Shown piece by piece: positions 1 to 64,000 of a DNA stretch of 64,000 nucleotides. The DNA is taken from positions 1-64,000 of the forward strand of contig JAMOSO010000055.1 in NCBI GenBank assembly GCA_027063065.1, written 5' to 3'. Below the pieces are notes generated by a model. That model saw only the letters and a list, made by a program, of their open reading frames with translations. It ran no database searches and was not told the origin of the DNA. The position numbers and the translations under genes were made by a program. The DNA is from Planctomycetota bacterium. GTDB taxonomy: Bacteria > Planctomycetota > JAMOSO01. How positions within the stretch are numbered: the first letter of the stretch is position 1; each line of letters starts with the position of its first letter.

Positions 1-77
1 TTAACTAAATCTTTACGGGTGGTGTTTTTGTATAGTAAAAATTCTTGCAACACTTGTTTTTGTAGGTTTTTTTTCAT
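1..77 (-). CDS. ROK/NagC-like transcriptional regulator, N-terminus only (runs off window)
   Basis: A reading frame on the minus strand starts with ATG at 77-75 and stays open to the window edge, giving about 25 residues (MKKNLQKQVL, then a segment reading NTTRKDLV). This resembles the first helix-turn-helix of ROK-family repressors, in which 'xxTRxDLV' begins the recognition region. An AAGAG Shine-Dalgarno lies 6 nt upstream. It is divergent from a NagB-like deaminase and a PIG-L deacetylase, the usual setting for a NagC-type amino-sugar repressor. Only the start is visible, so the family is an inference. Confidence 0.45.
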   Translation of the reverse strand, partial: MKKNLQKQVLQEFLLYKNTTRKDLV

Positions 78-146
78 GGATGCTCTTGTTGAGTTTCTTA
101 AATAATAAACAAAAGCGTATATTAAACAGTCTTTTTTATTAAAAAC

Positions 147-182
147 AAGACTAAAAGCAAAAAAATGGTTGATTTTAGTCTT
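147..182. promoter_or_regulatory. 10-bp inverted repeat, candidate operator in the divergent nagB-like/ROK promoter region
   Basis: AAGACTAAAA at 147-156 is repeated as its exact reverse complement TTTTAGTCTT at 173-182, with a 16-nt spacer. It lies between the divergent regulator start (77) and the NagB-like start (249). A dimeric repressor such as the neighbouring ROK protein could bind here; it could also simply form a weak hairpin. Function is inferred from position and symmetry only. Confidence 0.4.
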
Positions 183-248
183 AAAACTACGCATATTAAA
201 TTTTATTAATAATATATTTGGTATAACTAACTTAAAAAGGAAATTAAT

Positions 249-1175
249 ATGAGACAAATAAGTAGAGTGGCTCCAGAGTGGTGGGATTATACAACTTTAG
301 ATAAGGAGTTATTAGATAGGGCGGCATCGTTGAGTGTTGAAGATTTGCAAGGCCTTTCAAGGGATGGCTTTACAGTAAAGATTTATGATACTAAAGAAGA
401 ATTCTTTTTGGCAGAGGCCTTAGAATATATCGAAGCTTGGAGCAAAGCCACTTCAGATATGCCTGCTGGCATTTGTGGTCCAATTGGCCCTACGGAGCAA
501 TTGCCATTGGTAGCTCAGTTGGTTAATTCTTTAAATTTTGATCTTAAAAATTGTCATTTTTGGGGAATGGATGAGTGGGTTGTCGATGGTAAGGAAGCTG
601 ATATTAATTTTCCTTTGGGGTTTGCAAAGGCCGATATGGATTTGTGTTTTAATAAAATACGCCCAGAATTGGCTATGCCTAAGGAAAATTTTCATTTTCC
701 AGCTGTTGATGCAAGTGCTTATACAAAAAGTTACGATGATTTTAGATGCGTGCTTATGCAGGGTGGTCAAGGAGAAGTTAAACACTGGGCTTTTAATGAT
801 CCACTAAAAAGAGAGGGCGCTTATCAAGATGTTCCGCCTACACCAGAGGATTATCGCAAGTTGTCAACTCGTGTAGTTGATTTGCACCCTATGACGCTAA
901 TGCAAAATGCCAGGACTTCAGGTGGTGGAACTGTACAAAATGTACCGCATCAGGCTGTCACTGTAGGTCCTGTTGAAACTTGGAAGGCGGAAACCGTTTC
1001 AATATGGCACCCTGGACACCATGATAATCCTTTTGGAATGCGTTTGACTACTTTAATGATTTCGCAAAAAATTATTGATGCTTCAGTACCTATGTCGTTG
1101 TTGGGGGATCATCCCAATGTTAGGTTTAGCTTTCTTAGAGATGGTATAGGTGTCTGTGATGTGGAAATGCATTAA
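249..1175 (+). CDS. NagB-like glucosamine-6-phosphate deaminase/isomerase family protein, divergent active site
   Basis: The 308-residue protein matches the NagB/RpiA-like sugar-phosphate isomerase fold. It has a [10 protein letters not shown] substrate loop (about 78-87), a WGMDEW motif with the Asp108-Glu109 pair that holds the NagB catalytic Asp, and KHWAFNDP (about 178-185) in place of the NagB DGHIAFNEP motif. Classical NagB converts glucosamine-6-phosphate to fructose-6-phosphate and ammonia. Here the histidine is kept (His179), but the preceding catalytic Asp appears to be Val177 and the Glu is Asp184, so the exact substrate is uncertain. The protein is also longer than typical NagB (about 260). 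It has a good ribosome site (AAGGAAA) and is followed after 11 nt by a PIG-L deacetylase, which fits a deacetylase-deaminase pair under the divergent ROK regulator. Confidence 0.75.
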
Positions 1176-1186
1176 GGAGTTTATTT

Positions 1187-1939
1187 ATGGATAATAAAAA
1201 GGTCGCTTTGGCAGTTGGTTGTCATCCAGATGATATAGAATTTATGATGTCTGGAACCCTAATGCGTTTAAAAGATGTTGGTTATGAAATTCATTATATG
1301 AATTTAGCCAATGGTAGTTGTGGTAGTCAAAATTATAGTGCAGAAAAAACAGCGCAAATTAGACGTGAAGAGTCCATAAAGGCAACAGAATTGATAGGAG
1401 CTATTTATCACGAGAGTATCGCCTATGATTTGGAGGTGTTTTACAATAAAGAGTTGTTATCTAAAATGGCTTCTATTATTCGAGATGTTAAACCAGAGAT
1501 AATTTTAACTCACTCGCCAATAGAATATATGGAAGATCATTCAAATACTTGTCGGTTGGTTGTGTCGGGGGCGTTTACACGGGGGATGCAAAATTTTGCA
1601 GTTAGTCCTAGCCGTGCAATTACAACTCAAGATGTAACAATTTATCACGCTTTGCCGTATGGTTTGCGTGATTTATTTAATAAGCCAGTTACTGCTGATT
1701 TTTATATAGATATAGAGTCAAAAATTAATGCAAAAAAAGATATGTTGGCCTTGCATCAAACCCAAAAGGAGTGGTTAGATCAAACTCAGGGATTGGATAG
1801 TTATTTAGAAACTATGCAAAAGATGTGTGCAGATATGGGGGTGTTGTCTAAGCAATATAAATTTGCTGAGGGTTGGACGCGCCATTTGCCGTTAGGGTTT
1901 TGTTCTGAAGATGCCGATCCGCTAAGTATTTTAAAATAG
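1187..1939 (+). CDS. PIG-L/LmbE family N-acetylglucosamine deacetylase
   Basis: The 250-residue protein begins with a beta strand and the zinc-binding HPDD motif (residues about 13-16), the hallmark of PIG-L deacetylases, and has a second metal-ligand region (EDHSNTCRLV, about 121-130). Family members remove the acetyl group from GlcNAc-linked substrates; acting just after a NagB-like protein, it probably supplies the deacetylated amino sugar in place of NagA. AAGGAG sits 8 nt before the ATG and the gene is only 11 nt after its partner, so the two are almost surely cotranscribed. The natural substrate (free sugar, phosphate or conjugate) cannot be read from sequence. Confidence 0.85.
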   Translation: MDNKKVALAVGCHPDDIEFMMSGTLMRLKDVGYEIHYMNLANGSCGSQNYSAEKTAQIRREESIKATELIGAIYHESIAYDLEVFYNKELLSKMASIIRDVKPEIILTHSPIEYMEDHSNTCRLVVSGAFTRGMQNFAVSPSRAITTQDVTIYHALPYGLRDLFNKPVTADFYIDIESKINAKKDMLALHQTQKEWLDQTQGLDSYLETMQKMCADMGVLSKQYKFAEGWTRHLPLGFCSEDADPLSILK

Positions 1940-2015
1940 TCAATGATTAAAAGCTTATTTATTGACATTTTTTAGCATCAGGTAACAATAAAGTTTTATT
2001 TTAAATTGGGATAAT

Positions 2016-3029
2016 ATGATTATAGATGCTTTAAAACATATTTTAGCTGGACAAGATTTGGCTTTTGATGAGATGGTAACTGTCTTTGATCAAATAATGT
2101 CTGGTAAGGCTAGTGATGCTCAGATAGGTGGTTTTTTGATCGGCTTACGCATGAAGGGCGAAACTGCAACAGAGGTAGCTGCGGCTGCGTCGGTAATGCG
2201 TGAAAAAGCCACTAAAATAATGGCGCCAGAAGGCAATATTTTAGACACTTGCGGTACAGGTGGTGATGGTCAAAGTAGTTTTAATATATCTACGGCAGTT
2301 GCTTTAGTGGCAGCTGGTGCTGGAGTATGTGTGGCAAAACATGGAAACAAATCAGTTTCTTCTAAAAGTGGCAGTGCTGATGCTTTGGCACAATTGGGGG
2401 TTAATATTAATGCCGATTTAAATAAAGCTCAAACTGCAATGAAAGAAGCAAATGTGGGATTTTTATTTGCACCAATGATACATGGAGCAATGAAATATGC
2501 TATAGGAGCCCGCAAACAATTGGCTCAACGCACAATTTTTAATATGTTAGGTCCTTTGACAAATCCAGCAGGTGCTAAACATCAATTATTGGGTGTGTTT
2601 TCGACAGAGGCACAAGATAAAATGGCCAAGGCCTTGTTGGATTTGGGTACTACCCATGCTATGTTGGTATGTAGCCAAGATGGTATGGATGAAATATCTA
2701 TATCGGCGCCTACACGTGTTTTAGAGATTTGCAATAATGCAATTAAAGAGATTGTTATAACCCCAGAGGACTTTGGAGTGCAAAGTGTAGTTGATGCTGA
2801 TTTATCGGTGCCGTCATCAAAGGACAGTGCAAAATTAATTGCTGATATTATCGATGGTGTACAAACTGATTATAGGCGTGATATAGTTTTAATTAATGCC
2901 GCAGCGGCCATTTATGTGGCTGACAGAGCCGATAATTTTATAAATGCTATGCAAATGGCAAGGGAGGCAATATCTAGTGGTGGGGCTAGAGTAGCCTTGG
3001 ATAAACTGATAGCAATTAGTAACTCTTAA
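2016..3029 (+). CDS. trpD: anthranilate phosphoribosyltransferase
   Basis: The 337 residues are full length for TrpD, which transfers phosphoribose from PRPP to anthranilate in tryptophan synthesis. The family signature DTCGTGGDG (about 77-85), with the PRPP-binding glycine loop, is followed by KHGNKSVSSKSGSADALAQLG, and a second conserved stretch (QRTIFNMLGPLTNP) is intact. A GGGAT ribosome site precedes the ATG, and a TTGACA hexamer at 1962-1967 could be the -35 of its own promoter. No other trp gene lies in the window, so it stands alone; it is separated by 76 bp from the amino-sugar pair. Confidence 0.93.
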   Translation: MIIDALKHILAGQDLAFDEMVTVFDQIMSGKASDAQIGGFLIGLRMKGETATEVAAAASVMREKATKIMAPEGNILDTCGTGGDGQSSFNISTAVALVAAGAGVCVAKHGNKSVSSKSGSADALAQLGVNINADLNKAQTAMKEANVGFLFAPMIHGAMKYAIGARKQLAQRTIFNMLGPLTNPAGAKHQLLGVFSTEAQDKMAKALLDLGTTHAMLVCSQDGMDEISISAPTRVLEICNNAIKEIVITPEDFGVQSVVDADLSVPSSKDSAKLIADIIDGVQTDYRRDIVLINAAAAIYVADRADNFINAMQMAREAISSGGARVALDKLIAISNS

Positions 3030-3218
3030 AAGTTTATGATATTTTTTAGATGTTGATGGTATATAAGTTTATAAAGCGGTTGAGATAATTTTGGCAATTT
3101 ATAAATTTGCTTTGTCTAGAGGTAAATTTGTAAAATTGCCTCTAAAATGCACTCCTATTTTAAAGGCTTTTAATCTTAGTTAAATAGGTTGTGATTACAG
3201 TTGTTTTATGCTCATATA

Positions 3219-3254
3219 ATATATAGAGACGTTGTGTACAACGTCTCTATATAT
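3219..3254. terminator. strong hairpin between convergent trpD and SGNH gene
   Basis: A perfect 16-bp stem (3219-3234 pairing with 3239-3254) closes a 4-nt TGTA loop; its core is GAGACGTTG / CAACGTCTC. It lies 7 bp beyond the stop codon of the leftward SGNH gene and about 190 bp beyond trpD. There is no T-run on either side, so it is not a classic intrinsic terminator, but a shared 3' end hairpin for both convergent transcripts is the simplest reading. The rest of the 3030-3261 gap shows no gene. Confidence 0.55.
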
Positions 3255-3261
3255 ATTGCAT

Positions 3262-4554
3262 TTAGTTTTGTAAAAATACAAATCTACATTCATCAGGAGC
3301 TAAATTATTTGCTTCTAGTCCAGCTTCTATAACACCGTCATTAAGCGGAGAAAAAATGGTTAAGCTTGAGTATCCAATAATACCATTGAATAATCGTTTT
3401 ATTTGATCTGCGCGTTTACTTGACCTGTAGACAGTGATATTGCGAAATTGACTTTTGCAACCATTACCATCTACTCCACCACCTAGTGTGAATATTTTTG
3501 GTTTGATTTTCCCACCATTAGTGCTTACCGAGTTGTCGTTGACATACAACGTAGTTTTTTTCAATGCTTTTCTGTGTGTCAATGCGATATGATAAAGTTT
3601 ATTTGTTTCGATTTTAATGTTTGAATCTATCTGAACGTTTTTGTCAGACACATATATAAGTGTATTGTTAGGTGAAACTTTGATTTTATTTTCATTAACA
3701 GCGGCAATTATACTATTTGGTGATGGTATTTGTGAAAATTTAACATCAAAAGCAAAAGAAAAAGATCCCATAAAATATCTTGGTACAAATTTCATTGCGG
3801 GTTTATTTTTTTGCTTTGCTTCAAAGTTAAACCACGTATTAACAGGGTTAATAGAGGATAGACAACCTTCCATATAGTTGTCAAATACTCTTGGTGGGAT
3901 GGATAAAAGCATCTCCTTATGGCCTTTGTTATTTGGATGTGCATCATCTGTAGAATATCCTTCTATCCACTTTCCTGTTCCGTCGTCAATGCTTCCCATA
4001 AAATCAAATGATATCACAGGCCATCTGTCTAATTCTTCATTGAATTTTTTGACATACGCATAATTGACTGCATTGTATTTTTTATGTGGATAACAATTGG
4101 TTACCATAGGGACAATGCCATGTTTTCTTAATAACTGAATAATTTTTTTAATATTTCTACGAAACATAAAATAAGCGCCAGGACCATTGCGAATCCCTTC
4201 GTTTCCTAAAGATAATCCAATAATAGCAACATCTGGTTTTTCAGGAAAAAGATCGGTATCCAATCGTGATAAAACATCTCTAGTATTGTTACCGTTAATA
4301 GATTTGTTGACGTATTCCCAATTGCGTTGTTTTAATATTTTGCCTAACATATTTGCCCAACCATTGCCATCCTTGGTTCCTCCTCCATTTGCTACGGATG
4401 AGCCAATGATAGCTATTTTCAGACGACTATTTTTTAAAATAGCTTTTTTATACTCAGCAGAGTTCTTTTGCAAGTTTGCAAAAGTAATAGAGTTACAACA
4501 AACTGACAATATTGTGATGGCAAATGTTGTTAAATTCTTTTTACATTTTTTCAT
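3262..4554 (-). CDS. secreted SGNH/GDSL hydrolase with C-terminal LamG domain
   Basis: The 430-residue protein starts with a basic, hydrophobic signal peptide (residues 1-26, ending SITFA). Residues about 45-215 form an SGNH esterase domain: block I is IIGSSVANGGG with Ser53 as nucleophile, the block III Asn is in GLSLGNEG, and the Asp/His pair is in DDAHPNNKGH. Residues about 240-400 read as a concanavalin-like LamG domain (strands with IKVSPNNTLIYVS and LYHIALTHRK). Such enzymes deacetylate or de-esterify polysaccharides outside the cytoplasm, with the LamG part probably binding sugar or anchoring to substrate. It lies downstream of the GH130 gene and Gfo/Idh remnant on the same strand, probably as part of one glycan-use unit. 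Substrate unknown. Confidence 0.8.
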   Translation of the reverse strand: MKKCKKNLTTFAITILSVCCNSITFANLQKNSAEYKKAILKNSRLKIAIIGSSVANGGGTKDGNGWANMLGKILKQRNWEYVNKSINGNNTRDVLSRLDTDLFPEKPDVAIIGLSLGNEGIRNGPGAYFMFRRNIKKIIQLLRKHGIVPMVTNCYPHKKYNAVNYAYVKKFNEELDRWPVISFDFMGSIDDGTGKWIEGYSTDDAHPNNKGHKEMLLSIPPRVFDNYMEGCLSSINPVNTWFNFEAKQKNKPAMKFVPRYFMGSFSFAFDVKFSQIPSPNSIIAAVNENKIKVSPNNTLIYVSDKNVQIDSNIKIETNKLYHIALTHRKALKKTTLYVNDNSVSTNGGKIKPKIFTLGGGVDGNGCKSQFRNITVYRSSKRADQIKRLFNGIIGYSSLTIFSPLNDGVIEAGLEANNLAPDECRFVFLQN

Positions 4555-4624
4555 TTAAAATTTCCTTTTTATTAAAATTATAGAGGAGTGTTTTGATTGA
4601 GATCGATATCTTATTGATAGTGCA

Positions 4625-5032
4625 TTATTTTTTATTTAGAAATACAGGTTCTCCAGTTTTGGCGCTTTCATAAATTGCATCTAAAATTTTCATAATTATT
4701 ATTCCCTCTTCTCCTGTTGCAATATGCGGTGTATCATTTATTATCGAATCAACAAAGTGATGTATTGCATTTTTTGCTTCAGGAACAGGAGGGTGAAGTT
4801 TCATATCATATTGACAGCCATCTTTTTCAATATATATTATTGAATCAAAATCTTCTTCTAAACCACATGTCATAGCCCAATGCATTACAAGGCTCATAAC
4901 TGGTGGCCAATCGCGAATCAAACTGTGAGTGCCATCAATATCGTGAATCACATGTGTAATTTCACGAATACCGAATGGGTTGATTAACTCGATAGAACTT
5001 TCGGCACATTTAGAATCATCGATAACTATCAC
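4625..5032 (-). pseudogene. Gfo/Idh/MocA dehydrogenase remnant, C-terminal third only
   Basis: The frame encodes about 135 residues that match only the C-terminal part of Gfo/Idh/MocA dehydrogenases; the segment FVDSIINDTPHIATGEEG followed by MKILDAIYESAKTGEPV is the typical tail of the family. The NAD-binding Rossmann half (about 120 residues) and part of the catalytic domain are absent. It begins one codon after the TAA of the GH130 gene and in the same frame, with only a GTG available as start and no ribosome site. This is best explained by a deletion that removed the front of a once-complete dehydrogenase gene. A translated truncated product cannot be excluded, but it would lack NAD binding. 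Confidence 0.65.
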
Positions 5033-5035
5033 AAT

Positions 5036-6241
5036 TTAAGTATCCGATTTTTTATTTCCAAATGCATCAAATTGCTTAACATAAGAAATTAATTTATTAA
5101 AATTGATTGAAGCAGTTCCTATTCGTTGATCAGAAGCGCCATAGCCCATTATTAATTCGCCATTATCTAAAACTAGACCTGAACATGTAAATACGCATGG
5201 AATTGTAAAGTCGCCTTTAAGCTCCCACTCTTTATCAGCAAATAGTAATCGTTCAGATGGACGATGTATTATTTCTGGAAAACCATTATCTCTTTCTTTC
5301 AAAATCATAAATGATTGAGTGTATCCTATCTCATCATTTTGTTTGCCATGGTATGGTAATAGCCATTCTCCATCAGAAATTTCAATTGGAGCCCAGCTTG
5401 CGCCTATTCGGTTTTGTTCCCATTCAAATGTCGGCACAGCAAAAACTTCTCTGTGGTTATTGTCGTCAGGTAAACTTTCTAAAGAATCAGCTGTAGCCAT
5501 AAAAATAGAAGGGGCAGTTAAGTCTTTGCCAATTTCATAATTCCATGGATGTTTAGGACGATGAATACAAACGATTTTTTCTTCGCCATCGATTTTTAAT
5601 TTACGAGGAAACAACACTACATCGCGGTCGTCGCTAGTGTCGGGGTTGTGCATAGGACCTATTAAATCAAAGGCATTTGCGTAGTCTTTAGATTTTAAAG
5701 CATCGAGGTTTGTTTTGTATAATAAAGTAACAGTACTGTTTTCAGTTACGGCAGTTCCAAAGTTGTGTTGACCAGTTAGCGCCCAATTTGGCATACATTG
5801 AACTGGGTCGTCATGATCCCAATATGGACCAGGAGGGAAAGCGCGACATGCCACAACTAAGTATAGTTCCTTTTCAAAATAAAATAGACGAGGATCTTCA
5901 ATGCAGCCATTTGCATAATTAATCAATGTTTTTCCCGAAGCGTTTTTTATTATCAGTTCTTCTTCAGAGTTTTTTAACTCTGGTGTCATGGCAGGTGTAG
6001 AGAAGTCAAAATCCCAATTTTCGCCAGAGTCCTTGCTTACGGCGTAGCCTAAAAAAATAGGATATGGCAAAGGTTTGTCTGGTAGTTGGTATTCTGGATA
6101 AGGTCCAGTGGCACGAAACAGCATATGTATCGTATTGTTGTCGTTAGGGTCTTTTGTCATAGCGGGGTTTAAAATCATTTTGCTTGCCCAAGGACAGTCT
6201 TCCGGGGCGCTTATAACACAGGTTTTTTTGTATTCTAACAT
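5036..6241 (-). CDS. GH130 family beta-mannoside/oligosaccharide phosphorylase
   Basis: The 401-residue protein has the five-bladed GH130 signature: LNPAMTKDPND near the start, MLFRATGPYPE, the catalytic-Asp region GCIEDPRLFYF, VACRAFPPGP and RIGASWAPIEISDGEWLLPYHG. GH130 enzymes phosphorolyse (or, in some subfamilies, hydrolyse) beta-1,2- or beta-1,4-linked mannosides, releasing mannose-1-phosphate in the cytoplasm. There is no signal peptide, consistent with intracellular phosphorolysis. It has its own sigma-70-type promoter (6294-6322) and was probably followed by a dehydrogenase now reduced to a remnant. Linkage specificity cannot be assigned by eye. Confidence 0.85.
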   Translation of the reverse strand: MLEYKKTCVISAPEDCPWASKMILNPAMTKDPNDNNTIHMLFRATGPYPEYQLPDKPLPYPIFLGYAVSKDSGENWDFDFSTPAMTPELKNSEEELIIKNASGKTLINYANGCIEDPRLFYFEKELYLVVACRAFPPGPYWDHDDPVQCMPNWALTGQHNFGTAVTENSTVTLLYKTNLDALKSKDYANAFDLIGPMHNPDTSDDRDVVLFPRKLKIDGEEKIVCIHRPKHPWNYEIGKDLTAPSIFMATADSLESLPDDNNHREVFAVPTFEWEQNRIGASWAPIEISDGEWLLPYHGKQNDEIGYTQSFMILKERDNGFPEIIHRPSERLLFADKEWELKGDFTIPCVFTCSGLVLDNGELIMGYGASDQRIGTASINFNKLISYVKQFDAFGNKKSDT

Positions 6242-6293
6242 TACACATTTCCTTTGTTTGTTATTATTTGTAGTAACAGTTTATTTGATGATT

Positions 6294-6322
6294 AATATAA
6301 TATCACTTATATGACAAGTCAA
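6294..6322 (-). promoter_or_regulatory. sigma-70-like promoter of the GH130 gene with overlapping inverted repeat
   Basis: On the minus strand TTGACT (6322-6317) and TATATT (6299-6294) are separated by exactly 17 nt, about 55 nt before the GH130 ATG. The -35 lies inside the dyad ATGAC-N10-GTCAT (6311-6330), which is a plausible operator for a repressor covering the -35 box. Confidence 0.6.
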
Positions 6323-6329
6323 TAGGTCA

Positions 6330-6481
6330 TCATATATTTGCAGATACAAGGTGAGGTAGTGCAGTTTCTTGTATAGATACTGATGTGTGCCATACAGATC
6401 CACGAGGTGATAAATATTTAATATGACACTTCCCTGTCTTATAAGTCAAGAATCGGTCAAAAACAGTAGTAAGTGCTTTAG
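6330..6481 (-). pseudogene. possible coding remnant upstream of the GH130 gene
   Basis: In the otherwise gene-free 6242-6539 gap, the minus strand holds a stop-free run of about 50 codons with protein-like composition (for example KYLSPRGSVWHTSVSIQETA) that ends in TGA at 6332-6330. It has no ATG and no ribosome site and is preceded by an in-frame stop. It could be the tail of a decayed gene, or chance. I do not recognise the family. Confidence 0.2.
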
Positions 6482-6539
6482 TTTATTGGATAAGACGATA
6501 GCTATGTAGCAAAGTAAAGTTGCATAGGAGAGTTTTGTT

Positions 6540-8213
6540 TTATTCAAAGGCTTTTAAAAGTTCAGGCAAAAGTTGTTTTTTACGGCTTAAAATACGAGGT
6601 AAGTCGTAAAGGTTGGTGTCGATTTTATGGTATGGAATATTGTTGATAAGGTAGCGTTTGCCACATACTAATAATACAGAATTTTCTGCTATTACATCAG
6701 TTACCAAGAGGCAAGCAACGTCTAGGTTTTCGCTAATTAAGACGTTTTCTAATTCTTGCAATAAAACGTCTTTAGTTGTATTAAAGTTATGAAAGCCATT
6801 TTCTTCTATTTGTGAAACCGCAAAAGTGTATTTGTTGGTATTATATGTTTTGTAATCCGATTTAATTACTTTTGGGGCAGTAAAGCTGGCGATTACCGAG
6901 CCCACATCAAGGGTCTCTTCTAATAGCTTTGCACCGCTGTATTCGCATAGGTGTTCTAGTTCTTTAATGGCATTTTTATCGCGAAATGTTGAAGTTGGAC
7001 TGCGTAGGAACAGTGTGTCAGTTACAATGCCACCAAGTAAAATACCCGCTATATCTTTTGGGGGTATAATATTGCTTTCTTTAAACATTTCGTAAATAAG
7101 TGTGCAGGTTGCTCCAACAATATCGCAGGTTATTTTGATTGGACGTTCAGTTGGTCCAATGCTTATGCGGTGGTGGTCTACAATCTCGATAATTGGTAGT
7201 TCGTCGGCACCATGAACAGCTTGGTTTAATTCGTTGTGATCTACTAATATTAGATTGGTAGGTGGTTCGTCTTCAATTTGTAGTTTAGAAAAAGTCCCCG
7301 TTACAAAATTGTTTTCATCAACCACAGTAAATAAGTCATCACTAGATTTGCGTAATATATGCTTAATATCATGTAGGTGGTCAGATGAGTAAAAAGTGGT
7401 TACGTTTTCTTGTAATAGTAATTTTACAGGTGAGCTAAATTTTAAGCGACGTACCGCTGTAGCAGAGTCAAACGCTGTTTGTAAAATGGCAACATTATAT
7501 TTATTGGCCATATTTAATATGTAAGATGACACGGTTTTCTTGCCAGTGATAATTAGCATAGCAATGCCACATTCGATAGCTAAAGCTTGTAATGCTTCTC
7601 GGTTGCCAATGACCAGTGCGATGGTTTTGGTGTCGGCAGCATTAAAATGGGCTTTGGCGTTTTTGCGATCCATTGCACCAACAAATACATTTAGTTTTCT
7701 TAATTTGTCGGGGTTAGTTGGTTGATTGCATACTTTGGCGTGTAGGGCAGTAGCTGCTAAGTTTATAGAACTTGTTACGCTACGTCCAAATAAGCCAGAG
7801 TTGTTGCCATCTAAGTTAAAGTTAGAAGACTTTTGAAAAAAACGTTTGGTTAAATCGAATAAGGAAATCATTCCTAAATATTTATTGTTGTCGTCAACTA
7901 CTGGTAAGCGATCGCTGTAGTTTTCTTGCATTAATTGTGCGCCGTGTAATAAGGTGGCGTTTTGATTTATGGTGGCAGGGGTTTGATTCATGATATCGTC
8001 AATAGTTGGGGCAATATCTTGTAATATTGGTGGTAATTCAACGCCAAATTTTTTAAATATAAATGCGGTTCTTGCTGGTGCTTTGCCTGCCGAGGCTGCC
8101 GAGATGTGCTTGTGTCCTTGGGCTTTTTTTAGATAGCTCAAGGTGATGGCGGCTGCGATTGAATCTGTGTCAGGATTTTTATGTCCAATAATAATGGTGT
8201 TTTTTCTATTCAT
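6540..8213 (-). CDS. ppaC: family II (DHH) manganese-dependent inorganic pyrophosphatase with CBS and DRTGG domains
   Basis: Starting from the ATG at 8213 the protein has 557 residues, matching the regulated CBS-PPase subtype. The N-terminal DHH catalytic half begins with IIGHKNPDTDSIAAA (Mn ligands His and two Asp). Two CBS motifs flank a DRTGG-like insert (first CBS near LPVVDDNNKYLGMISLFDL, second near LFTVVDENNFVTGTF), then the catalytic core resumes with LVDHNELNQA and IVDHHR. It hydrolyses PPi to phosphate in the cytoplasm; in characterised clostridial relatives, adenine nucleotides bound to the CBS/DRTGG part control activity. The frame extends 37 codons further upstream, but that extension is unlike the family and would overlap the divergent ptsP promoter, so I take the internal ATG. 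It coexists with a membrane pyrophosphatase at 27 kb. Confidence 0.9.
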   Translation of the reverse strand: MNRKNTIIIGHKNPDTDSIAAAITLSYLKKAQGHKHISAASAGKAPARTAFIFKKFGVELPPILQDIAPTIDDIMNQTPATINQNATLLHGAQLMQENYSDRLPVVDDNNKYLGMISLFDLTKRFFQKSSNFNLDGNNSGLFGRSVTSSINLAATALHAKVCNQPTNPDKLRKLNVFVGAMDRKNAKAHFNAADTKTIALVIGNREALQALAIECGIAMLIITGKKTVSSYILNMANKYNVAILQTAFDSATAVRRLKFSSPVKLLLQENVTTFYSSDHLHDIKHILRKSSDDLFTVVDENNFVTGTFSKLQIEDEPPTNLILVDHNELNQAVHGADELPIIEIVDHHRISIGPTERPIKITCDIVGATCTLIYEMFKESNIIPPKDIAGILLGGIVTDTLFLRSPTSTFRDKNAIKELEHLCEYSGAKLLEETLDVGSVIASFTAPKVIKSDYKTYNTNKYTFAVSQIEENGFHNFNTTKDVLLQELENVLISENLDVACLLVTDVIAENSVLLVCGKRYLINNIPYHKIDTNLYDLPRILSRKKQLLPELLKAFE

Positions 8214-8278
8214 AATGGAGATTGTGAAGAAATTAGCATAAAGGTCAAATATTGTTTTACAAAAATTATATTTAAAAT

Positions 8279-8306
8279 ATGAAAATATATTTGCCTTCGT
8301 TATAAT
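8279..8306 (+). promoter_or_regulatory. ptsP promoter, predicted leaderless transcript
   Basis: TATAAT at 8301-8306 ends 6 nt before the ptsP ATG (8313), with ATGAAA at 8279-8284 as a -35 at 16 nt spacing. Transcription would begin at or next to the A of the ATG. No Shine-Dalgarno sequence exists between the -10 box and the start codon. Confidence 0.5.
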
Positions 8307-8312
8307 ACATAA

Positions 8313-10568
8313 ATGGCTAAACATTTACCGCTTATTGCTGATATGAATGAATTATTAGCATTGTTTCATAAATCGACAAATCTTCAGGCTTTTTTGCAAG
8401 AGATGGTTGAATTGGTTGCAAGGCATATTTCTACGCAGGTAGCTTCTATTTATTTTTTAGATGATGAACAATTGGTTTTAAAGGCCAATCATGGTTTAAA
8501 TGAAAAAGCAGTCGATGTATTACATATATCTATCAACGAAGGATTGGTTGGTAAGGCTATGTTGGATTTATGCCCTGTATTAGATAATCAGGCAAGTAAA
8601 AATCCCCATTTTAAATTGATTGATGGTTTGGATAGTCAGTTATACGATTCCTTTTTGGCTGTGCCAATTGCCAGGGGTTTAAAACGTATAGGTGTATTGG
8701 TTGTTCAGCGTGATATTACACATCCATTTGATGAATATGACACCTTGGCTTTAAGCGCTATTACATCTCAATTAGCTATGCTAATTGAGCAGACTCATTT
8801 GTTGATGAGCGCTGGTTTGCCAGTTAAAAAAACTAAGAGATGTTCAGAAATAATCTCCCGTAAGGTTGATGTTAAAACTGCTTCTCGTGGGCGAGCTTAT
8901 GGTAAATTGTCCCATGGTCGCAAGCAGTTGTGGCCACCAAGTTTGCCAAAAACTTTGCCAGAATTTGGTTTGGAAGATTTTAAAATCGCGATGGGTTTGA
9001 CGGTCAGTCAGTTGGAAAGGTTGCAAAAAAGAGTTGAAGAAACATTATCAGATGTTGCATCCTTAATTTTTACCTCTCATTTGTTGATGCTTAAAGATCC
9101 CGCTTTTGGCGGTAGAATGATTGATGAAATTCATGCTAATGTACATCCAGCCCAAGCTATTTGTAAGGTTGTAAATGAGTATCGTGGTATTTTTGCTAAA
9201 AGTCCTAATCCTGCTATGCAAGAAAAAGTACAGGATATAAGTGATTTGGGTGCGCGCTTAATTAATAATTTATTAGACGAACCAATGGCAGAGTTAAATG
9301 CTAATCACGGTATAGTGGTCGCAAGGGATTTGGCTCCATCGGATATTTTGACCTTATCTGCTGAAGGGGTTGAAGGTTTGGTTTTAATTGGCGGTGGCGT
9401 TACATCACATGTGGCAATTTTGGCTCGTTCGTTGCATATTCCATTGGTTATTGCTGATGAGAATAGTTTGTTGGATTTGCCAAATGGGGCAGAATTATTA
9501 ATTGATAATGGAGTGTTATTGATTAAACCAGATATGCAAGCTATTGCCGAGTATCATCAGCGGGTTAAAAATGATGGTTTAAATGATGACAAAATAAAGT
9601 GTGTAGGTCCTTTGTTTACTAGTGATGCAGTGTCGGTCAAATTGGACATTAATGTAAATTTAGTTACAGATGTTGAATACGCGAAGGATTATCATCCAGA
9701 TGGTATTGGGTTGTATCGTACAGAATTTCCATTTATGTTGCGTTCTGCATTGCCGACTGAAGAAGAACAATATCAAATATTTAGTCAGGTAGCACAGGGG
9801 GTTGGTAAAAATCCATTGACGATTAGGACTTTAGATGTTGGTGGTGATAAAATGATGGCTTATTACGAATCACCTAAGGAAGAGAATCCTTTTTTAGGTT
9901 TGCGTTCCATACGTTTTGCTTTAAAGCATCGCGAGTTATTTAGACATCATTTACGTGCTATCTTGCGAGCAAGTGTAGGTAAAGATTTAAAAATAATGTT
10001 TCCTGTTATTTCATCTATTGAAGAAATACGTGTAGCAAAACGTGCGGTAGTTGAGGCTATTGGTTCTTTGGTGGCTGAAGGGGCACCTTGCAATAGTAAG
10101 CCAAAGCTTGGCATTATGATTGAGGTGCCGTCAGTTTTGGCGTTGATTGATGAAATAGCTGCTGAGGTTGACTTTTTTTGTTTGGGAACAAATGATTTTG
10201 TGCAATACTTGCTATGCGTTGACCGTACAAATGAGATGGTGGCGGATTTTTATTGTTCGCATCATCCTGCTGTAGTTAGAGCTTTAAATATTGTGGTGAG
10301 AGCCGCTGATAAAGCTGGTATAGAATTATCGGTTTGCGGGGATATGGCACATAATGGGGCGTATATACCTTTGCTTATAGGTTTAGGTGTTAGGCGCTTA
10401 AGTGTTGACGGGGCTTATTTGTCATCGACGCGCAAAATTGTCGAAAGCATTAATTGTGCTAAGGTTAAAGTTATGGCGCAAAAGGCGTTAGAGTGCACGG
10501 TTATAGATGAAATAGCCGACTTGTTGAATATAGAAGAACGCTATCATATTGCTTGTAAACATATTTAG
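8313..10568 (+). CDS. ptsP: GAF-domain phosphoenolpyruvate-protein phosphotransferase (nitrogen-PTS-type enzyme I)
   Basis: The 751-residue protein has a GAF sensor domain (about 15-165), then a full enzyme I: the N-terminal HPr-binding region, the phospho-His swivel domain with GGVTSHVAILAR (His366), and the C-terminal PEP-binding TIM barrel with GLYRTEFPF, TLDVGGDK, FCLGTNDFVQY and the catalytic Cys675 in SVCGDMA. It takes phosphate from PEP and passes it to an HPr/NPr-type carrier; in other bacteria the GAF version senses nitrogen status and serves a regulatory PTS. All catalytic residues are present. No HPr or EIIA gene lies nearby. A second, membrane-anchored enzyme I is at 60.6 kb. The start has no ribosome site; see the promoter entry. 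Confidence 0.9.
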   Translation: MAKHLPLIADMNELLALFHKSTNLQAFLQEMVELVARHISTQVASIYFLDDEQLVLKANHGLNEKAVDVLHISINEGLVGKAMLDLCPVLDNQASKNPHFKLIDGLDSQLYDSFLAVPIARGLKRIGVLVVQRDITHPFDEYDTLALSAITSQLAMLIEQTHLLMSAGLPVKKTKRCSEIISRKVDVKTASRGRAYGKLSHGRKQLWPPSLPKTLPEFGLEDFKIAMGLTVSQLERLQKRVEETLSDVASLIFTSHLLMLKDPAFGGRMIDEIHANVHPAQAICKVVNEYRGIFAKSPNPAMQEKVQDISDLGARLINNLLDEPMAELNANHGIVVARDLAPSDILTLSAEGVEGLVLIGGGVTSHVAILARSLHIPLVIADENSLLDLPNGAELLIDNGVLLIKPDMQAIAEYHQRVKNDGLNDDKIKCVGPLFTSDAVSVKLDINVNLVTDVEYAKDYHPDGIGLYRTEFPFMLRSALPTEEEQYQIFSQVAQGVGKNPLTIRTLDVGGDKMMAYYESPKEENPFLGLRSIRFALKHRELFRHHLRAILRASVGKDLKIMFPVISSIEEIRVAKRAVVEAIGSLVAEGAPCNSKPKLGIMIEVPSVLALIDEIAAEVDFFCLGTNDFVQYLLCVDRTNEMVADFYCSHHPAVVRALNIVVRAADKAGIELSVCGDMAHNGAYIPLLIGLGVRRLSVDGAYLSSTRKIVESINCAKVKVMAQKALECTVIDEIADLLNIEERYHIACKHI

Positions 10569-10700
10569 CATATATTTAAATATTAATATAATATCTTATT
10601 AAATTACCAACGCTCTGACTATAAGGTTCTTTACGCGTAGTTTGTGCCAATATTACTATGCAAATTTTAAAAAAGTTACTAGGCAAATTTTGATAATCCC

Positions 10701-10728
10701 TTGACATTGTTTAAATAAAAACTATCTT
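10701..10728 (+). promoter_or_regulatory. sigma-70-like promoter of the GntR/LacI regulator
   Basis: TTGACA at 10701-10706 and TATCTT at 10723-10728 are spaced by 16 nt, about 35 nt before the regulator ATG at 10763. The remainder of the 10569-10762 gap shows no gene. Confidence 0.5.
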
Positions 10729-10762
10729 CATATTAGATATACGACATTTTAGGATTTATACG

Positions 10763-11887
10763 ATGAATAATGTAGAGAAAAAAATAAAGCAGGGCAAAAG
10801 GGACTCAGGGCTATTGATTAGAAGCTTTATTGTGGATAATTTTAAGCCTGGCGAGATGATTCCTGGCGAGGCTGAGTTAATTAATTCATTGAATGTTAGT
10901 CGTTACTCTGTATTAAAAGAATTAACATCCTTAGTGGCTGAAGGTGTTGTTGAACGTCGACAAGGTTGTGGCACGTTTATGTCTAAACGCGGTTCAAGTA
11001 TCAATTCGCATAATATAGCATTTATAGCTAATGAATTTGAAGCTCATATGAATATTGAGATTATGCGAGGTGTAGATGATTATTTGCGTGATACAGATTT
11101 TAATTTAGTACTTTTAAATAGTAATTTTAATAAAGAATGTGAAGTTCTTAATCTTGGAAAGGTTAGAGGTGGACGTTTTGGTGGTGTGTTGGCGATTTTA
11201 GATCCCGATGCAGAGTCTTTAAAGGAGGCTAGTTCTATAATAGATGACGGTATTCCTTTTGTGCAGATTGATAGAAGTTATAATGAAATTAACGCGCCTA
11301 TTATAGAGTCTAGCCATCAAGCAGGTGCGTACAAGGCTGTTGCGCATTTAATTGCGATGGGACATACAAACATTGCCCATATTACTTTTGTAGACCCTGA
11401 ATACTCGTCATTATCCTCAGTTAAACAAAGATACTTAGGTTATAAACAGGCTTTAGAAGATCATGGAATAGAGTTTAAAGAAGATTATGTAAAGCAGATT
11501 AATATTCTTGGCCCAGGTCGCAAATTACCTGACTGCATGAAAGATTTGTTGGGTTACGAGTCAATGCATAAACTTTTATCTATGAAAGAAACTCCAACGG
11601 CAGTGTTTTTATTGAATGACTCAATAGCTAAGGGTGTTTATAAGGCTATTAATAATCATGGTTTAGAAGTAGGTAAAGATGTTAGTGTCATCGGTTTTGA
11701 TAATGATATTTCAGCCCAGTATTTAAATCCTCCACTAACTACTGTAGAGCAGGCCTTTAGAAAGATAGGCAATCAAGCAATGCAATTATTAGAAGAAATT
11801 ATGGAAGGAAAATCGCAATCTAAAAAACATATCGAAATTCATGGTGAGTTAATTATTCGCGATAGCGTCAGAAGATTGACCAGATAA
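10763..11887 (+). CDS. GntR-type DNA-binding / LacI-type sugar-binding transcriptional regulator
   Basis: The 374-residue protein has a winged-helix GntR domain (about 10-75, with [20 protein letters not shown] and a wing ending RRQGCGTF) joined to a periplasmic-binding-protein-like effector domain of the LacI type (about 85-370; [32 protein letters not shown]). This architecture is that of AraR-like sugar-responsive repressors. It heads the glycan-use cluster running to 23.4 kb and is the likely local regulator, with a sugar from the target glycan as inducer. A clear AGGAT ribosome site precedes the ATG. Confidence 0.88.
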
Positions 11888-11924
11888 TTTATGTACTATA
11901 TTTTGTAAAATAATGAGGGTAAGC

Positions 11925-12578
11925 ATGGCCAAAAAATTAATAGGTGAGTTTAGAGGTAAATTTTTTACTCTAATAGAATTATTAGTAGTGATTTCTATTA
12001 TTAGTATATTGGCTAGCATGTTGTTGCCATCTTTAAAAAATGCCAAAGAAAAAGCTGTGCGTATTTCATGTATGAATAATTTTAAACAAATAGGCTTGGC
12101 ACTTGTAATGTATTCATCGGATTTTAGAAATATTCTTCCAAGGCCTGTTAGGTATGACACAAACTTGCGTGGACATGGTTATATCAATGCTAGTGGTGAT
12201 GATGGTGTAGGAGGATATGGTCTTTTAAGTAAAGAAGGCTATTTATCTGATGTTCATGCTTATAATTGTCCAGCGGTTAAAGGACATATATCTAGTTGGT
12301 ATGCTAATACTACTATGCGTATTGCATCAATGTCTGGCGGCGATAGGTTGGAATGGCATACATGGAAATATCCAAATAACGGAACTTACTGGTTATCGGC
12401 AGATTTTAATCCAACTGCAAATTATGATTACGGTACTTACGGTAGGGGAGCAAATCATAATTATACAGGTTTAAATGTTCAATACAGTGACGGTCATGTG
12501 CAATGGGAAATCCCCATTTGGGAAGCTTATGATAATAATAGATTTAGCTATTTAAACGGTCATTACGATTTACAGTAA
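11925..12578 (+). CDS. type II secretion-like pseudopilin (prepilin N-terminal cleavage/methylation motif)
   Basis: After a short basic leader, the protein carries the prepilin cleavage motif and hydrophobic helix [20 protein letters not shown], followed by [20 protein letters not shown], the pattern of PVC-group pseudopilins, and near the end a [15 protein letters not shown] segment close to the H-X9-DG motif of these proteins. Expected to be processed by a prepilin peptidase and assembled in the inner membrane/periplasm. The ATG at 11925 has GAGGG correctly spaced before it; the ATG at 11913 has none, so I choose the former (217 residues). It sits between the sugar regulator and secreted glycosidases, as is typical of Lentisphaerota glycan clusters; its exact role (secretion or surface attachment) is unknown. 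Confidence 0.85.
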
Positions 12579-12614
12579 TAATTAATATAAAACACAATCG
12601 TTGAAAGGAAAAAT

Positions 12615-15284
12615 ATGATAAAAAGATGCTCAGTAATTGTTGCATTGATTTTGGTTTCTTGTCAGAAACCGCAAAATTTGCAAACGCACAAGATGCAAAT
12701 AGCCAAAGAGACACCTAAAGCTAGTTATGTAGTAAATCCAACGCAGATATTGCTTTTTGATAACTTAGATGGTCAATCTTTAAATTTAGTTGATAATACC
12801 GCTGGTAAAATTAGCGCCAACACAACATTTGTACCTACAAAATACAATAAGGGTTTTCTGAGTGGTGAAGGTGTAGGTAATCGTTGTATTACATATAAAG
12901 GCGAAGGTAATTTTAATCCTTTGCAAGGCACTTTAGAATTATGGGTGCAAATAGGTGATAAATTTGCAAAGAACAAGCACAATGAACATTTGGCTACTTT
13001 AAAAATAGATGACAATAACTGTATTGGTTTATATTACAATTTTAAAAATAATGCTTTAATGTATTGGATTAAAGATGCCGATACTCCAGGGCAAAATATT
13101 CATCAAAAAGAATTAAATACCTTTATGGGCGGTCCTGTATTAGATTGGCATGCAGGAGAAAGACATCATATTGCTATAACGTGGCAAAAAGATCATACAT
13201 TAATGTATATTGATGGCATAAGTGCGCGTTGGCAAAATTACCGTGGGCAATTATATGCCAAATTTAATAAAAACTCTAAAATTGAAATAGCTAGAGATAG
13301 TAATTTTATAATTGATGCGATTAGAATTTGGAATAATGCCAGAGCACCACGCCGCTTAGATAAAGCCCCTTCTTTGGCCGATGCCAATGAGGTTTTTAGT
13401 TATAAAACACATCCAAAAATTTCACAATTAGGTAGTGAAAACACCATTAATAATGGCAATACAGTTTTAGCGGTTGCACCTGCTACTGGATTGCCTTCGA
13501 TACTTGCGGATAAGCAAAAGAAAGTAGCATTAATTTGGGGTAAAAGTGATTTGTTTTTTAATAAAAAGAAAATACAAATAGATGCTGATGTTAAATATAG
13601 TGCTAATCAAATTACAGGTTCACTTAATTTGATTAATGAACCAGTAATAAAAGCTCATAGTAAATATATTCGTGATCAAAAAGGTATAAAGTTAGAATTG
13701 ATATTAGAAAACACCGGTGATAAAGTTTGGAAAAAAGATGTAACTATTACTTTTGATGCCTTGACTAAAGATAGTATGGGTTTTATGGCGCTCTCTGGTG
13801 CACCGTTTAATATGGTTGATGGCGTTGTTAGTTATTGCGGTACTAAACAAGGTAATCAGGTTGTAGGTAGCGCACATCCTTCGGCTTATATACCCATGGC
13901 AACTGTATATCAGTCGTCTAAAGATTATGGTTTTACAATAACCGAACCAATGGATACACCGGATTATTTGACCATTGATTTTGGTCATGATTTTCCAAGC
14001 GATCAACTGGCTATGATTAATCGTGATGTATTGATAAAAGCCAATTCACAGAGAGTTTTAACATATTATATAACTGTACATGCAGGTGATTGGCGCGCTG
14101 GATTAAAATTTGTAAATGATAAATTTCCTAAGACATTTCAATCAGTTATAAAAGACAATTCTAAAGTTGATGGAGGAATGGTAATAGGTACCAGAAGTGA
14201 CAAAGCCTTTCTCGATGGTGTAAAAGGAACAATTTATCGTGAAATTAGCGTAGAAAATCACGATCAAGTTGTTTTTGGTAATTGGGTTCCAGATAAACCA
14301 AATCGTAAAACATTAAAATTTTACGATCAGTTGTATAATCAAATAGACGATTTACATAGAGCCAATGTAGCAGGTTTACTTTATATACAGGCAAGAGAAT
14401 GTAAAAAAATGGATATGGCAAAAGAGCGTTTTGCCGAATCTTTATTGTATAATTCTAAGGGAGAAATAATAACCAGCTATGGATTTGGAGCAAAGATGAC
14501 TTGCGTAGAGGGTTCTGCTTGGTTTAAGCATTTGGTATCTCAATCTAAAGCTATTTTAACTAAAATACCTAATGGTGATGGCTTCTTTTTTGATAATTCT
14601 TGGGATAAAAAATATGCTAAAGTTATCGATGCAGTTGCAAAGGTAGCGCATGATAAAGGTTTGTTTTTTGTTACCAATGGTGGTTCGTCAAATTCAGCAG
14701 GAAGTGCAGATGCCATTATGATTGAAGGCACTCTTTATGCTTTACGTGGTTTAGCATATTTAGGATTGGCTCAGCCTGTTACTTTTGTACCGATTAATCA
14801 TTACAATAGCTATGGTATTGATGGTCCCGCCGAAGGTGTTATTGATAATTTTCAAGCTGATTTAAAGGGATGTTTACTATACGGTGCATACTACGGATAT
14901 AATTGGGGTGGCACAAAAGGTTTTGGTGAGGAAAGCAAAAAGATTTATCAAGATTATTTACCCTTGGAAGCTAATTTAAAAGGTAAGAAATGGTATTTAG
15001 TTCCTCACGCTTTACAAGTTCCAAATAATGTTAAAGCCAATATTTTTGAAAATGGTAAAGGTGAGTTAATTACATATATAACATCAGAAGGTTATCCATT
15101 TAGGGGTGATATTTTAAAACCATTTACAGTTTCTGTAAGAGTTCCTAATCGTGCGATTAAACAAGTGTTGATTCGTAGAATAGAAGATAGTAAAGAGACT
15201 CCAGTGGCATTTAAACGCAATGGAGATCGTATAGAAATTGAAGTAGTCAATCATAGTTCAATTACAATGTTAAAATTTAAATAA
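12615..15284 (+). CDS. large lipoprotein with LamG domain and putative TIM-barrel glycoside hydrolase
   Basis: The 889-residue product has a lipoprotein signal (LILVSC, lipidated Cys16). Residues about 45-250 form a LamG/concanavalin domain (LELWVQIGDKF, YWIKDADTPG, HHIAITWQKDHTLMYIDG) closely resembling the separate LamG protein at 19.5 kb. The C-terminal half looks like a TIM-barrel glycosidase: a strand with DGFFFDNSWDKKYA (candidate catalytic Asp), FFVTNGGSS and FVPINHYNSYGIDGPAEG, ending in a beta-sandwich-like tail. I cannot place it in a numbered GH family. It would be anchored in a membrane facing the substrate. AAAGGAAAAAT precedes the ATG, and Gfo/Idh and GH31 genes follow closely. 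Confidence 0.7.
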   Translation: MIKRCSVIVALILVSCQKPQNLQTHKMQIAKETPKASYVVNPTQILLFDNLDGQSLNLVDNTAGKISANTTFVPTKYNKGFLSGEGVGNRCITYKGEGNFNPLQGTLELWVQIGDKFAKNKHNEHLATLKIDDNNCIGLYYNFKNNALMYWIKDADTPGQNIHQKELNTFMGGPVLDWHAGERHHIAITWQKDHTLMYIDGISARWQNYRGQLYAKFNKNSKIEIARDSNFIIDAIRIWNNARAPRRLDKAPSLADANEVFSYKTHPKISQLGSENTINNGNTVLAVAPATGLPSILADKQKKVALIWGKSDLFFNKKKIQIDADVKYSANQITGSLNLINEPVIKAHSKYIRDQKGIKLELILENTGDKVWKKDVTITFDALTKDSMGFMALSGAPFNMVDGVVSYCGTKQGNQVVGSAHPSAYIPMATVYQSSKDYGFTITEPMDTPDYLTIDFGHDFPSDQLAMINRDVLIKANSQRVLTYYITVHAGDWRAGLKFVNDKFPKTFQSVIKDNSKVDGGMVIGTRSDKAFLDGVKGTIYREISVENHDQVVFGNWVPDKPNRKTLKFYDQLYNQIDDLHRANVAGLLYIQARECKKMDMAKERFAESLLYNSKGEIITSYGFGAKMTCVEGSAWFKHLVSQSKAILTKIPNGDGFFFDNSWDKKYAKVIDAVAKVAHDKGLFFVTNGGSSNSAGSADAIMIEGTLYALRGLAYLGLAQPVTFVPINHYNSYGIDGPAEGVIDNFQADLKGCLLYGAYYGYNWGGTKGFGEESKKIYQDYLPLEANLKGKKWYLVPHALQVPNNVKANIFENGKGELITYITSEGYPFRGDILKPFTVSVRVPNRAIKQVLIRRIEDSKETPVAFKRNGDRIEIEVVNHSSITMLKFK

Positions 15285-15298
15285 TAGGAAATTATCTA

Positions 15299-16315
15299 AT
15301 GACATCAAAAGTAACTACTGCAATATTAGGTGCAGGGCAACCTAATATTGCAACTAACCAGCACTTGCCAGCCTCTTTAAAGTCAGAAATTGTTGATTTG
15401 AGAGCTTTGTGTGATCGTTTAGAAACGGTTAAGGATTATGCCAATGAAGCAGGTGTAAAAGCGTACACCGACTATGAAGAAATGCTTGCCGATTCTGAAA
15501 TAGATATGATACAAATCGCTACGCCAGATCAGTTTCATTGTCAACATGCTTTAATGGCATTAGAGGCTGGAAAACATGTCTTGTTGCAAAAGCCACCCTG
15601 TATTAGCATGCAAGAATTGCAACAATTGCAAGACGCAGCTAAAAATGCAAAGGGTAAACTTAAAATTATCCTTAATCAAAGGCATACAAAGTTGACTAGA
15701 TCAATACACAAATATATTACAGATGGTGTTATTGGTGATGTTCGCGAAATTATCATTAAATTTCGTGGGCGTAGGTTTCCTATTGAAAATTTAGATAGTT
15801 TTTATTTTAAAAAAGAGTCAGGCGGTGTATGGTTGCATAACACTATGCATTGGTTAGATGAGGCTGTGTTGTATGCGGCAGAGATGCCAAAGACAGTTAA
15901 TATTTTATCGACTAAAAATGAAAACGGTATACCTCAGTGTTTGGGTGAAGGACCTAATTATTGGTCGGCAATCTTTCCAATGGAAAAAGTAACCTTTTTG
16001 TTTGAGTATAACACAATGCTGATGCATGAGGGTATGCCAGGAGGTATGCAACGTATTATTATAGGTACTGAAGGTGAAATTCGCCAAAATTATGGTTCTG
16101 AAGATTTAATTTTATACAAGAAGGGTTCAGACGAAATTTCTAATCTACCGCTATTAGATTCTCAATTAGTGGGTTTAGAAGATGTTATTGAGGCTTTTCG
16201 TCAGGGTATAGATGATTTTGCTAAAGAAATTATCGATGGTAAACAGCGAGAACCTAAAACTGAAGATTCACTAAATCTTTTTAAATTAATTTTACAAGGC
16301 TTAAACAATGAGTAG
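15299..16315 (+). CDS. Gfo/Idh/MocA family NAD(P)-dependent dehydrogenase
   Basis: The 338-residue protein has an N-terminal Rossmann fold (TTAILGAGQPN) and the family EKP-like motif as LLQKPPCIS (about 98-106), then the alpha/beta C-terminal domain with HNTMHWLDEAV, where the catalytic His region of the family lies. These enzymes oxidise or reduce sugar hydroxyls, for example at C1, C3 or C5. It overlaps the next Gfo/Idh gene by 8 bp, so the two are translated together and may act in sequence or as partners. Glycine spacing in the Rossmann motif is slightly atypical (GAGQPN for GxGxxG). Substrate unknown. Confidence 0.85.
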   Translation: MTSKVTTAILGAGQPNIATNQHLPASLKSEIVDLRALCDRLETVKDYANEAGVKAYTDYEEMLADSEIDMIQIATPDQFHCQHALMALEAGKHVLLQKPPCISMQELQQLQDAAKNAKGKLKIILNQRHTKLTRSIHKYITDGVIGDVREIIIKFRGRRFPIENLDSFYFKKESGGVWLHNTMHWLDEAVLYAAEMPKTVNILSTKNENGIPQCLGEGPNYWSAIFPMEKVTFLFEYNTMLMHEGMPGGMQRIIIGTEGEIRQNYGSEDLILYKKGSDEISNLPLLDSQLVGLEDVIEAFRQGIDDFAKEIIDGKQREPKTEDSLNLFKLILQGLNNE

Positions 16316-17318
16316 TTCTAAAAAATATAAAGTAGGTGTTATTGGGGTAGGTGTTTGGGGATGTCATAGCTTAGAACGTGAATTAGTGAAAACTGGTTTA
16401 TGTGAAATTAAAAGCATTTGTGGTGCTAATCAATTTGGGGCTGGATTATATGATGATGTTGAACAAGCATCAAAGGATTATGCCAATGAATTTAATGCTC
16501 AATATGTGGCTAATCCAGACGAAATCATTAATGATTCTGAAATTGATATTGTCTCGGTTATGACGGCCCCTTTAGTTAAGCCAGAGTGGCTGATTGAAGC
16601 ATTAAATAACAATAAGTATGTGGTTACAGACAAGCCTCTTGGAATGAATGTTAAAGATGCACAGGCTATTTGTGATGCCGAGGCAAGTTCTAAGGCGCAT
16701 GGTTTTATGTTAGGTGGTTATCATATAAGGCCGGCAGTTGCTAAATTAGTGGATTTAGTCCAGCAAAATAAATTGGGTGAGATTAAAGCTGTATCTATTC
16801 GTTTAAATTTTACAGGTGGTATTTATCCTGGTTTTAATCCAACTAAACAATGGGGTAGTGAAGTACCTGGTGGAGAATCTGTAACTATAGGATCGCATGG
16901 ATTATTAACAGCCATGAAGTTAGTCAATGCCGATATTGTAGATGTATATCAAGTAAGAAAAAACGACTTTTATCAAGAGTATAAAGATGCAGGCGTAGAT
17001 GATTATGCAATTTATAATGTTAAATTTTCTAATGGTGCTATTGCAAATGTAAGTGTTGGCCGTTTACCATATAAAATACCAAACGAAGATATTGTTATTG
17101 AGTTGACAGGTACAGATGGTTATGCGCATATTCAAGGCATAGATTTAACTGTATACCCAAACGAAGAAAATTTTACAGGTGTCTTTAATGGTGCTGATTT
17201 AACTTGTGAAGTTTTTAAACATTTTGTTAGTACAATTGAAAATAAAAATATTGCGCCTTTAACTACCTTTAATGAAGGTTTAGTAATTCAACATATTTTT
17301 GATAAGTTTAAAAAATAG
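16308..17318 (+). CDS. Gfo/Idh/MocA family NAD(P)-dependent dehydrogenase (second copy)
   Basis: The 336-residue protein has the Rossmann motif GVIGVGVWGCHS (GxGxxG intact) and DKPLGMNV at the family EKP position, with a C-terminal domain containing GGESVTIGSHGLLTAMKLV. It is distinct from its upstream neighbour in sequence, so this is a pair of different specificities rather than a recent duplication. It starts inside the previous gene (8-bp overlap) and is 5 nt from the GH31 gene. With the TIM-barrel isomerase at 22.6 kb it could build an oxidation/isomerisation route for released sugars; that is inference. Confidence 0.85.
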   Translation: MSSSKKYKVGVIGVGVWGCHSLERELVKTGLCEIKSICGANQFGAGLYDDVEQASKDYANEFNAQYVANPDEIINDSEIDIVSVMTAPLVKPEWLIEALNNNKYVVTDKPLGMNVKDAQAICDAEASSKAHGFMLGGYHIRPAVAKLVDLVQQNKLGEIKAVSIRLNFTGGIYPGFNPTKQWGSEVPGGESVTIGSHGLLTAMKLVNADIVDVYQVRKNDFYQEYKDAGVDDYAIYNVKFSNGAIANVSVGRLPYKIPNEDIVIELTGTDGYAHIQGIDLTVYPNEENFTGVFNGADLTCEVFKHFVSTIENKNIAPLTTFNEGLVIQHIFDKFKK

Positions 17319-17323
17319 AAAAT

Positions 17324-19426
17324 ATGCAAGATTTAAAAATGAATAAAAGCTGTACGGAGATTTTGCCAGGTGTATGGAAATTTACATTGGGTACTCCAGA
17401 AGAACATACTCCTGTAAAATTAAGAAATATTTTGCCTAATAAGTCAGGGTTTGAGGTTAATAATTTAAATAGTCAAATAAATATATCTTTAGAAGATATT
17501 AATTGTCGTCAAACTTCTAGGGGCATAGTGGTAGATATGCCTTTAGAAGAAAACGAAGATATTTATGGCTTTGGCTTACAATTAAAATCTCATTGCCAAA
17601 CAGGTAAGAAAAAAATTATTAGAGTTAACAGCGACCCAGTATCAGATACGGGTGATTCTCATGCTCCAGTTCCATTTTACTTGTCTACTGCTGGATATGG
17701 TGTTTTGGTTGATACAGCTCGGTATGCTAGTTTTTATTGTGGTTCGCATCAACGTATAAGCTCTAATGATGTTATTGCGGTAAACGATAATAAAGAAATT
17801 GGTACCAATACGGATGATTTGTATTCTGATAAAAAAAATACAAATGCTATGACCATTGATATTCCAACGGCTAAAGGTGTAGATGTTTACGTGTTTAGTG
17901 GTTCGTCAATGAAAGATGCTTTAAGTAAATATATTATGTTTTCCGGAGGAGGTTGTTTGCCTCCATTATGGGGACTTGGAATGATTTATCGCGGTTATGC
18001 TCCAAATAGCCAAGAGGACACTTTAAACTTAGCTAAGCAGTTTCGTGATAACAAAATGCCTTGCGATGTCTTTGGATTAGAGCCTGGCTGGATGGATAAA
18101 TCATATTCTTGCAATTATATTTGGAATAAAGATAAATTTGCCCAGAAGGATGAATTTTTAAAAGATATGCAATCGATGGGTTTTGAAATAAATCTGTGGG
18201 AACAGTTTTATGTCGAAAAATCAGCACCTTTTTTCAAAGATATTAAAAAATATTGTGGAGACCATACTGTTTTTGGTGGTTTGGTACCGGATTTCTCGCT
18301 TGCGGAAGCTAAAAATATTTTTGCCAAATATCATCGTGAAAATTTTATAGATGCAGGCATTCATGGCTTTAAATTGGATGAGTGTGATAATTCTGATTAT
18401 ATACGCTTCCCTTGGGCATTTCCTGAATATGCTGAGTTTCCATCTGGTATAGATGGTGAACAGATGCATTCTTTTTTAGGTGTTTTAGGTCAAGAAGCTA
18501 TATTGCAATCTTTTAGAGAGGCTAACAAACGAACATACAGTAATTGTCGCTCTTCCCATGCATTGTCTGCGCCGTATCCCGTTGCTATTTATAGTGATTT
18601 ATATAAACACGAAGATTTTATTAGAGGTACAGTAAATGCAGGTTTGTCTGGATTGTTGTGGACACCTGAGGTTAGACAATGTGAATCTGTTGAAGAACTA
18701 ATTAGACGTATTCAATCGGTTGTGTTTTCGCCTATGGCGTTAGTTAATGCGTGGATGGTTAAAAATCCTCCGTGGCATCAATATGATGAAGAAAAAAACA
18801 ATCGAGATGAGTTATTAGATAATCATCAAGATGTTGAAGCATCTTGTAGGGAATTATTTGAATTACGTATGAGTTTTATACCATATATTTACACTTCATT
18901 TGCCAATTATTATTTAAAGGGTGAGCCAGTTTTTAGGGCTTTAGTTGTTGATTGGCCAAATGATTTAGAAGTCAGAAATATAGAAAATCAATATATGGTA
19001 GGTGACAATTTGATGTTTGCACCATTAATTGCTGGTCAAACTGAACGTGAGGTCTATTTGCCAGAAGGTGAATGGATTAATTTTTTTACTGAAAAAAAAT
19101 ATTCAGGCAAACAAAAATATATTTTTAAAGCAGGTGTTAAAGATATGTTGTTGTTTGTAAAAAATAATACTTTGTTGCCAATCGCCGAGCCTTTAACCAA
19201 TATCAAACAGGATACCTGTTTTAAAATTAATGTGAAAGTTTATGGGGATAATCCAAGCGTGTTTAAACTGTTTTGTGATGATGGCTATAGCTATGATTTT
19301 GAAAAAGAGCAATACGATTGGCTACAAATGAGTTGGGATAATCAAGTAGGCGGGCAGTTTAAATTTGACAAAAACTTAGATATGAAAATCAAATACAGTA
19401 TTAATGATTGGGTAAAGGTATGTTAA
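17324..19426 (+). CDS. glycoside hydrolase family 31 (alpha-glucosidase/alpha-xylosidase-like)
   Basis: The 700-residue protein has the GH31 N-terminal beta-sandwich (EDIYGFGLQLKS, DTGDSHAPVPFYLST) and a catalytic barrel with PLWGLGMIYRGY, CDVFGLEPGWM and the nucleophile motif GFKLDECD (Asp352), with an acid/base candidate Asp425 in YSDLYKHED. The C-terminal beta domains include YMVGDNLMFAPL and LPEGEWINFF, as usual for GH31. No signal peptide is present, so it should act in the cytoplasm on imported alpha-linked oligosaccharides. The KLDECD form differs from the WxDMNE form of classical alpha-glucosidases, so specificity may be for another alpha-glycoside. An in-frame ATG at 17339 is an alternative start. 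Confidence 0.85.
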   Translation: MQDLKMNKSCTEILPGVWKFTLGTPEEHTPVKLRNILPNKSGFEVNNLNSQINISLEDINCRQTSRGIVVDMPLEENEDIYGFGLQLKSHCQTGKKKIIRVNSDPVSDTGDSHAPVPFYLSTAGYGVLVDTARYASFYCGSHQRISSNDVIAVNDNKEIGTNTDDLYSDKKNTNAMTIDIPTAKGVDVYVFSGSSMKDALSKYIMFSGGGCLPPLWGLGMIYRGYAPNSQEDTLNLAKQFRDNKMPCDVFGLEPGWMDKSYSCNYIWNKDKFAQKDEFLKDMQSMGFEINLWEQFYVEKSAPFFKDIKKYCGDHTVFGGLVPDFSLAEAKNIFAKYHRENFIDAGIHGFKLDECDNSDYIRFPWAFPEYAEFPSGIDGEQMHSFLGVLGQEAILQSFREANKRTYSNCRSSHALSAPYPVAIYSDLYKHEDFIRGTVNAGLSGLLWTPEVRQCESVEELIRRIQSVVFSPMALVNAWMVKNPPWHQYDEEKNNRDELLDNHQDVEASCRELFELRMSFIPYIYTSFANYYLKGEPVFRALVVDWPNDLEVRNIENQYMVGDNLMFAPLIAGQTEREVYLPEGEWINFFTEKKYSGKQKYIFKAGVKDMLLFVKNNTLLPIAEPLTNIKQDTCFKINVKVYGDNPSVFKLFCDDGYSYDFEKEQYDWLQMSWDNQVGGQFKFDKNLDMKIKYSINDWVKVC

Positions 19427-19524
19427 TTAAACTTAGTAATAAGCTATGTTTAAAATCACGAGTTATTATTAGCAATGTACAAAGCTAACTTTATATTTTA
19501 TAAAACTAAACAAAGGAGAAAGAA

Positions 19525-20256
19525 ATGAATAAAAAATTATTATTATGTGGTATGGCTATGTTGGGCATGTTGCAGGTTTCACAAGCAAAAGTAACATTAT
19601 TAAATCATTTTGATAAAGCTGAAACAGTAGATGGTAAAAAGGTTATTGTATCAGAAATACCAGAAAATAGTCATTGTGAGGTTTTTGGCAATATCAATTT
19701 TACTGATAGTGATTTTGGAAAAGGTGTTATCTGCACAGCGAGTGAGGATGAATTAGTTTTTAATGCTAATCAAGTTATAAATCCAGAGCAGGGAGCAGTA
19801 GAACTGTGGTTGCAAGTAAACAATGATTTAGATACACAAAAGAAAAATATCCCAGTATTTAAAGTTATCTTAGACAAACAAAATGCAATGGGGGCCTATT
19901 ACAATGTTAAAACGCATAAAATAGTTTTTTGGATTAAAGACACCGATACACCAGCGCCAGCAGGCAGAAGATATCATGGAACAATTTACCCATTGATTTT
20001 GCCTTCTAGAGAACTTTCTTGGGAAGCTGGCGAAAGTCATCGTATTGCGTTTGTTTGGTCAGCTAATAAACAAAGAATTTATATTGATGGTCAAAATAAT
20101 ATAGGAGCTTATTTTTCTACTTTTACTGCAACGCCAACAGAAAGTAGTCAGTTAATATTAACTGGAGATGATGATGGTTCGCTTACATTTGATGCTATTA
20201 AAGTGTCAGATACTTTTTTAACTATTGAACAATTAAATAAAACACCGTTTAAATAA
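19525..20256 (+). CDS. secreted LamG (concanavalin-like) domain protein
   Basis: The 243-residue protein has a signal peptide (residues 1-21, ending VSQA) and essentially one LamG domain: AVELWLQVNNDL, GAYYNVKTHKIVFWIKDTDTP, ESHRIAFVWSANKQRIYIDG. It is a clear paralogue of the LamG part of the lipoprotein at 12.6 kb (shared YWIKDxDTP-type core and YIDG turn). With no catalytic domain, it is probably a carbohydrate- or surface-binding protein working with the cluster's hydrolases. It has the strongest ribosome site in the cluster (AAAGGAGAAAG), suggesting high expression. Confidence 0.8.
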   Translation: MNKKLLLCGMAMLGMLQVSQAKVTLLNHFDKAETVDGKKVIVSEIPENSHCEVFGNINFTDSDFGKGVICTASEDELVFNANQVINPEQGAVELWLQVNNDLDTQKKNIPVFKVILDKQNAMGAYYNVKTHKIVFWIKDTDTPAPAGRRYHGTIYPLILPSRELSWEAGESHRIAFVWSANKQRIYIDGQNNIGAYFSTFTATPTESSQLILTGDDDGSLTFDAIKVSDTFLTIEQLNKTPFK

Positions 20257-20272
20257 TATATTGGATAATAAA

Positions 20273-22567
20273 ATGCAAAATCATAAATGTAAATTTGGTG
20301 ATTTCGACAAGACAAATGGCGCCTTTAAAATTAAGACGCCAGAGTTACCTAAACCGTGGTGTAATTATCTAACTAACGGTAATTTCTTTTCGATGATATC
20401 TCATATTGGTACAGGTTTTAGCTTCTTAAAGGAGTATAGATTAAACAGTCTTATTCGTCGAGATAGCGAACCTTTGTATCCTGAACATCCAGGAAGAGCC
20501 ATTTATATTAAAGAGAGTGGCGATAAATTTTGGATGCCTAATTTAGTGTTATCTAAAGATGATGTTGATGAGTATCAGTGTGTACATCAGCAGGGTAAGA
20601 CAGAGATTACAACCAGTAAAAATGAATTGCAATTTACAAGTAGTTATTTTGTTCCGCAAACTTTTGATACTGAAGTTTGTCGTATGCAAATTACAAATAA
20701 TAGTACTAAGGAAAAAACTTTTGAGTTATATTCTGTTGCCGATATTTGTATGGGTATGAATTGTATTGATTCAGAAGATATGCTTTTTGATGATTTATTT
20801 CGTCAAGAGCAAGAAATCAATGGTGCATTGGTAAGTAAAAAAAGATTTAATCGTCCTGCAGGCTCAGAAGTAGTGGAAGAGTGGGGTTATAATGGTTACA
20901 TGGTTTCAACAGTTAAGCCAAATCAGTTTGAAACTAGAAGAGATAAATTTTTAGGTGCGCATGGTTCGTTTTTACGCCCAAAGGCAGTTGAAACTTCTAG
21001 CTTATCTAATCAAGATACTATTGGGGCGGGTATTGTTAAATGTATGCAATGGCAAATTACATTAGCACCCAATCAGAGTATTAATATAGATTTATCTATT
21101 GGCTTGTGTAAAGAAGCAGATTTAGATAATACTATTAAATCTTTATCAAACAGCAATAATATTGATTTATACGAATCTCAAAGCGAAGAATTTTGGCAAA
21201 ATTTTCAAAAACAAGGTCATAAATTAAGATCTCAAGATTATAAATTAGATGCTGTAGTTAATTATTGGACACCATATCAGGCATATATTACTAGTCATTT
21301 GGGCAGGCATCCTTCTTTTTATTCTGGTGGCAGTTGGACTTGTGGCATTAGAGATCAAGCACAAGATGCTTTTGGGATATTGCCTTTTTTGCCGGAATAT
21401 GTAGGTGAAGAAGTATTGCGTTTATGTAAAAACATTTGGAGTGATGGGCGATTTCCGCACTTAGTTTCACGTATAGCTATGCCTCCTGAAGAGAGTTCTA
21501 AATGCGATTCTGGATTGTGGTTAATTTTTATTGTTGATGAATATATTAAAGAAACAGGCGACGTTGATGTCTTAAATAAAGAGGTTGGTTATTTAGATGG
21601 TGATTTAAAAGAAAGTGTATTTAAACACTTGCAAAAATTGATTGATTTGTCGTTGACTAAAATGGGTGCTCATGGTTTGCCTTTATTTAGAAAAGGTGAT
21701 TGGAACGACGCTCTTGATGGTGTTGGTAAAAATGGTAAGGGCGAAAGCGTTTGGATGGGGCAGTTTTTAGTGTGGTTGTTACGCAAAATGCAAAATATGT
21801 CTGCTTTAGTTAAAGATAATGCTAGTCAGGAAAAGTATAAAAATAATGCAGATAAATTAAGTGATTTAATCAATGATATTGCATGGAATGGCCAATGGTA
21901 TATTCGTGGTTTTGACGATAACGGTAAAGCCTTTGGTACGCCTGATTGTCAAGAAGGTAAGATATTTTTAAATGCACAGACTTGGGCAGTTTTAAGCGGT
22001 GTGGCTACAGGTAATAGAGCAAAGACGTGTTTGGAATCTGCATTAAAAATGTTAATGACCCCATGGGGACCTAAAACTTTAACACCAGCATTCTCAACAA
22101 CTAAAGATGAAATTGGAATTATATCGGCATTTACGCCAGGTAGTAAAGAAAATGGCGGAGTGTTTTTACATGCCGCTGCATTTTTTACGGCCGCTTTGGC
22201 TAAGGTTGGTAAAAAAGACGAAGCTTTTGAAGTTTTAAATAAGTTTTTACCCGCCAATCAGCAGACAGAGGTATTTGAGCTAGAGCCATATACTTTTTGT
22301 AATTTTATATTTTCTACAGATTCTCAAATAGCTGGACGTGGGTACTATCATTGGCTCACAGGCACGGGCGCGTGGATGAATAGAATAATTATTGATTATA
22401 TTTTTGGTGTTCAAGCAGATTATCAAGATTTGATTATAGATAGTAAAATACCAGAGGAGTTGGCTAACTCTACTGTTGTACGTAACTATCGTGGTAAAGA
22501 ATATACAATAAGTTATGCAGGTGCTAATCAAGCTCCAGTTGTCAAAACAGTAGAGATTGAGGTTTAG
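20273..22567 (+). CDS. GH94 family glycoside phosphorylase (cellobiose/chitobiose phosphorylase-like)
   Basis: From the ATG at 20273 the protein has 764 residues. It has a GH94 N-terminal beta-sandwich (WCNYLTNGNFFSMISHIGTG, RDSEPLYPEHPGR) and an (alpha/alpha)6 catalytic domain with GGSWTCGIRDQAQDAFG, the hallmark KGDWNDALDGVG (Asp476-Asp479 region) and GRGYYHWLTGTGAWMNR. GH94 enzymes phosphorolyse beta-glucosides or GlcNAc disaccharides to sugar-1-phosphate. It is cytoplasmic, with no signal peptide. A TTG 12 nt earlier is an alternative start. It lies 16 nt after the LamG gene and 2 nt before the isomerase gene, so it sits in the operon core. Exact sugar unknown. Confidence 0.88.
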   Translation: MQNHKCKFGDFDKTNGAFKIKTPELPKPWCNYLTNGNFFSMISHIGTGFSFLKEYRLNSLIRRDSEPLYPEHPGRAIYIKESGDKFWMPNLVLSKDDVDEYQCVHQQGKTEITTSKNELQFTSSYFVPQTFDTEVCRMQITNNSTKEKTFELYSVADICMGMNCIDSEDMLFDDLFRQEQEINGALVSKKRFNRPAGSEVVEEWGYNGYMVSTVKPNQFETRRDKFLGAHGSFLRPKAVETSSLSNQDTIGAGIVKCMQWQITLAPNQSINIDLSIGLCKEADLDNTIKSLSNSNNIDLYESQSEEFWQNFQKQGHKLRSQDYKLDAVVNYWTPYQAYITSHLGRHPSFYSGGSWTCGIRDQAQDAFGILPFLPEYVGEEVLRLCKNIWSDGRFPHLVSRIAMPPEESSKCDSGLWLIFIVDEYIKETGDVDVLNKEVGYLDGDLKESVFKHLQKLIDLSLTKMGAHGLPLFRKGDWNDALDGVGKNGKGESVWMGQFLVWLLRKMQNMSALVKDNASQEKYKNNADKLSDLINDIAWNGQWYIRGFDDNGKAFGTPDCQEGKIFLNAQTWAVLSGVATGNRAKTCLESALKMLMTPWGPKTLTPAFSTTKDEIGIISAFTPGSKENGGVFLHAAAFFTAALAKVGKKDEAFEVLNKFLPANQQTEVFELEPYTFCNFIFSTDSQIAGRGYYHWLTGTGAWMNRIIIDYIFGVQADYQDLIIDSKIPEELANSTVVRNYRGKEYTISYAGANQAPVVKTVEIEV

Positions 22568-22569
22568 AT

Positions 22570-23361
22570 ATGATAAAAACAGGCTTAGTTTCAATAACTT
22601 TGCGTGATTTGTCTATTTATGATGTAGTTGATGCTGTACAGACAGCTAAGCTTGACGGAATAGAATGGAGCGCTGGTGAAATTCATGTACCTGAGGGCGA
22701 TATGTCCAAAGCGTCTGAGGTTCGCAAATTATGCGCTGATAGTGGTATTTCAATACCTACTTATGGTTCTTATTATCGTGTTGGATATAATGATAACAAT
22801 CTAATGCCTTTTGAAAAGGTGTTAGATTCAGCATGTGAATTAGGAGCAAAGACCATTAGGGTTTGGGCTGGTGCAGAGGGTTCACAAGATGTTACTCAAC
22901 AGCAAAGATATGCCGTTATAGCTGATATGCAAAAAATTTCTGATATGGCAAAAAAAGAAAATATTAGTATTACAGTGGAGTATCATGAAAAAACCTTAAC
23001 AGATAGTAAAATGTCAACTTTAGGTTTAATAGATGCGTTGTCCGATAAAAATGTAAAGTTTTCTTGGCAACCTCCAGTAGATTTAAATGAAGAGCAATGT
23101 AGTGATATTATTGCTTCTATTGGCAATAGACTGGGAAATATTCATGTTTTTAATTGGGAAAGAAATACTAATGGTGATGTGCTAAGGTTGCCATTAGAAC
23201 TGGCTACAAAACAGTGGCATCGATATTTATCACTGGTTACCCGACAAATACCTACAGAGGATTATTATGCTCTGTTGGAGTTTGTGATAGATAATGATAA
23301 AACACATTTTTTTAAAGATGCTGAAATTTTAAAATCTTTAGTGAATAGTATCAATAATTAA
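22570..23361 (+). CDS. sugar phosphate isomerase/epimerase (AP-endonuclease 2-like TIM barrel)
   Basis: The 263-residue protein fits the xylose-isomerase-like TIM barrel: the first strand is MIKTGLVSITLRDLS, followed by LDGIEWSAGEIHVP, a metal-ligand Glu in ITVEYHEKTLTDS, and NIHVFNWERN near the end. Members isomerise or epimerise keto and aldo sugars, and some work with Gfo/Idh/MocA dehydrogenases in 3-keto-glycoside breakdown. It begins 2 nt after GH94 with GAGG inside that gene's end, so the two are coupled. It closes the glycan operon that starts at 10.8 kb. The substrate is not readable from sequence. Confidence 0.82.
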   Translation: MIKTGLVSITLRDLSIYDVVDAVQTAKLDGIEWSAGEIHVPEGDMSKASEVRKLCADSGISIPTYGSYYRVGYNDNNLMPFEKVLDSACELGAKTIRVWAGAEGSQDVTQQQRYAVIADMQKISDMAKKENISITVEYHEKTLTDSKMSTLGLIDALSDKNVKFSWQPPVDLNEEQCSDIIASIGNRLGNIHVFNWERNTNGDVLRLPLELATKQWHRYLSLVTRQIPTEDYYALLEFVIDNDKTHFFKDAEILKSLVNSINN

Positions 23362-23467
23362 AGATAAAATAATGTTAGAATATACTAAAAGTCAGTTTTT
23401 ATATTTATCATAGCGTAATTATAGCAAATGACTTTAATAAATATTATAGTATTATAATTTCTTTGGA

Positions 23468-24082
23468 ATGGATGGATTTATGACATTTAATATTCAGGAT
23501 AATTTAATAGAAACATTTGATCAAATAGATGTTTATTTATTTGATCAATTATTAAAAGGTCGTTTTGATAATTGCCATAATGTATTAGATGTCGGTTGTG
23601 GTGGAGGTCGTAACTTAGTGTATTTATCAAAATGTGGTTTGGATATTTACGGTGTTGATCAAGATCAGGAGGTTTTAGACAGGGCTATATCATTGTTGCC
23701 TAATGGTAAATTTGAATGTGCATTAGCAGATAAGTTAAATTATGTAGATAATAATTTTGATGTTGTTATTTGTAATGCTGTTTTACATTTTGCGCAAGAT
23801 GATAAACATTTTCAAGATATGCTAAATGAAATATGGCGCGTGATTAAACCAGGTGGCTTTTTGTTTGCTCGCTTGGCATCATCTCAAGGTATTGAAGATT
23901 TAATTAAGCCATTAGGTAATAATGTTTATGATTTGCCAGATGGTTCTAAGAGATATTTAATCAATGATGATATGTTATTAAAACACACTGATAATTTAAA
24001 AGCACAGTTGTTAGATCCAATTAAAACAACTAATGTTCAATCAAAAAGGTGTATGAGCACATGGGTGATAAAAAAGATATAA
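23468..24082 (+). CDS. SAM-dependent class I methyltransferase
   Basis: The 204-residue protein has methyltransferase motif I as VLDVGCGGGRNLVYLSKCG (about 42-60), motif II GVDQDQEVLDRA, NAVLHFAQDD at motif IV, and the WRVIKPGGFLFARL post-motif strand. The methyl acceptor is unknown; small stand-alone enzymes of this type act on small molecules or proteins. An in-frame ATG at 23480 is an alternative start with GGATGG before it. It is separated by 106 bp from the glycan operon and converges on an AraC gene; the last codons lie within a shared terminator palindrome. Confidence 0.85.
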   Translation: MDGFMTFNIQDNLIETFDQIDVYLFDQLLKGRFDNCHNVLDVGCGGGRNLVYLSKCGLDIYGVDQDQEVLDRAISLLPNGKFECALADKLNYVDNNFDVVICNAVLHFAQDDKHFQDMLNEIWRVIKPGGFLFARLASSQGIEDLIKPLGNNVYDLPDGSKRYLINDDMLLKHTDNLKAQLLDPIKTTNVQSKRCMSTWVIKKI

Positions 24083-24100
24083 TATTATTATATCTTTTTT
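24070..24100. terminator. bidirectional terminator overlapping both convergent stop codons
   Basis: A perfect 14-bp stem (24070-24083 with 24087-24100) and a 3-nt ATT loop carry six A on one side and six T on the other, as expected of a bidirectional intrinsic terminator. The methyltransferase stop (24080-24082) and the AraC stop (24090-24088) are both inside it, so both proteins end in Lys-Lys-Ile encoded by the same palindrome. The all-AT top of the stem is weak, so efficiency is uncertain. Confidence 0.75.
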
Positions 24101-24903
24101 AGGCCTATCGCTGTGATGCGAAATTGTCTAGGTGATATACCAGTGCGTTGTTTAAATAATTTTGAGAAATAAAAAGAATCAGGAATCCCTATTTGCACGC
24201 CTATCTCTTTAATGGAAATGCTTGTATCGCATAATAATTGGCGCGCTTTAGCAATGCGACGCATAATTACATATTCTTTTGGGCCAATTCCAAAACATTT
24301 ACTAAAACAATTTGCAAAATAAGTAGGGTGCCACGAGCCAATATCAGCCAAGTTTTTTGAAGAAAGGTTCCCGGTGATATTCATATCGATATATTCAAGT
24401 GTATTGGCAAATTTTGCAAAACCAGACAATATAGTTAAGCCGTTATCTGCATAATGCTGTATAAATTCACTTAATAGTATTCTTAAATATCCTTGATTAG
24501 CTAATTGGTATCCTTCGTTGTCATTGCGGTTTTTGACTAGGCGATTAAATATACTTTTAATCCATTTAACATCTTGTGGCATTATTTGCATTCGTTGTCC
24601 GATTAAGGCAAGTAATGCTCTTTCGGATGATTTGCTAGGTACAAAATGAATCCATGAATGGTTAAAATATGTTTTGCATTTTAACTCTAGGGGTGTCCAA
24701 GGTGGTATGAAATATAAAAATCCTTGGACGCAGTTTAGCCAGTTGCCACCAATGCCAATTGCAGCTTCACCACTATGAGGTAAATATATTTTAGCGTGCG
24801 AATTAAATTGACGTTGATTCCAATTTGCAGCGGTTATCTTTTTTTTACCTACTTCTTCAATATTGAATGTCCAAGAATCTACTAGCATATGTGAAAAATA
24901 CAA
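24088..24903 (-). CDS. AraC family transcriptional regulator
   Basis: The 271-residue protein has an N-terminal cupin-like sensor (AANWNQRQF, HSGEAAIGIGG) and a C-terminal double helix-turn-helix of the AraC type (about 170-268): NLADIGSWHPTYFANCFSK, then SIKEIGVQIGIPDSFYFSKLF and KQRTGISPRQFR. It is divergent, with an 84-bp gap, from a large glycoside hydrolase gene, which it most likely activates when the substrate is present. The frame begins with TTG at 24903; the first ATG (24888) has no ribosome site. Start uncertain by 5 codons. Confidence 0.88.
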   Translation of the reverse strand: MYFSHMLVDSWTFNIEEVGKKKITAANWNQRQFNSHAKIYLPHSGEAAIGIGGNWLNCVQGFLYFIPPWTPLELKCKTYFNHSWIHFVPSKSSERALLALIGQRMQIMPQDVKWIKSIFNRLVKNRNDNEGYQLANQGYLRILLSEFIQHYADNGLTILSGFAKFANTLEYIDMNITGNLSSKNLADIGSWHPTYFANCFSKCFGIGPKEYVIMRRIAKARQLLCDTSISIKEIGVQIGIPDSFYFSKLFKQRTGISPRQFRITAIGLKKI

Positions 24904-24987
24904 GTTTCTCTTTTAAATGTCTATGTAATTTTTTATTTTTTATACTTAAATAATGGGATTATAACTTTAAAAAAATTAGGAGCTATT

Positions 24988-27012
24988 ATGTATAATCTAC
25001 CATTTAGACAAATACATCTCGATTTTCATACTTCACCACATTTGCCAGATATTGGTAAGAAGTTTGACAAAATAGAATATCAAAAACGTTTGCAATCAGC
25101 GTATGTAAATTCTATCACCACCTTTGCAACATGTCATCACGGTTGGCGTTATTACAAAGGGAAAAAAGGTGAAATGCATCCAAATCTCGATTTTGATTTA
25201 TTGCGAGCGCAGTTTGATGCATGCAAGGAAATAGGCATTAATGTACCAATTTATTTAACGGCAGGGGTTAATGATTATGCTTATATTAAGCATCCAGATT
25301 GGCATGAAATTAGTCCAGATGGTCATTTGCAGGGGTGGACAGATAGCAACTTAAAACCAGGTTTTCATGTCATGTGTTTTAATACACCATATCTTGATTT
25401 TTTATGTGAACAAATATCAGAAGTCGTAACATTATTTCCAGATAATGATGGCATATTTTTAGATATTATTACTCAAGGTGAGTGTTGTTGTACTAGATGT
25501 GTATCAAGTATGCACGAGAAAGGCTACGATCCAACCAAAAAAGAAGATCGTTTAAAACATTCTAAGGAAGTGCTTGCCAATTATTTTAAACGCACGACAG
25601 AGGCAGCTAGAATTACTAATCCTAAAAATGCAATATTTCATAATTCTGGGCATATTACAGTTGGTAATCGTGATATATTGCCGTATTTTTCTCATTTGGA
25701 ATTAGAAAGTTTGCCAACGGGTGGTTGGGGTTATGATCATTTTCCTATGTCGGCAAAGTATGTTCAAAAATTATCATTTGACTTTTTGGGTATGACAGGA
25801 AAATTCCATACGACTTGGGGTGAGTTTGGTGGGTTTAAACATCCTAATGCTTTGCGTTATGAATGTGCTGCTATGATAGCGTTTAATGCTAAATGTTCTG
25901 TGGGAGATCAACTACATCCATTGGCTGAATTAGATGCTACTACCTATAATCTTATTGGTACAGCTTATAAAGAAGTTGCAGAAAAAGAAGCGTGGTGTAT
26001 CGATGCATCAGCTGTTTCAGAGATTGCTCTTGTATCACAAGTACCTTACAGTCCTAATCAAGAAACTTACCCAGGTGATATTGGCGCAGGACGTATGTTA
26101 CTTGAAGCGCATTTTCAGTTTGATGTATTAGATCAAGCACATAGCTTTGAAGGTTATAGGGTGTTGATTATTCCAGATAGCATACGTTTTGATGAAGAGT
26201 TAAGTGTTAAAGTGCAAGTTTTTATTGATAATGGAGGTAAAGTTATTTTAAGTGGAGAGTCTGGTTTAAAGGTTGATGGTACTGGTTTTGCTCTTGATTT
26301 AGGTTTAAATTATCAAGGTGAGTCTGATAATACTCCTAATTATATGTTGCCAACTGCAGATTTGCGCCCTGCTTATCAAAGTACGCCTTTTGTATCTTAT
26401 GTCAAATCACAAAATGTAAAAGCAACTACAGGTACATCTATTGGCGATATATATGAGTCTTATTTTAATCGTACTTATAAACATTATTCTTCGCATCAGC
26501 ATACACCTTTTAAGCCAGAACCATCAGGTTTTGATTTAGGTGTTTGTACGCAAAACACTTTATATTTTTCACATCCTGTTTTTAGTTTGTATCGTGGATA
26601 TGGTGCAACTATATACAAAGATTTTGTTGTGCGTGCCATTAAATCTTTTATGGGTAATGATGTTATGATAGATACAAATTTACCTTCGACAGCTCGTATT
26701 AGTATTAATGAGCAAATTAAAAAAAGTAGATATGTATTGCATTTACTTTATGCTTCAACTATTTCACGTGGTGGTGCAATGCAATTGTCGGGCGGTAATT
26801 TAGATGCGGACAATGCCAGCATTGAGATAATTGAAGATTTATTACCATTGTATAATACAGTTGTATCTTGTAAATTGCCTAAACAAGTAAAAAGTGCGAC
26901 CCTTGAACCTCAAGGTATCTGTTTGCCAATTACGCAAAAAGGTGATCGTTTTGAAATTACGGTAAAAGAGTTTACTTGTCATCAAATGATAGCTTTAGAA
27001 TATACTGATTAA
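24988..27012 (+). CDS. GH151/GHL6-like glycoside hydrolase with beta-galactosidase trimerisation-type domain
   Basis: The 674-residue protein has an N-terminal barrel starting QIHLDFHTSPHLPDIG with ATCHHGWRYY, NDGIFLDIITQGECCC (candidate catalytic Asp/Glu region) and THTWGEFGG-like residues around 275, then a glutamine-amidotransferase-like trimerisation domain (VLIIPDSIRF, VQVFIDNGGKVILSGESG) and a C-terminal beta domain. This order matches hypothetical glycosyl hydrolase 6 proteins, some of which (GH151) are alpha-L-fucosidases; GH42-type beta-galactosidases share the trimer domain. No signal peptide. AGGAG precedes the ATG. It is transcribed away from its AraC regulator and ends at a strong terminator. 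The fucosidase call is tentative. Confidence 0.65.
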   Translation: MYNLPFRQIHLDFHTSPHLPDIGKKFDKIEYQKRLQSAYVNSITTFATCHHGWRYYKGKKGEMHPNLDFDLLRAQFDACKEIGINVPIYLTAGVNDYAYIKHPDWHEISPDGHLQGWTDSNLKPGFHVMCFNTPYLDFLCEQISEVVTLFPDNDGIFLDIITQGECCCTRCVSSMHEKGYDPTKKEDRLKHSKEVLANYFKRTTEAARITNPKNAIFHNSGHITVGNRDILPYFSHLELESLPTGGWGYDHFPMSAKYVQKLSFDFLGMTGKFHTTWGEFGGFKHPNALRYECAAMIAFNAKCSVGDQLHPLAELDATTYNLIGTAYKEVAEKEAWCIDASAVSEIALVSQVPYSPNQETYPGDIGAGRMLLEAHFQFDVLDQAHSFEGYRVLIIPDSIRFDEELSVKVQVFIDNGGKVILSGESGLKVDGTGFALDLGLNYQGESDNTPNYMLPTADLRPAYQSTPFVSYVKSQNVKATTGTSIGDIYESYFNRTYKHYSSHQHTPFKPEPSGFDLGVCTQNTLYFSHPVFSLYRGYGATIYKDFVVRAIKSFMGNDVMIDTNLPSTARISINEQIKKSRYVLHLLYASTISRGGAMQLSGGNLDADNASIEIIEDLLPLYNTVVSCKLPKQVKSATLEPQGICLPITQKGDRFEITVKEFTCHQMIALEYTD

Positions 27013-27034
27013 AATTCTTAGTTTATTTTAGACA

Positions 27035-27068
27035 TAAAAAAGCCCCTAATAAAATAGGGGCTTTTTTA
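27035..27068. terminator. bidirectional intrinsic terminator between GH gene and hppA
   Basis: A stem AGCCCCT (27041-27047) / AGGGGCT (27056-27062) is extended by an A-run before and a T-run after it (AAAAAAGCCCCT ... AGGGGCTTTTTT), with an 8-nt loop. It lies 23 nt after the GH stop and 18 nt after the convergent hppA stop, and suits both directions. Confidence 0.92.
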
Positions 27069-27085
27069 TGAAGTATACTTTTGTA

Positions 27086-29452
27086 TTATCGTTTTAGCAC
27101 TATGCCCAACCACTCTTGAATTATAGGGCTAAACTTAACAACTAATGGTGTAAATACTATAGAAACCATTGACATTAGTTTGATTAAGATGTTTAAACTA
27201 GGGCCTGATGTATCTTTGCAAGGATCACCAACTGTGTCGCCGATAACAGCAGCTTCGTGGGTAGGGTTGTTTGAACCATCAGGTAGTTTTTTACCGCCTA
27301 AATTGCCTGCTTCTACATATTTTTTGGCATTATCCCAAGCGCCACCAGCATTGTTTAACATAGTTGCTAAAACAAAACCTGTAGTTAATGTACCTGCTAA
27401 TAATCCAATTACTCCAGGTACACCCAAAATCAAACCGGCAACAACAGGGATTAATATGGCTAAAATAGAAGGTAATACCATTTCTTTTTGTGCGCCTTGT
27501 GTTGAAATATCCACACAGGCGGCATAATCAGCTTTGGCTGTACCTTCCATAATGCCAGGGATTTCTTTGAATTGTCGTCTGACTTCATTTACCATTGAAC
27601 CAGCTGCACGTCCAACGGCTTTCATTGTCATTGCACAAAAAACAAATGCGGACATTGCCCCAATAAAAATTCCGCAAAGAACAAGAGGGTTCATCATATG
27701 TACTTGATAAATGTCGATAATGCTAAGGATATCAAATTTTTGTATAGCCTCTTTACTTAGCATTATTTTTTCGCCAGCGGCATTTAATGCTCCGCCCATA
27801 TTGAAGCCATCATTATTTTGAGCAATATTGCCTGCCCACATTTTGATTTCTTCTACATAAGCTGCAATTAAAGCCAGGGCAGTAAGGGCAGCAGAGCCTA
27901 TGGCAAAGCCTTTGCCAGTTGCGGCAGTAGTGTTGCCAAGAGAATCTAGTGCATCAGTGCGTTCGCGCACTTCATGGCCTAATTTTGCCATTTCTGCATT
28001 GCCACCTGCATTGTCGGCGATGGGTCCGTATGCATCTGTTGCTAATGTAATACCAAGAGTAGATAACATACCTACTGCGGCAAATCCAATACCATATAAT
28101 CCCATATTAAAATTGCTAAAACCACCTGGAAATCCAAATGCACATAAAATACCAATTACCACTGTTATAACAGGTAATCCTGCGGAATACATACCAGTAG
28201 CTAACCCATCAATAATAACGGTTGCTGCACCCATTTGTGCTTCACTGGCTAGATTTTTCGTAGGCTTATAATGATCTGAGGTGTAGTATTCAGTGGCTTG
28301 CCCAATAATTACTCCAGCGATAAGTCCCGCTGTAATAGAACCAAAAATACCCCAAGATATTATGCCCATATTGGCAATAATTGCCGCTACAATTAAGATG
28401 CCAACCGAGCTAAACAAAGTACCAAATAATAATGAATTTAGTAAATCTTTTTGAGTAGCATCGTTTTTGCATTTGATAGTAAAGATACCTAATATTGACA
28501 TAAATATGCCAAAGCCTGCAATAATCATTGGCGCTACAATATACATTACACCTTCAGTTGCTACGTTAAAGTCAACATCGGCAGATTTTTGAGCAACAAC
28601 AGACGCTCCAATGGCAGCGGTTGCTAAAATAGAGCCACAGTATGATTCGTACAAGTCAGCACCCATGCCTGCGACATCACCAACATTGTCACCAACATTA
28701 TCAGCTATGGTGGCTGGATTGCGAATATCATCTTCTGGGATACCAGCTTCTACCTTACCTACAAGGTCAGCCCCAACATCAGCGGCTTTAGTAAAAATGC
28801 CTCCTCCAACACGGGCAAATAAAGCCTGTGTAGAAGCGCCCATACCAAAAGTAATCATGGTGATAGTTATTTTTACCATTTTTTCTGTAATATTTAAACC
28901 AGAGTGAACAAACTCAACACCCATAAAATGCCATCCAGTTGTCAAGCCTGTTGTAGCATCAGTTGCAAAGGCTATTTTATCTAAAAATAGATACCATGCA
29001 CATATATCGATTAAGCCAAAGCCCACAACAATCAAGCCCATGACGGCACCCGAGCGAAATGCTACTTGTAGTCCTTCGTTTAGAGAGCTTCTAGCAGCAT
29101 TAGCAGTTCTTGCCGAGGCATTAGTCGCAGTACGCATACCTAAGTAACCGCATAATCCAGAGAAAAATCCACCAGTTAAAAATGCAATAGGTACAAATGG
29201 ATTTTGTATACCTGTGGCAGCTAGTAAGGTAAAGATGGCAAACAAAATAGCAAATACTACGCCGACAGATTTGTATTGTCGAGCTAGATATGCCATTGCA
29301 CCTTCACGCACATATCCTGCGATTTCTTTCATTAGATCGGTGCCTTCATCGGCCGCCATCATCTTTAAATAGTAAACAACTGCAAAGAATAATGCAGTAA
29401 TTGCTCCAGCTGGTGCTACCCACCAAATGTCTGGGGTTAGAGATATATCCAT
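27086..29452 (-). CDS. hppA: membrane-bound ion-pumping pyrophosphatase, K+-dependent type
   Basis: The 788-residue protein is a polytopic membrane pyrophosphatase. Near 250 it has the PPi/Mg site [19 protein letters not shown] followed by [15 protein letters not shown], and later the second cluster [16 protein letters not shown] and [17 protein letters not shown]. The position that separates K+-dependent from K+-independent enzymes is Ala here ([11 protein letters not shown], not GNTTKA), so this is the K+-dependent class, which includes Na+-pumping and Na+/H+-pumping enzymes. It couples PPi hydrolysis to cation export at the inner membrane and complements the soluble CBS-PPase at 6.5 kb. 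AAGGAGG precedes the ATG. It stands alone. Confidence 0.95.
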
Positions 29453-29628
29453 ATTTGCCTCCTTTAAAAAGAAATGGATGTAAATAGTTTTTTTACGCTA
29501 TAAAAATAGCCTAAAGTTATTGCATTTTAACGATAAATTTATGAGTTGCCACTAAAAAAATATTTTTATGCTAAAAATCGGTGTTTGTAAGTAGTGAATG
29601 TGAAACATTTTACATTAAATACAAGTCG

Positions 29629-29674
29629 TTATTTAACATATATGCTATTTATAAATAACGTATATGTTAAATAA
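29629..29674. repeat. 46-bp near-perfect palindrome upstream of the malic enzyme gene
   Basis: The two outer arms TTATTTAACATATA (29629-29642) and TATATGTTAAATAA (29661-29674) are exact reverse complements, and the central 18 bp also pair except at two positions, so the whole 46 bp is one dyad with essentially no loop. It sits about 195 bp before the malic enzyme start, in a 417-bp gene-free gap between divergent hppA and malic enzyme. It could be a multi-site operator or a cruciform/hairpin element. I see no gene in 29453-29869. Confidence 0.7.
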
Positions 29675-29725
29675 AACTGCTTAAAATTGTTATTTAAGTA
29701 AATTTATTAGTTTAAATATACGTTA
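29656..29725. repeat. second inverted repeat sharing half-sites with the 46-bp palindrome
   Basis: TAACGTATAT (29656-29665, inside the palindrome) recurs as the exact reverse complement ATATACGTTA at 29716-29725, followed by more TTAA-rich short dyads (GTTAAACCTGTTAAC near 29729-29743). Together there are three related copies of a TTAA(C)ATATACGTTA-like site within 100 bp, as expected for several binding sites of one regulator. In an AT-rich gap some of this can be chance. Confidence 0.4.
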
Positions 29726-29869
29726 TTAGTTAAACCTGTTAACTAAGATGTTTTGGTGGTTAAAATAATGAAGAAATATTTATAAATATTTTTAGATAAA
29801 AAATATAAAGCTCTTATAATAAAAAACTTATCATATATTGGATATTTTATTTTATTTTTGAGGAAACCT

Positions 29870-31294
29870 ATGACACCAACTACCAATGCCAGTAACAGTA
29901 TTATTATTCGTTTAAAAATATCTAATAAGCCGGGAATGTTAGCAAAAGTGACGGCTGTGATAGGTGAGCATGGCGGAAATATCGGTGCGATAGATATTGC
30001 TAAGGCTCAAAAGGGAGCATTAGTTAGAGATTTTACTGTGTTTACAGAAGATGTGAAGCGAGCTGAAAATATAACAGACGCATTAAAACAAATGGATGAC
30101 GTTGAAGTAGTTAGTTATTCTGATAGAACTTTTTTAATTCATTTAGGCGGTAAGATAGAGACTAAATGTAGAATACCTCTTAAAAATCGTGATGATTTAT
30201 CTATGGCCTATACTCCTGGTGTAGCAAGGGTGTGCGAAGCAATTCATAAAAACAAAAAAGACGCTTATAAATTGACAATAAAAAATAATACAGTGGCAGT
30301 AGTCTCTGATGGTACTGCCGTATTGGGATTAGGTGATATTGGTCCAGAAGCCGCGATGCCTGTGATGGAAGGTAAAGCAATGTTATTTAAAGAATTTGCT
30401 AACGTTGATGCTTTTCCGCTATGTTTAGACACTACTGATGTCGAAGAGATTATAGCCACGGTAAAAAATGTAGCACCAACTTTTGGCGGTATCAATTTGG
30501 AGGATATCTCTGCTCCTCGTTGTTTTGAAATCGAAAAACGTTTGCGAGAAGAATTAAACATACCAGTATTTCATGATGACCAACACGGTACAGCCGTAGT
30601 ATTGACAGCGGCTGTTATTAATGCTTTAAAGGTAACCAAAAAACAAGCTCAAGATATTAAAGTTGTTGTGGCAGGAGTAGGTGCAGCGGGTATGGCTTGT
30701 ACTAAAATGTTGTTGGGTTTAGGTATTAAAAATATTATAGGTTGTGATCGTAAAGGTGCTTTATATACTGGACGTGATGGCTTAAACGAATCTAAACAAT
30801 GGTATGCAAATAATACTAATCCCAATAAAGAACAGGGTTCTATCCACGATGTAATTAATGGTGCAGACCTGTTTGTAGGTGTGTCTGGTCCAAATATTTT
30901 AGATGAAAATGATTTAAAAAATATGGCACAAAATCCCATAGTATTTGCTATGTCTAACCCAGATCCAGAAATAGCTCCAGAAATAGCTCAAAAATATGCC
31001 GCAGTTATAGGCACAGGTCGCAGTGATTATCCAAATCAGATAAATAATGTTTTATGTTTTCCTGGACTATTTAGGGGGGCTTTAGATTGTCGTGCGACAG
31101 ATATTACAGAAAATATGAAATTGGCAGCGGCCAATGCTATTGCCAATTCAATTGAAGAAGCTCATCTTCATTCAGATTATATTATGCCAAGTGTATTTGA
31201 TCCAAAGGTTGCAAAAGCAGTGGCATTGGCAGTGCATCAAGCAGCTATTAAAGACGGTGTAGATCAAAGTTCTATTAAAATAGTTAATAAGTAA
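29870..31294 (+). CDS. NAD(P)-dependent malic enzyme with N-terminal ACT domain
   Basis: From the ATG at 29870 (GAGGAA spaced 7 nt before) the protein has 474 residues. An ACT-type ligand domain occupies about residues 10-80 (IIIRLKISNKPGMLAKV, GGNIGAIDIAKAQKG), followed by the malic enzyme core: YTPGVARVCEAI with the catalytic Tyr, GLGDIGPEAAMPVMEGKAML, NLEDISAPRCFEIE, FHDDQHGTAVV and the nucleotide loop VVAGVGAAGMA. It decarboxylates malate to pyruvate in the cytoplasm; the ACT domain probably gives amino-acid or metabolite feedback. A TTG 12 nt upstream is less likely as start. cysQ follows after 1 nt, so it heads the cysQ-men operon. The unusual palindrome region lies upstream. Confidence 0.92.
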   Translation: MTPTTNASNSIIIRLKISNKPGMLAKVTAVIGEHGGNIGAIDIAKAQKGALVRDFTVFTEDVKRAENITDALKQMDDVEVVSYSDRTFLIHLGGKIETKCRIPLKNRDDLSMAYTPGVARVCEAIHKNKKDAYKLTIKNNTVAVVSDGTAVLGLGDIGPEAAMPVMEGKAMLFKEFANVDAFPLCLDTTDVEEIIATVKNVAPTFGGINLEDISAPRCFEIEKRLREELNIPVFHDDQHGTAVVLTAAVINALKVTKKQAQDIKVVVAGVGAAGMACTKMLLGLGIKNIIGCDRKGALYTGRDGLNESKQWYANNTNPNKEQGSIHDVINGADLFVGVSGPNILDENDLKNMAQNPIVFAMSNPDPEIAPEIAQKYAAVIGTGRSDYPNQINNVLCFPGLFRGALDCRATDITENMKLAAANAIANSIEEAHLHSDYIMPSVFDPKVAKAVALAVHQAAIKDGVDQSSIKIVNK

Positions 31295-31295
31295 T

Positions 31296-32066
31296 ATGGA
31301 TTATATCAATCTATTAGATGATATTTGTAATATAGCATCTCAAGCGGGACGCGCCATTATGGATATTTATCAAACAGATGATTTTTGTGTGCAGGTCAAA
31401 GAAGATAATTCTCCTTTGACCAAAGCCGATTTAACTGCACATAATATTATTTGTGAGGGATTAAATAAATTAGATAGTACAATCCCTATTTTGTCAGAAG
31501 AGTCAGATGAGATAACTTATCAAACACGCAGTAATTGGAATCGGTTTTGGTTAGTTGATCCTTTAGATGGCACTAAGGAGTTTATTAAACGCAATGGTGA
31601 ATTTACTGTAAATATTGCTTTAATTGAAAACAGTAACCCAGTTTTAGGTGTAGTATTTGCACCTGTTTTAAATAAATTATATTGTGGTCATTTACAATAT
31701 GGTGCATGGTTAAAAGAAGGCGGCCAACCTAAAAAGAAAATTAAAGTAGCAGATAAATTGATAGGTGATCTAAAAGTAGTGGCAAGTCGTAGTCATCGTA
31801 GCGAGGAGTTAGAAAACTATTTATTGAGCTTGCCATCGCATCAATGTATAGCTATGGGTTCTTCCTTAAAATTATGTTTAGTTGCGCAAGGCGAAGCTCA
31901 TTTATATCCACGTATTGGGCCTACAATGGAGTGGGACACTGCAGCGGCTGATGCTGTTGTTCGTTCTGCCGGTGGGCAAGTTACAGATTTAAATGGCGAG
32001 AATTTAAAATATAATAAAGAAAATTTATTAAATCCTTATTTTATAGTGCATTCAAAGGTGATATAG
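31296..32066 (+). CDS. cysQ: 3'(2'),5'-bisphosphate nucleotidase (CysQ-type inositol monophosphatase family)
   Basis: The 256-residue protein has the Mg-dependent phosphatase motifs of the inositol monophosphatase superfamily: LSEESDE (about 66-72), WLVDPLDGTKEFIKR and GPTMEWDTAAADAVVRSAGG. The DGTKEF form is typical of CysQ, which degrades 3'-phosphoadenosine 5'-phosphate left by sulfate-transfer reactions. It begins 1 nt after the malic enzyme stop and abuts menD with no gap. An inositol-phosphatase role is possible but less likely. Confidence 0.88.
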   Translation: MDYINLLDDICNIASQAGRAIMDIYQTDDFCVQVKEDNSPLTKADLTAHNIICEGLNKLDSTIPILSEESDEITYQTRSNWNRFWLVDPLDGTKEFIKRNGEFTVNIALIENSNPVLGVVFAPVLNKLYCGHLQYGAWLKEGGQPKKKIKVADKLIGDLKVVASRSHRSEELENYLLSLPSHQCIAMGSSLKLCLVAQGEAHLYPRIGPTMEWDTAAADAVVRSAGGQVTDLNGENLKYNKENLLNPYFIVHSKVI

Positions 32067-33770
32067 TTGGACTCGGCATTTTGGGCTTATTTAACAATTG
32101 AAGAGTTAGTTCGCTTAGGTGTAGATTATTTTTTTATTTCACCGGGTTCTAGATCTACACCGTTGGTTTTGGCCATTGATAAACTATCTGATAAATGTCA
32201 ATTTAGTATCCATTTTGATGAGCGTGCAATGGCATTTATGGCCTTGGGTTGGGCAAAGGCAAGTGGCAAGCCAGCGGTGTTAGTGTGCACATCTGGTTCG
32301 GCAGTTGCTAATTATTTACCAGCAGTTGTTGAGGCATATCAACAGGGTATACCATTAATTTTATTGACCGCTGATAGACCCGATAGGTTATTAAATTGCG
32401 GAGCTAATCAAGCAATTAATCAACGAGGTATATTTGCTAATTATGTATGTGCAGAAATTAATATCACCAGTCCAAATTTACAATCAAACGCAAACGATTT
32501 ATTATATAATATTGATAATATTTATTATAAGTCAGTAAATTTAAACAGTCCTGTACATATTAATTGCCAGTACGATGAACCATTTTTTAGGACAGATACA
32601 TTTGACGATATAGTAAGTGATTGTGGATTGCTGAATTGGTTATACAATTTTAAACCTTTAGCAAAGCAAGAAATAAAACCTAAGATAATTAGTGTTGATA
32701 ATATTAAACAGATTGTTGAAATATTACAAGGTAAGCAAATCTTAATTATTGCAGGGCGTATGCGCAATGAACTAGAAGCAGAGGCAGTGATTAATTTTGC
32801 TAAGTATATCAATGCGCCGTGTTGTGCGGATATTACTTCTTATGCACGCTTTAACACACAGTGTATTTGTTATTTTGATTTTATAATTAAACAAAAAGTT
32901 TTAAAACCAGATGTTATTTTACATTTTGGCGGTGGGTTTATATCTAAGGCCTTATTGGAGTATAGTACAAATTTAAAAGTAACATATATTCATATAGATA
33001 ATAGCAACTTGGCTTATAATCCAGAAAATCAAGTTAGTGTAGATTTGAGAGGTGATATTGTTAAATGTTGTCAATCTTTACAAAATAATTGTTTAAAAAA
33101 TAATTTTAAATTTTATGAGTCTTGGTTACGTTGTGAAGATAATATAGCTAAGCGATTACAAGGGTGGATTGCTAAAAATACTTTTAGCGAAATAGCGATA
33201 GTAAAAAAAATATGTGATTGTTTAACTGCTCAAGATGCTTTGGTTATAGGGGCAAGTATGCCTGTACGTTTGGTTAATTTGTTGGCAAAAACCAGGCGTG
33301 ATATTTTTGTGCCAGTTTCATCTAATAGGGGCGCTAGCGGTATAGATGGCAATATTGCCACTGCAGTTGGTTGGGCAAAGTATTGGCAAAAACGAACTAT
33401 ATTATTAATTGGTGATTTAACTTTTTTGCATGATGCTACTTCTTTGTCGTTAATTTCTAAATTGGTTCACCCAGTTCTTATTATTGTTCTCAATAATAAT
33501 GGCGGGGCTATTTTTAATTATTTACCCATAGCTAAACATATAAAAGACAAAAGTAAATTTAATGCTTTATTTTCTACGCCACATAATTATCAATCATTTC
33601 AATATATGGCAACACAGTTTAATTTGGATTATATTCAGCCTAAGAGTATAGAGCAGTTAAGCCAAGTGTTGACACAGGCATCGCAGTCAACCCTAGTTGA
33701 AATCTCTTTAGATGCTGATGTTGAATATAAAAACTATCAAAATTGCTTTAAGGATGTTGCTAATGTCTAA
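32067..33770 (+). CDS. menD: 2-succinyl-5-enolpyruvyl-6-hydroxy-3-cyclohexene-1-carboxylate synthase
   Basis: The 567-residue ThDP enzyme carries MenD motifs: FFISPGSRSTPLVLAID (about 23-39), FHFDERAMAFMALGWAKASG with the catalytic Glu, CTSGSAVANYLPAVVEA, LTADRPDRLLNCGANQAINQ, and GDLTFLHDATSL with an NNNGGAIF ThDP/Mg motif. It condenses 2-oxoglutarate with isochorismate in menaquinone synthesis. It uses a TTG start directly after the cysQ stop. The isochorismate synthase (menF) is not in the window. Confidence 0.93.
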   Translation: MDSAFWAYLTIEELVRLGVDYFFISPGSRSTPLVLAIDKLSDKCQFSIHFDERAMAFMALGWAKASGKPAVLVCTSGSAVANYLPAVVEAYQQGIPLILLTADRPDRLLNCGANQAINQRGIFANYVCAEINITSPNLQSNANDLLYNIDNIYYKSVNLNSPVHINCQYDEPFFRTDTFDDIVSDCGLLNWLYNFKPLAKQEIKPKIISVDNIKQIVEILQGKQILIIAGRMRNELEAEAVINFAKYINAPCCADITSYARFNTQCICYFDFIIKQKVLKPDVILHFGGGFISKALLEYSTNLKVTYIHIDNSNLAYNPENQVSVDLRGDIVKCCQSLQNNCLKNNFKFYESWLRCEDNIAKRLQGWIAKNTFSEIAIVKKICDCLTAQDALVIGASMPVRLVNLLAKTRRDIFVPVSSNRGASGIDGNIATAVGWAKYWQKRTILLIGDLTFLHDATSLSLISKLVHPVLIIVLNNNGGAIFNYLPIAKHIKDKSKFNALFSTPHNYQSFQYMATQFNLDYIQPKSIEQLSQVLTQASQSTLVEISLDADVEYKNYQNCFKDVANV

Positions 33771-34515
33771 AACATTGCCTTTTTATTCATTTGGAAAAGG
33801 GGCAAACATATTGTTTCTTCATGGCTTTTTGGGTTCGGCTCAAGATGCAAAGTTTATTAATAATGGTATGGTAAATGCCGTGGATTTGCCAGGTCATGGT
33901 AATTGTGATTTATATTTAATGAATAAATTTTCTATGAGTGATACTGCTAAGTTGGTGGTCAACACACTCAAAAAACATAGTCTTAGCAGGCCTTTACTTT
34001 ATGGATACTCCATGGGTGGACGCTTATCTTTATATTTAGGCATACATTATCCCGAGTTATTTTCTGGTCTTATTTTAGAATCGGCATCACCTGGATTGCA
34101 AAAAACTTCAGAAAGGTTAGAGCGTATTCAATTAGATGCTAAACAGGCAAATTTAATAATTGATTTGGGCATAAAAAATTTTTTACAAAAATGGTATCAA
34201 AATCAATTATTTAGTAATTTAGATAAGGATAAAATGATTTTAAAACGTCAAAATAATAATTGTCAAGGGTTGGCAAATTCTCTTTTAGGACTTGGATTAG
34301 GCAGTCAAAATAGTTTATGGTCTGATTTATCATCGTTATCTTTAAAGACTACCATTGTAGTAGGTGAAAATGATTTTAAATTTGTGGATATTGCAAAGCA
34401 AATGACAAAATTAATATTAAATTGTAATTTAAATATTGTTCCAAATGCTGGACATTGTTTAAATATCGAAGCTCCTGAATACTTAAATAAGATAATCAAA
34501 CAATGTTTAAAATAA
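33763..34515 (+). CDS. menH: 2-succinyl-6-hydroxy-2,4-cyclohexadiene-1-carboxylate synthase (alpha/beta hydrolase)
   Basis: The 250-residue alpha/beta hydrolase has an oxyanion motif LFLHGFLGSAQD, VDLPGHG, nucleophile elbow GYSMGGRLSLYLG and catalytic His in NAGHCLNIE. Position between menD and menA, with an 8-bp overlap with menD, identifies it as MenH, which removes pyruvate from the MenD product. The frame is open 17 codons upstream inside menD, but the ATG at 33763 after AAGGA is the natural start. Confidence 0.85.
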   Translation: MSKTLPFYSFGKGANILFLHGFLGSAQDAKFINNGMVNAVDLPGHGNCDLYLMNKFSMSDTAKLVVNTLKKHSLSRPLLYGYSMGGRLSLYLGIHYPELFSGLILESASPGLQKTSERLERIQLDAKQANLIIDLGIKNFLQKWYQNQLFSNLDKDKMILKRQNNNCQGLANSLLGLGLGSQNSLWSDLSSLSLKTTIVVGENDFKFVDIAKQMTKLILNCNLNIVPNAGHCLNIEAPEYLNKIIKQCLK

Positions 34516-35378
34516 TAAAAACATGGATAGAGGCTATGCGCCCTAAAACGCTTTGGGCTGGATTTTCACCAGTATTATTGGGTATTTGCATTGCTAGTTA
34601 TAAGGTAGAAATTGACTACACTATAGCCATAATATGTTTAGCCACAGCTTTGTTATTTCAAATAGGTTCTAATTTTGCCAATGATTATTTTGATTATAAA
34701 AAGGGTGCAGATGGTTTAGAACGGCTTGGCCCAGCCCGAGCAACATCTAGTGGTATCATATCACCACGAGCTATGTTATATGCAACTGTAATTGTTTTTG
34801 TACTTTCGGCTCTTGGTTCTAGTTTATTATTGTATCGTGGGGGATGGCCAATAGCTGTGATTGGTATCAGTTCGATAATGGCAGGTTTTTTGTATACAGG
34901 TGGGCCATTTCCATTGGCGTATAAAGGCTTGGGAGAGCTGTTTGCATTTTTGTTTTTTGGTCCAGTAGCAGTAGCTGGAACATATTATTTGCAAGCTTTG
35001 CAAGTGCCTTTTTATGTTTATATAGCCGGGTTTTCTCCAGGGTTGTTTTCTATTGCTATTTTAACTGTCAATAATTTGCGAGATCAGCAAAGCGATAAAA
35101 AAGCTAATAAATGTACTTTAATAGTAAAATATGGCAATCAATTTGGTTTGATGGAATATACTATGTCGGTTTTATTGGCATTGTTAATACCCGTTATTTT
35201 GTTTTTTATTGGTGCGCCTCCCTTTATATTAATTTCTGTAGCTGTTAGCGGTGTAGCGTTACGCGATATTGCTTTAGTTCGCAAAGTTAAGGGGCGTGCG
35301 CTTAACCCATTATTGGGTGCAACAGCTAGATTATTATTAATTCATACAATTTTATTTTCTATAGGCTGGATTATTTAA
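34503..35378 (+). CDS. menA: 1,4-dihydroxy-2-naphthoate polyprenyltransferase
   Basis: The 291-residue UbiA-family membrane protein begins WIEAMRPKTLWAGFSPVLLG and has the two Asp motifs that bind prenyl diphosphate: NDYFDYKKGAD (about 60-70) and LRDQQSDKKANK (about 190-201). Eight or so transmembrane helices are evident. It attaches the isoprenoid tail to DHNA, giving demethylmenaquinone. It overlaps menH by 13 bp and menC by 1 bp (TAATG), showing translational coupling. Confidence 0.93.
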   Translation: MFKIIKTWIEAMRPKTLWAGFSPVLLGICIASYKVEIDYTIAIICLATALLFQIGSNFANDYFDYKKGADGLERLGPARATSSGIISPRAMLYATVIVFVLSALGSSLLLYRGGWPIAVIGISSIMAGFLYTGGPFPLAYKGLGELFAFLFFGPVAVAGTYYLQALQVPFYVYIAGFSPGLFSIAILTVNNLRDQQSDKKANKCTLIVKYGNQFGLMEYTMSVLLALLIPVILFFIGAPPFILISVAVSGVALRDIALVRKVKGRALNPLLGATARLLLIHTILFSIGWII

Positions 35379-36319
35379 TGTTATATTCTTGGTATCGTTG
35401 GATTTTACCATTTAAATCCAATATTAAATTAGGTGGGCGTAGTTATTCTAAGCGCGAAGGTTTATACCTTAAAATTAATGATGGCAATAGTGTGGGCTGG
35501 GGTGAAGCGTCGCCATTACCTGGGTTTAGTTTAGAAACTTTAGAAGATATAATAAAAATTGTAAAAAAAAAAGATTATTTAAGTGATATATCAAAGTTGC
35601 CTAGCTCATTGCAATTTGCTATTTATAATGCTAAATGTGATTTACAAAAACAATTTGATAGTCCTTTTAAGGTGGCTAGTGCATTATTAGCTGTGGGTGA
35701 TTTAGATGGAATATTAAATCAAGTTAGGCAGGCTATGGATGCTGGTTGGCAAGATTTTAAAATAAAAATAGGTCGCGGCAATCAAGATGATGAAATTAAA
35801 CTTGTAAATTGCGTTGCCGAATTAACAGGCGCACAGCATTTAAGAATAGATTGCAATAGGGCTTGGAATTTTGCAAAAGCCAAGCGGTTTATGTTAAGTT
35901 TAAAACATAAGATAGCATTTATAGAAGAGCCAACTATTAGCCCTGTTTATTATAATAAATTGAGTAAATATCAAACAATAGCTTTAGATGAAACTTTATT
36001 GCGTTTAAACCCTGAAGAATTATCCAAGGCAACTAAAGGTATATTAGTTTGTAAACCAACGATTTTGGCAAATATAAATAGATTGTTATCAGAGAAATGG
36101 CCATTGGTTATATCTTCTGCTTTAGAAAGTCCGTTGGGTATCTCGCATTTGGCTAAGTTGCATTCAGAATGTAGCAAATTGTCAGCTGGTTTAGATACGC
36201 TTAATTTTTTTGAAGCGGATACTTTAAAAAAATTTCATGGTAATTTAAAAATAGATCAAGGTTTTATTGATGTGCAAGAGAGGATAATCCCTAAGGAGGA
36301 GTTTCTTGAACAGCTTTAA
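35378..36319 (+). CDS. menC: o-succinylbenzoate synthase
   Basis: The 313-residue enolase-superfamily protein has the expected acid/base and metal residues: KxK as FKIKIGRG (about 127-134), LRIDCNRAW, FIEEPTI, ALDETLL and a VCKPT lysine near 225. It dehydrates the MenH product to o-succinylbenzoate. Its length and place between menA and menE support MenC rather than another enolase-family enzyme. Start codon overlaps the menA stop by one base. Confidence 0.9.
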   Translation: MLYSWYRWILPFKSNIKLGGRSYSKREGLYLKINDGNSVGWGEASPLPGFSLETLEDIIKIVKKKDYLSDISKLPSSLQFAIYNAKCDLQKQFDSPFKVASALLAVGDLDGILNQVRQAMDAGWQDFKIKIGRGNQDDEIKLVNCVAELTGAQHLRIDCNRAWNFAKAKRFMLSLKHKIAFIEEPTISPVYYNKLSKYQTIALDETLLRLNPEELSKATKGILVCKPTILANINRLLSEKWPLVISSALESPLGISHLAKLHSECSKLSAGLDTLNFFEADTLKKFHGNLKIDQGFIDVQERIIPKEEFLEQL

Positions 36320-37625
36320 TTGTATTGCCAACCCCTTTTTGGGATTACCTCAAGATTTGATTATTGCTAAAAGTGATGACAAAACTTTGACTGTTGCGCA
36401 GTTTTGTTATGCAATTGGTCAAGTTAAAGAGTTTTGTTATAGAAATAAACTGCGTCAAGGAATGTGTATAGCTTTGGATATGCCATTGTCTTTGGAATGG
36501 CAACTATTATTTTGGGGTTTTATAGATTCTGGCATAATTGTATTGTGCTTAAATCAGCGTTTACCACAATCTCAAAAATTACAACAGGCGCAAGATATTT
36601 CTGCAAATTTGTATATTACAGATTTTAATTGGCAAATCTCTAGTCAAAGCTTATCTACGGAATGGAATTTAAATAATAAGGCAACAATAATTTTTACATC
36701 AGGTTCTAGCGGTAATCCCAAACCAGCTTTACATACCCTTGCCAATCATTATTACAGTGCATTAGGCAGTAATGAAAATATCAATTTAGATATGGGCGAT
36801 AAGTGGTCGCTTTCTTTACCGTTACATCATGTTGGAGGTATCGCTATTTTATTTAGATGTTTGTTATCTGGCGCTATAACAGTTATAGGTCAAGATGACA
36901 ATATTACCCATTATAGTTTTGTACCAACTCAATTAATGGATTTTATGGCAAAGCATAATTTTAAAATGCCAAAGGCCATTTTATTGGGAGGTGCAACTAT
37001 TGCTGAGTCATTGCTTGATAAAGCTATGGAATATAAATTACCAATTTATACCACATATGGCTGTACTGAAATGTCATCGCAGATTTGTACAACATCGCAT
37101 AATGCTAGTTTAGAGGATTTAAAAACGGCGGGACAACTTTTAAAATATCGCGAAGTCAAAATTTCAGACGATGGAGAAATATTAGTTAGGGGAAAAACTT
37201 TATTTTGTGGTTATTTGCAAATAGGCGGTGGGGCAGGGGTTTTACAAAAAAGTTATCACACACAAGAGTGGTTTTGTACATCTGATTATGGCTATTTAGA
37301 TAGTTACAATCGCTTGGTGGTTTTAGGGCGAAAAGATAATTTGATTATTTCTGGAGGAGAAAATATTTGCCCCGAAGAAATAGAAAAAATAATATTGGAT
37401 AAATTCGGTTTAACGGCAATTATTGTGGCAGTTAAAAATAAGCGTTTTGGACAAAGGCCGGTAGCTTTTGTAGATGGGGTATTTGATAAAGACTTATTAA
37501 TTAAACAGTTATCCGCTATTTTACCAAAGTATAAAATACCAGATGAGTTTTATACTTTGCCTGCAAATAACAATTTAAAAATAAGCAGATATGAGTTAGC
37601 TCAAAAAGCTAGTAAATACAATTAA
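36306..37625 (+). CDS. menE: o-succinylbenzoate-CoA ligase
   Basis: The 439-residue acyl-adenylating enzyme has the P-loop-like motif IIFTSGSSGNPKPALHT, YTTYGCTEMSSQ, a TSDYGYLDSYNRLVVLGR hinge and KDNLIISGGENICPEEIE. It activates o-succinylbenzoate with CoA. It uses a TTG start with AAGGAGG before it and overlaps menC by 14 bp. It is convergent with hemN, the two stop codons overlapping in TTAA. The next enzyme (menB) is not in this operon. Confidence 0.92.
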   Translation: MNSFNCIANPFLGLPQDLIIAKSDDKTLTVAQFCYAIGQVKEFCYRNKLRQGMCIALDMPLSLEWQLLFWGFIDSGIIVLCLNQRLPQSQKLQQAQDISANLYITDFNWQISSQSLSTEWNLNNKATIIFTSGSSGNPKPALHTLANHYYSALGSNENINLDMGDKWSLSLPLHHVGGIAILFRCLLSGAITVIGQDDNITHYSFVPTQLMDFMAKHNFKMPKAILLGGATIAESLLDKAMEYKLPIYTTYGCTEMSSQICTTSHNASLEDLKTAGQLLKYREVKISDDGEILVRGKTLFCGYLQIGGGAGVLQKSYHTQEWFCTSDYGYLDSYNRLVVLGRKDNLIISGGENICPEEIEKIILDKFGLTAIIVAVKNKRFGQRPVAFVDGVFDKDLLIKQLSAILPKYKIPDEFYTLPANNNLKISRYELAQKASKYN

Positions 37626-38998
37626 ATTGTGTTAGAAAATTTAACTTCTGGCGAACGTTTTTGCAAATAGGCATCAAAACCCATACAAATATTACGGATA
37701 AATAATTTGCCAATTTCTGAAATAGTCATCGTGTTATCGTTAAAATCTAATAAGCCCTGTTTTTGACATTCTACAATATGCGTTTGTTCACGGGCAAAGT
37801 AGAAGTTAAATTCTACGTTAAACATGGATTTAAACTCTGCTTTATTAATTGTAAATTGACACATTAAAGCATTGATAACCCATTGGCGAATTAAATCATC
37901 ATCAGATAATACTAAACCGCGTTCAACAGGTAGTGTATTTAGGTTTAATTTTATTTGGTAATTTTTAAGTAGTTTTGTATTTTGTACAAAGGTATTGCCA
38001 ACATATCCAATTGCAGATGGTCCAAAACCTATAAAGTCGTCTGTATAACGCAGAGTATAACCCATAAAATTTCTATATAAACTTCCACTGGCAAAAGATT
38101 TAGCCATTTCATCACTTTTTAATGCAAAGTGATCCATTGCAATAGCATCATAGCCATTATCCAATAGCATATCTCTGGCTTGTAAAAATATTTTCACTCG
38201 TATATCAGCGCTGGGTAAATCCTTTGGATTTATTTTTTTTTGAAAAGGTTGATGTTTAGGAAGGTAAGCAAAATTGTACAGAGCAATTCTATCTGGCCTT
38301 AATTTTATGACTTCTTTAACGGTTTGTTTGAAGCTTTTTATACTTTGATAGGGTAGACCGTATATTAAGTCGTAGTTAAGACTTTTAATGCCGTGTTCTC
38401 TAAAATCCTGTGTTAATAAAGCAATTTCTTCATAGCTTTGTACCCTATTTACTGCAAGTTGTACTTGTTTATCAAAATCTTGCACACCCATTGATAGGCG
38501 GTTATATCCTAATTGTTTTAAAAAACCTATGCGAGAGTTATCTAATGTGCGAGAGTCTACTTCAATACTGATTTCTGCATCATTACTTAAATTAAAGTTT
38601 TCTGCAATTTTAGTATGGATTTTAGCAATTTGATAATCTTCTAAAAAATTGGGAGTTCCGCCTCCCCAATGTAATAAGCTAACAGTTTTATTTTTGCCAA
38701 TTTTATTAATTACTAAGTCAATTTCTTTAAATAAGTTAGTGATAAATTCATCGCCATATTTAGCTTTACGTGTGCGAATGACCCGGTTGCAGGCACAAAA
38801 ATAACATGGTGATTCACAAAAAGGTATATGTAAATATAGAGATAGAGGTTTGTTTTTAGTTTTAAAATTATTTAGAGCAGTAAAGTAGTTTTTTTGATTT
38901 ATTGTGTTTGTCCAATCCACAGCTGTAGGATAAGATGTATAACGTGGGCCGGCGACATCGTATTTGTTTAGTAAATCTTTTGTTATTGCAATAGTCAT
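37622..38998 (-). CDS. hemN: oxygen-independent coproporphyrinogen III dehydrogenase (radical SAM)
   Basis: The 458-residue radical-SAM protein has the HemN cluster motif CESPCYFCACN (CX3CX2CXC), the opening GPRYTSYPTAVDW, LHWGGGTPNFL and NRLSMGVQDFD, plus the C-terminal HemN domain. The strict CX2CXC form and YTSYPT start favour true HemN over HemW. It makes protoporphyrinogen for haem under anaerobic conditions, fitting menaquinone and cytochrome bd nearby. No ribosome site is visible before the ATG; TAAAAT lies 5 nt upstream, so a leaderless or coupled start is possible. Confidence 0.93.
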   Translation of the reverse strand: MTIAITKDLLNKYDVAGPRYTSYPTAVDWTNTINQKNYFTALNNFKTKNKPLSLYLHIPFCESPCYFCACNRVIRTRKAKYGDEFITNLFKEIDLVINKIGKNKTVSLLHWGGGTPNFLEDYQIAKIHTKIAENFNLSNDAEISIEVDSRTLDNSRIGFLKQLGYNRLSMGVQDFDKQVQLAVNRVQSYEEIALLTQDFREHGIKSLNYDLIYGLPYQSIKSFKQTVKEVIKLRPDRIALYNFAYLPKHQPFQKKINPKDLPSADIRVKIFLQARDMLLDNGYDAIAMDHFALKSDEMAKSFASGSLYRNFMGYTLRYTDDFIGFGPSAIGYVGNTFVQNTKLLKNYQIKLNLNTLPVERGLVLSDDDLIRQWVINALMCQFTINKAEFKSMFNVEFNFYFAREQTHIVECQKQGLLDFNDNTMTISEIGKLFIRNICMGFDAYLQKRSPEVKFSNTI

Positions 38999-39012
38999 TA
39001 TTGATTTTAAAG

Positions 39013-39046
39013 CTTTGCTATAAAATCAATAAGATTTATAGCAAAG
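39013..39046 (-). terminator. hairpin at the 3' end of cheX-like gene
   Basis: CTTTGCTATAAA (39013-39024) pairs perfectly with TTTATAGCAAAG (39035-39046) around a 10-nt loop, 11 nt beyond the cheX stop and just before the hemN start. There is no good T-run, so it may be a weak terminator, an RNA stabiliser or an operator for hemN. Confidence 0.4.
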
Positions 39047-39056
39047 TAAACCAAGT

Positions 39057-39539
39057 TTATTCGCTAGGAGCTAATGATACTTGTAAGTAAAATTCTTCGC
39101 CGTCAGCACTTAGCACAATAACAATGCAAGGAGTTCCAGATTTATTAGAAATAGTGTGTCCACTGCCAGATACAATAGAAGGTAAACTGATATTAAATTC
39201 ATAATTACCACCGCGCAATTCTGATTTAGCACCACCAGAAATCATATTGATGATTTCGCCAACACCATCGTGCATATCTTCTTCGCTTAAATCTTCGGGC
39301 TTCATCATAAGCATATTAGCAACTAATTTTTTAGCTAAATCATGAGGGAGTGTAATGGCTACAGATCCTGTGGCTGCACCGCTAAGTCCCATAACACCTG
39401 ATACATCTCCAGGTACATCGCGGTCGCCTTTGATATACATATCTTTGCGCGTTACCTTAGTAACTTGCGCCATGGTTTGAAATGCGTTAATTGCCCCATT
39501 TATAAATGGGTTTATAAAATCTGCGTTAATTCCAGCCAT
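39057..39539 (-). CDS. cheX: CheX/CheC-family chemotaxis phosphatase-like protein
   Basis: The 160-residue protein begins NADFINPFINGAINAF and carries the CheC/CheX/FliY phosphatase signature DGVGEIINMISGGAKSEL (about 92-109), where the E-x-x-N pair acts in dephosphorylating CheY-P. The rest (LPHDLAKKLVANML, FNISLPSIVSGSGH) matches CheX. GGGAG precedes the ATG. There is no other chemotaxis, flagellar or response-regulator gene in the window, so its partner is unknown; it may serve a twitching-type or other phospho-relay system. Confidence 0.8.
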   Translation of the reverse strand: MAGINADFINPFINGAINAFQTMAQVTKVTRKDMYIKGDRDVPGDVSGVMGLSGAATGSVAITLPHDLAKKLVANMLMMKPEDLSEEDMHDGVGEIINMISGGAKSELRGGNYEFNISLPSIVSGSGHTISNKSGTPCIVIVLSADGEEFYLQVSLAPSE

Positions 39540-39586
39540 AATTTCTCCCGATAGCCTCCCAAAATTTTATTAGAAATAGTTTAACA

Positions 39587-39625
39587 GGTACGATCAAAAA
39601 AAAGAACTATTTTAATGATCGCACC
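39587..39625 (-). other. hairpin between pyk and cheX-like gene
   Basis: GGTACGATCA (39587-39596) pairs with TGATCGCACC (39616-39625) with one non-Watson-Crick position that becomes a G-U wobble only in the minus-strand RNA, the direction of pyk and cheX. It lies 21 nt past the pyk stop codon and could mark the 3' end of pyk or attenuate readthrough into cheX. No T-run follows. Confidence 0.35.
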
Positions 39626-39645
39626 GAAAATTATTTTATGTAAAT

Positions 39646-41061
39646 TTATTTTTCAATAATTGGATGCCAAGTATCAGCTGTACAAATCTCAAAGAAATTT
39701 GCAAACTTAACACCTTTAGAAGACCCGGCAACAATAACTACCATATCATCTTCTTTTAACAATTCTTTTTTAGTGAAGTATTTAAACCCTGTGGCCATTA
39801 ATTCATTAGTGGATTTAGCATCGTTATCACAGGTAGAGAATACGCCATAAGAAAGGGCTAATTCTCGCATTACTCTTGGTGATTTAGTTACAACATAAAT
39901 AGGTGTTTGACCACGGTATGCAGATAAAAAGCGTGGTGCACGACCTGTTAGTGTATCGGCGATAATAGCTTTAATAGGCATTTCACGAGTAGCTCTAGCA
40001 GCAGAATAGCAAATGTGTTCTAAAATTTTATTATCATATTGAATGTCAGTTTTTCCTGTATTAACATTGCGTTGAGGTTCAATTGATTTACAAATTGAAT
40101 CCATAGTCTTTACAGCTTCAACAGGATAATCACCATAAGCTGTTTCGCCACTTAACATAATAGCATCAGTGCCATCATAAACAGCATTAGCGATATCGCT
40201 GACTTCTGCTCGTGTAGGACGAGGATTTTCAATCATTGTATGTAACATTTGTGTTGCTGTGATTACTGGTTTGCCTTTACGGCGACAAGTCTCAATAATT
40301 TTCTTTTGTACAATGGGCACTTCTTCTTGAGGTATTTCGATACCTAAGTCGCCACGGGCAACCATAATGCCATATACTTCATCTGTAATAGAGTTGATAT
40401 TTTCAACTCCTTCACGATTTTCTATTTTTGCAATAATTTTGATATCACTGTTAGCTTCATCAAGTATTTTTTGTACTTCATGCACATCAGCAGTGTTGCG
40501 TACAAAAGAGTGGGCAATAAATTCTAAGTCTTGGTCGATGGCAAATTTGATAAAATCTAAGTCCTTAGCAGATACGCTAGGTAAATCAAATTTAGCCCCT
40601 GGAACATTAACGCTTTTTTTGTTTTTTACTACGCCACTATTTTCTGCACGACAAACAAGAACACCATTTTTTTTGTCTAAGACTTTAAATTTAGTTTCAC
40701 CATCATCAATTAAAATAAAAGCGCCTACTTTTACTTCGGCGACAAAGCCATCATAATTTACGTCAAATCCTGATTTATCACCAATGTTATGACCAATTAA
40801 AATTTCATCGCCTTCTTCAAATTTAACAGGTTCTTTGATGTCGCGAGTGCGAATTTCTGGTCCTTTAGTGTCGATTAAAATACCAATATGTTTAGAGACA
40901 CTTCTAACATTTTTGATTAAAATTTTAGCTTTTTCCATCTCCATATGTGCAGTATTAAGACGTACAACGTTTATACCCGCTTCATATAAATCTTTAATAA
41001 AGTCAATTTCACAGCGAATATCACTGATTGTAGCTACAATTTTGGTTTGTTTGATGCACAT
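39646..41061 (-). CDS. pyk: pyruvate kinase
   Basis: The 471-residue enzyme has the pyruvate kinase motifs DTKGPEIRT (about 63-71), KIENREGVENI with the catalytic Lys, MVARGDLGIEIP and ITATQMLHTMIENPRPTRAE, then a C-terminal allosteric domain. It makes pyruvate and ATP from PEP, the last step of glycolysis. The Glu in GPEIRT indicates the K+-dependent class. The usual NFSHG loop reads NTAHM, a variant that I recall from Bacteroidetes-type enzymes. GAAGGA precedes the ATG; TATAAT on the minus strand (41105-41100) is a likely -10. Confidence 0.95.
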   Translation of the reverse strand: MCIKQTKIVATISDIRCEIDFIKDLYEAGINVVRLNTAHMEMEKAKILIKNVRSVSKHIGILIDTKGPEIRTRDIKEPVKFEEGDEILIGHNIGDKSGFDVNYDGFVAEVKVGAFILIDDGETKFKVLDKKNGVLVCRAENSGVVKNKKSVNVPGAKFDLPSVSAKDLDFIKFAIDQDLEFIAHSFVRNTADVHEVQKILDEANSDIKIIAKIENREGVENINSITDEVYGIMVARGDLGIEIPQEEVPIVQKKIIETCRRKGKPVITATQMLHTMIENPRPTRAEVSDIANAVYDGTDAIMLSGETAYGDYPVEAVKTMDSICKSIEPQRNVNTGKTDIQYDNKILEHICYSAARATREMPIKAIIADTLTGRAPRFLSAYRGQTPIYVVTKSPRVMRELALSYGVFSTCDNDAKSTNELMATGFKYFTKKELLKEDDMVVIVAGSSKGVKFANFFEICTADTWHPIIEK

Positions 41062-41114
41062 GTTTTAATCCTTCAAAAATTTAATATAATGAAGTTTTAA
41101 TTATAACAAACTCA

Positions 41115-42137
41115 GTGCATACAGGCGAGTATTTTTTAAGTAGGTATATTTTGGATGATATAACAACAGCGGAACCAGATTTTCATCATTTGACACCCGA
41201 GGTGGTTATTTCATTGGTTGAGGGGGCTTTGGGTTGTCGTTTACGCCCTATATGCCGAAGTTTAAACTCATATATTAATCGTGTGTATGAATTGCAACGT
41301 GATGATGGTGTAGGTTTAGTTGCTAAGTTTTATCGTCCTGGTCGGTGGGATTTTTGTGCCTTAGAGGACGAGCATAATTTTATGCGTGAACTATCCGAGG
41401 CAGAAATACCAGTAGTTGCACCATTAGAAATGGTTTTTGGTGGAACATTAGGCGAGTATAAAAATACTTTATTTACTGTTTTTCCTAAAAAAGGTGGGCG
41501 TACACCAGATGAGTTTAATCATAAACAATGGTTAGAATTGGGTCGTTTAGTGGGTAGGACGCACGCCATTGGGGCTGGGAGTGTAGCTCATAATCGTATT
41601 AATATGTCGCCTATAACATCTACTTACGATCAATTGCAGTTTTTGTTAAATGGAAATTTTATTAGCGATGATTTAATATCTGAGTTTGACGATTTGTTTT
41701 GTCATATTATCGATGTAATTGCTCCTGTTTTTGAGGGGCTAGAACAAATTAGAATACACGGTGATTTACATTTTGCCAATATTATACATAGACTAGATGA
41801 GGGTTATTTTTTGATTGATTTTGACGATATGTGTATGGGGCATCCCGTTCAGGATTTTTGGATGTTATTGCCTGGTTATCAAGATGAAACCCAAGCTGAG
41901 ATAGAATCGTTTTTGCAAGGATATGAAACATTTAGAAATTTTGATATGCGTGGGCTTAGGTTGATAGAACCGTTGCGTATTATGCGTTATATACATTATT
42001 GTTGTTGGTGTGCCCATCAGGTGGCAGATGGTGGTTTTAATAGAATTGCTCCGGGATGGGGGACAAGGTCTTATTGGCGTTCAGAAATTAATGATTTACA
42101 AACCCAATTAAACAGGATTAAAAATAATTTAATTTAG
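41115..42137 (+). CDS. srkA: SrkA/YihE-like stress-response protein kinase (aminoglycoside phosphotransferase fold)
   Basis: The 340-residue protein aligns with E. coli SrkA (YihE): PICRSLNSYINRVYEL, VAKFYRPGRWDF with the ATP-binding Lys, PVVAPLEMV, the catalytic loop IRIHGDLHFANII, FLIDFDDMCMG and a C-terminal LIEPLRIMRYIHY. SrkA phosphorylates Ser/Thr and protects against stress-induced death. The start is a GTG at 41115 with no Shine-Dalgarno; TATAAC at 41102-41107 is 7 nt upstream, so this may be another leaderless gene. It is divergent from pyk. Confidence 0.85.
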   Translation: MHTGEYFLSRYILDDITTAEPDFHHLTPEVVISLVEGALGCRLRPICRSLNSYINRVYELQRDDGVGLVAKFYRPGRWDFCALEDEHNFMRELSEAEIPVVAPLEMVFGGTLGEYKNTLFTVFPKKGGRTPDEFNHKQWLELGRLVGRTHAIGAGSVAHNRINMSPITSTYDQLQFLLNGNFISDDLISEFDDLFCHIIDVIAPVFEGLEQIRIHGDLHFANIIHRLDEGYFLIDFDDMCMGHPVQDFWMLLPGYQDETQAEIESFLQGYETFRNFDMRGLRLIEPLRIMRYIHYCCWCAHQVADGGFNRIAPGWGTRSYWRSEINDLQTQLNRIKNNLI

Positions 42138-42223
42138 AAAAACATTAAAAACTATTTAATATTTTTTTGTGAGTTAAAATATTGTAATGTTACATTAATA
42201 AAAATTTATAGTCAGGGATAAAA

Positions 42224-43825
42224 ATGTCAGAATATAATTATCAAGAAATGTTTCAATTCTCAGCCGATAGCACCCAATATCGTAAATTAACTAGCGATTA
42301 TGTTAAAGTGATAAAATACAATGACAGGGAAGTTTTACATATTGAGCCAGAAGCTTTAGAAATATTGTCTGCTGAAGCGATGGCAGATGTGTCATTTTAT
42401 TTACGTCCTGCGCATTTACAAAAATTACAAGCCGAGTTGCTCGATGTTGAAGCTAGCGAAAATGATAAATTTGTAATTGAAACAATGTTAAAAAATTCTT
42501 GTATAGCTGCCCATGGTGAATTGCCAACTTGTCAGGATACTGGTACGGCTATTGTGATGGGCAAAAAAGGTGAGGATGTATATACGGGGTGTAATGATTT
42601 GGAAGAGATTTCAAAGGGTATTTATAAAACATATCATGAGCGGAATTTACGTTATTCTCAGATTGCCCCCTTGACTATGTTCAAAGAAAAAAATACTGCC
42701 AATAATTTGCCAGCTCAAATTGATTTATATGCAACATCTGGAATGGAGTATTCGTTTTTATTTGTGGCGAAGGGCGGAGGTTCTGCCAATAAAACTTATT
42801 TATATCAAGAAACAAAAGAACTTTTAAATGAGGATAGATTGGTTAATTTTTTTAAGGCTAAAATAAAGTCTATTGGTACAGCGGCTTGTCCTCCGTATCA
42901 TTTAGCGTTTGTTATTGGCGGAACTTCAGCCGAGATGAATTTAAAAATCGTTAAATTAGCCAGTGTAGGATATTTGGATAATTTACCGACTTCAGGAAAC
43001 GAAGGCGGGCGAGCGTATCGAGACATCGAGTGGGAAGAACGGGTTTTAAAGATGTGCCAAGAAACTGGCATTGGCGCACAATTTGGAGGTAAATATTTTG
43101 CACACGATGTGCGGGTAATACGTTTGCCTCGTCATGCTGCATCTTGCCCTGTTGGTATGGGGGTTAGTTGTAGTGCCGATCGCAATATTAAAGCTAAAAT
43201 AACCTCTGAAGGGTTATTTATCGAAGAGATGGAAAAAAATCCTAGCGCTTATTTGCCAGAAAAAGCTATAGAAATGCAACCTGCAATTGAAATTGATTTG
43301 GATCGTCCAATTTCAGAAGTCTTATCAGAACTGTCTAAGCACCCTATTAAAACCAGATTAAGCTTAAATGGTACATTAATAGTAGCTAGAGATATGGCTC
43401 ATGCTAAAATTAAAGAAATGCTAGATAATGGCGAGCCAATGCCAGAATATTTTAAAAATCATCCAATATATTATGCTGGCCCAGCTAAAAAACCTGTTGA
43501 TAAACCATCGGGTAGCTTTGGACCCACTACGGCTAATCGTATGGATCCTTATGTTGCGCCGTTTCAGGCTCAGGGAGGCTCAATGATAATGTTAGCTAAG
43601 GGTAACCGTGATAGTTGTGTACGTGATGCGTGTAAAACTTATGGTGGATTTTATTTGGGCTCGATAGGTGGTCCGGCGGCAATTTTAGCAGAAGAAAATA
43701 TTTTAAGTATCGAGATATTAGACTTTGAAGAATTTGGGATGGAAGCAGTGCGTAAAATTAAAGTTAAAAATTTTCCTGCGTTTATAATTTGCGACGATAA
43801 GGGCAATGATTTTTTTGATGATTAA
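42224..43825 (+). CDS. fumA: class I (4Fe-4S) fumarate hydratase
   Basis: The 533-residue protein spans both halves of class I fumarase. Cluster Cys residues are in [11 protein letters not shown] (about 103), [12 protein letters not shown] (about 224) and [13 protein letters not shown] (about 309-317). The C-terminal beta half includes [20 protein letters not shown] and [14 protein letters not shown]. It interconverts fumarate and malate; the oxygen-sensitive cluster suits an anaerobe. AGGGA precedes the ATG. With the malic enzyme and menaquinone genes it fits a malate-fumarate branch used for anaerobic respiration. It converges on the DUF481 gene with overlapping stops (TTAA). Confidence 0.94.
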
Positions 43826-44889
43826 AACGAGTATTTAACACCAAAAATTAGGCGTTTATCATGTTTGGTGATACTTTCAGAAGTGCTAGATTCATAATCG
43901 TAAATATGGGTAATATTTAAAATCCAATCTTCGATTAGGATAGTGTCTAATGAAATTTCATTGCGTGAAAATGTTTTATGTGTTTTTGTAGTGCGATTGC
44001 TATAAAAATTATCTGCTAAGGATATGCGTTGGTTTAATTTAAAAGAAATATCTATGCCCAAGCGTGTGGTTGTTTCTTTACTATTATTAAAGTCTTTTTG
44101 ATTTTTATGTAAATAAGACAATCCAATATCGCTGGATAGTTTAAAGTTTTTAGAATTAAAAAATCTAAAGCCACTACCACCACTGGATATACTTTTTAGT
44201 TTCATACTTGTAAATTTATCGTTAGATAATTCTTCACTGGCAAATGTAAATATTTTTGTGTTTAAATTATATTCGTATTTGCCAAATAAAAAGTTATTGC
44301 TTGCTGTTGTTTGGTTTTCTTCTTTGGCAAATTCACCGCGATATTTTACAGCGATTGAGGCGTGCTTTAAATCGCGTTTAAATTCAGTCGCAAAATCAAA
44401 ATTTCTGCGATTAGTATTGCCAGAACTGTAATTTCCGCCAGCTAATAGGTAGCCACACCATTTGCTAGTATCTGCATTTATGGCTTTAATTTCGCTGATA
44501 GCGTTGGGAAGGTAAGGTGTGTCTTTGATTTTTGGATTGTCTGTATTTAAGTTAAGTAATTTTGGTATCCAATATAAGTTAGTTTCCCAAAAAGGTTTTG
44601 GCAACGGTTTGTTTAAATAAATACCACCATCATTGTCGGGCTTTAGTGCTATATTTGAGATACTGCCGTCTTTCCACAAAATTTGTTGTGGTTTAGTTGT
44701 ATTGATGGATAAAATTTTTGTGGCGTCAATTTTTAATATACCAGCATAATTAGTTTTAATTTTTAGTTGCTCATTAATTAAGTTTATAATTTTGCCTGTT
44801 ATTTTATCACCATTTTCTAAAACTATGTTATCGGCAAAAGTAGCTTGAGTGATACTAAACATGCAAGCTAATATGCAAATAAAGCGCAT
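43822..44889 (-). CDS. DUF481 (YdiY-like) outer-membrane beta-barrel protein
   Basis: The 355-residue protein has a signal peptide (1-19, ending TFA) and an N-terminal segment [18 protein letters not shown] typical of this family. From about residue 145 it has the repeating amphipathic strands of a DUF481 barrel ([20 protein letters not shown]), ending in a C-terminal Phe (GVKYSF), the outer-membrane assembly signal. Its function is unknown in general (some relatives respond to salt). It supports a Gram-negative envelope. Its start overlaps the stop of the upstream HAD gene by one base, so the two are coupled. Confidence 0.85.
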
Positions 44890-45536
44890 TACTTATTTTG
44901 GTACCAATCTTCCAAATTTTGAACTACTTCGTCTGCTTGACTTGTATCTTGCTCAAATGCCCCTGGTATTTTGATAGCTACACAGTACATACCAGCTTTT
45001 TTTGCAGATATAATGCCTACGGTAGAATCTTCAAAGACAATGCAGTCTTTAGGATCAACGCCAATTTTTTTGGCAGCGTATAGATATGGGGTAGGGGCGG
45101 GTTTGCCATCTGGATAATCTTCTGTTCCAAGATAAAATTGAATATTTTTTTCGACATTTAGGACTTTAACAAACTTTGCCAAATGTTGACGTGGAGAACC
45201 AGATACGATGGCTACAGGAATATCACTACTTAATTTTTGTAAAACTTCTTTAGAACCATCAATTATAAACGCACTAGGTTGTTGGCGTTTAATATCCTCA
45301 AAGTGTTTAGTTAATTTGTTGTCTAATTCTTCTTCGCCAATTGCGGCACCTGGGTAGCGTTTTATGATGTTTTGATAAACGGTTGACCATGCGTATCCGT
45401 ATGTTAAATTCATAGAGAGTTCGTCAGATATTGTAATGCCCAATTCATCTAATGCTAAGCGTAAGGATATGGCATAGACCCGTTCGCTATTAACTAATGT
45501 TCCATCCATATCAAATAGGGCAGCTTTGAATCTCAT
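44889..45536 (-). CDS. HAD-superfamily sugar-phosphatase/beta-phosphoglucomutase-like hydrolase
   Basis: The 215-residue protein has the HAD motifs: I as FDMDGTLVNSERVY (nucleophile Asp), II as VAIVSGSP, III Lys in DGKPAPTPYLYA and IV as IVFEDSTVGI. The cap type and VNSE match the beta-phosphoglucomutase/sugar-phosphatase subgroup. Cytoplasmic; substrate unknown. It forms a leftward run with the exonuclease gene (12 nt before) and the DUF481 gene. Confidence 0.88.
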   Translation of the reverse strand: MRFKAALFDMDGTLVNSERVYAISLRLALDELGITISDELSMNLTYGYAWSTVYQNIIKRYPGAAIGEEELDNKLTKHFEDIKRQQPSAFIIDGSKEVLQKLSSDIPVAIVSGSPRQHLAKFVKVLNVEKNIQFYLGTEDYPDGKPAPTPYLYAAKKIGVDPKDCIVFEDSTVGIISAKKAGMYCVAIKIPGAFEQDTSQADEVVQNLEDWYQNK

Positions 45537-45548
45537 ATTTTTTTCCAG

Positions 45549-46172
45549 TTAAAAAAGTGACATTTGTTTGGCCTCAATGGCCTTTTTGTTTTTCTTTGGT
45601 TTGTAATGCTTGATTTTAATTAGCTCTGCCACGCATCTGCCAGTTGCTTCAACATCGGCTAAGGCATTGTGAGCATTGGCAAATGTAGTGCCAAATAGAT
45701 GTTGGTGTAATTCGCTTAAAGTGGGGTTTTTAATGCGGTCACCAAAATTGCCTGCTTTTAGTTGGCAAAGCTCTTTTGTCTCTGTCATGGTATCGTAAGT
45801 GGTGCTTGGTAAAAAATCTTGATTGCGTCCAACGCGCAAAAATTCATTTTGTAATACACGTTTGTCAAATTCAATATTATGTGCTATGGCAATGTCTGCA
45901 TCTTTAAATAGTTGTGCTATCGATGCTGCGTGATAGACAAAAGGTTCTTTTTCTATCACAGTTTCGTCGCTGATTCCATGAACTTCAGTGCATGATTCTG
46001 GTATGTGAATAGGAGGCTTTATTAACATATCATACTCTTGTAGTTTAGTTAGTTCTTGTTTCTTGTATTCATAAATAATGGCAGCAAATTGGCAGACGTA
46101 AGGTTGTTTTTCTATGGGACCACCAGCATTTACTAGACCAGTTGTTTCTGTATCAAATATTATAATTTTCAT
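45549..46172 (-). CDS. DEDDh 3'-5' exonuclease (DNA polymerase III epsilon-like)
   Basis: The 207-residue protein has ExoI as IIFDTETTGLVN (Asp/Glu metal ligands), ExoII as IAHNIEFDKRVL and ExoIII as HNALADVEATGRC with the DEDDh His. It is short, with only the exonuclease domain, as in stand-alone proofreading-type or RNase T-like enzymes. The conserved EVHGISDE segment supports the epsilon-like group. No Shine-Dalgarno precedes the ATG; TATAAT lies 6 nt before it, so the mRNA may be leaderless. Confidence 0.87.
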   Translation of the reverse strand: MKIIIFDTETTGLVNAGGPIEKQPYVCQFAAIIYEYKKQELTKLQEYDMLIKPPIHIPESCTEVHGISDETVIEKEPFVYHAASIAQLFKDADIAIAHNIEFDKRVLQNEFLRVGRNQDFLPSTTYDTMTETKELCQLKAGNFGDRIKNPTLSELHQHLFGTTFANAHNALADVEATGRCVAELIKIKHYKPKKNKKAIEAKQMSLF

Positions 46173-46178
46173 TTTATT

Positions 46179-46207
46179 ATTATAAAAAAAAGGGCTAATT
46201 TTTTACA
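46179..46207 (-). promoter_or_regulatory. exonuclease gene promoter, predicted leaderless transcript
   Basis: On the minus strand TATAAT (46184-46179) ends 6 nt before the ATG (46172), with a poor -35 TGTAAA (46207-46202) at 17 nt. There is no ribosome-binding sequence in the 6-nt gap or before it. Confidence 0.4.
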
Positions 46208-46239
46208 GCTTAAAATTGCTAAGCTTATGATATTTATCT

Positions 46240-47076
46240 CTATAATCGTGATGCGTGGGGAGGTTGTCCAGTATATTGCTTAAATACTCTTATAAAATAG
46301 CTTGGATCAACATATCCAGAGGCAAATGATATTTCGGCAATACTTAAAGAGTAATCTTTTAGTAATTCTTGAGCGTAATTGATTCTAATTTTTGTAATAT
46401 ATTTATTAATTGGTATTCCCATTTTTTTGCTAAAGCTTTGCGATAAATATTCAGGGTTACATTCAATTCTTTTGGCAATTTTATGGACATTGATATCAGT
46501 ATCGTAAAATTCTGATTTAATGATATTTAGGCATTGCTCAACTTTAGTATATTTTTGAGGATATATTAAACTATGTTTAAGCATTTTTAAAAAATTAATT
46601 AATAGATTTTGTTGTATATCTTGGGCATTATCTTGTAATCCCCAGTAAATAATATCATTTAAGTATACAATTCCATTTGAAGTTACAATTTTATTGGTAA
46701 AAACAGGGGTTTTTACTTGGGGTTTATTTGGAGTTTGCATTATAAAAGATGAACCAACTTGCAAACCAATAGAAATTAATAAATTAGCAGAGTTATCTTG
46801 TTTATCTATATGTTTTAAGTGGTGTGTTTTTGCCGGTATAATACAAAATTCACCGGCTTTAATTTCGATACAATTATTTGCAAATTGATATTTGGAACTT
46901 CCATATATTTGATAAATTAATTCTGGCGTATAGTGGAATGCCATGGGATGAGCCGATTCTTGATTAGGATTAGAATTTGGTATATGCAAATAATAGTTTT
47001 TTGTTTTAATTGATAATATGGCTTCAGTAACATATTTTAAAGCTAAGTCTTGAGTAAATAATTGATTATTTGGCAT
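46240..47076 (-). CDS. AraC family transcriptional regulator (second)
   Basis: The 278-residue protein has an N-terminal cupin-like sensor (IPNSNPNQESAHPMAFHY, CIEIKAGEFCIIPAKTHHLK) and an AraC C-terminal double helix-turn-helix: HKIAKRIECNPEYLSQSFSK and SIAEISFASGYVDPSYFIRVF, then KQYTGQPPHASRL. Its start overlaps the dehydrogenase gene upstream by 11 bp, so it is expressed together with a 2-hydroxyacid dehydrogenase and an unknown membrane protein. Its targets and inducer are unknown; autoregulation of this trio is plausible. Confidence 0.87.
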   Translation of the reverse strand: MPNNQLFTQDLALKYVTEAILSIKTKNYYLHIPNSNPNQESAHPMAFHYTPELIYQIYGSSKYQFANNCIEIKAGEFCIIPAKTHHLKHIDKQDNSANLLISIGLQVGSSFIMQTPNKPQVKTPVFTNKIVTSNGIVYLNDIIYWGLQDNAQDIQQNLLINFLKMLKHSLIYPQKYTKVEQCLNIIKSEFYDTDINVHKIAKRIECNPEYLSQSFSKKMGIPINKYITKIRINYAQELLKDYSLSIAEISFASGYVDPSYFIRVFKQYTGQPPHASRL

Positions 47077-47980
47077 TTATCGCTAGCTCTTGTATGTAAT
47101 CGTCTAAATAGTATTTATTTACAGCTGATGTATGTGGCATTATAAATACATTTGACATATCCCATAATTTATTTGATTGAGATAAGGGTTCTTGTTCAAA
47201 AACATCTAGCCCAGCCCCAGCTATTTGTTTGTTTTGTAATGCCCAAATTAGATTACTTTCTTGATAACAGTTGCCACGCCCAATGTTATATAAATACGCA
47301 CTAGATTTCATCATTGTAAAATGTTTTTTTGTAATGATATGTTTGGTCTCATCACCGCTTGGTAAAATACAAATTAAGCTATCGGCTTTGTGTAAATGTT
47401 TATCTAGCTGATTTGGATGGATGATGAAGTCGGCGTTATTGTCAAGTTGGTTATTTCTGCAAGAACGTTTAATACCTGTTATCGTTGCCCCCATTGCTTT
47501 AAGTAATTTAGCGCAAGCTCTGCCAATTGCACCGTATCCTAATATAAAATGGTGTGCATTTCCCAATCTATTAGTATTAGATAATAAATCACGAGCAAAT
47601 TGTTTTTTAGATTGAGCTTGTTGTAATAGTGCTAAATTACGACTATGCCATAACATCATTGCTAAAAGCGATTCGGCCATAATTTTTCCCTGAAAATGGC
47701 CGTGGTGGATTTTGATTCTGTCATTTTTAGCAATCCAATCATCACCTGCGGCAGGAGTATAAATATCTTTTAAATTGGTAGCTATTTCATACCAGTGAGG
47801 TTTAAATAACCAAGTTATCAATGTGGTTGTATTGGGTAAGTGCAATAATAAGTCATCCTCATTTTGACAAAAGATAAGATTGTCAAATAATAGATTTAGT
47901 TGTTTAAAATGCCTTTCTTTGGCATTGAAGGCGTCTATTTTACTTTTTATGTATAGGATTGTCTTTTGTTGATTGTTCAT
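47066..47980 (-). CDS. D-isomer-specific 2-hydroxyacid dehydrogenase
   Basis: The 304-residue protein has the NAD-binding motif ILGYGAIGRACAKLLKAMGA (about 146-165), the catalytic region LYNIGRGNCYQE with Arg, LDVFEQEPL with Glu and MPHTSAVN with His, so the active-site set is complete. Members interconvert 2-keto acids and D-2-hydroxy acids. Overlaps with both neighbours (41 bp upstream, 11 bp downstream) show a tight three-gene operon with an AraC regulator. Substrate not assignable. Confidence 0.85.
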   Translation of the reverse strand: MNNQQKTILYIKSKIDAFNAKERHFKQLNLLFDNLIFCQNEDDLLLHLPNTTTLITWLFKPHWYEIATNLKDIYTPAAGDDWIAKNDRIKIHHGHFQGKIMAESLLAMMLWHSRNLALLQQAQSKKQFARDLLSNTNRLGNAHHFILGYGAIGRACAKLLKAMGATITGIKRSCRNNQLDNNADFIIHPNQLDKHLHKADSLICILPSGDETKHIITKKHFTMMKSSAYLYNIGRGNCYQESNLIWALQNKQIAGAGLDVFEQEPLSQSNKLWDMSNVFIMPHTSAVNKYYLDDYIQELAINAK

Positions 47981-48548
47981 AATGCTTTTGATTTTGACCT
48001 AAGAAACGTATTGTAATTTGTTTTAATGTGGGATTAATATTTAACAGAGACATAACTTTATAGCAGGCTATTAATTCTGGAGTTACATCTTTGGGGGGAT
48101 ATATAACATCTAAAGAGGTCCCATTTTTGTCTATTAATGTAACTTTATATCCACTTTTATTATTTGGATATGTTATTTGTGTGATTGTATATATAGTAGC
48201 ATTATGGCTCTCAAATGGCTTGTTGCTGATGTTTGGCGTGTAAGAATTGTTATCTATACCTAAATAAGAGCTTATTTCAGTCAGCGATTTTGCAGAAATG
48301 TTTAATGATTGTTGCATAAGATAGTCTAATTTATTAAGCCTTTGTTGAGGTGGCATCTTTGCAAAGTGTTTTATTTGATTCCATATTTCATTGTTAGGCG
48401 AAAGTCCTATGGATGATTTTATGTTTAATTTTATATTTTTAATATGCGGTGGTATTTCAAAGATTGTTAAATGCATACCGCCAGTATTTATTAGATATAG
48501 AAATACTACAATATGTAAAAAAATAGATATAATAATTGTGCGTTTCAT
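47940..48548 (-). CDS. unknown protein with single N-terminal transmembrane helix
   Basis: I do not recognise this 202-residue protein. Residues about 4-22 form one transmembrane helix (IIISIFLHIVVFLYLI), with the remainder predicted outside the cytoplasm; the layout recalls TonB-type anchored proteins, but no TonB C-terminal motif is visible. It is rich in Asn, Ile and Lys. It has a TACAAT box 7 nt before the ATG and no Shine-Dalgarno. Its 41-bp overlap with the dehydrogenase gene in another frame is unusually long and suggests coupled expression. Confidence 0.65.
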   Translation of the reverse strand: MKRTIIISIFLHIVVFLYLINTGGMHLTIFEIPPHIKNIKLNIKSSIGLSPNNEIWNQIKHFAKMPPQQRLNKLDYLMQQSLNISAKSLTEISSYLGIDNNSYTPNISNKPFESHNATIYTITQITYPNNKSGYKVTLIDKNGTSLDVIYPPKDVTPELIACYKVMSLLNINPTLKQITIRFLGQNQKHYEQSTKDNPIHKK

Positions 48549-48652
48549 TTTTAATATTGTAACATTTGGCAGATTGAGGTCTATTTTTTTCGCATGGATA
48601 ATAATAGAATAAGCATATATACTTATTCTTTACATTAAATTATTGAGATAAT

Positions 48653-49543
48653 ATGAATATACAATTAAATAAGATAACAAAAGACAAGGCGGAAAAATTA
48701 ATACATCAATTATTTATATCAGATTTAAAAATAGATGTAGGTGATGGAGATATTACTAGCAAATCTTTAAACGTTACATATCCAATGACGGGTAAATTTG
48801 TGGCTAAGGACTGCGGAATTATATCTGGAGTTGATGCTTCAGTTTCATTTATCCAAAAATATTATCCTAATATTACTTTCAAAGCTAATAATCAAGATGG
48901 TGATGATATTAAATACGGTGATATTATAGCAACTATATCAGGTACCGCCGCAGATGTTTTAACTTTAGAAAGAACATTATTAAATATGATGCAACATCTA
49001 AGTGGCGTAGCTACTCAAACAAAACAATTGCTAAATCTCTGCCGAGGCACTAAAGTTCAGGTGGTTGATACACGTAAAACTTTGCCAGGTATGCGCGGTA
49101 TTCAAAAATACGCTATGCTTTGTGGTGGGGGCAGTAACCATAGAATAGGCTTATATGATATGGTGTTAATTAAAGATAATCATTTGGCATCAATTAAACA
49201 GACAAACCCAAAAGATTTTATTACAGAAGCTATTATGCGTAGTCGCAGTAACATACCTAAGCATATTAAGATTATGGTGGAGGTAGAATCTATTGAAGGG
49301 ATGTTAGAAGCTGCTAAAGCAAAGGCCGATTATATTATGTTAGATAATATGGATGTGCCTACTATGATAAAAGCTGTTAATAAATTAAAGTTCGAGTTTG
49401 GTAATAGTCGACCAAAATTAGAGGCTTCAGGTAATATAAATTTACAAACTATAGCAGAAGTAGCTAAAACTGGTGTTGATAGGATTTCCGTTGGATCAAT
49501 TACGCATAGCGTAAAAGCATTTGATATTTCTTTGAAATTTTAA
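48653..49543 (+). CDS. nadC: nicotinate-nucleotide pyrophosphorylase (carboxylating)
   Basis: The 296-residue protein is quinolinate phosphoribosyltransferase. It has GDGDITSKSL near the start, the conserved VVDTRKTLPGMRGIQKYAML (about 136-155), GGGSNHRIGLYDMVLIKDNH, VEVESIEGMLEA, MLDNMDVPTM and LEASGNINLQTI, ending with a RISVGSITHSVKAFDISLKF tail. It makes nicotinate mononucleotide from quinolinate and PRPP in NAD synthesis. All substrate-binding Arg/Lys/His residues look intact. nadA/nadB are not in the window. It is followed by a convergent terminator. Confidence 0.95.
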   Translation: MNIQLNKITKDKAEKLIHQLFISDLKIDVGDGDITSKSLNVTYPMTGKFVAKDCGIISGVDASVSFIQKYYPNITFKANNQDGDDIKYGDIIATISGTAADVLTLERTLLNMMQHLSGVATQTKQLLNLCRGTKVQVVDTRKTLPGMRGIQKYAMLCGGGSNHRIGLYDMVLIKDNHLASIKQTNPKDFITEAIMRSRSNIPKHIKIMVEVESIEGMLEAAKAKADYIMLDNMDVPTMIKAVNKLKFEFGNSRPKLEASGNINLQTIAEVAKTGVDRISVGSITHSVKAFDISLKF

Positions 49544-49558
49544 TTTGCATTATTTTAT

Positions 49559-49591
49559 TTAAGAGTAAGGAGCGAAACCCCTTACTCTTAA
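49559..49591. terminator. bidirectional terminator between nadC and gspF
   Basis: A 12-bp perfect stem, TTAAGAGTAAGG (49559-49570) with CCTTACTCTTAA (49580-49591), closes a 9-nt loop, 16 nt past nadC and 7 nt past gspF. Flanking AT tracts are short but the stem is stable and placed for both convergent genes. Confidence 0.8.
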
Positions 49592-49597
49592 ATAATC

Positions 49598-50830
49598 TTA
49601 CATATTGCCCATCATAGATATTAATGGCATAAATAGGGCGATTACAATATAGCCCACTGATACACCCATACCGACAATTAGCATAGGCTCTATTAAGCTC
49701 ATCATTGCGCCTACTAGATTTTCAATATCAGCATCATAACCATCGGCAATTTTATTCATCATTTTAGCAACTTCTCCGGTTTCTTCACCAACATCAACCA
49801 TATTTACAAGTAGTGGGTCAAATACGTTAGTGGCTTTCATTGGAGCAGCCATTGATTCACCTTCTTTAATGCCGCTGTGAATTTCACCAATTGCCCAGCG
49901 CACAACTTCATTAGAGGATGCATTTTTAACAATACTTAACCCTTCTAAAATAGGTACACCAGAGGCAATTAAAGTGCCTGTTGTACGACAAAATCTAGAT
50001 ACTGCACCTTTTTCATAAATTTCACCAGCTACTGGAATTTTCATAAATAACCAGTCGGTTGCAAAACGCCCTTTTTGGCTTAGACGGATTAATTTTAAGC
50101 ATAACCAAAAGCTAAAAGGTATAACAGGTATGAGATACCAATAATTTTCCATCCAAACAGATAAATCTATTAGCACGGTTGTCATAGAAGGTAGTTCCAT
50201 ACCCATATCACCAAAAATCTTTTGGAATTTAGGTACAATCATAATCATAATACCAGTTAGAATTGTACCGGCAATCATCATAACTGATACTGGGTATACC
50301 ATAGCAGATACCAGTTGTTTTTTTAGTTTCGCAGCTTTTTCTCTAAAATCAGATAGCCTATCCATAATGGTATCAAGTACACCACCTGCTTCACCTGCTT
50401 TGACCATATTTACATATAAATTATCAAAGCATTTAGGATGTTTTGCCAAGGCATCAGAAAATGTTGAGCCAGAATTTACATCATCACTAACATCCATTAA
50501 GGCATTTTTTAATAATCCAGGTTTCATTTGCTCTTCTAATAAGGTCAACGATCTTACAATCGGTAGTCCAGCATCTTGCAAAGTTGCCAATTGTCGAGTA
50601 AACATAGTTAATTGTTTTTGATCTACACCACCAATAATCATTCCTTGTTTTTTTTTGACTGGGGCAGCATTATTTTTTTTAGCTCCGCCACTTTTACCGC
50701 CTTTAACTTTGGTTGGAAAAATACCTTTTCCGCGTAATTTTTCGGTTGCTTCTTCAACACTTCCAGCTTCAATAGTGCCTTTGGTTTTTTTTCCAGCTGA
50801 TGTCATTGCTTCAAACGTAAATTTTGCCAT
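49598..50830 (-). CDS. gspF: type II secretion / type IV pilus inner-membrane platform protein
   Basis: The 410-residue protein has an N-terminal soluble adaptor (FTFEAMTSAGKKTKGTIEAG) with a Lys/Gly-rich linker, then the duplicated T2SSF domain: TRQLATLQDAGLPIVRSL and CRTTGTLIASGVPILEGL, each followed by two membrane helices, ending MSLIEPMLIVGMGVSVGYIV. It forms the platform moved by the GspE ATPase. Only 2 nt separate it from gspE, with AAGGAT spanning that gene's stop. It presumably assembles pseudopilins such as that at 11.9 kb; no gspD secretin is in the window. Confidence 0.92.
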   Translation of the reverse strand: MAKFTFEAMTSAGKKTKGTIEAGSVEEATEKLRGKGIFPTKVKGGKSGGAKKNNAAPVKKKQGMIIGGVDQKQLTMFTRQLATLQDAGLPIVRSLTLLEEQMKPGLLKNALMDVSDDVNSGSTFSDALAKHPKCFDNLYVNMVKAGEAGGVLDTIMDRLSDFREKAAKLKKQLVSAMVYPVSVMMIAGTILTGIMIMIVPKFQKIFGDMGMELPSMTTVLIDLSVWMENYWYLIPVIPFSFWLCLKLIRLSQKGRFATDWLFMKIPVAGEIYEKGAVSRFCRTTGTLIASGVPILEGLSIVKNASSNEVVRWAIGEIHSGIKEGESMAAPMKATNVFDPLLVNMVDVGEETGEVAKMMNKIADGYDADIENLVGAMMSLIEPMLIVGMGVSVGYIVIALFMPLISMMGNM

Positions 50831-50832
50831 AT

Positions 50833-52533
50833 TTATCCTTCTTCTTCGCCTAATGTTTCACGTAGCACTTCTTCAATGGTGGTGCGTCCTTCAAGTACGG
50901 CTCTAATTCCAGATGCTCGCAATGCAATCATACCTTCTTCAACAGCAACTGCACGCAGTTCTTCAGTTGAAGATTCTTTTACAATTGCTTCGGCAACTCG
51001 TTCTGAAATTTGAAATAATTCGTGGATGGCTGTACGTCCGCGATATCCAGAGCCATTACATTTGTCGCAACCTTTTCCATAATAAAGTTGTGTACCTTTT
51101 ACATCGGCAGGTGTTAATTGTAGGGACATTAACTCTTCTTCAGTTGGGGTATATGCCGTTCGGCAACCACTACATACAGTTTTTACTAAGCGCTGAGCCA
51201 CAACTAATTTTACAGTTGCTGCTACTAAAAAATTTTCCAATCCCATATCTATCATTCTTGTAATGGCAGAAGGAGCATCGTTAGTGTGTAATGTTGAAAA
51301 TACAAGGTGGCCTGTTAGTGCCGCTTCGATTGCTATCTGAGCAGTTTCTTTATCGCGCATTTCACCCACAAATATTTTGTCAGGATCTTGGCGTAGGATA
51401 GCTCGTAAGCAAGAGGAATATGTCAATCCAACTGCTTCATTAATATTTACTTGAATGAGTCCATCAATTTCATATTCAACAGGATCTTCAGTAGTGATAA
51501 TTTTGGTTTCAATGTCATTAATTTCTGATATTGCAGCATATAATGTTGTAGTTTTACCAGATCCTGTAGGGCCAGTTACAAGTACAATTCCATTTGGTAA
51601 TGTAATATATTTTCGTAATAATTCTAAATCTTGTTCACGAAAACCTAACTTTTCAATATCTAGTGATATTGACTGTCTGTCTAATACACGTATTACAACT
51701 GATTCGCCAAAGAAACAAGGCAAAGTTGCAACACGTAAATCAACAGGGTTTCCTCCAATATTTAATGCTATACGATTGTCCTGTGGGATTCGGCGTTCAG
51801 CAATATTCATATTAGCCATTACCTTGATACGCGAAACTAACGCAGCAGCAAGATGGCGCGGTGGAGGCATCATTTCATACAATACACCATCGACACGATA
51901 GCGTATTTTAAATTCAGTTTCAAATGGCTCAAAATGTAAATCTGATGCTCCATCTTTAATGGCGTTTAGCAATATTAAGTTTAATAATTTTATAACGGGC
52001 GCTGCGTTGGCTTGTTGTTCCACTGCGGCAATATCTTCGGGCCCATCATTGTCATCGCTGAGTTCCATACCATCATCATCAAAATCACTAATTAGATTTT
52101 CGATTGATTCATCTTCGGCATAAAATTTATCTAATGCTTCTTCTACTGCGGTTTCAGTGGCAATACTTGCTTGCACTTCATCACAGTTAATTAAAAATTT
52201 TAAATCATCAAGCACATTGATATTGTTGGGGTCAGCCATCGCTACCATTAGGATGTTATTTTTAAAGTCAAATGGAATGACTTTATACATGGTAGCCACC
52301 GACTGGGGTACCATATCGATAACAGACTCAGAAATATCAAGAGATTCTAATTTAACAAATCCAATGCCTACTTGTTTGCCTAGGGCTATGGTAAGTTCTT
52401 CTTGGGTGAGTAAACCCATTTCCACGGCAACGCTACCAAAAGGACCACCATTTTTTTTTTGTTGAATAGCAACTTCTTCGAGTTGCGCCTCGGTTAGAAA
52501 GCCTTCTTCTTTTAGAATATCACCTAATGTCAT
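50833..52533 (-). CDS. gspE: type II secretion / type IV pilus assembly ATPase
   Basis: The 566-residue ATPase has an N-terminal MshE/T2SSE_N domain (GDILKEEGFLTEAQLEEVA), which in related proteins can bind c-di-GMP, then an acidic linker (DFDDDGMELSDDNDGPED). The ATPase core has Walker A GPTGSGKTTTLYA, Asp box ITTEDPVEYEIDG, Walker B ILRQDPDKIFVGEMRD and the zinc tetracysteine CSGCRTAY ... CDKCNGSGYRGR. It powers pseudopilus or pilus extension in the cytoplasm under the gspF platform. AAAAGGAAC precedes the ATG. A pseudokinase gene lies 46 nt upstream. Confidence 0.94.
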   Translation of the reverse strand: MTLGDILKEEGFLTEAQLEEVAIQQKKNGGPFGSVAVEMGLLTQEELTIALGKQVGIGFVKLESLDISESVIDMVPQSVATMYKVIPFDFKNNILMVAMADPNNINVLDDLKFLINCDEVQASIATETAVEEALDKFYAEDESIENLISDFDDDGMELSDDNDGPEDIAAVEQQANAAPVIKLLNLILLNAIKDGASDLHFEPFETEFKIRYRVDGVLYEMMPPPRHLAAALVSRIKVMANMNIAERRIPQDNRIALNIGGNPVDLRVATLPCFFGESVVIRVLDRQSISLDIEKLGFREQDLELLRKYITLPNGIVLVTGPTGSGKTTTLYAAISEINDIETKIITTEDPVEYEIDGLIQVNINEAVGLTYSSCLRAILRQDPDKIFVGEMRDKETAQIAIEAALTGHLVFSTLHTNDAPSAITRMIDMGLENFLVAATVKLVVAQRLVKTVCSGCRTAYTPTEEELMSLQLTPADVKGTQLYYGKGCDKCNGSGYRGRTAIHELFQISERVAEAIVKESSTEELRAVAVEEGMIALRASGIRAVLEGRTTIEEVLRETLGEEEG

Positions 52534-52579
52534 ATTTGTTCCTTTTCATATCTCCGCACTATAACAGAAGTTAAGTTTT

Positions 52580-53545
52580 CTAGCCAATAAAAATTTGATC
52601 ATACACCCATATCAATAAGGTTAATATAATAAAAATTAAAGCTATGATTTTAAATAAATTTGGTTTTTCTTGTTCTTGATCTCTAGCTATTTGGGCGAGG
52701 GTGCGTTTCATTAATTTACTTTTAGACTGGCTAGATCTGTTGCGGCCATTGTCAAAATTTTGGCGTCCTGCAATTTTTTTAATTTCATTTAAAACTTCAT
52801 CGCAATTTTTTGGACGATCGATTGCTTGTTTGGCCATCATTTTGACAATTAAATTTTGAAATTCCTGGTTGATTTTTAAGCGAATATCTGAAATTGGTAC
52901 AGGGTAAGTCTCAACTATGGCGTCTTTTAGTTCTGCATCTGACAAACCTTGAAATGGTATACACCCAGTTAAGGCATGATATAGTATTGCACCTAGAGAA
53001 TATATATCACTTGAGATAGAGGTGCTTCTACCTAATACTACTTCTGGAGCCATATAATTATATATTTTATTTTCACGTCTTAACTTGCCAAATCCCATTT
53101 CGGCTAATAGGTAAAAGCCATCATTATTAATTAATATTTTTTCGGGATGCAAACAACGATGTGTTATATGCTGCGCATGTGCTTCTTTTAGGGCGTTGCA
53201 TATTTGTTCCGCCAGGCTTAAGACAGTAAGCTCAGATAAGTATTTATTGTGATTTATTTTTTTACTTAAACTTCCATTGCCTGCAAAAGTCATTGCAAAA
53301 TAAGTGTAATGTCGATAGTCGCCAATATCATATACGCCAACGGCATTTGGGTGGTTGACTTTGCCCAGAGTTTGGGCTTCTTTTAAGATTTGTTCTCTGT
53401 TTGCTTCTTGTAGGCGGGTATCAATGACTTTTAAAGCAACTTCTCGACCCATAGAAAGTTGAGTGGCATGATATAATTTGCCAATAGTACAATCGGCAAT
53501 TTTTGATTTTATTTCGTATCCGTTAATAGCGGGTAGAGCCGCCAT
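52580..53545 (-). CDS. predicted membrane-anchored Ser/Thr pseudokinase
   Basis: The 321-residue protein has the shape of a Hanks-type kinase domain (residues 9-265) and a C-terminal membrane helix (about 297-318). It keeps the ATP lysine (Lys39 in VALKVID), an alpha-C Glu56 and the APE motif (YMAPEVV). But the glycine loop is IADCTIGKLYHA with no GxGxxG, the catalytic HRDLKPEN is HRCLHPEK (Asp replaced by Cys131, Asn by Lys), and DFG is EMG. Phosphotransfer is therefore unlikely; binding or scaffolding is more likely. The gene starts 3 nt after panD and lies just upstream of gspE, so it may be cotranscribed with both. A link to pilus or secretion control is inference. Confidence 0.8.
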   Translation of the reverse strand: MAALPAINGYEIKSKIADCTIGKLYHATQLSMGREVALKVIDTRLQEANREQILKEAQTLGKVNHPNAVGVYDIGDYRHYTYFAMTFAGNGSLSKKINHNKYLSELTVLSLAEQICNALKEAHAQHITHRCLHPEKILINNDGFYLLAEMGFGKLRRENKIYNYMAPEVVLGRSTSISSDIYSLGAILYHALTGCIPFQGLSDAELKDAIVETYPVPISDIRLKINQEFQNLIVKMMAKQAIDRPKNCDEVLNEIKKIAGRQNFDNGRNRSSQSKSKLMKRTLAQIARDQEQEKPNLFKIIALIFIILTLLIWVYDQIFIG

Positions 53546-53548
53546 GGA

Positions 53549-53914
53549 TTAATCAAGAATCTCCGTTTTGATTATTTGATTTTTTTCATCTATCAGCACT
53601 AATTTAGGTTTGAGTATACGTGCTTCTTTGTCATCTAATTGGCAGTAACTTATGATTGTTATTTTATCTCCAACCATGCCTCGTCTAGCTGCGGGTCCAT
53701 TTAAACAAATATTACCATCACCTTTTGAGCCTTTGATTGTATAGGTTTCTAAGCGTTCGCCATTGTCAATGTTGACCACTTGTACGCGTTCGCCAGGCAG
53801 AATGTCACTCGCTTCTAGTATTTCTGCGGGTATAGTAATGCTACCTGTGTAATGTAACTCACACTGGGTGATAGTAGCACGGTTGATTTTTGATTTATAC
53901 ATGGTGCGAATCAT
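53549..53914 (-). CDS. panD: aspartate 1-decarboxylase (pyruvoyl enzyme)
   Basis: Starting at the ATG of MIRTMYKSKINRA (53914) the protein has 121 residues, as normal for PanD. The self-cleavage site is Gly24-Ser25 in LHYTGSITI, where Ser becomes the pyruvoyl cofactor; RLETYTIKG and GPAARRGMVGDKITI match the family. It makes beta-alanine for pantothenate. The frame is open 8 codons further but that overlaps panC and lacks family similarity. It begins 2 nt after panC. Confidence 0.95.
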   Translation of the reverse strand: MIRTMYKSKINRATITQCELHYTGSITIPAEILEASDILPGERVQVVNIDNGERLETYTIKGSKGDGNICLNGPAARRGMVGDKITIISYCQLDDKEARILKPKLVLIDEKNQIIKTEILD

Positions 53915-53916
53915 TA

Positions 53917-54771
53917 TTAGTCCACTTCTATTATACAATTATCAATAAGACGAATATCGCCAAAATATATAGCTAAGGCCACCATTATACGACCTTTCTC
54001 GATTATATCCACATCGGCACAATTGGGCAATGAAACTATTGAGATATAATCAATTTCAATTATATCGACAGATTTTAGCATTTCATACATACCTGCTATA
54101 ATACCCATAGCGTTGCGTTCACCAGAAGTTATTTTTTCATTGGCAAAGTCTAATAGTTCTTTTAATAACGTTGCTTCTTTGCGCTCTTCAGGGTTTAGTC
54201 TGGCGTTTCTGGAGCTCATTGCCAATCCATCCGCTTCTCTTTTTGTTTCAATTAGCTCTATTTGGATTGGGAAATTTAAGTCTTCAACCATACGTGAGAT
54301 AATTAATGCTTGTTGAGCATCTTTTAAACCAAAAAAAGCTTTATCAGGTAAGGTAATATTAAAAAGTTTGGCAACGACTGTTGTAACGCCACGAAAATGT
54401 CCTGGGCGACTTGCACCTTCTAGTCTGGTGCTCATTTCATTGACTACTTCTACATAAGAACAATCACCACCTGGGTACATTGTTTTTTCTTCTGGACAAA
54501 AAACAGCATCCACACCAATTTCTTTTAGCATATCGATATCACTATTGATATCGCGTGGGTAGTTTGTTAAATCCGAGCTTTGGTTAAATTGAATAGGGTT
54601 GACAAAGATAGTTACAATAGTTGTATCACAAGCATTTAAACTGGCCTTGACTAGGCTTAAATGGCCTTTATGTAATGCACCCATGGTAGGAACAAGTCCA
54701 ATATTGTTATTGTTCTGTTTTTGTTGGCGTGAAAATTCGCGCGCTTCTTGTATTGTCTTGAGTATTTGCAT
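53917..54771 (-). CDS. panC: pantothenate synthetase
   Basis: With the ATG at 54771 the protein has 284 residues, full length for PanC. It has VPTMGALHKGHLSLVKAS (HIGH-like ATP site, about 28-45), TIFVNPIQFN, YPRDINSDIDML, FRGVTTVVAKLFN, KDAQQALIISRM and AMSSRNARL. It joins pantoate and beta-alanine, using the panD product next door. The earlier in-frame ATG at 54825 is inside folK and unlike the family. panB is not in the window. Confidence 0.95.
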   Translation of the reverse strand: MQILKTIQEAREFSRQQKQNNNNIGLVPTMGALHKGHLSLVKASLNACDTTIVTIFVNPIQFNQSSDLTNYPRDINSDIDMLKEIGVDAVFCPEEKTMYPGGDCSYVEVVNEMSTRLEGASRPGHFRGVTTVVAKLFNITLPDKAFFGLKDAQQALIISRMVEDLNFPIQIELIETKREADGLAMSSRNARLNPEERKEATLLKELLDFANEKITSGERNAMGIIAGMYEMLKSVDIIEIDYISIVSLPNCADVDIIEKGRIMVALAIYFGDIRLIDNCIIEVD

Positions 54772-55225
54772 AGTAATAATCCAAAAGTTGCTTAATTGTT
54801 TGATTGTTTTCTGGATGGCGCACATTAGGCGCTATCTGTGAAAGTGGTAATAATACAAACTCCCGTTTAAGCATTTCCGCATGCGGAATGGTTAAATAAG
54901 TAGAACGACAGATTGTATCTTTGTATAAAATGATATCAATATCAATTTCTCGTGGACCCCAAATTTGACGTTTTTTTCTGCCGATTTGTTTTTCGATTTT
55001 TTTTATAACATTTAATAATTCTATGGGTGATAAGTCAGAAATAGTTGCAACAACAGTATTTAAAAAAGTAGGTTGGTCTGTTACTCCTACGGCATCACTT
55101 TCATAAAGAGGGGCGTATTGTGTAATAATTATATTATTTTGTGTTAATAGTCTATATGCAGATTTTATATAGGCTAGCTTATCACCAAGATTGGAACCTA
55201 GGGCTAAATAAATTATATTTGACAT
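54707..55225 (-). CDS. folK: 2-amino-4-hydroxy-6-hydroxymethyldihydropteridine diphosphokinase
   Basis: The 172-residue HPPK has YLALGSNLGDKLAYIKSA (about 6-23), the NTVVATISDL strand and the signature WGPREIDIDIILYKD, with IPHAEMLKREFVLLPL near the end. It transfers diphosphate to the pterin in folate synthesis. Its 3' end overlaps the panC start by 65 bp in another frame, so the last 15-20 residues are either a non-conserved tail or a frameshifted addition. It begins 8 nt after ribF. Confidence 0.92.
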   Translation of the reverse strand: MSNIIYLALGSNLGDKLAYIKSAYRLLTQNNIIITQYAPLYESDAVGVTDQPTFLNTVVATISDLSPIELLNVIKKIEKQIGRKKRQIWGPREIDIDIILYKDTICRSTYLTIPHAEMLKREFVLLPLSQIAPNVRHPENNQTIKQLLDYYYANTQDNTRSARIFTPTKTEQ

Positions 55226-55233
55226 TTTACAAG

Positions 55234-56163
55234 CTATATTTTTATTTGGTTAATAATATGTATATCTTTAGCTATTTGTGAGGCCAGTTGAGTTGCACAG
55301 TCAAATTGTTTTTGTTTTCTAATATATTTAATAAATTCAATTTCTAAGTTTGCACCGTAAATATCGTCTTGAAAATTTATTAAATGCACTTCAAGATGAG
55401 ATTTAGGAGTATTGGCATTAGTAAATGTAGGGCGTGGTCCCCAATGAGCAGCTGCCAAATAAGACTTATGATTATTGACGGTAGCTTTTACAGCCCATAC
55501 TCCTTCGGGGATGGGTGCATCAAAGTTTACTATAACATTTGCAGTGGGAAATCCAATTTTTCGTCCGCGTTTATCACCATGTCCTACTTTGCCAAGTATT
55601 TTATAATTATAGCCAAGTAATTCAGAGGCTTTAGTTAAATCTGCTTGGCTTAGTAGTTGTCTAATACGGGTGCTACTGATGTTGCCGTTAATAGTTATAG
55701 CCTTAATGGCTTCGACATTTATGCCTAGGGGATTGAGTTCTTTGCGGGCTAAATTTATATCACCACGTCTGCCATCGCCAAATCTAGTGTCATAACCTAA
55801 AACTAAATTTTGAATTTCTAAAGCATTTATTAAATAAGTATTTATAAATCTTTCTGCGGACGTATGCCGGAGTTTTTCATCAAATGGAATAATAATTGCA
55901 AAATCAAAACCCATTTTTTCAAAGAAATGTATTCTGGCTTCAGGGCTTATTAATAATTTTAAAGGTTTTTCAGGTTGTAAAATTAAATTTGGATGAGAGC
56001 TAAAGGTAATTACCCCAGCAGGTTGATTGTTTTGTTTGGCAATATTTAATGTTTTTTGTAATAGAGCCTTGTGTCCTAAATGACAACCATCAAATACACC
56101 TATTGTTATAGTAGACTGACGAGGGGCTTTATAGATACTTTCGAAATTAGAGTATATATTCAT
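55234..56163 (-). CDS. ribF: bifunctional riboflavin kinase / FAD synthetase
   Basis: The 309-residue protein has the FAD-synthetase half with ITIGVFDGCHLGHKALLQ (about 19-36) and VLGYDTRFGDGRRGD, then NISSTRIRQLL and the riboflavin kinase half from about 180: GKVGHGDKRGRKIGFPTANV, LEVHLINFQDDIYG. It makes FMN and FAD. It starts directly after the rpsI terminator, with no clear ribosome site; it heads the ribF-folK-panC-panD run. Confidence 0.94.
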   Translation of the reverse strand: MNIYSNFESIYKAPRQSTITIGVFDGCHLGHKALLQKTLNIAKQNNQPAGVITFSSHPNLILQPEKPLKLLISPEARIHFFEKMGFDFAIIIPFDEKLRHTSAERFINTYLINALEIQNLVLGYDTRFGDGRRGDINLARKELNPLGINVEAIKAITINGNISSTRIRQLLSQADLTKASELLGYNYKILGKVGHGDKRGRKIGFPTANVIVNFDAPIPEGVWAVKATVNNHKSYLAAAHWGPRPTFTNANTPKSHLEVHLINFQDDIYGANLEIEFIKYIRKQKQFDCATQLASQIAKDIHIINQIKI

Positions 56164-56171
56164 TAGATGTC

Positions 56172-56206
56172 ATAAAAAAAGGCGTTTCGGAAAACCGAAA
56201 CGCCTT
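56172..56206 (-). terminator. rplM-rpsI intrinsic terminator
   Basis: A 12-bp stem (56179-56190 with 56195-56206, core GGCGTTTCGG / CCGAAACGCC) with an AAAA loop is followed, in the minus direction, by a T-run (A-run 56174-56180 on the plus strand). It lies 20 nt past the rpsI stop and directly before ribF. Confidence 0.93.
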
Positions 56207-56225
56207 GAAGTTGTATCGTAAACGA

Positions 56226-56618
56226 TTAACGTTTTGAGAATTGACGAGAACGACGGGCTTTACGAAGACCGAATTTCTTACGTTCTACACGACGAGGATC
56301 ACGAGTAACAAGACCTTCTTCACGAAGCGCACTGCGATGACCTTCTTCATTAACCATTAATGCTCTTGCAATGCCCAAACGGATAGCGCCAGCTTGACCA
56401 GTTGTGCCGCCACCATGTACATTTACAAAAACATCAAATTTTGTGCGAGTATCAGTTGCAATCATAGGTGCAACTGCATCATTACATAATGAGTCTAAAC
56501 TAAAATACTCACCTAATTTTTTACCATTTACAATGATATCACCTTTGCCGGGTGTAATGCGTACGCGGGCAACAGATGCCTTGCGACGGCCAGTTCCCCA
56601 ATCATATGTTTTAGCCAT
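56226..56618 (-). CDS. rpsI: 30S ribosomal protein S9
   Basis: The 130-residue protein is a standard S9: TGRRKASVARVRITPG near the start, VNVHGGGTTGQAGAIRLGIARAL and the C-terminal LRKARRSRQFSKR tail that reaches the P-site tRNA. AGGAG precedes the ATG. It follows rplM by 17 nt, the universal bacterial order, and ends at a strong terminator. Confidence 0.98.
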   Translation of the reverse strand: MAKTYDWGTGRRKASVARVRITPGKGDIIVNGKKLGEYFSLDSLCNDAVAPMIATDTRTKFDVFVNVHGGGTTGQAGAIRLGIARALMVNEEGHRSALREEGLVTRDPRRVERKKFGLRKARRSRQFSKR

Positions 56619-56635
56619 ATTGATTAACTCCTAGA

Positions 56636-57070
56636 TTAGAGAGCTGGTTCCCAAGCCACAGGGTTTTGAGCCGCGTGGGGGTGATCAGCAGTTGAATAAA
56701 TTTTAAGTTTAGAAAGCATTTGCTTGCCAAGTTTGTTTTTTGGTAGCATTCGGCGAACAGCAAGGCGTAGAATTTGGTCTGGATGACGTTCCATCATACG
56801 TTCATAAGAAATCTCTTTCTTGTTGCCAAAATATCCAGTTACATGGACATATTCTTTTTGTTCGGCTTTTTTTCCAGTTACAACAACTTTGTTGCAATTA
56901 GTCACTACGATAAAATCGCCAGTGTCGACATGTGGAGTATAAGTAGGCTTGTCTTTGCCCATCAACTTGGATGCGATTTCAACAGCTAAACGGCCTAAAA
57001 TCTTGCCGTCAGCGTCAACGCTAACCCAGTTGTGCTCAACTGTCTGAGAGTTTGCTTGATACGTTTTCAT
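56636..57070 (-). CDS. rplM: 50S ribosomal protein L13
   Basis: The 144-residue protein is a standard L13: HNWVSVDADGKILGRLAVEIA, THVDTGDFIVVTN-like segment, GYFGNKKEISYERMMERHP and LRLAVRRMLPKNKLGKQML. An AAGGA ribosome site and a sigma-70-like promoter lie upstream. First gene of the rplM-rpsI pair. Confidence 0.98.
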   Translation of the reverse strand: MKTYQANSQTVEHNWVSVDADGKILGRLAVEIASKLMGKDKPTYTPHVDTGDFIVVTNCNKVVVTGKKAEQKEYVHVTGYFGNKKEISYERMMERHPDQILRLAVRRMLPKNKLGKQMLSKLKIYSTADHPHAAQNPVAWEPAL

Positions 57071-57131
57071 CTCTGAAAATCCTTATTTATTAATTTACCT
57101 AAAAAGGTGATCGGGTAAAAAGTGGTTAATT

Positions 57132-57159
57132 ACTTTATAAAATAGTTTGAATCTGTCAA
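57132..57159 (-). promoter_or_regulatory. rplM promoter
   Basis: On the minus strand TTGACA (57159-57154) and TAAAGT (57137-57132) are 16 nt apart, about 60 nt before the rplM start. The leader holds a small ACCTTTTTAGGT hairpin that might relate to L13 autocontrol; that is speculative. Confidence 0.55.
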
Positions 57160-57202
57160 TAATTATCTGTAATTTGTTTTTAAAAATTGGAGTTATTTTC
57201 GT

Positions 57203-58192
57203 TTAAATCTCGTCTTTTGCGTCTCTTAACATTAGATGTTGTAAAGCTTTAAGAGGATTTTTATCTTTAAATAATACGTCGTATAGTTCTTCGGTAATTG
57301 GCATTTCAACATTGTATTTTTTTGCTAATGCTTTGGTAGCTTTAGTCGTTGGCACTCCTTCAGCTACTTGATCCATTGAGTCGATAATTTCTTTTAAGGT
57401 TTCGCCTTTACCTATTCTGATGCCAACAGCCCTGTTACGACCAAAATCACTAAAACAGGTAGTTATTAAATCACCCATACCACTTATACCGGCAAAGGTA
57501 GATTGTTCTGCGCCCATAGCGTCACCAAGCCTTACGATTTCCCTTAGACCTCGTACCAATAGGGCGCTTTTAGCATTGTCGCCTAGATTCATACCGTCTG
57601 CAATACCAGCGGCTAAGGCTATTACATTTTTTAAAGCAGCACCCAGTTGCACGCCTATAGTATCGGTCGTAGCATAAACGCGGATATTTTGACTCATAAA
57701 TACTTTTTGAACTTGTCGAGCATAATTTAAATTTTTACTAACTGAAACCAAGGTAGCAGGCATACCACTGGCAACTTCTTCGGCATGGCTTGGGCCAAAA
57801 AAACCAGCTATTGTAGCTTTAGGTCGCAATTCTTCCATTAAATCCAAAGTGCCTTTGCCACTGCTTATTTCTATACCTTTTGATAAAACAATCAAATTGG
57901 CATTTGCGGGTATAAAATCTTTAAAGTTTTTAAAAGCAGAGCGTATAAATTGAGTTGGTATAACAATTAAAAAATAATCACTATCTTGCAATCCACTTAA
58001 AGAGGATACAAACTTAATGCCTTCAGGTAATTTATGATTGGGTAAATAGCGTTTGTTACAATATGTTTTATTGATTTCGGCAATTTCATTAGCGTCAAAG
58101 CCCCAAACGTGAACATCATGCCCATTGCGTTTTAAAATCATAGCTGAGGCAGTACCCCAAGTTCCATTACCAAGTACAGTGATTTTTGCCAT
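57203..58192 (-). CDS. gpsA: NAD(P)-dependent glycerol-3-phosphate dehydrogenase
   Basis: The 329-residue protein has the N-terminal dinucleotide motif ITVLGNGTWGTASAMIL, FLIVIPTQFIRSAF, the catalytic Lys in GAALKNVIALAAGIADG, and SGMGDLITTCFSDFGRNR. It reduces dihydroxyacetone phosphate to sn-glycerol-3-phosphate for phospholipids. It lies 6 nt after plsY, the enzyme that uses its product. Confidence 0.96.
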   Translation of the reverse strand: MAKITVLGNGTWGTASAMILKRNGHDVHVWGFDANEIAEINKTYCNKRYLPNHKLPEGIKFVSSLSGLQDSDYFLIVIPTQFIRSAFKNFKDFIPANANLIVLSKGIEISSGKGTLDLMEELRPKATIAGFFGPSHAEEVASGMPATLVSVSKNLNYARQVQKVFMSQNIRVYATTDTIGVQLGAALKNVIALAAGIADGMNLGDNAKSALLVRGLREIVRLGDAMGAEQSTFAGISGMGDLITTCFSDFGRNRAVGIRIGKGETLKEIIDSMDQVAEGVPTTKATKALAKKYNVEMPITEELYDVLFKDKNPLKALQHLMLRDAKDEI

Positions 58193-58198
58193 ATTTAA

Positions 58199-58813
58199 TT
58201 AATTATCCTTTTTTTCAAAGCGGTTTTCTTGACCTTGAATTATGCGCAAGATATTGGTTCTGTGTCGCCAAACTATTATAAATCCTACTAACAATAGTAG
58301 ACTTGTAACTGGTAAATTATGACCAAATGGCTTGTCGGCTATATAAATTTGTAAAAAAATTGCACCCAATGTAGCCAAAATAGAAGCTAATGAAACCATA
58401 CGTGAAGTATAAAAAGTAAGTACCCATATTAATAATGATATGCCTAAGACAGTGGGAGCTAATCCCACTAATACGCCTGCGCTTGTGGCAACGCCCTTAC
58501 CGCCTTTAAATTTTAAATAAACAGGAAAAACATGTCCTATAATCGCAAAAAATCCACAACAGACTATCCAAATCAAATTTTGATTATAATCCAACACATA
58601 CGAGGCAACCCATATAGGAGAAGCTCCTTTTAAGAAATCTAATATAAATACGACAATACCCAAAGGCTTGCCTAGCACCCTAACGGCATTAGTAGCACCG
58701 AGGTTTTTACTGCCATGTTGACGTAAATCGATGCCTTTAGCTTTGCCTATCAGTAGCCCAAATGGTATGGCTCCGACCAAATAACTGATTATTAATAATG
58801 TATATTGATTCAT
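58199..58813 (-). CDS. plsY: acyl-phosphate:glycerol-3-phosphate acyltransferase
   Basis: The 204-residue polytopic protein has the three PlsY loops: SYLVGAIPFGLLIGK, GSKNLGATNAVRVLG and FKGGKGVATSAGVLVGL, with VWRHRTNILRI at the end. It acylates glycerol-3-phosphate at the inner membrane and pairs with gpsA downstream. No Shine-Dalgarno is present (CCCGCT before ATG), and a consensus TATAAT lies 7 nt upstream, so a leaderless mRNA is likely. Confidence 0.95.
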   Translation of the reverse strand: MNQYTLLIISYLVGAIPFGLLIGKAKGIDLRQHGSKNLGATNAVRVLGKPLGIVVFILDFLKGASPIWVASYVLDYNQNLIWIVCCGFFAIIGHVFPVYLKFKGGKGVATSAGVLVGLAPTVLGISLLIWVLTFYTSRMVSLASILATLGAIFLQIYIADKPFGHNLPVTSLLLLVGFIIVWRHRTNILRIIQGQENRFEKKDN

Positions 58814-58820
58814 AGCGGGA

Positions 58821-58848
58821 ATTATAGATTATAAAACTATATGGGCAA
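58821..58848 (-). promoter_or_regulatory. plsY promoter, predicted leaderless transcript
   Basis: On the minus strand TTGCCC (58848-58843) and TATAAT (58826-58821) are 16 nt apart, and the -10 box ends 7 nt before the plsY ATG (58813). Transcription should start at or next to the ATG. Confidence 0.6.
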
Positions 58849-58849
58849 G

Positions 58850-59461
58850 CTAAGAATTGCGCGCAAATAATTTTCCACGCTCTGAACCCATGCCTAAAAC
58901 CATTTTTTTTAACACTTTATTCATCATATTAATGGCTGGATTTAATTTGCTATCTTGTAACTCGCATAATAAACAAGCTAATGACTCTAAAGTGCACAGA
59001 CCATTATTTTGTGTAGTTGTACGTAATAAATAATTGGATTGCCAATGTTTTTTGAGTTCTATTTTAGGTATATTTAAAAATGTTTTTTTGCGAGCCCAAC
59101 GTCTGGCAGAACTCCAAGAGGTATCTAATATGATAATGTTTAAAGGTTTGGTTAATTGTTTGCAAATTTGATTTGCTGGTTTTGTATTTGGATTAGGGAA
59201 AAATAAAATATGATGATATGCTGTATCTTGAATTAAATTATTTATTATTTGTTCCCAGCCTTTAATGTCTAGTCTTACAATTTGACTGTTGGGCAAAATC
59301 ATTGATATATAACGTCCTGTATTACTGACGATGCGCTGTTCTTTAGCGCGGGTTACAATAGTTACTTTATGTTGGCAGTTTTGTGATTGTATATAAGCAC
59401 ATATACACTTATCGATATGTAACCAGCAAGAACGGCATCTGTTAAAGGTTGTTTTGGGCAT
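58850..59461 (-). CDS. tapT: DTW-domain tRNA-uridine aminocarboxypropyltransferase
   Basis: The 203-residue protein has the N-terminal zinc-type Cys pattern CRSCWLHIDKCIC (about 9-21), TIVTRAKEQRIVSNTGR, the DTW-family motif IILDTSWSSARRWARK (about 120-135) and a late LESLACLL helix. E. coli TapT adds acp to U47 of tRNAs using SAM; this member is the probable equivalent. The typical Pro in CxxCxxPxxxCxC is replaced by His. It is the first gene of the leftward block, divergent from the Gfo/Idh gene. Confidence 0.85.
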   Translation of the reverse strand: MPKTTFNRCRSCWLHIDKCICAYIQSQNCQHKVTIVTRAKEQRIVSNTGRYISMILPNSQIVRLDIKGWEQIINNLIQDTAYHHILFFPNPNTKPANQICKQLTKPLNIIILDTSWSSARRWARKKTFLNIPKIELKKHWQSNYLLRTTTQNNGLCTLESLACLLCELQDSKLNPAINMMNKVLKKMVLGMGSERGKLFARNS

Positions 59462-59562
59462 ATTTACTCACAAAAATATTTTATTAATTATTGCTTAGGA
59501 TTGTTAATCATACAACTTTTGATAAGCTAAATATATATCATAAAAATAACCTAGGAGTTGAT

Positions 59563-60525
59563 ATGAATTTGGCAATTATTGGTTTGGGAAATATTGTGCA
59601 AAAATCAATTTTGCCAGCATTATCTGCAATTAAAGATTTTAATTTGGTTTTGTTGGGCTCAGAACACTCTACAAAAGCTAATGTTTTGGCAAAAAAATAT
59701 GGTTGTCAGGCGGGATCTTATGACGATGTGATAAATGCTGATAATATTGATGCGGTTTATATCGCTTTGCCAAATCATTTGCATTTTTGTTGGGGTAAAC
59801 AAGTTTTACAAAGTGGAAAACATTTATTATGTGAAAAACCATTGGTTATGACACTTGCAGAGGCGTTGGAATTAAAACAAATTGCCATGGAACAAGGTTT
59901 AATTTTAATGGAAGCATTTATGTATAGATTTCATCCTCAACATTCTGAGGTTCGCAAGTTAATATTTGATGGTTCCATTGGTCAAGTTAGATTTTTTGAG
60001 GCTTGTTTCTCTTATAGTTTATCAGACAAAAATAATATACGCCTAAAGCCAGACTGTGGAGGCGGTGCATTAATGGATGTTGGTTGTTATGGGATTGATA
60101 GCGCTAGGTTTATTTTAAACCAAGAACCTATCGGGGGGGTGTGTTTTTCTAGGTTTGGAGAAGAAACTAAAGTAGATGAAATTTCATGTATACAGTTAGA
60201 ATTTGCCAATGGTATTTTTGCACAAATTAGATGTGCAACAGACTTACCGAGAGAGCAGGGGTATACTGTTTATGGAACGGAAGGTTCGATAGAGGTTTTG
60301 CAGCCTTTTTTACCTAATACAAATAAACCTGTGGTGATTAAACTTAATACAAAAAAACAACATATCATAAAAATTAAGGGTGATAACATCTATATGGCTG
60401 AGTTTAAATACTTTTATGCTTTAATTAAAAATCAAACGGTAGACAAGCACTTATATAGCAACGGATATGAAAATGTGGCCATATTAGAAAAATTAAGAAA
60501 CTCAAAGAATATGGTGCATTTTTAA
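59563..60525 (+). CDS. Gfo/Idh/MocA family NAD(P)-dependent dehydrogenase (third intact copy)
   Basis: With the ATG at 59563 (AGGAG 6 nt before) the protein has 320 residues. It has the Rossmann motif LAIIGLGNIVQKSI, the family EKP motif as LLCEKPLVMTLAEA (about 93-106), and GGALMDVGCYGIDSARF, the catalytic Asp/His-type region seen in the trans-dihydrodiol/glucose-fructose oxidoreductase group. Substrate unknown. The frame is open 24 codons further upstream, starting TTG, but that part lacks family similarity. It is not linked to glycosidase genes, unlike the pair at 15-17 kb. Confidence 0.86.
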   Translation: MNLAIIGLGNIVQKSILPALSAIKDFNLVLLGSEHSTKANVLAKKYGCQAGSYDDVINADNIDAVYIALPNHLHFCWGKQVLQSGKHLLCEKPLVMTLAEALELKQIAMEQGLILMEAFMYRFHPQHSEVRKLIFDGSIGQVRFFEACFSYSLSDKNNIRLKPDCGGGALMDVGCYGIDSARFILNQEPIGGVCFSRFGEETKVDEISCIQLEFANGIFAQIRCATDLPREQGYTVYGTEGSIEVLQPFLPNTNKPVVIKLNTKKQHIIKIKGDNIYMAEFKYFYALIKNQTVDKHLYSNGYENVAILEKLRNSKNMVHF

Positions 60526-60565
60526 TTGGTTATTAAATACGCCAATTAAAATTCTATTATATATA

Positions 60566-60594
60566 TTGGTAATTAAGCGTAAAATCAATATTAT
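60566..60594 (+). promoter_or_regulatory. promoter of membrane enzyme I gene, predicted leaderless transcript
   Basis: TTGGTA (60566-60571) and TATTAT (60589-60594) are exactly 17 nt apart, and the -10 ends 6 nt before the ATG at 60601. There is no Shine-Dalgarno sequence. The layout is the same as for ptsP at 8.3 kb. Confidence 0.6.
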
Positions 60595-60600
60595 ATAGTT

Positions 60601-62784
60601 ATGAAATATGAGGGAAAAGTAAATAAATTATACGAGAAAGCACAAAGTGTTAATGGATATTTTGTGGGTATATCTATTCGTTGGAAAATTTTAGCAGCAT
60701 TTACTTTGGTTTTTATAACACCTATTGCATTGCAATCATTGGGCGTAGATTTAATTACATATATTGTTTTCGGATTGCCGTTAATTTTAGTTATCGGTTT
60801 ATATTCGAGTCATCGCATTTTAACCACGATTAAAAATTTAGAGTCAATTATTAATAATCTTGCGGGTCGTAAAGTTGAAAATATATCAAAAAAAACCAAA
60901 GGCGATGAATTACATAATGTTATAGCTTCGCTAGATGGTATGGTAAATACGTTAGAAAGTAGCTATTCTAAAAAGAAAAAACAAAGCAAAAAGCAAAGCA
61001 AAAAACAAAGCAAAAAGCAAAAGATTGTCGAGATAAAAAAAGACGATCAAAAAATAAGACAGAGTTTTCATGCCAGCTTATCCACAGGACGCAGTGTTAG
61101 AGGCGATATATATATATTGCCCAGTCGAGAGACTGATGTTGGTAATTTTGGATTTAATTTAACCAGACGTGAAAGTTTGTTTTTATTGCACCAAAGTATC
61201 CCAGAAGTTAAACGACAGCTAAAAGAATTGCGTGATTCTGCTATTTTAGGTGAAAGCGAAAAGGGGATTATTGATTTTCAATTAACACTCATACAGGATA
61301 AAACTTTAATAGATGGTATAGCTTCATGTTTAAATGATGATATGCCATTGATGGGTGCTATAGAGACAACTTTTGGTGCTTTTGTGCATAGGCTACAGCG
61401 TTCAAAAAATACATATATACAGGGTAGAGTTCCAGATTGTACCGATTTAATGTTGCGCTTATTGCAAGTTATACAAGAAAGAATAGGGCATGATGCTTCA
61501 AGTCGATATGCAGATGCTAAGGGTAAAATAGTTTATACCAAGCAAATATATCCAAGTGATGTAATCGCATTGCATAAAATAGGCATTAAGGGCATTATTA
61601 GTCTTGAGGGTACGCCATCTTCGCATGCATCTATTTTGTTTCAATCTTTTGAATTGCCATCTGTAAGCAACATTGATTTCTCTGGAACAATGCCTTCAGG
61701 TGTTGATGTTATGATAGATACAGCACGAAAACAAATGATAACAAACCCTAGTGTTGAAGATATTAAGCGCTTAGATGTTGATAATTATTCTTTTCAAGGC
61801 AAAATCATCAAAACACCTGTTTCTTTGCTTTCTGGACAGCAAATTTGGGTAAGTGCCACCATTAATGTGGCATCAACTGCACAAAAGGCATTTGAAGCTG
61901 GTGCGGATGGCGTTGGATTATTTAGATCTGAAATGAGTTTTATAGGTCGAGAAACTATCCCCACAGAGGAAGAGCTTTATGAAGAGTACTCTCAAATCCG
62001 TGAGGCATTTGGTGACAAACCTATTGTGTTGAGGATGCTTGATATTGGTGGTGACAAATTGCCTATCACACAGGATCACAAGGAGGAAAATCCTTGTATG
62101 GGTTCTAGATCTATGCGTTTGCTTTTAAAACAGCCAGATATTATGCGACGCCAATTAAGGGCTATGTTACGAGCGGCTAACGAATTAACAACTATTATTT
62201 TCCCGATGGTCAATGGGTGGCACGAGTTGGAATTAATTCAAGCTAGAATTGACACAATAGCTAGCGAGTTATCTGATTTGGAAGCTCCAAATGCATCTAA
62301 GGTAGAGTATGGTTTGATGGTTGAGGTTCCGGCGATTGTAGAGCGGTTTGAAGATTATGTTGATAGTTTTAAGCATTTTAATTTAGGCACCAATGATTTA
62401 GCCCAATATACTTTAGCTGCCGATAGAAATAATATGGAAGTTGCCAATTTTTTTGACCCAGTGCATCCATCTATGTTGTCCATGATTCATAAAGTTACAA
62501 CTATAGCGGCACAGCGTGGCAAAGAGGTTAGCTTATGCGGTGAAATGGCTGCTAATTTATGGCTTACTCCATTATTGGTAGGTTTAGGTGTTAGGGAATT
62601 TTCGGTATCTGCAAACTTAATACCACCAATAAAACACTTATTGAGCAATTTAGAGTTAAAAACATGCAATGAATTGGCAAATAGAGCATTATCTTGTCGT
62701 AGTTTAGATCAAGTGCGCGAAGTAATTTCAGAATATAACGCTAAATATAAAGAATCAAAAATTATTGATGAATCAAATATATAG
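60601..62784 (+). CDS. membrane-anchored PTS enzyme I-like protein with HAMP-like segment
   Basis: The 727-residue protein starts with two transmembrane helices (about 28-46 and 53-70) joined by a short loop, followed by a HAMP-like linker (ILTTIKNLESIINNLAG, GDELHNVIASLDGMV, about 76-120) and a Lys/Gln/Ser tandem repeat (126-141). The rest is a complete enzyme I: HPr-binding helical domain (ESLFLLHQSIPEVKRQL), swivel domain with GTPSSHASILFQ (His342), and PEP-binding barrel with GVGLFRSEMSF, LDIGGDKLP, NLGTNDLAQYTLAADRN and Cys646 in LCGEMAAN. All catalytic residues are kept. Classical enzyme I is soluble, so a membrane form may sense or couple PTS phosphorylation at the envelope. It lacks the GAF of PtsP. 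Substrate carrier unknown. Confidence 0.88.
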   Translation: MKYEGKVNKLYEKAQSVNGYFVGISIRWKILAAFTLVFITPIALQSLGVDLITYIVFGLPLILVIGLYSSHRILTTIKNLESIINNLAGRKVENISKKTKGDELHNVIASLDGMVNTLESSYSKKKKQSKKQSKKQSKKQKIVEIKKDDQKIRQSFHASLSTGRSVRGDIYILPSRETDVGNFGFNLTRRESLFLLHQSIPEVKRQLKELRDSAILGESEKGIIDFQLTLIQDKTLIDGIASCLNDDMPLMGAIETTFGAFVHRLQRSKNTYIQGRVPDCTDLMLRLLQVIQERIGHDASSRYADAKGKIVYTKQIYPSDVIALHKIGIKGIISLEGTPSSHASILFQSFELPSVSNIDFSGTMPSGVDVMIDTARKQMITNPSVEDIKRLDVDNYSFQGKIIKTPVSLLSGQQIWVSATINVASTAQKAFEAGADGVGLFRSEMSFIGRETIPTEEELYEEYSQIREAFGDKPIVLRMLDIGGDKLPITQDHKEENPCMGSRSMRLLLKQPDIMRRQLRAMLRAANELTTIIFPMVNGWHELELIQARIDTIASELSDLEAPNASKVEYGLMVEVPAIVERFEDYVDSFKHFNLGTNDLAQYTLAADRNNMEVANFFDPVHPSMLSMIHKVTTIAAQRGKEVSLCGEMAANLWLTPLLVGLGVREFSVSANLIPPIKHLLSNLELKTCNELANRALSCRSLDQVREVISEYNAKYKESKIIDESNI
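60976..61020 (+). repeat. 12-bp tandem repeat, 3.75 copies, coding for KKQS units
   Basis: AAAAAACAAAGC (60976-60987) is followed by two further copies with A/G changes and a partial fourth (61012-61020). It encodes the linker between the HAMP-like part and the enzyme I core. The unit is a multiple of three, so copy changes alter linker length without shifting frame. Confidence 0.9.
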
Positions 62785-62813
62785 TGTAATCTATATGCTT
62801 TATAGGAGAGAAA

Positions 62814-63023
62814 ATGAAACTATTATTAACTATAATCTCGATAGCGTTCTTAGTGGGTGCTTGTTCAAGAGGTGGTGCACCAAGGCATGATGATGTAATG
62901 GCTACGCCAGAGCAAAAGGCGCATAATCAGCGTATGCGTGAAAGAGACTTAAAGGCCGTTGGTGATCCTATTATCAGGGCGACAGGCGGAGATTCTTTTT
63001 TAAATAATGCTGGGCCTCCGTAA
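62814..63023 (+). CDS. small lipoprotein of unknown function
   Basis: The 69-residue product has a lipoprotein signal with lipobox LVGAC (Cys17) and a charged mature part containing MATPEQKAHNQRMRERDLKA and a C-terminal NNAGPP. I do not recognise the family. AGGAGAG lies 5 nt before the ATG. It follows the enzyme I gene by 29 nt and may be cotranscribed. It ends before a strong bidirectional terminator shared with the cydB operon. Confidence 0.75.
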   Translation: MKLLLTIISIAFLVGACSRGGAPRHDDVMATPEQKAHNQRMRERDLKAVGDPIIRATGGDSFLNNAGPP

Positions 63024-63046
63024 GCTTTTATGTAGATACGGGTAAT

Positions 63047-63077
63047 AAAAAAGGGCTAGAAAATCTAGCCCTTTTTT
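63047..63077. terminator. bidirectional intrinsic terminator between lipoprotein gene and cydBX
   Basis: An 8-bp stem GGGCTAGA (63053-63060) / TCTAGCCC (63064-63071) with an AAA loop is flanked by six A before and six T after it, so it works on both strands. Confidence 0.93.
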
Positions 63078-63081
63078 AATG

Positions 63082-63174
63082 TTATAACAAATCAGTTTTC
63101 TTTAATAAAATTAAAGATAGTCGGTAAGAAACTATAATTACGCCTAACCAACCTAATAATACTAATGCAGTCAT
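63082..63174 (-). CDS. CydX-like small subunit of cytochrome bd oxidase
   Basis: A 30-codon frame (ATG 63174, stop 63082) encodes MTALVLLGWLGVIIVSYR, then LSLILLKKTDLL: a single hydrophobic helix with a short polar end. AGGAG sits 6 nt before the ATG, just after the cydB stop (8 nt gap), and the operon terminator follows at once. In proteobacteria, cydX codes for a similar one-helix subunit directly after cydB that stabilises the haem b/d site. Sequence identity to known CydX is not evident, so the assignment rests on position, size and helix. Confidence 0.65.
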   Translation of the reverse strand: MTALVLLGWLGVIIVSYRLSLILLKKTDLL

Positions 63175-63182
63175 ATTTTCTC

Positions 63183-64000
63183 CTAATAGGCTTCTTTATT
63201 ATTGATGTCATTGACAGTTAATTGCTTGTTATCCATCGCTTTCCAGACGTAAGCAATATAGCCTATTACAAACGGTATACAAAGCGCCACATAGGTCATA
63301 ACCATTAAAGTATATGGGCTGCTGGAAGCGTTATAAATTGTAAGGCTTGATTGCAAATCACTTTTTGATGGGTAAAAAGAAGTGTTGTTGTAAGCAGGTA
63401 AAAGTAAAACCGTTAAGCCTACTAAAAATGTACCCGCTCCAGCACTCCATATACCTTTACAAGATTCTGTAAATGCGGTTTTAAATACTCCAAAAATTAC
63501 TAAGACCAATCCTAATAGTAGGCAAATTAGTAAAATAGGATTAGCTAAAAAATTACTTAGGTATTTATTGCTTATCATTGCAATTTGACCATCATTGTTT
63601 ACGCCAAAACCGTCACACATTAACAAGCATACTAGAACATATAATAAAAATGGTAATGATATAATAAAATTCATTAAACTAGCTTTGCGTAAACGGGCTT
63701 GCATATCAGGGGTTTCACTAAAATCTATATTGTTAATTAGATACATAGCGCCAAGATTGCGAGAATTAAATACTAAGAAAAATCCCAAACATAAATTGAA
63801 AGGAGAAAATGCAGCTTCTAATCCGCGTAAACTGTGTTGCCAAGTAACAAAATTAAACTCGCTGAGTGTAAAATTTGATCCAGTAAAAAATGTTCCAACA
63901 GCAGCGCCTATAAGCAAGATACCAATAGATCCGTTTATAAACAAGAAGGTCTCATAAACTGTAGCACCTAAAAAATTGTTTGGTTTGGTGCGATATTCAA
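63183..64000 (-). CDS. cydB: cytochrome bd ubiquinol/menaquinol oxidase subunit II (5' end outside window)
   Basis: About 272 C-terminal residues of CydB are visible, open to the window edge. The segment EYRTKPNN followed by FLGATVYETFLFINGSIGIL and then GTFFTGSNFTL is typical CydB, as is WQHSLRGLEA with FSPFNLCLGFFLVFNSRNLGAMYLIN-type helices and a late YTLMVMTYVALCIPFVIGYI segment. It is the second subunit of the high-affinity quinol oxidase in the inner membrane, allowing use or removal of traces of oxygen. cydA presumably lies just outside the window. It is followed by a CydX-like gene. Confidence 0.92.
   Translation of the reverse strand, partial: EYRTKPNNFLGATVYETFLFINGSIGILLIGAAVGTFFTGSNFTLSEFNFVTWQHSLRGLEAAFSPFNLCLGFFLVFNSRNLGAMYLINNIDFSETPDMQARLRKASLMNFIISLPFLLYVLVCLLMCDGFGVNNDGQIAMISNKYLSNFLANPILLICLLLGLVLVIFGVFKTAFTESCKGIWSAGAGTFLVGLTVLLLPAYNNTSFYPSKSDLQSSLTIYNASSSPYTLMVMTYVALCIPFVIGYIAYVWKAMDNKQLTVNDINNKEAY

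Follow-up and report, generated by a model that had tools for sequence, protein, structure and literature searches.

In E. coli, the ROK regulator NagC acts on the amino-sugar genes nagE-BACD, manXYZ and glmUS, controls its own operon, and uses A+T-rich dyads that are paired at some promoters; its boxes span 23 bp and carry either G or C at ±11 plus T-T at −6/−5 (PMC2806358, excerpts). In Bifidobacterium longum subsp. infantis, nagB and a gene for a ROK kinase lie next to the gene of the ROK repressor NagR, which has palindromic operators, a common feature of ROK regulators; it is freed from them by N-acetylglucosamine and derivatives, and expansion of its regulon from a local GlcNAc regulator has been inferred (PMC9599254, excerpts). 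The Thermotogae ROK regulators XylR, ManR, BglR, GluR, TreR, ChiR and IolR are local sugar regulators; their sites come from comparative-genomic prediction, with validation for part of them, and ChiR governs a chitobiose operon with GlcNAc genes (PMC3750489, excerpts). For RokB, excerpted text gives an operator length of 28 bp.

Here we analyse a near-perfect palindrome of 46 bp in a 64,000-nt stretch of Planctomycetota DNA (the window), located between hppA and a malic-enzyme gene. The sequence evidence makes it very probable that the palindrome comprises two abutting operators of the genome's NagC-like ROK regulator, because the dyad in each arm recurs in the regulator's own promoter and the core of the dyad recurs in the promoters of its homologues. 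Like NagC, the regulator would be a ROK regulator of amino-sugar genes that controls its own operon through A+T-rich dyads of similar length, paired at a promoter. Unlike E. coli NagC boxes, the four sites of this genome each measure 22 bp and have T/A ends and A-A or A-G at −6/−5 on both strands, and we therefore class them as ROK-family operators rather than E. coli-type NagC boxes; malic enzyme and pyrophosphatase are not named among the NagC targets in the excerpts of that source (PMC2806358). The likeness to NagR is one of gene arrangement and description, not of operator sequence; NagR belongs to another phylum and, in the excerpted account, its targets serve glycan uptake and breakdown, with neither malic enzyme nor an ion-pumping pyrophosphatase among them (PMC9599254). 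The Thermotogae regulators, likened by description and not by motif, differ in that the targets given in the excerpts are sugar catabolic operons (PMC3750489). As a ROK-family operator, the palindrome is thus unusual in being a fused inverted pair, and its target gene pair is unexpected. We found no report, in excerpts of the open-access literature, that ties a ROK regulator or amino-sugar sensing to malic enzyme or membrane pyrophosphatase; two papers mention both 'ROK family' and 'malic enzyme' and, in their excerpted text, draw no connection between them (PMC12791066, PMC8303734). Searching the open-access literature for the core motif as text returned one plant paper.

Table 1. Coordinates of the palindrome, the predicted operators and the flanking genes (positions in the window; C55 marks positions on the same contig outside it)
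Feature	Position	Strand	Remarks
hppA, membrane ion-translocating pyrophosphatase, 788 aa	27086..29452	-	PF03030 837 bits; NF001954 977 bits, above cut-off
Malic enzyme, ACT domain at N terminus, 474 aa from ATG	29870..31294	+	Divergent neighbour
46-bp near-perfect palindrome, probably a pair of inverted, abutting 22-bp operators	29629..29674	.	Anatomy, shuffles, single copy
Predicted ROK operator 1, TATTTAACATATATGCTATTTA	29630..29651	.	0 mismatches to 22-bp dyad; 17.1 bits
Predicted ROK operator 2, TAAATAACGTATATGTTAAATA	29652..29673	.	0 mismatches to 22-bp dyad; 19 bits
Weak third copy	29708..29729	.	5 mismatches to dyad; 7.2 bits; E 0.007 in 417 bp
First nag site, TAATTAACGTATGTGTTATTTA	C55:91318-91339	.	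0 mismatches to TAWWTAACRYATRYGYTAWWTA
Second nag site, TAAATAAACTATGCGTTAAATA	C55:91290-91311	.	2 mismatches to TAWWTAACRYATRYGYTAWWTA

The palindrome is composed of two arms of 23 nt (TTATTTAACATATATGCTATTTA, 29629-29651, and TAAATAACGTATATGTTAAATAA, 29652-29674), which are complementary at 21 of 23 positions, with two mismatches and a loop of 0 nt. Each arm is in turn a 22-bp quasi-dyad, TAWWTAACRYATRYGYTAWWTA, with the core TAAC-N6-GYTA at 29634-29647 and 29656-29669, so that the two centres are 22 bp apart. The inner 10-mer ATATACGTTA occurs again at 29716-29725, inverted with respect to the right arm, and lies within the weak third copy, 56 bp beyond operator 2; with mismatches allowed, 29654-29674 matches 29707-29727 over 21 nt at 86%. 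With matches scored +1 and mismatches −2, the palindrome scores 17. The 417-bp gap, dinucleotide-shuffled 3000 times, never reaches this score (maximum 15 without a loop and 16 with loops of 0-10), nor does the window in 200 shuffles; of 200 shuffles of ~64 kb at the composition of the gap, one does. The first-pass annotation, which had reported a 46-bp dyad with two imperfect pairs, no real loop, a length beyond chance and an inverted half-site at 29716-29725, in a 417-bp gap between divergent hppA and malic enzyme, is borne out in all these respects. A short dyad, TTAGTTAA-ACCTG-TTAACTAA, with 8-bp arms and a 5-nt spacer, adjoins the weak third site at 29726-29746 and is unlike the ROK dyad.

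The gap between the divergent starts, hppA at 29452 and the malic-enzyme ATG at 29870, is 80% A+T, and an in-frame TTG precedes that ATG at 29858. The palindrome lies near the middle of the gap, with 196 and 177 bp separating its operators from the start codons on either side, and hppA and the malic enzyme are candidate targets. Promoter-like matches in the gap do not go beyond chance (7 versus 4.7).

The 22-bp dyad leads to a second locus. The pattern TAWWTAACRYATRYGYTAWWTA was built on three sites, the two arms and the first nag site, whose perfect fit follows from that construction. At up to two mismatches, the pattern has five places in the genome: the two arms, the two nag sites and an intragenic place (on C5); its reversed control has two, each at two mismatches. 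Outside the palindrome, the first nag site is the sole place with 0 mismatches in the 2.13-Mb genome. An arms-only pattern derived by hand, TAWWTARCRTATAYGYTAWWTA, finds the first nag site at one mismatch, alone that near outside the palindrome among the listed matches of TAWWTAACRYATRYGYTAWWTA. The second nag site, which was not used in writing the pattern, is fitted as well by none of 2000 shuffles of the surrounding 58 bp. We built a profile, R1, from the sequences of the four sites alone; it scores them at 14.9-19.3 bits, matches by construction, and the next-best genome place, which is intragenic, at 13.6 bits. The signal is limited to the best-fitting sites: there is no excess of TAWWTAACRYATRYGYTAWWTA in the genome at up to three mismatches (37 versus 48 strand matches for the control), and no genome-wide enrichment of the 14-bp core at up to two (172 strand matches versus 217 for the reversed pattern). 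Outside the palindrome, the core has eight distinct places at one mismatch, six of them intragenic, one at a gene junction and one in a clear divergent gap, the last being C55:91322-91335, in the nag gap (locus L108) beside the regulator gene.

The nag gap is a 90-bp divergent gap, containing both nag sites at a centre-to-centre distance of 28 bp, between the ROK regulator gene on one side and, on the other, a gene for a 453-aa ROK kinase-like protein (weak ROK match, 24.5 bits, cut-off 22.9) followed by nagB (TIGR00502 297 bits, above cut-off). The regulator gene (C55:90153-91259, minus strand) is located about 62 kb from the palindrome. Its product has an N-terminal helix-turn-helix (MarR HTH, 25.3 bits, cut-off 24.6) and a ROK domain (PF00480, 113.7 bits, cut-off 22.9), and phmmer matches it to structurally characterised ROK regulators, Mlc among them; the best NCBIfam model is NagC, at 103.4 bits versus a cut-off of 650, and the protein is thus NagC-like and falls short of a NagC equivalog. 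Family and structure-library searches served for naming only. It is the one ROK regulator detected in the genome. Of the two remaining ROK matches, one is the kinase-like neighbour; the other, on C69, was rejected: it is below the cut-off, and its frame reads by eye as an acetate kinase. The dyad, A+T-rich, 22 bp long and present in four places, has the form expected of a ROK operator (about 22-28 bp), and it is found in the promoter of a ROK regulator, as is the core in three of the four homologues described below.

We compared the regulator with its best four full-length homologues among 392 genomes of the phylum (own genome included), all four of which (G340, G093, G240 and G125) belong to a single different family, f32. 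Identity to the regulator is 28-29% over the alignment, and R-K-S-S in the helix-turn-helix, a stretch that we take, from the analogy with ROK regulators, to be the recognition helix, does not vary among the five proteins. A degenerate core that came from the own genome, TAACRYATRYGYTA, is present upstream of three of the four homologue genes, with 0 mismatches in G093 and one each in G125 and G340, fits equalled by 0, 3 and 1 of 1000 shuffles, respectively; upstream of the G240 homologue it is absent (best 4 mismatches, a fit equalled by 822 of 1000 shuffles). Fits of the full 22-bp dyad to the homologue promoters are weaker, with 3, 4, 5 and 7 mismatches (equalled by 9, 7, 28 and 766 of 1000 shuffles).

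The exact core TAACATATATGTTA was picked after its appearance in G093. In that genome it occurs once in 3.7 Mb at up to one mismatch, flanked by the ROK gene and a gene resembling glucosamine-6-phosphate deaminase (NF002557 183.8 bits, below cut-off), with a ROK kinase next, the arrangement seen in the own genome. In G125, the ROK promoter is one of the genome's two places at up to one mismatch. Over five phylum genomes, near-exact TAACATATATGTTA has nine places versus four for a reversed control; G017 accounts for five of the nine, none of them seen beside a ROK gene. Furthermore, TAACATATATGTTA is present upstream within two mismatches at four of five RKSS loci (own included) and at none of 25 other loci from the ROK search, which form a loose control because many are kinases and three of these 25 (L187, L199 and L206) look mis-framed. 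The best four places of R1, which draws on own-genome sites only, in 62 kb of the relatives are a site before a CBM9-like gene in G240 (E = 0.0016), which is not independent because its locus was chosen by pattern, and the three ROK promoters (E = 0.003, 0.22 and 0.55).

The site in G240 is the single near-exact core place of that genome (L218 1501-1514) and lies directly before the CBM9-like gene; a CBM9-like gene 31% identical to it is the divergent neighbour of the G340 ROK gene. This suggests that the G240 gene is a further target of the same ROK group. The deaminase-like frame beside the G093 ROK regulator (L208 3767-6118) encodes 784 aa, of which the middle part matches NF002557, and is without a Pfam match. 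Within the window, the frame at 249-1175 encodes a 308-aa protein without a Pfam or NCBIfam match, is followed by what reads by eye as an LmbE-like deacetylase, and shares no similarity with the G093 nagB-like protein.

No such site is present upstream of the malic enzymes of G340, G093, G240, G125 and G017 (14-bp core, best 4-6 mismatches). Since it is missing before these five other malic enzymes, the hppA/malic-enzyme target would be particular to the own lineage, or at least not general. Malic enzymes elsewhere in the set of 392 phylum genomes reach at most 72% identity, and a contig scan gave 80 loci, none above 68% identity. By eye, no palindrome like that at 29629-29674 is present in the 500 bp before the malic enzyme at 20 loci, of which 11 are from phylum genomes and 9 from the 80 of the scan; one of the malic-enzyme upstream regions (L033) contains a palindrome that equals the score of 17, with a 10-nt loop and a different sequence.

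The first-pass annotation left a choice between an operator array and a cruciform-type repeat found elsewhere in the genome. The former is supported and has gained a candidate regulator in the one detected ROK protein. The latter, or any repeat element, would account for the length and perfection of the dyad; it is unsupported because the own genome, 90.5% complete, shows no second copy where a repeat should have several, and we give it next to no weight. Specifically, the whole gap as a 405-bp query finds no other copy of the palindrome in the 2.13-Mb genome at E ≤ 0.001, and a 156-bp query at E ≤ 10 finds short A+T-rich matches only, the best of which (39 nt, 79%, E = 0.006) lies outside the palindrome. 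The half-site quoted in that annotation, TTATTTAACATATA, when searched for across the genome, gave no further exact copy, and at up to two mismatches is not in excess in the window (4 observed versus a shuffle mean of 5.5). Of the six half-site loci, five are intragenic and one (L008) lies outside the listed frames. An RNA hairpin in the malic-enzyme leader, acting as an attenuator or stability element in place of a DNA site, is highly improbable. The + strand does fold at −18 kcal/mol, with none of 200 shuffles as good (z = −4.9), but every DNA palindrome folds as RNA, 29400-29900 is without a terminator-like site, and the half-dyads are also present in the nag promoter at 28-bp spacing and not as such a hairpin. 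An intrinsic terminator was rejected, there being 0 terminator-like sites in 29400-29900 and the flanking genes being divergent. A dif/Xer site was likewise dropped: the arms contain ATGTTAAAT elements, which presumably resemble a XerD arm, spaced 20 bp instead of 6.

Two further alternatives concern which protein acts, and how. The dyads might be operators of another regulator that also governs the nag promoter, since the link between regulator and operator is drawn from position and from the promoters of the homologues; yet the core accompanies the ROK gene across families despite differing neighbours (nagB-like in G093, CBM9-like in G340, Melibiase-like in G125), and it accompanies the RKSS residues, which makes another regulator improbable. 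Rather unlikely, though to be taken more seriously, is that ROK operators at the palindrome act on one gene only, hppA or the malic enzyme, or activate, as NagC does at E. coli glmUS. NagC activates glmUS P1 while repressing nag and manXYZ (PMC2806358, excerpts), and the palindrome is almost equidistant from the hppA and malic-enzyme starts. A doubled strong operator would fit a repressor, as an expectation only, and the present data do not discriminate between this alternative and repression of both genes.

Under the two-operator reading, one ROK dimer would occupy each dyad, and two dimers would lie side by side, their centres 22 bp apart, covering the middle of the gap. The dimers at the palindrome would repress hppA and/or the malic enzyme, and by analogy with NagC and NagR the regulator would also repress nag; an amino-sugar ligand, by the same analogy N-acetylglucosamine or its phosphate, would release them. 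Dimer binding, the ligand, the sign of control and the affected gene are thus what we infer from described ROK systems. The amino-sugar regulon of this lineage would then include the malic enzyme and the pyrophosphate-driven pump, and the palindrome may steer carbon flow or PPi. On balance, we lean towards the view that the amino-sugar ROK repressor of this lineage has recruited the malic enzyme and the ion-pumping pyrophosphatase by a fused operator pair equal to its own, that amino-sugar supply would directly set the malate/pyruvate node and PPi energy recovery, and that the regulon in the own genome would consist of two promoters. The genome is 90.5% complete, and additional targets may therefore be missing. 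The analysis of the palindrome names a regulator and predicts a regulon of two promoters that can be tested, in the only member of its class among the genomes compared, and RKSS and TAACATATATGTTA form a pair of recognition residues and operator from which ROK regulons could be predicted in other members of the phylum.

The window contains five more palindromes, with best scores of 15-17, near 3235, 24084, 27048, 49570 and 63060. Each lies between convergent genes, which is where terminators sit, and they look like terminators shared by two genes.

Follow-up and report, generated by a model that had tools for sequence, protein, structure and literature searches.

In this study, we describe an enzyme I (EI) that appears to be an integral membrane protein with two transmembrane helices. 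It is encoded on the + strand of the window, i.e. the whole stretch of 64,000 nucleotides that was analysed, by an open and intact ORF at positions 60601-62784, and its 727 amino acids combine a putative transmembrane hairpin and a HAMP-like stalk with what is most likely an intact, catalytically competent EI. We consider it probable that this membrane-anchored EI is one of three points at which PEP feeds a regulatory phosphorelay of the EIIA-Ntr type, all of which would share one HPr. Known EIs are soluble single EIs, GAF-EIs and fusions with HPr or EIIA, whereas an EI behind a membrane hairpin is new as far as the open-licence literature goes, in which no description of a membrane-bound EI or a HAMP-EI was found. 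A 2008 survey of EI and HPr covers single EIs, GAF-EIs and fusions with HPr and EIIA, and the word ‘transmembrane’ is absent from its main text (PMC2405797). Translation may start at the ATG at 60601, or possibly at a GTG at 60664 (codon 22), which is where the homologue described below begins in the alignment; neither is preceded by a clear Shine-Dalgarno sequence, and a promoter scan stayed at chance level.

The C-terminal 570 residues form a complete EI according to both TIGR01417 (371 bits against a cut-off of 341.7, spanning residues 200-708) and Pfam, where PEP-utilizers_C (PF02896, 278 bits), PEP-utilizers (PF00391, 32.5 bits) and PEP-utilisers_N (PF05524, 33.7 bits) each exceed their cut-off. 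Together with residue mapping, PF05524 and PF00391 place the HPr-binding alpha and phospho-His subdomains of the N-terminal half at residues 155-395 (61063-61785, +), while PF02896 and Foldseek place the C-terminal PEP-binding and dimerisation barrel at residues 401-713 (61801-62739, +). The best sequence matches are solved EI structures, 2HRO (2.2e-74) and 2HWG (5.6e-73). Furthermore, an AlphaFold (AF2) model, built from a three-sequence alignment and of modest quality with an overall pLDDT of 60, has a C-terminal barrel that matches EI C-domains in Foldseek at target-normalised TM-scores of 0.84-0.88. Alignment with E. coli PtsI and 57 other EIs identified H342 as the phospho-acceptor histidine (H189 in E. 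coli) and C646 as the equivalent of C502, and the PEP-binding and catalytic residues R296, R332, R358, E431, N454/D455 and R465 are present as R442, R478, R503, E575, N598/D599 and R609. All catalytic and PEP-binding positions checked are conserved, in agreement with the earlier note, which had read an apparently intact EI with His342, Cys646 and PEP-binding motifs from this ORF. At the HPr interface, Y122, R126 and D129 (E. coli numbering) are kept, and H76, a histidine in 52 of the 57 other EIs, is a glutamine. The replacement of R195 (E. coli), the arginine following the active-site histidine, by Q or E was considered as a family-specific change and dropped, as this position varies in other planctomycete EIs too. 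PtsI (TIGR01417; PDB 2HWG, 2HRO) has the same EI domains and catalytic residues, at ~30% identity over the EI part, but is cytoplasmic, whereas the EI of the window carries ~150 extra N-terminal residues with a predicted transmembrane hairpin and stalk.

This extension opens with two hydrophobic segments at residues 21-39 (Kyte-Doolittle (KD) value 1.83) and 47-65 (2.34), and we place the putative hairpin at residues 22-70 (60664-60810, +), with TM1 at ~28-46 and TM2 at ~50-69. Between residues ~28 and 69 there is a single internal charge (D50), and the loop comprises only a few residues. Hydropathy is the basis for these helices, and KD scanning alone yields some false positives in soluble EIs; however, the best 43-residue window averages 1.76 (at residue 24) and 1.77 in the homologue, against a maximum of 1.28 in 58 EIs without a hairpin, which makes the hairpin pair outliers among 60 EIs and upholds the two N-terminal transmembrane helices that had been proposed. 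The AF2 model has helices at residues 21-46, 51-89 and 95-125, at low confidence (pLDDT 26-57 at the N-terminus). Positive charge on both flanks, together with the short loop, suggests a topology in which both ends of the hairpin face the cytoplasm. The earlier note had also envisaged an envelope signal as the input. This finds no counterpart in the protein, which has no outside sensor domain and a hairpin loop of few residues, so that the membrane interior, the cytoplasm or a partner are left as sources of any input.

Other long EIs (670-710 aa) were considered as further carriers of transmembrane extensions, and those examined lack an N-terminal hairpin. One of ~675 aa from another member of the Planctomycetota (L064) opens with an HPr domain (GLHARPA motif) and is an HPr-EI fusion; two more EIs of ~675 aa from this phylum that lie near it in the tree (L052 and L053) are probably HPr-EI fusions too. 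Such multiphosphoryl transfer proteins (HPr-EI, FruB, DhaM) are likewise multidomain EIs, but they have HPr or EIIA fused, whereas Pfam finds EI domains only in the membrane-anchored EI, and its fusion partner is a membrane module.

A full-length homologue with the same hairpin is encoded by Planctomycetota bacterium isolate nwagbin3 (G035; JADGBV010000066.1). The two proteins share 39% identity over 703 aligned positions, with 33% in the hairpin, 26% in the HAMP-like segment and 30-50% in the EI. A profile of both, run against 392 sampled Planctomycetota genomes, returned the EI of the window (1453 bits), the nwagbin3 protein (1352 bits) and no other, the next-best match (331 bits) starting within the EI part. 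With the N-terminal module alone, the same 392 genomes yielded these two proteins and none further. The nwagbin3 protein was again returned by a scan of 84,980 species genomes with exact peptide patterns, which reach close relatives only. In plasmids, tblastn gave matches to the EI part only, none spanning 80% of the query; viral contigs gave no match to the membrane-anchored EI, and it is absent from one other genome of the order to which nwagbin3 belongs (G004). The fusion is real and rare in Planctomycetota, and as to whether proteins of this kind are already described or common, a question raised with the first reading of this gene, the answer on both counts is no within the open-licence literature and the 392 genomes. 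In a tree of 60 EIs, the two proteins group together as a single clade (SH-aLRT 100), which sits on a long stem of 2.0 changes per site, and their divergence suggests that the fusion is apparently old. This clade is placed weakly near the GAF-type EIs. EI-Ntr/PtsP proteins (GAF-EIs), weakly nearest in the tree, resemble the membrane-anchored EI in having a regulatory-type N-terminal extension and a genome with EIIA-Ntr outputs, but theirs holds a GAF domain, which Pfam does not find here, where a membrane hairpin and a HAMP-like segment take its place. The nwagbin3 genome also encodes a second, very divergent EI (contig C147; L086/L084), which has the longest branch of the tree (3.06) and an in-frame TAG within the matched stretch.

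By eye, residues 71-123 (60811-60969, +) look HAMP-like, a helix-connector-helix segment that reads as AS1, connector, DEL (DE motif at D102-E103) and AS2. The Pfam HAMP model (PF00672) does not match the membrane-anchored EI, even at E<=10. However, when hhalign was run against seven chemoreceptor HAMP regions encoded by the same genome, it aligned the protein in the correct register with a score of 27.6; the probabilities given by hhalign lie at 44-60%. Shuffling the post-TM columns 200 times gave at most 21.4, and 100 full shuffles did not reach the score either. The post-TM part alone is less clear-cut, as 2 of 200 shuffles attain its score. When 147 proteins of the same genome were scanned with the HAMP profile, the membrane-anchored EI came first (29.7 versus 23.8 for the runner-up), and among the leading matches it alone aligns across TM2 and both helices. 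The nwagbin3 homologue by itself was outside the top 15 in the HAMP profile scan; its segment is degenerate, with the DE..TLE positions conserved. Because of the Pfam miss, the less clear-cut post-TM part and a homologue that does not stand out by itself, we would call this segment HAMP-like at best, and not HAMP. As such, the HAMP-like segment reported in the earlier note is partly upheld, by a weak profile-profile resemblance. Signalling proteins of the TM-HAMP type (chemoreceptors, SiaA-type phosphatases) likewise place a HAMP-like stalk of two helices after a transmembrane helix, and a weak match to the TM-HAMP region of SiaA was found (E 0.043). The protein studied here differs from them in its EI output, the lack of an outside sensor domain and a HAMP unrecognised by Pfam. 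In the host, HAMP or HAMP-like segments occur in at least seven chemoreceptor-like proteins (L068-L074; contigs C13, C21, C48, C49, C69 and C71), one of which (L074) has a C-terminal segment that, judged by eye, is hemerythrin-like.

Between stalk and EI lies a low-complexity, Lys-rich linker (residues 124-154; 60970-61062, +), which had been noticed before and is indeed there. Its DNA includes a short imperfect tandem repeat of 12/24-base units at 60972-61021, the length of which could change by slippage, and the linker is not conserved in the nwagbin3 homologue (11% identity over 19 aligned positions).

The host genome (2.13 Mb, 71 contigs) is 90% complete, so that absences are provisional. 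It encodes three EIs, namely a classical ptsI, absent from the earlier note, that adjoins ptsH on contig C18, a GAF-type EI at 8313-10568 (+) of the window, and the membrane-anchored EI at 60601-62784. The second of these is the separate GAF-type paralogue at 8.3 kb that was pointed out earlier: a soluble, PtsP/EI-Ntr-like protein, it has GAF_2 and PEP-utiliser domains, and in the tree it falls among the GAF-type EIs that other planctomycetes encode. The accompanying idea that the two EIs feed different carriers is at odds with the gene content, since in this 90%-complete genome one HPr gene was found for three EIs (contig C18, with a HARPA motif). Three EIIA-Ntr outputs are encoded on contigs C41, C39 and C53 (L078:8758-9483, L079:8202-8879 and L080:5960-8155), each with an intact PH active-site motif. 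Two of them carry an N-terminal HTH_17 DNA-binding domain, and the gene for one of these adjoins a separate, CBS-bearing Na/H antiporter gene. The third forms the C-terminus of a Na/H-exchanger-TrkA_N antiporter, the sole membrane PTS protein seen besides the anchored EI. Neither a PTS_EIIC permease (PF02378) nor the HPr kinase HprK (PF07475) was found in the 90%-complete genome. Judged from this inventory, the host has a PTS of the regulatory kind, which matches what has been reported for the Planctomycetales as a whole (PMC13104625). The genes around 60601-62784 (gpsA, plsY, a DTW protein, a GFO/IDH/MocA oxidoreductase and cydB/cydA) are not PTS-related and are not shared with nwagbin3, and in these two genomes no conserved neighbours tie the gene to HPr, EIIA or a transporter. 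Placement beside a transporter, also put forward in the earlier note, is thus not borne out, with no PTS_EIIC found and the antiporter-EIIA on another contig.

So how would a membrane-anchored EI act as one of three entry points to this relay? The two-helix hairpin would fix the protein in the inner membrane with its N-terminus and EI body in the cytoplasm, and the HAMP-like coiled stalk would connect this anchor to the EI. The EI would autophosphorylate on H342 from PEP and pass the phosphate to the single HPr of contig C18, which would in turn hand it to the three EIIA-Ntr outputs, i.e. the cation/proton antiporter-EIIA and the two DNA-binding HTH-EIIA proteins. By way of the anchor, phosphate would enter the relay at the membrane, and dimerisation or activity may also be modulated by the stalk.

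How much the N-terminal module does beyond this can be read in several ways. A minimal hairpin with a few-residue loop, followed by a variable Lys-rich linker, would suit a protein whose hairpin has no role other than to hold EI at the membrane, with the stalk as a passive spacer. We regard this as a real possibility, although the two proteins agree at 26% of the positions of the HAMP-like segment, DEL and TLE among them, which points to some constraint there. EI is an obligate dimer whose activity is controlled by dimerisation, and HAMP domains switch histidine kinases and chemoreceptors between conformations. The protein might then be a true signalling enzyme, in which hairpin and HAMP sense a signal from the membrane or a partner (e.g. 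lipid state, redox or proton-motive force) and switch EI between active and inactive. Dimerisation control suits a coiled-coil input, the TM2-AS1-connector-AS2 register fits the chemoreceptor HAMPs of the same genome (first of 147; 0/200 shuffles), and GAF-EIs offer a precedent for an N-terminal regulatory module on EI (PMC13104625). On the other hand, an extracytoplasmic sensor domain is absent, the HAMP falls under Pfam detection and is degenerate in the homologue, and the long, poorly conserved linker means that rigid coupling is not evident, which leaves this reading on the unlikely side. Unlikely, too, and slightly more so, is a receptor-like EI whose HAMP-type stalk gates PEP-dependent phosphorylation and which competes with the two soluble EIs for one HPr.

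Alternatively, the anchored EI could use an acceptor other than HPr, or be a PEP/pyruvate sensor, instead of feeding the relay. Its deep, separate clade and the H76 to Q change, along with other shifts in the HPr-facing helices, would be in line with this. However, the protein has retained its alpha subdomain and most of the positions that contact HPr, the host has a single classical HPr, and we consider this alternative doubtful. Finally, a misassembled gene fusion, or hydrophobic segments that are not membrane helices, would be conceivable for a fragmented assembly and a scale that gives false positives in some soluble EIs, but such an artefact is highly improbable, as a 39%-identical homologue with the same fusion and a conserved hairpin occurs in an independent MAG and the hydropathy of the hairpin is above that of all 58 other EIs.

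PEP enters the PTS through EI, which the literature searched describes either as cytoplasmic or as a soluble fusion. A membrane EI in a genome in which no PTS permease was detected would demonstrate that the entry of PTS phosphate can be confined to the membrane, and possibly gated there too. With three EIs for a single HPr, this 2.1 Mb genome furthermore offers a compact, testable case of several inputs converging on one phosphocarrier. Should the receptor-like reading turn out to be true, the PTS would be the output of a membrane-anchored sensor, informing gene regulators and a cation antiporter of the state of the membrane.
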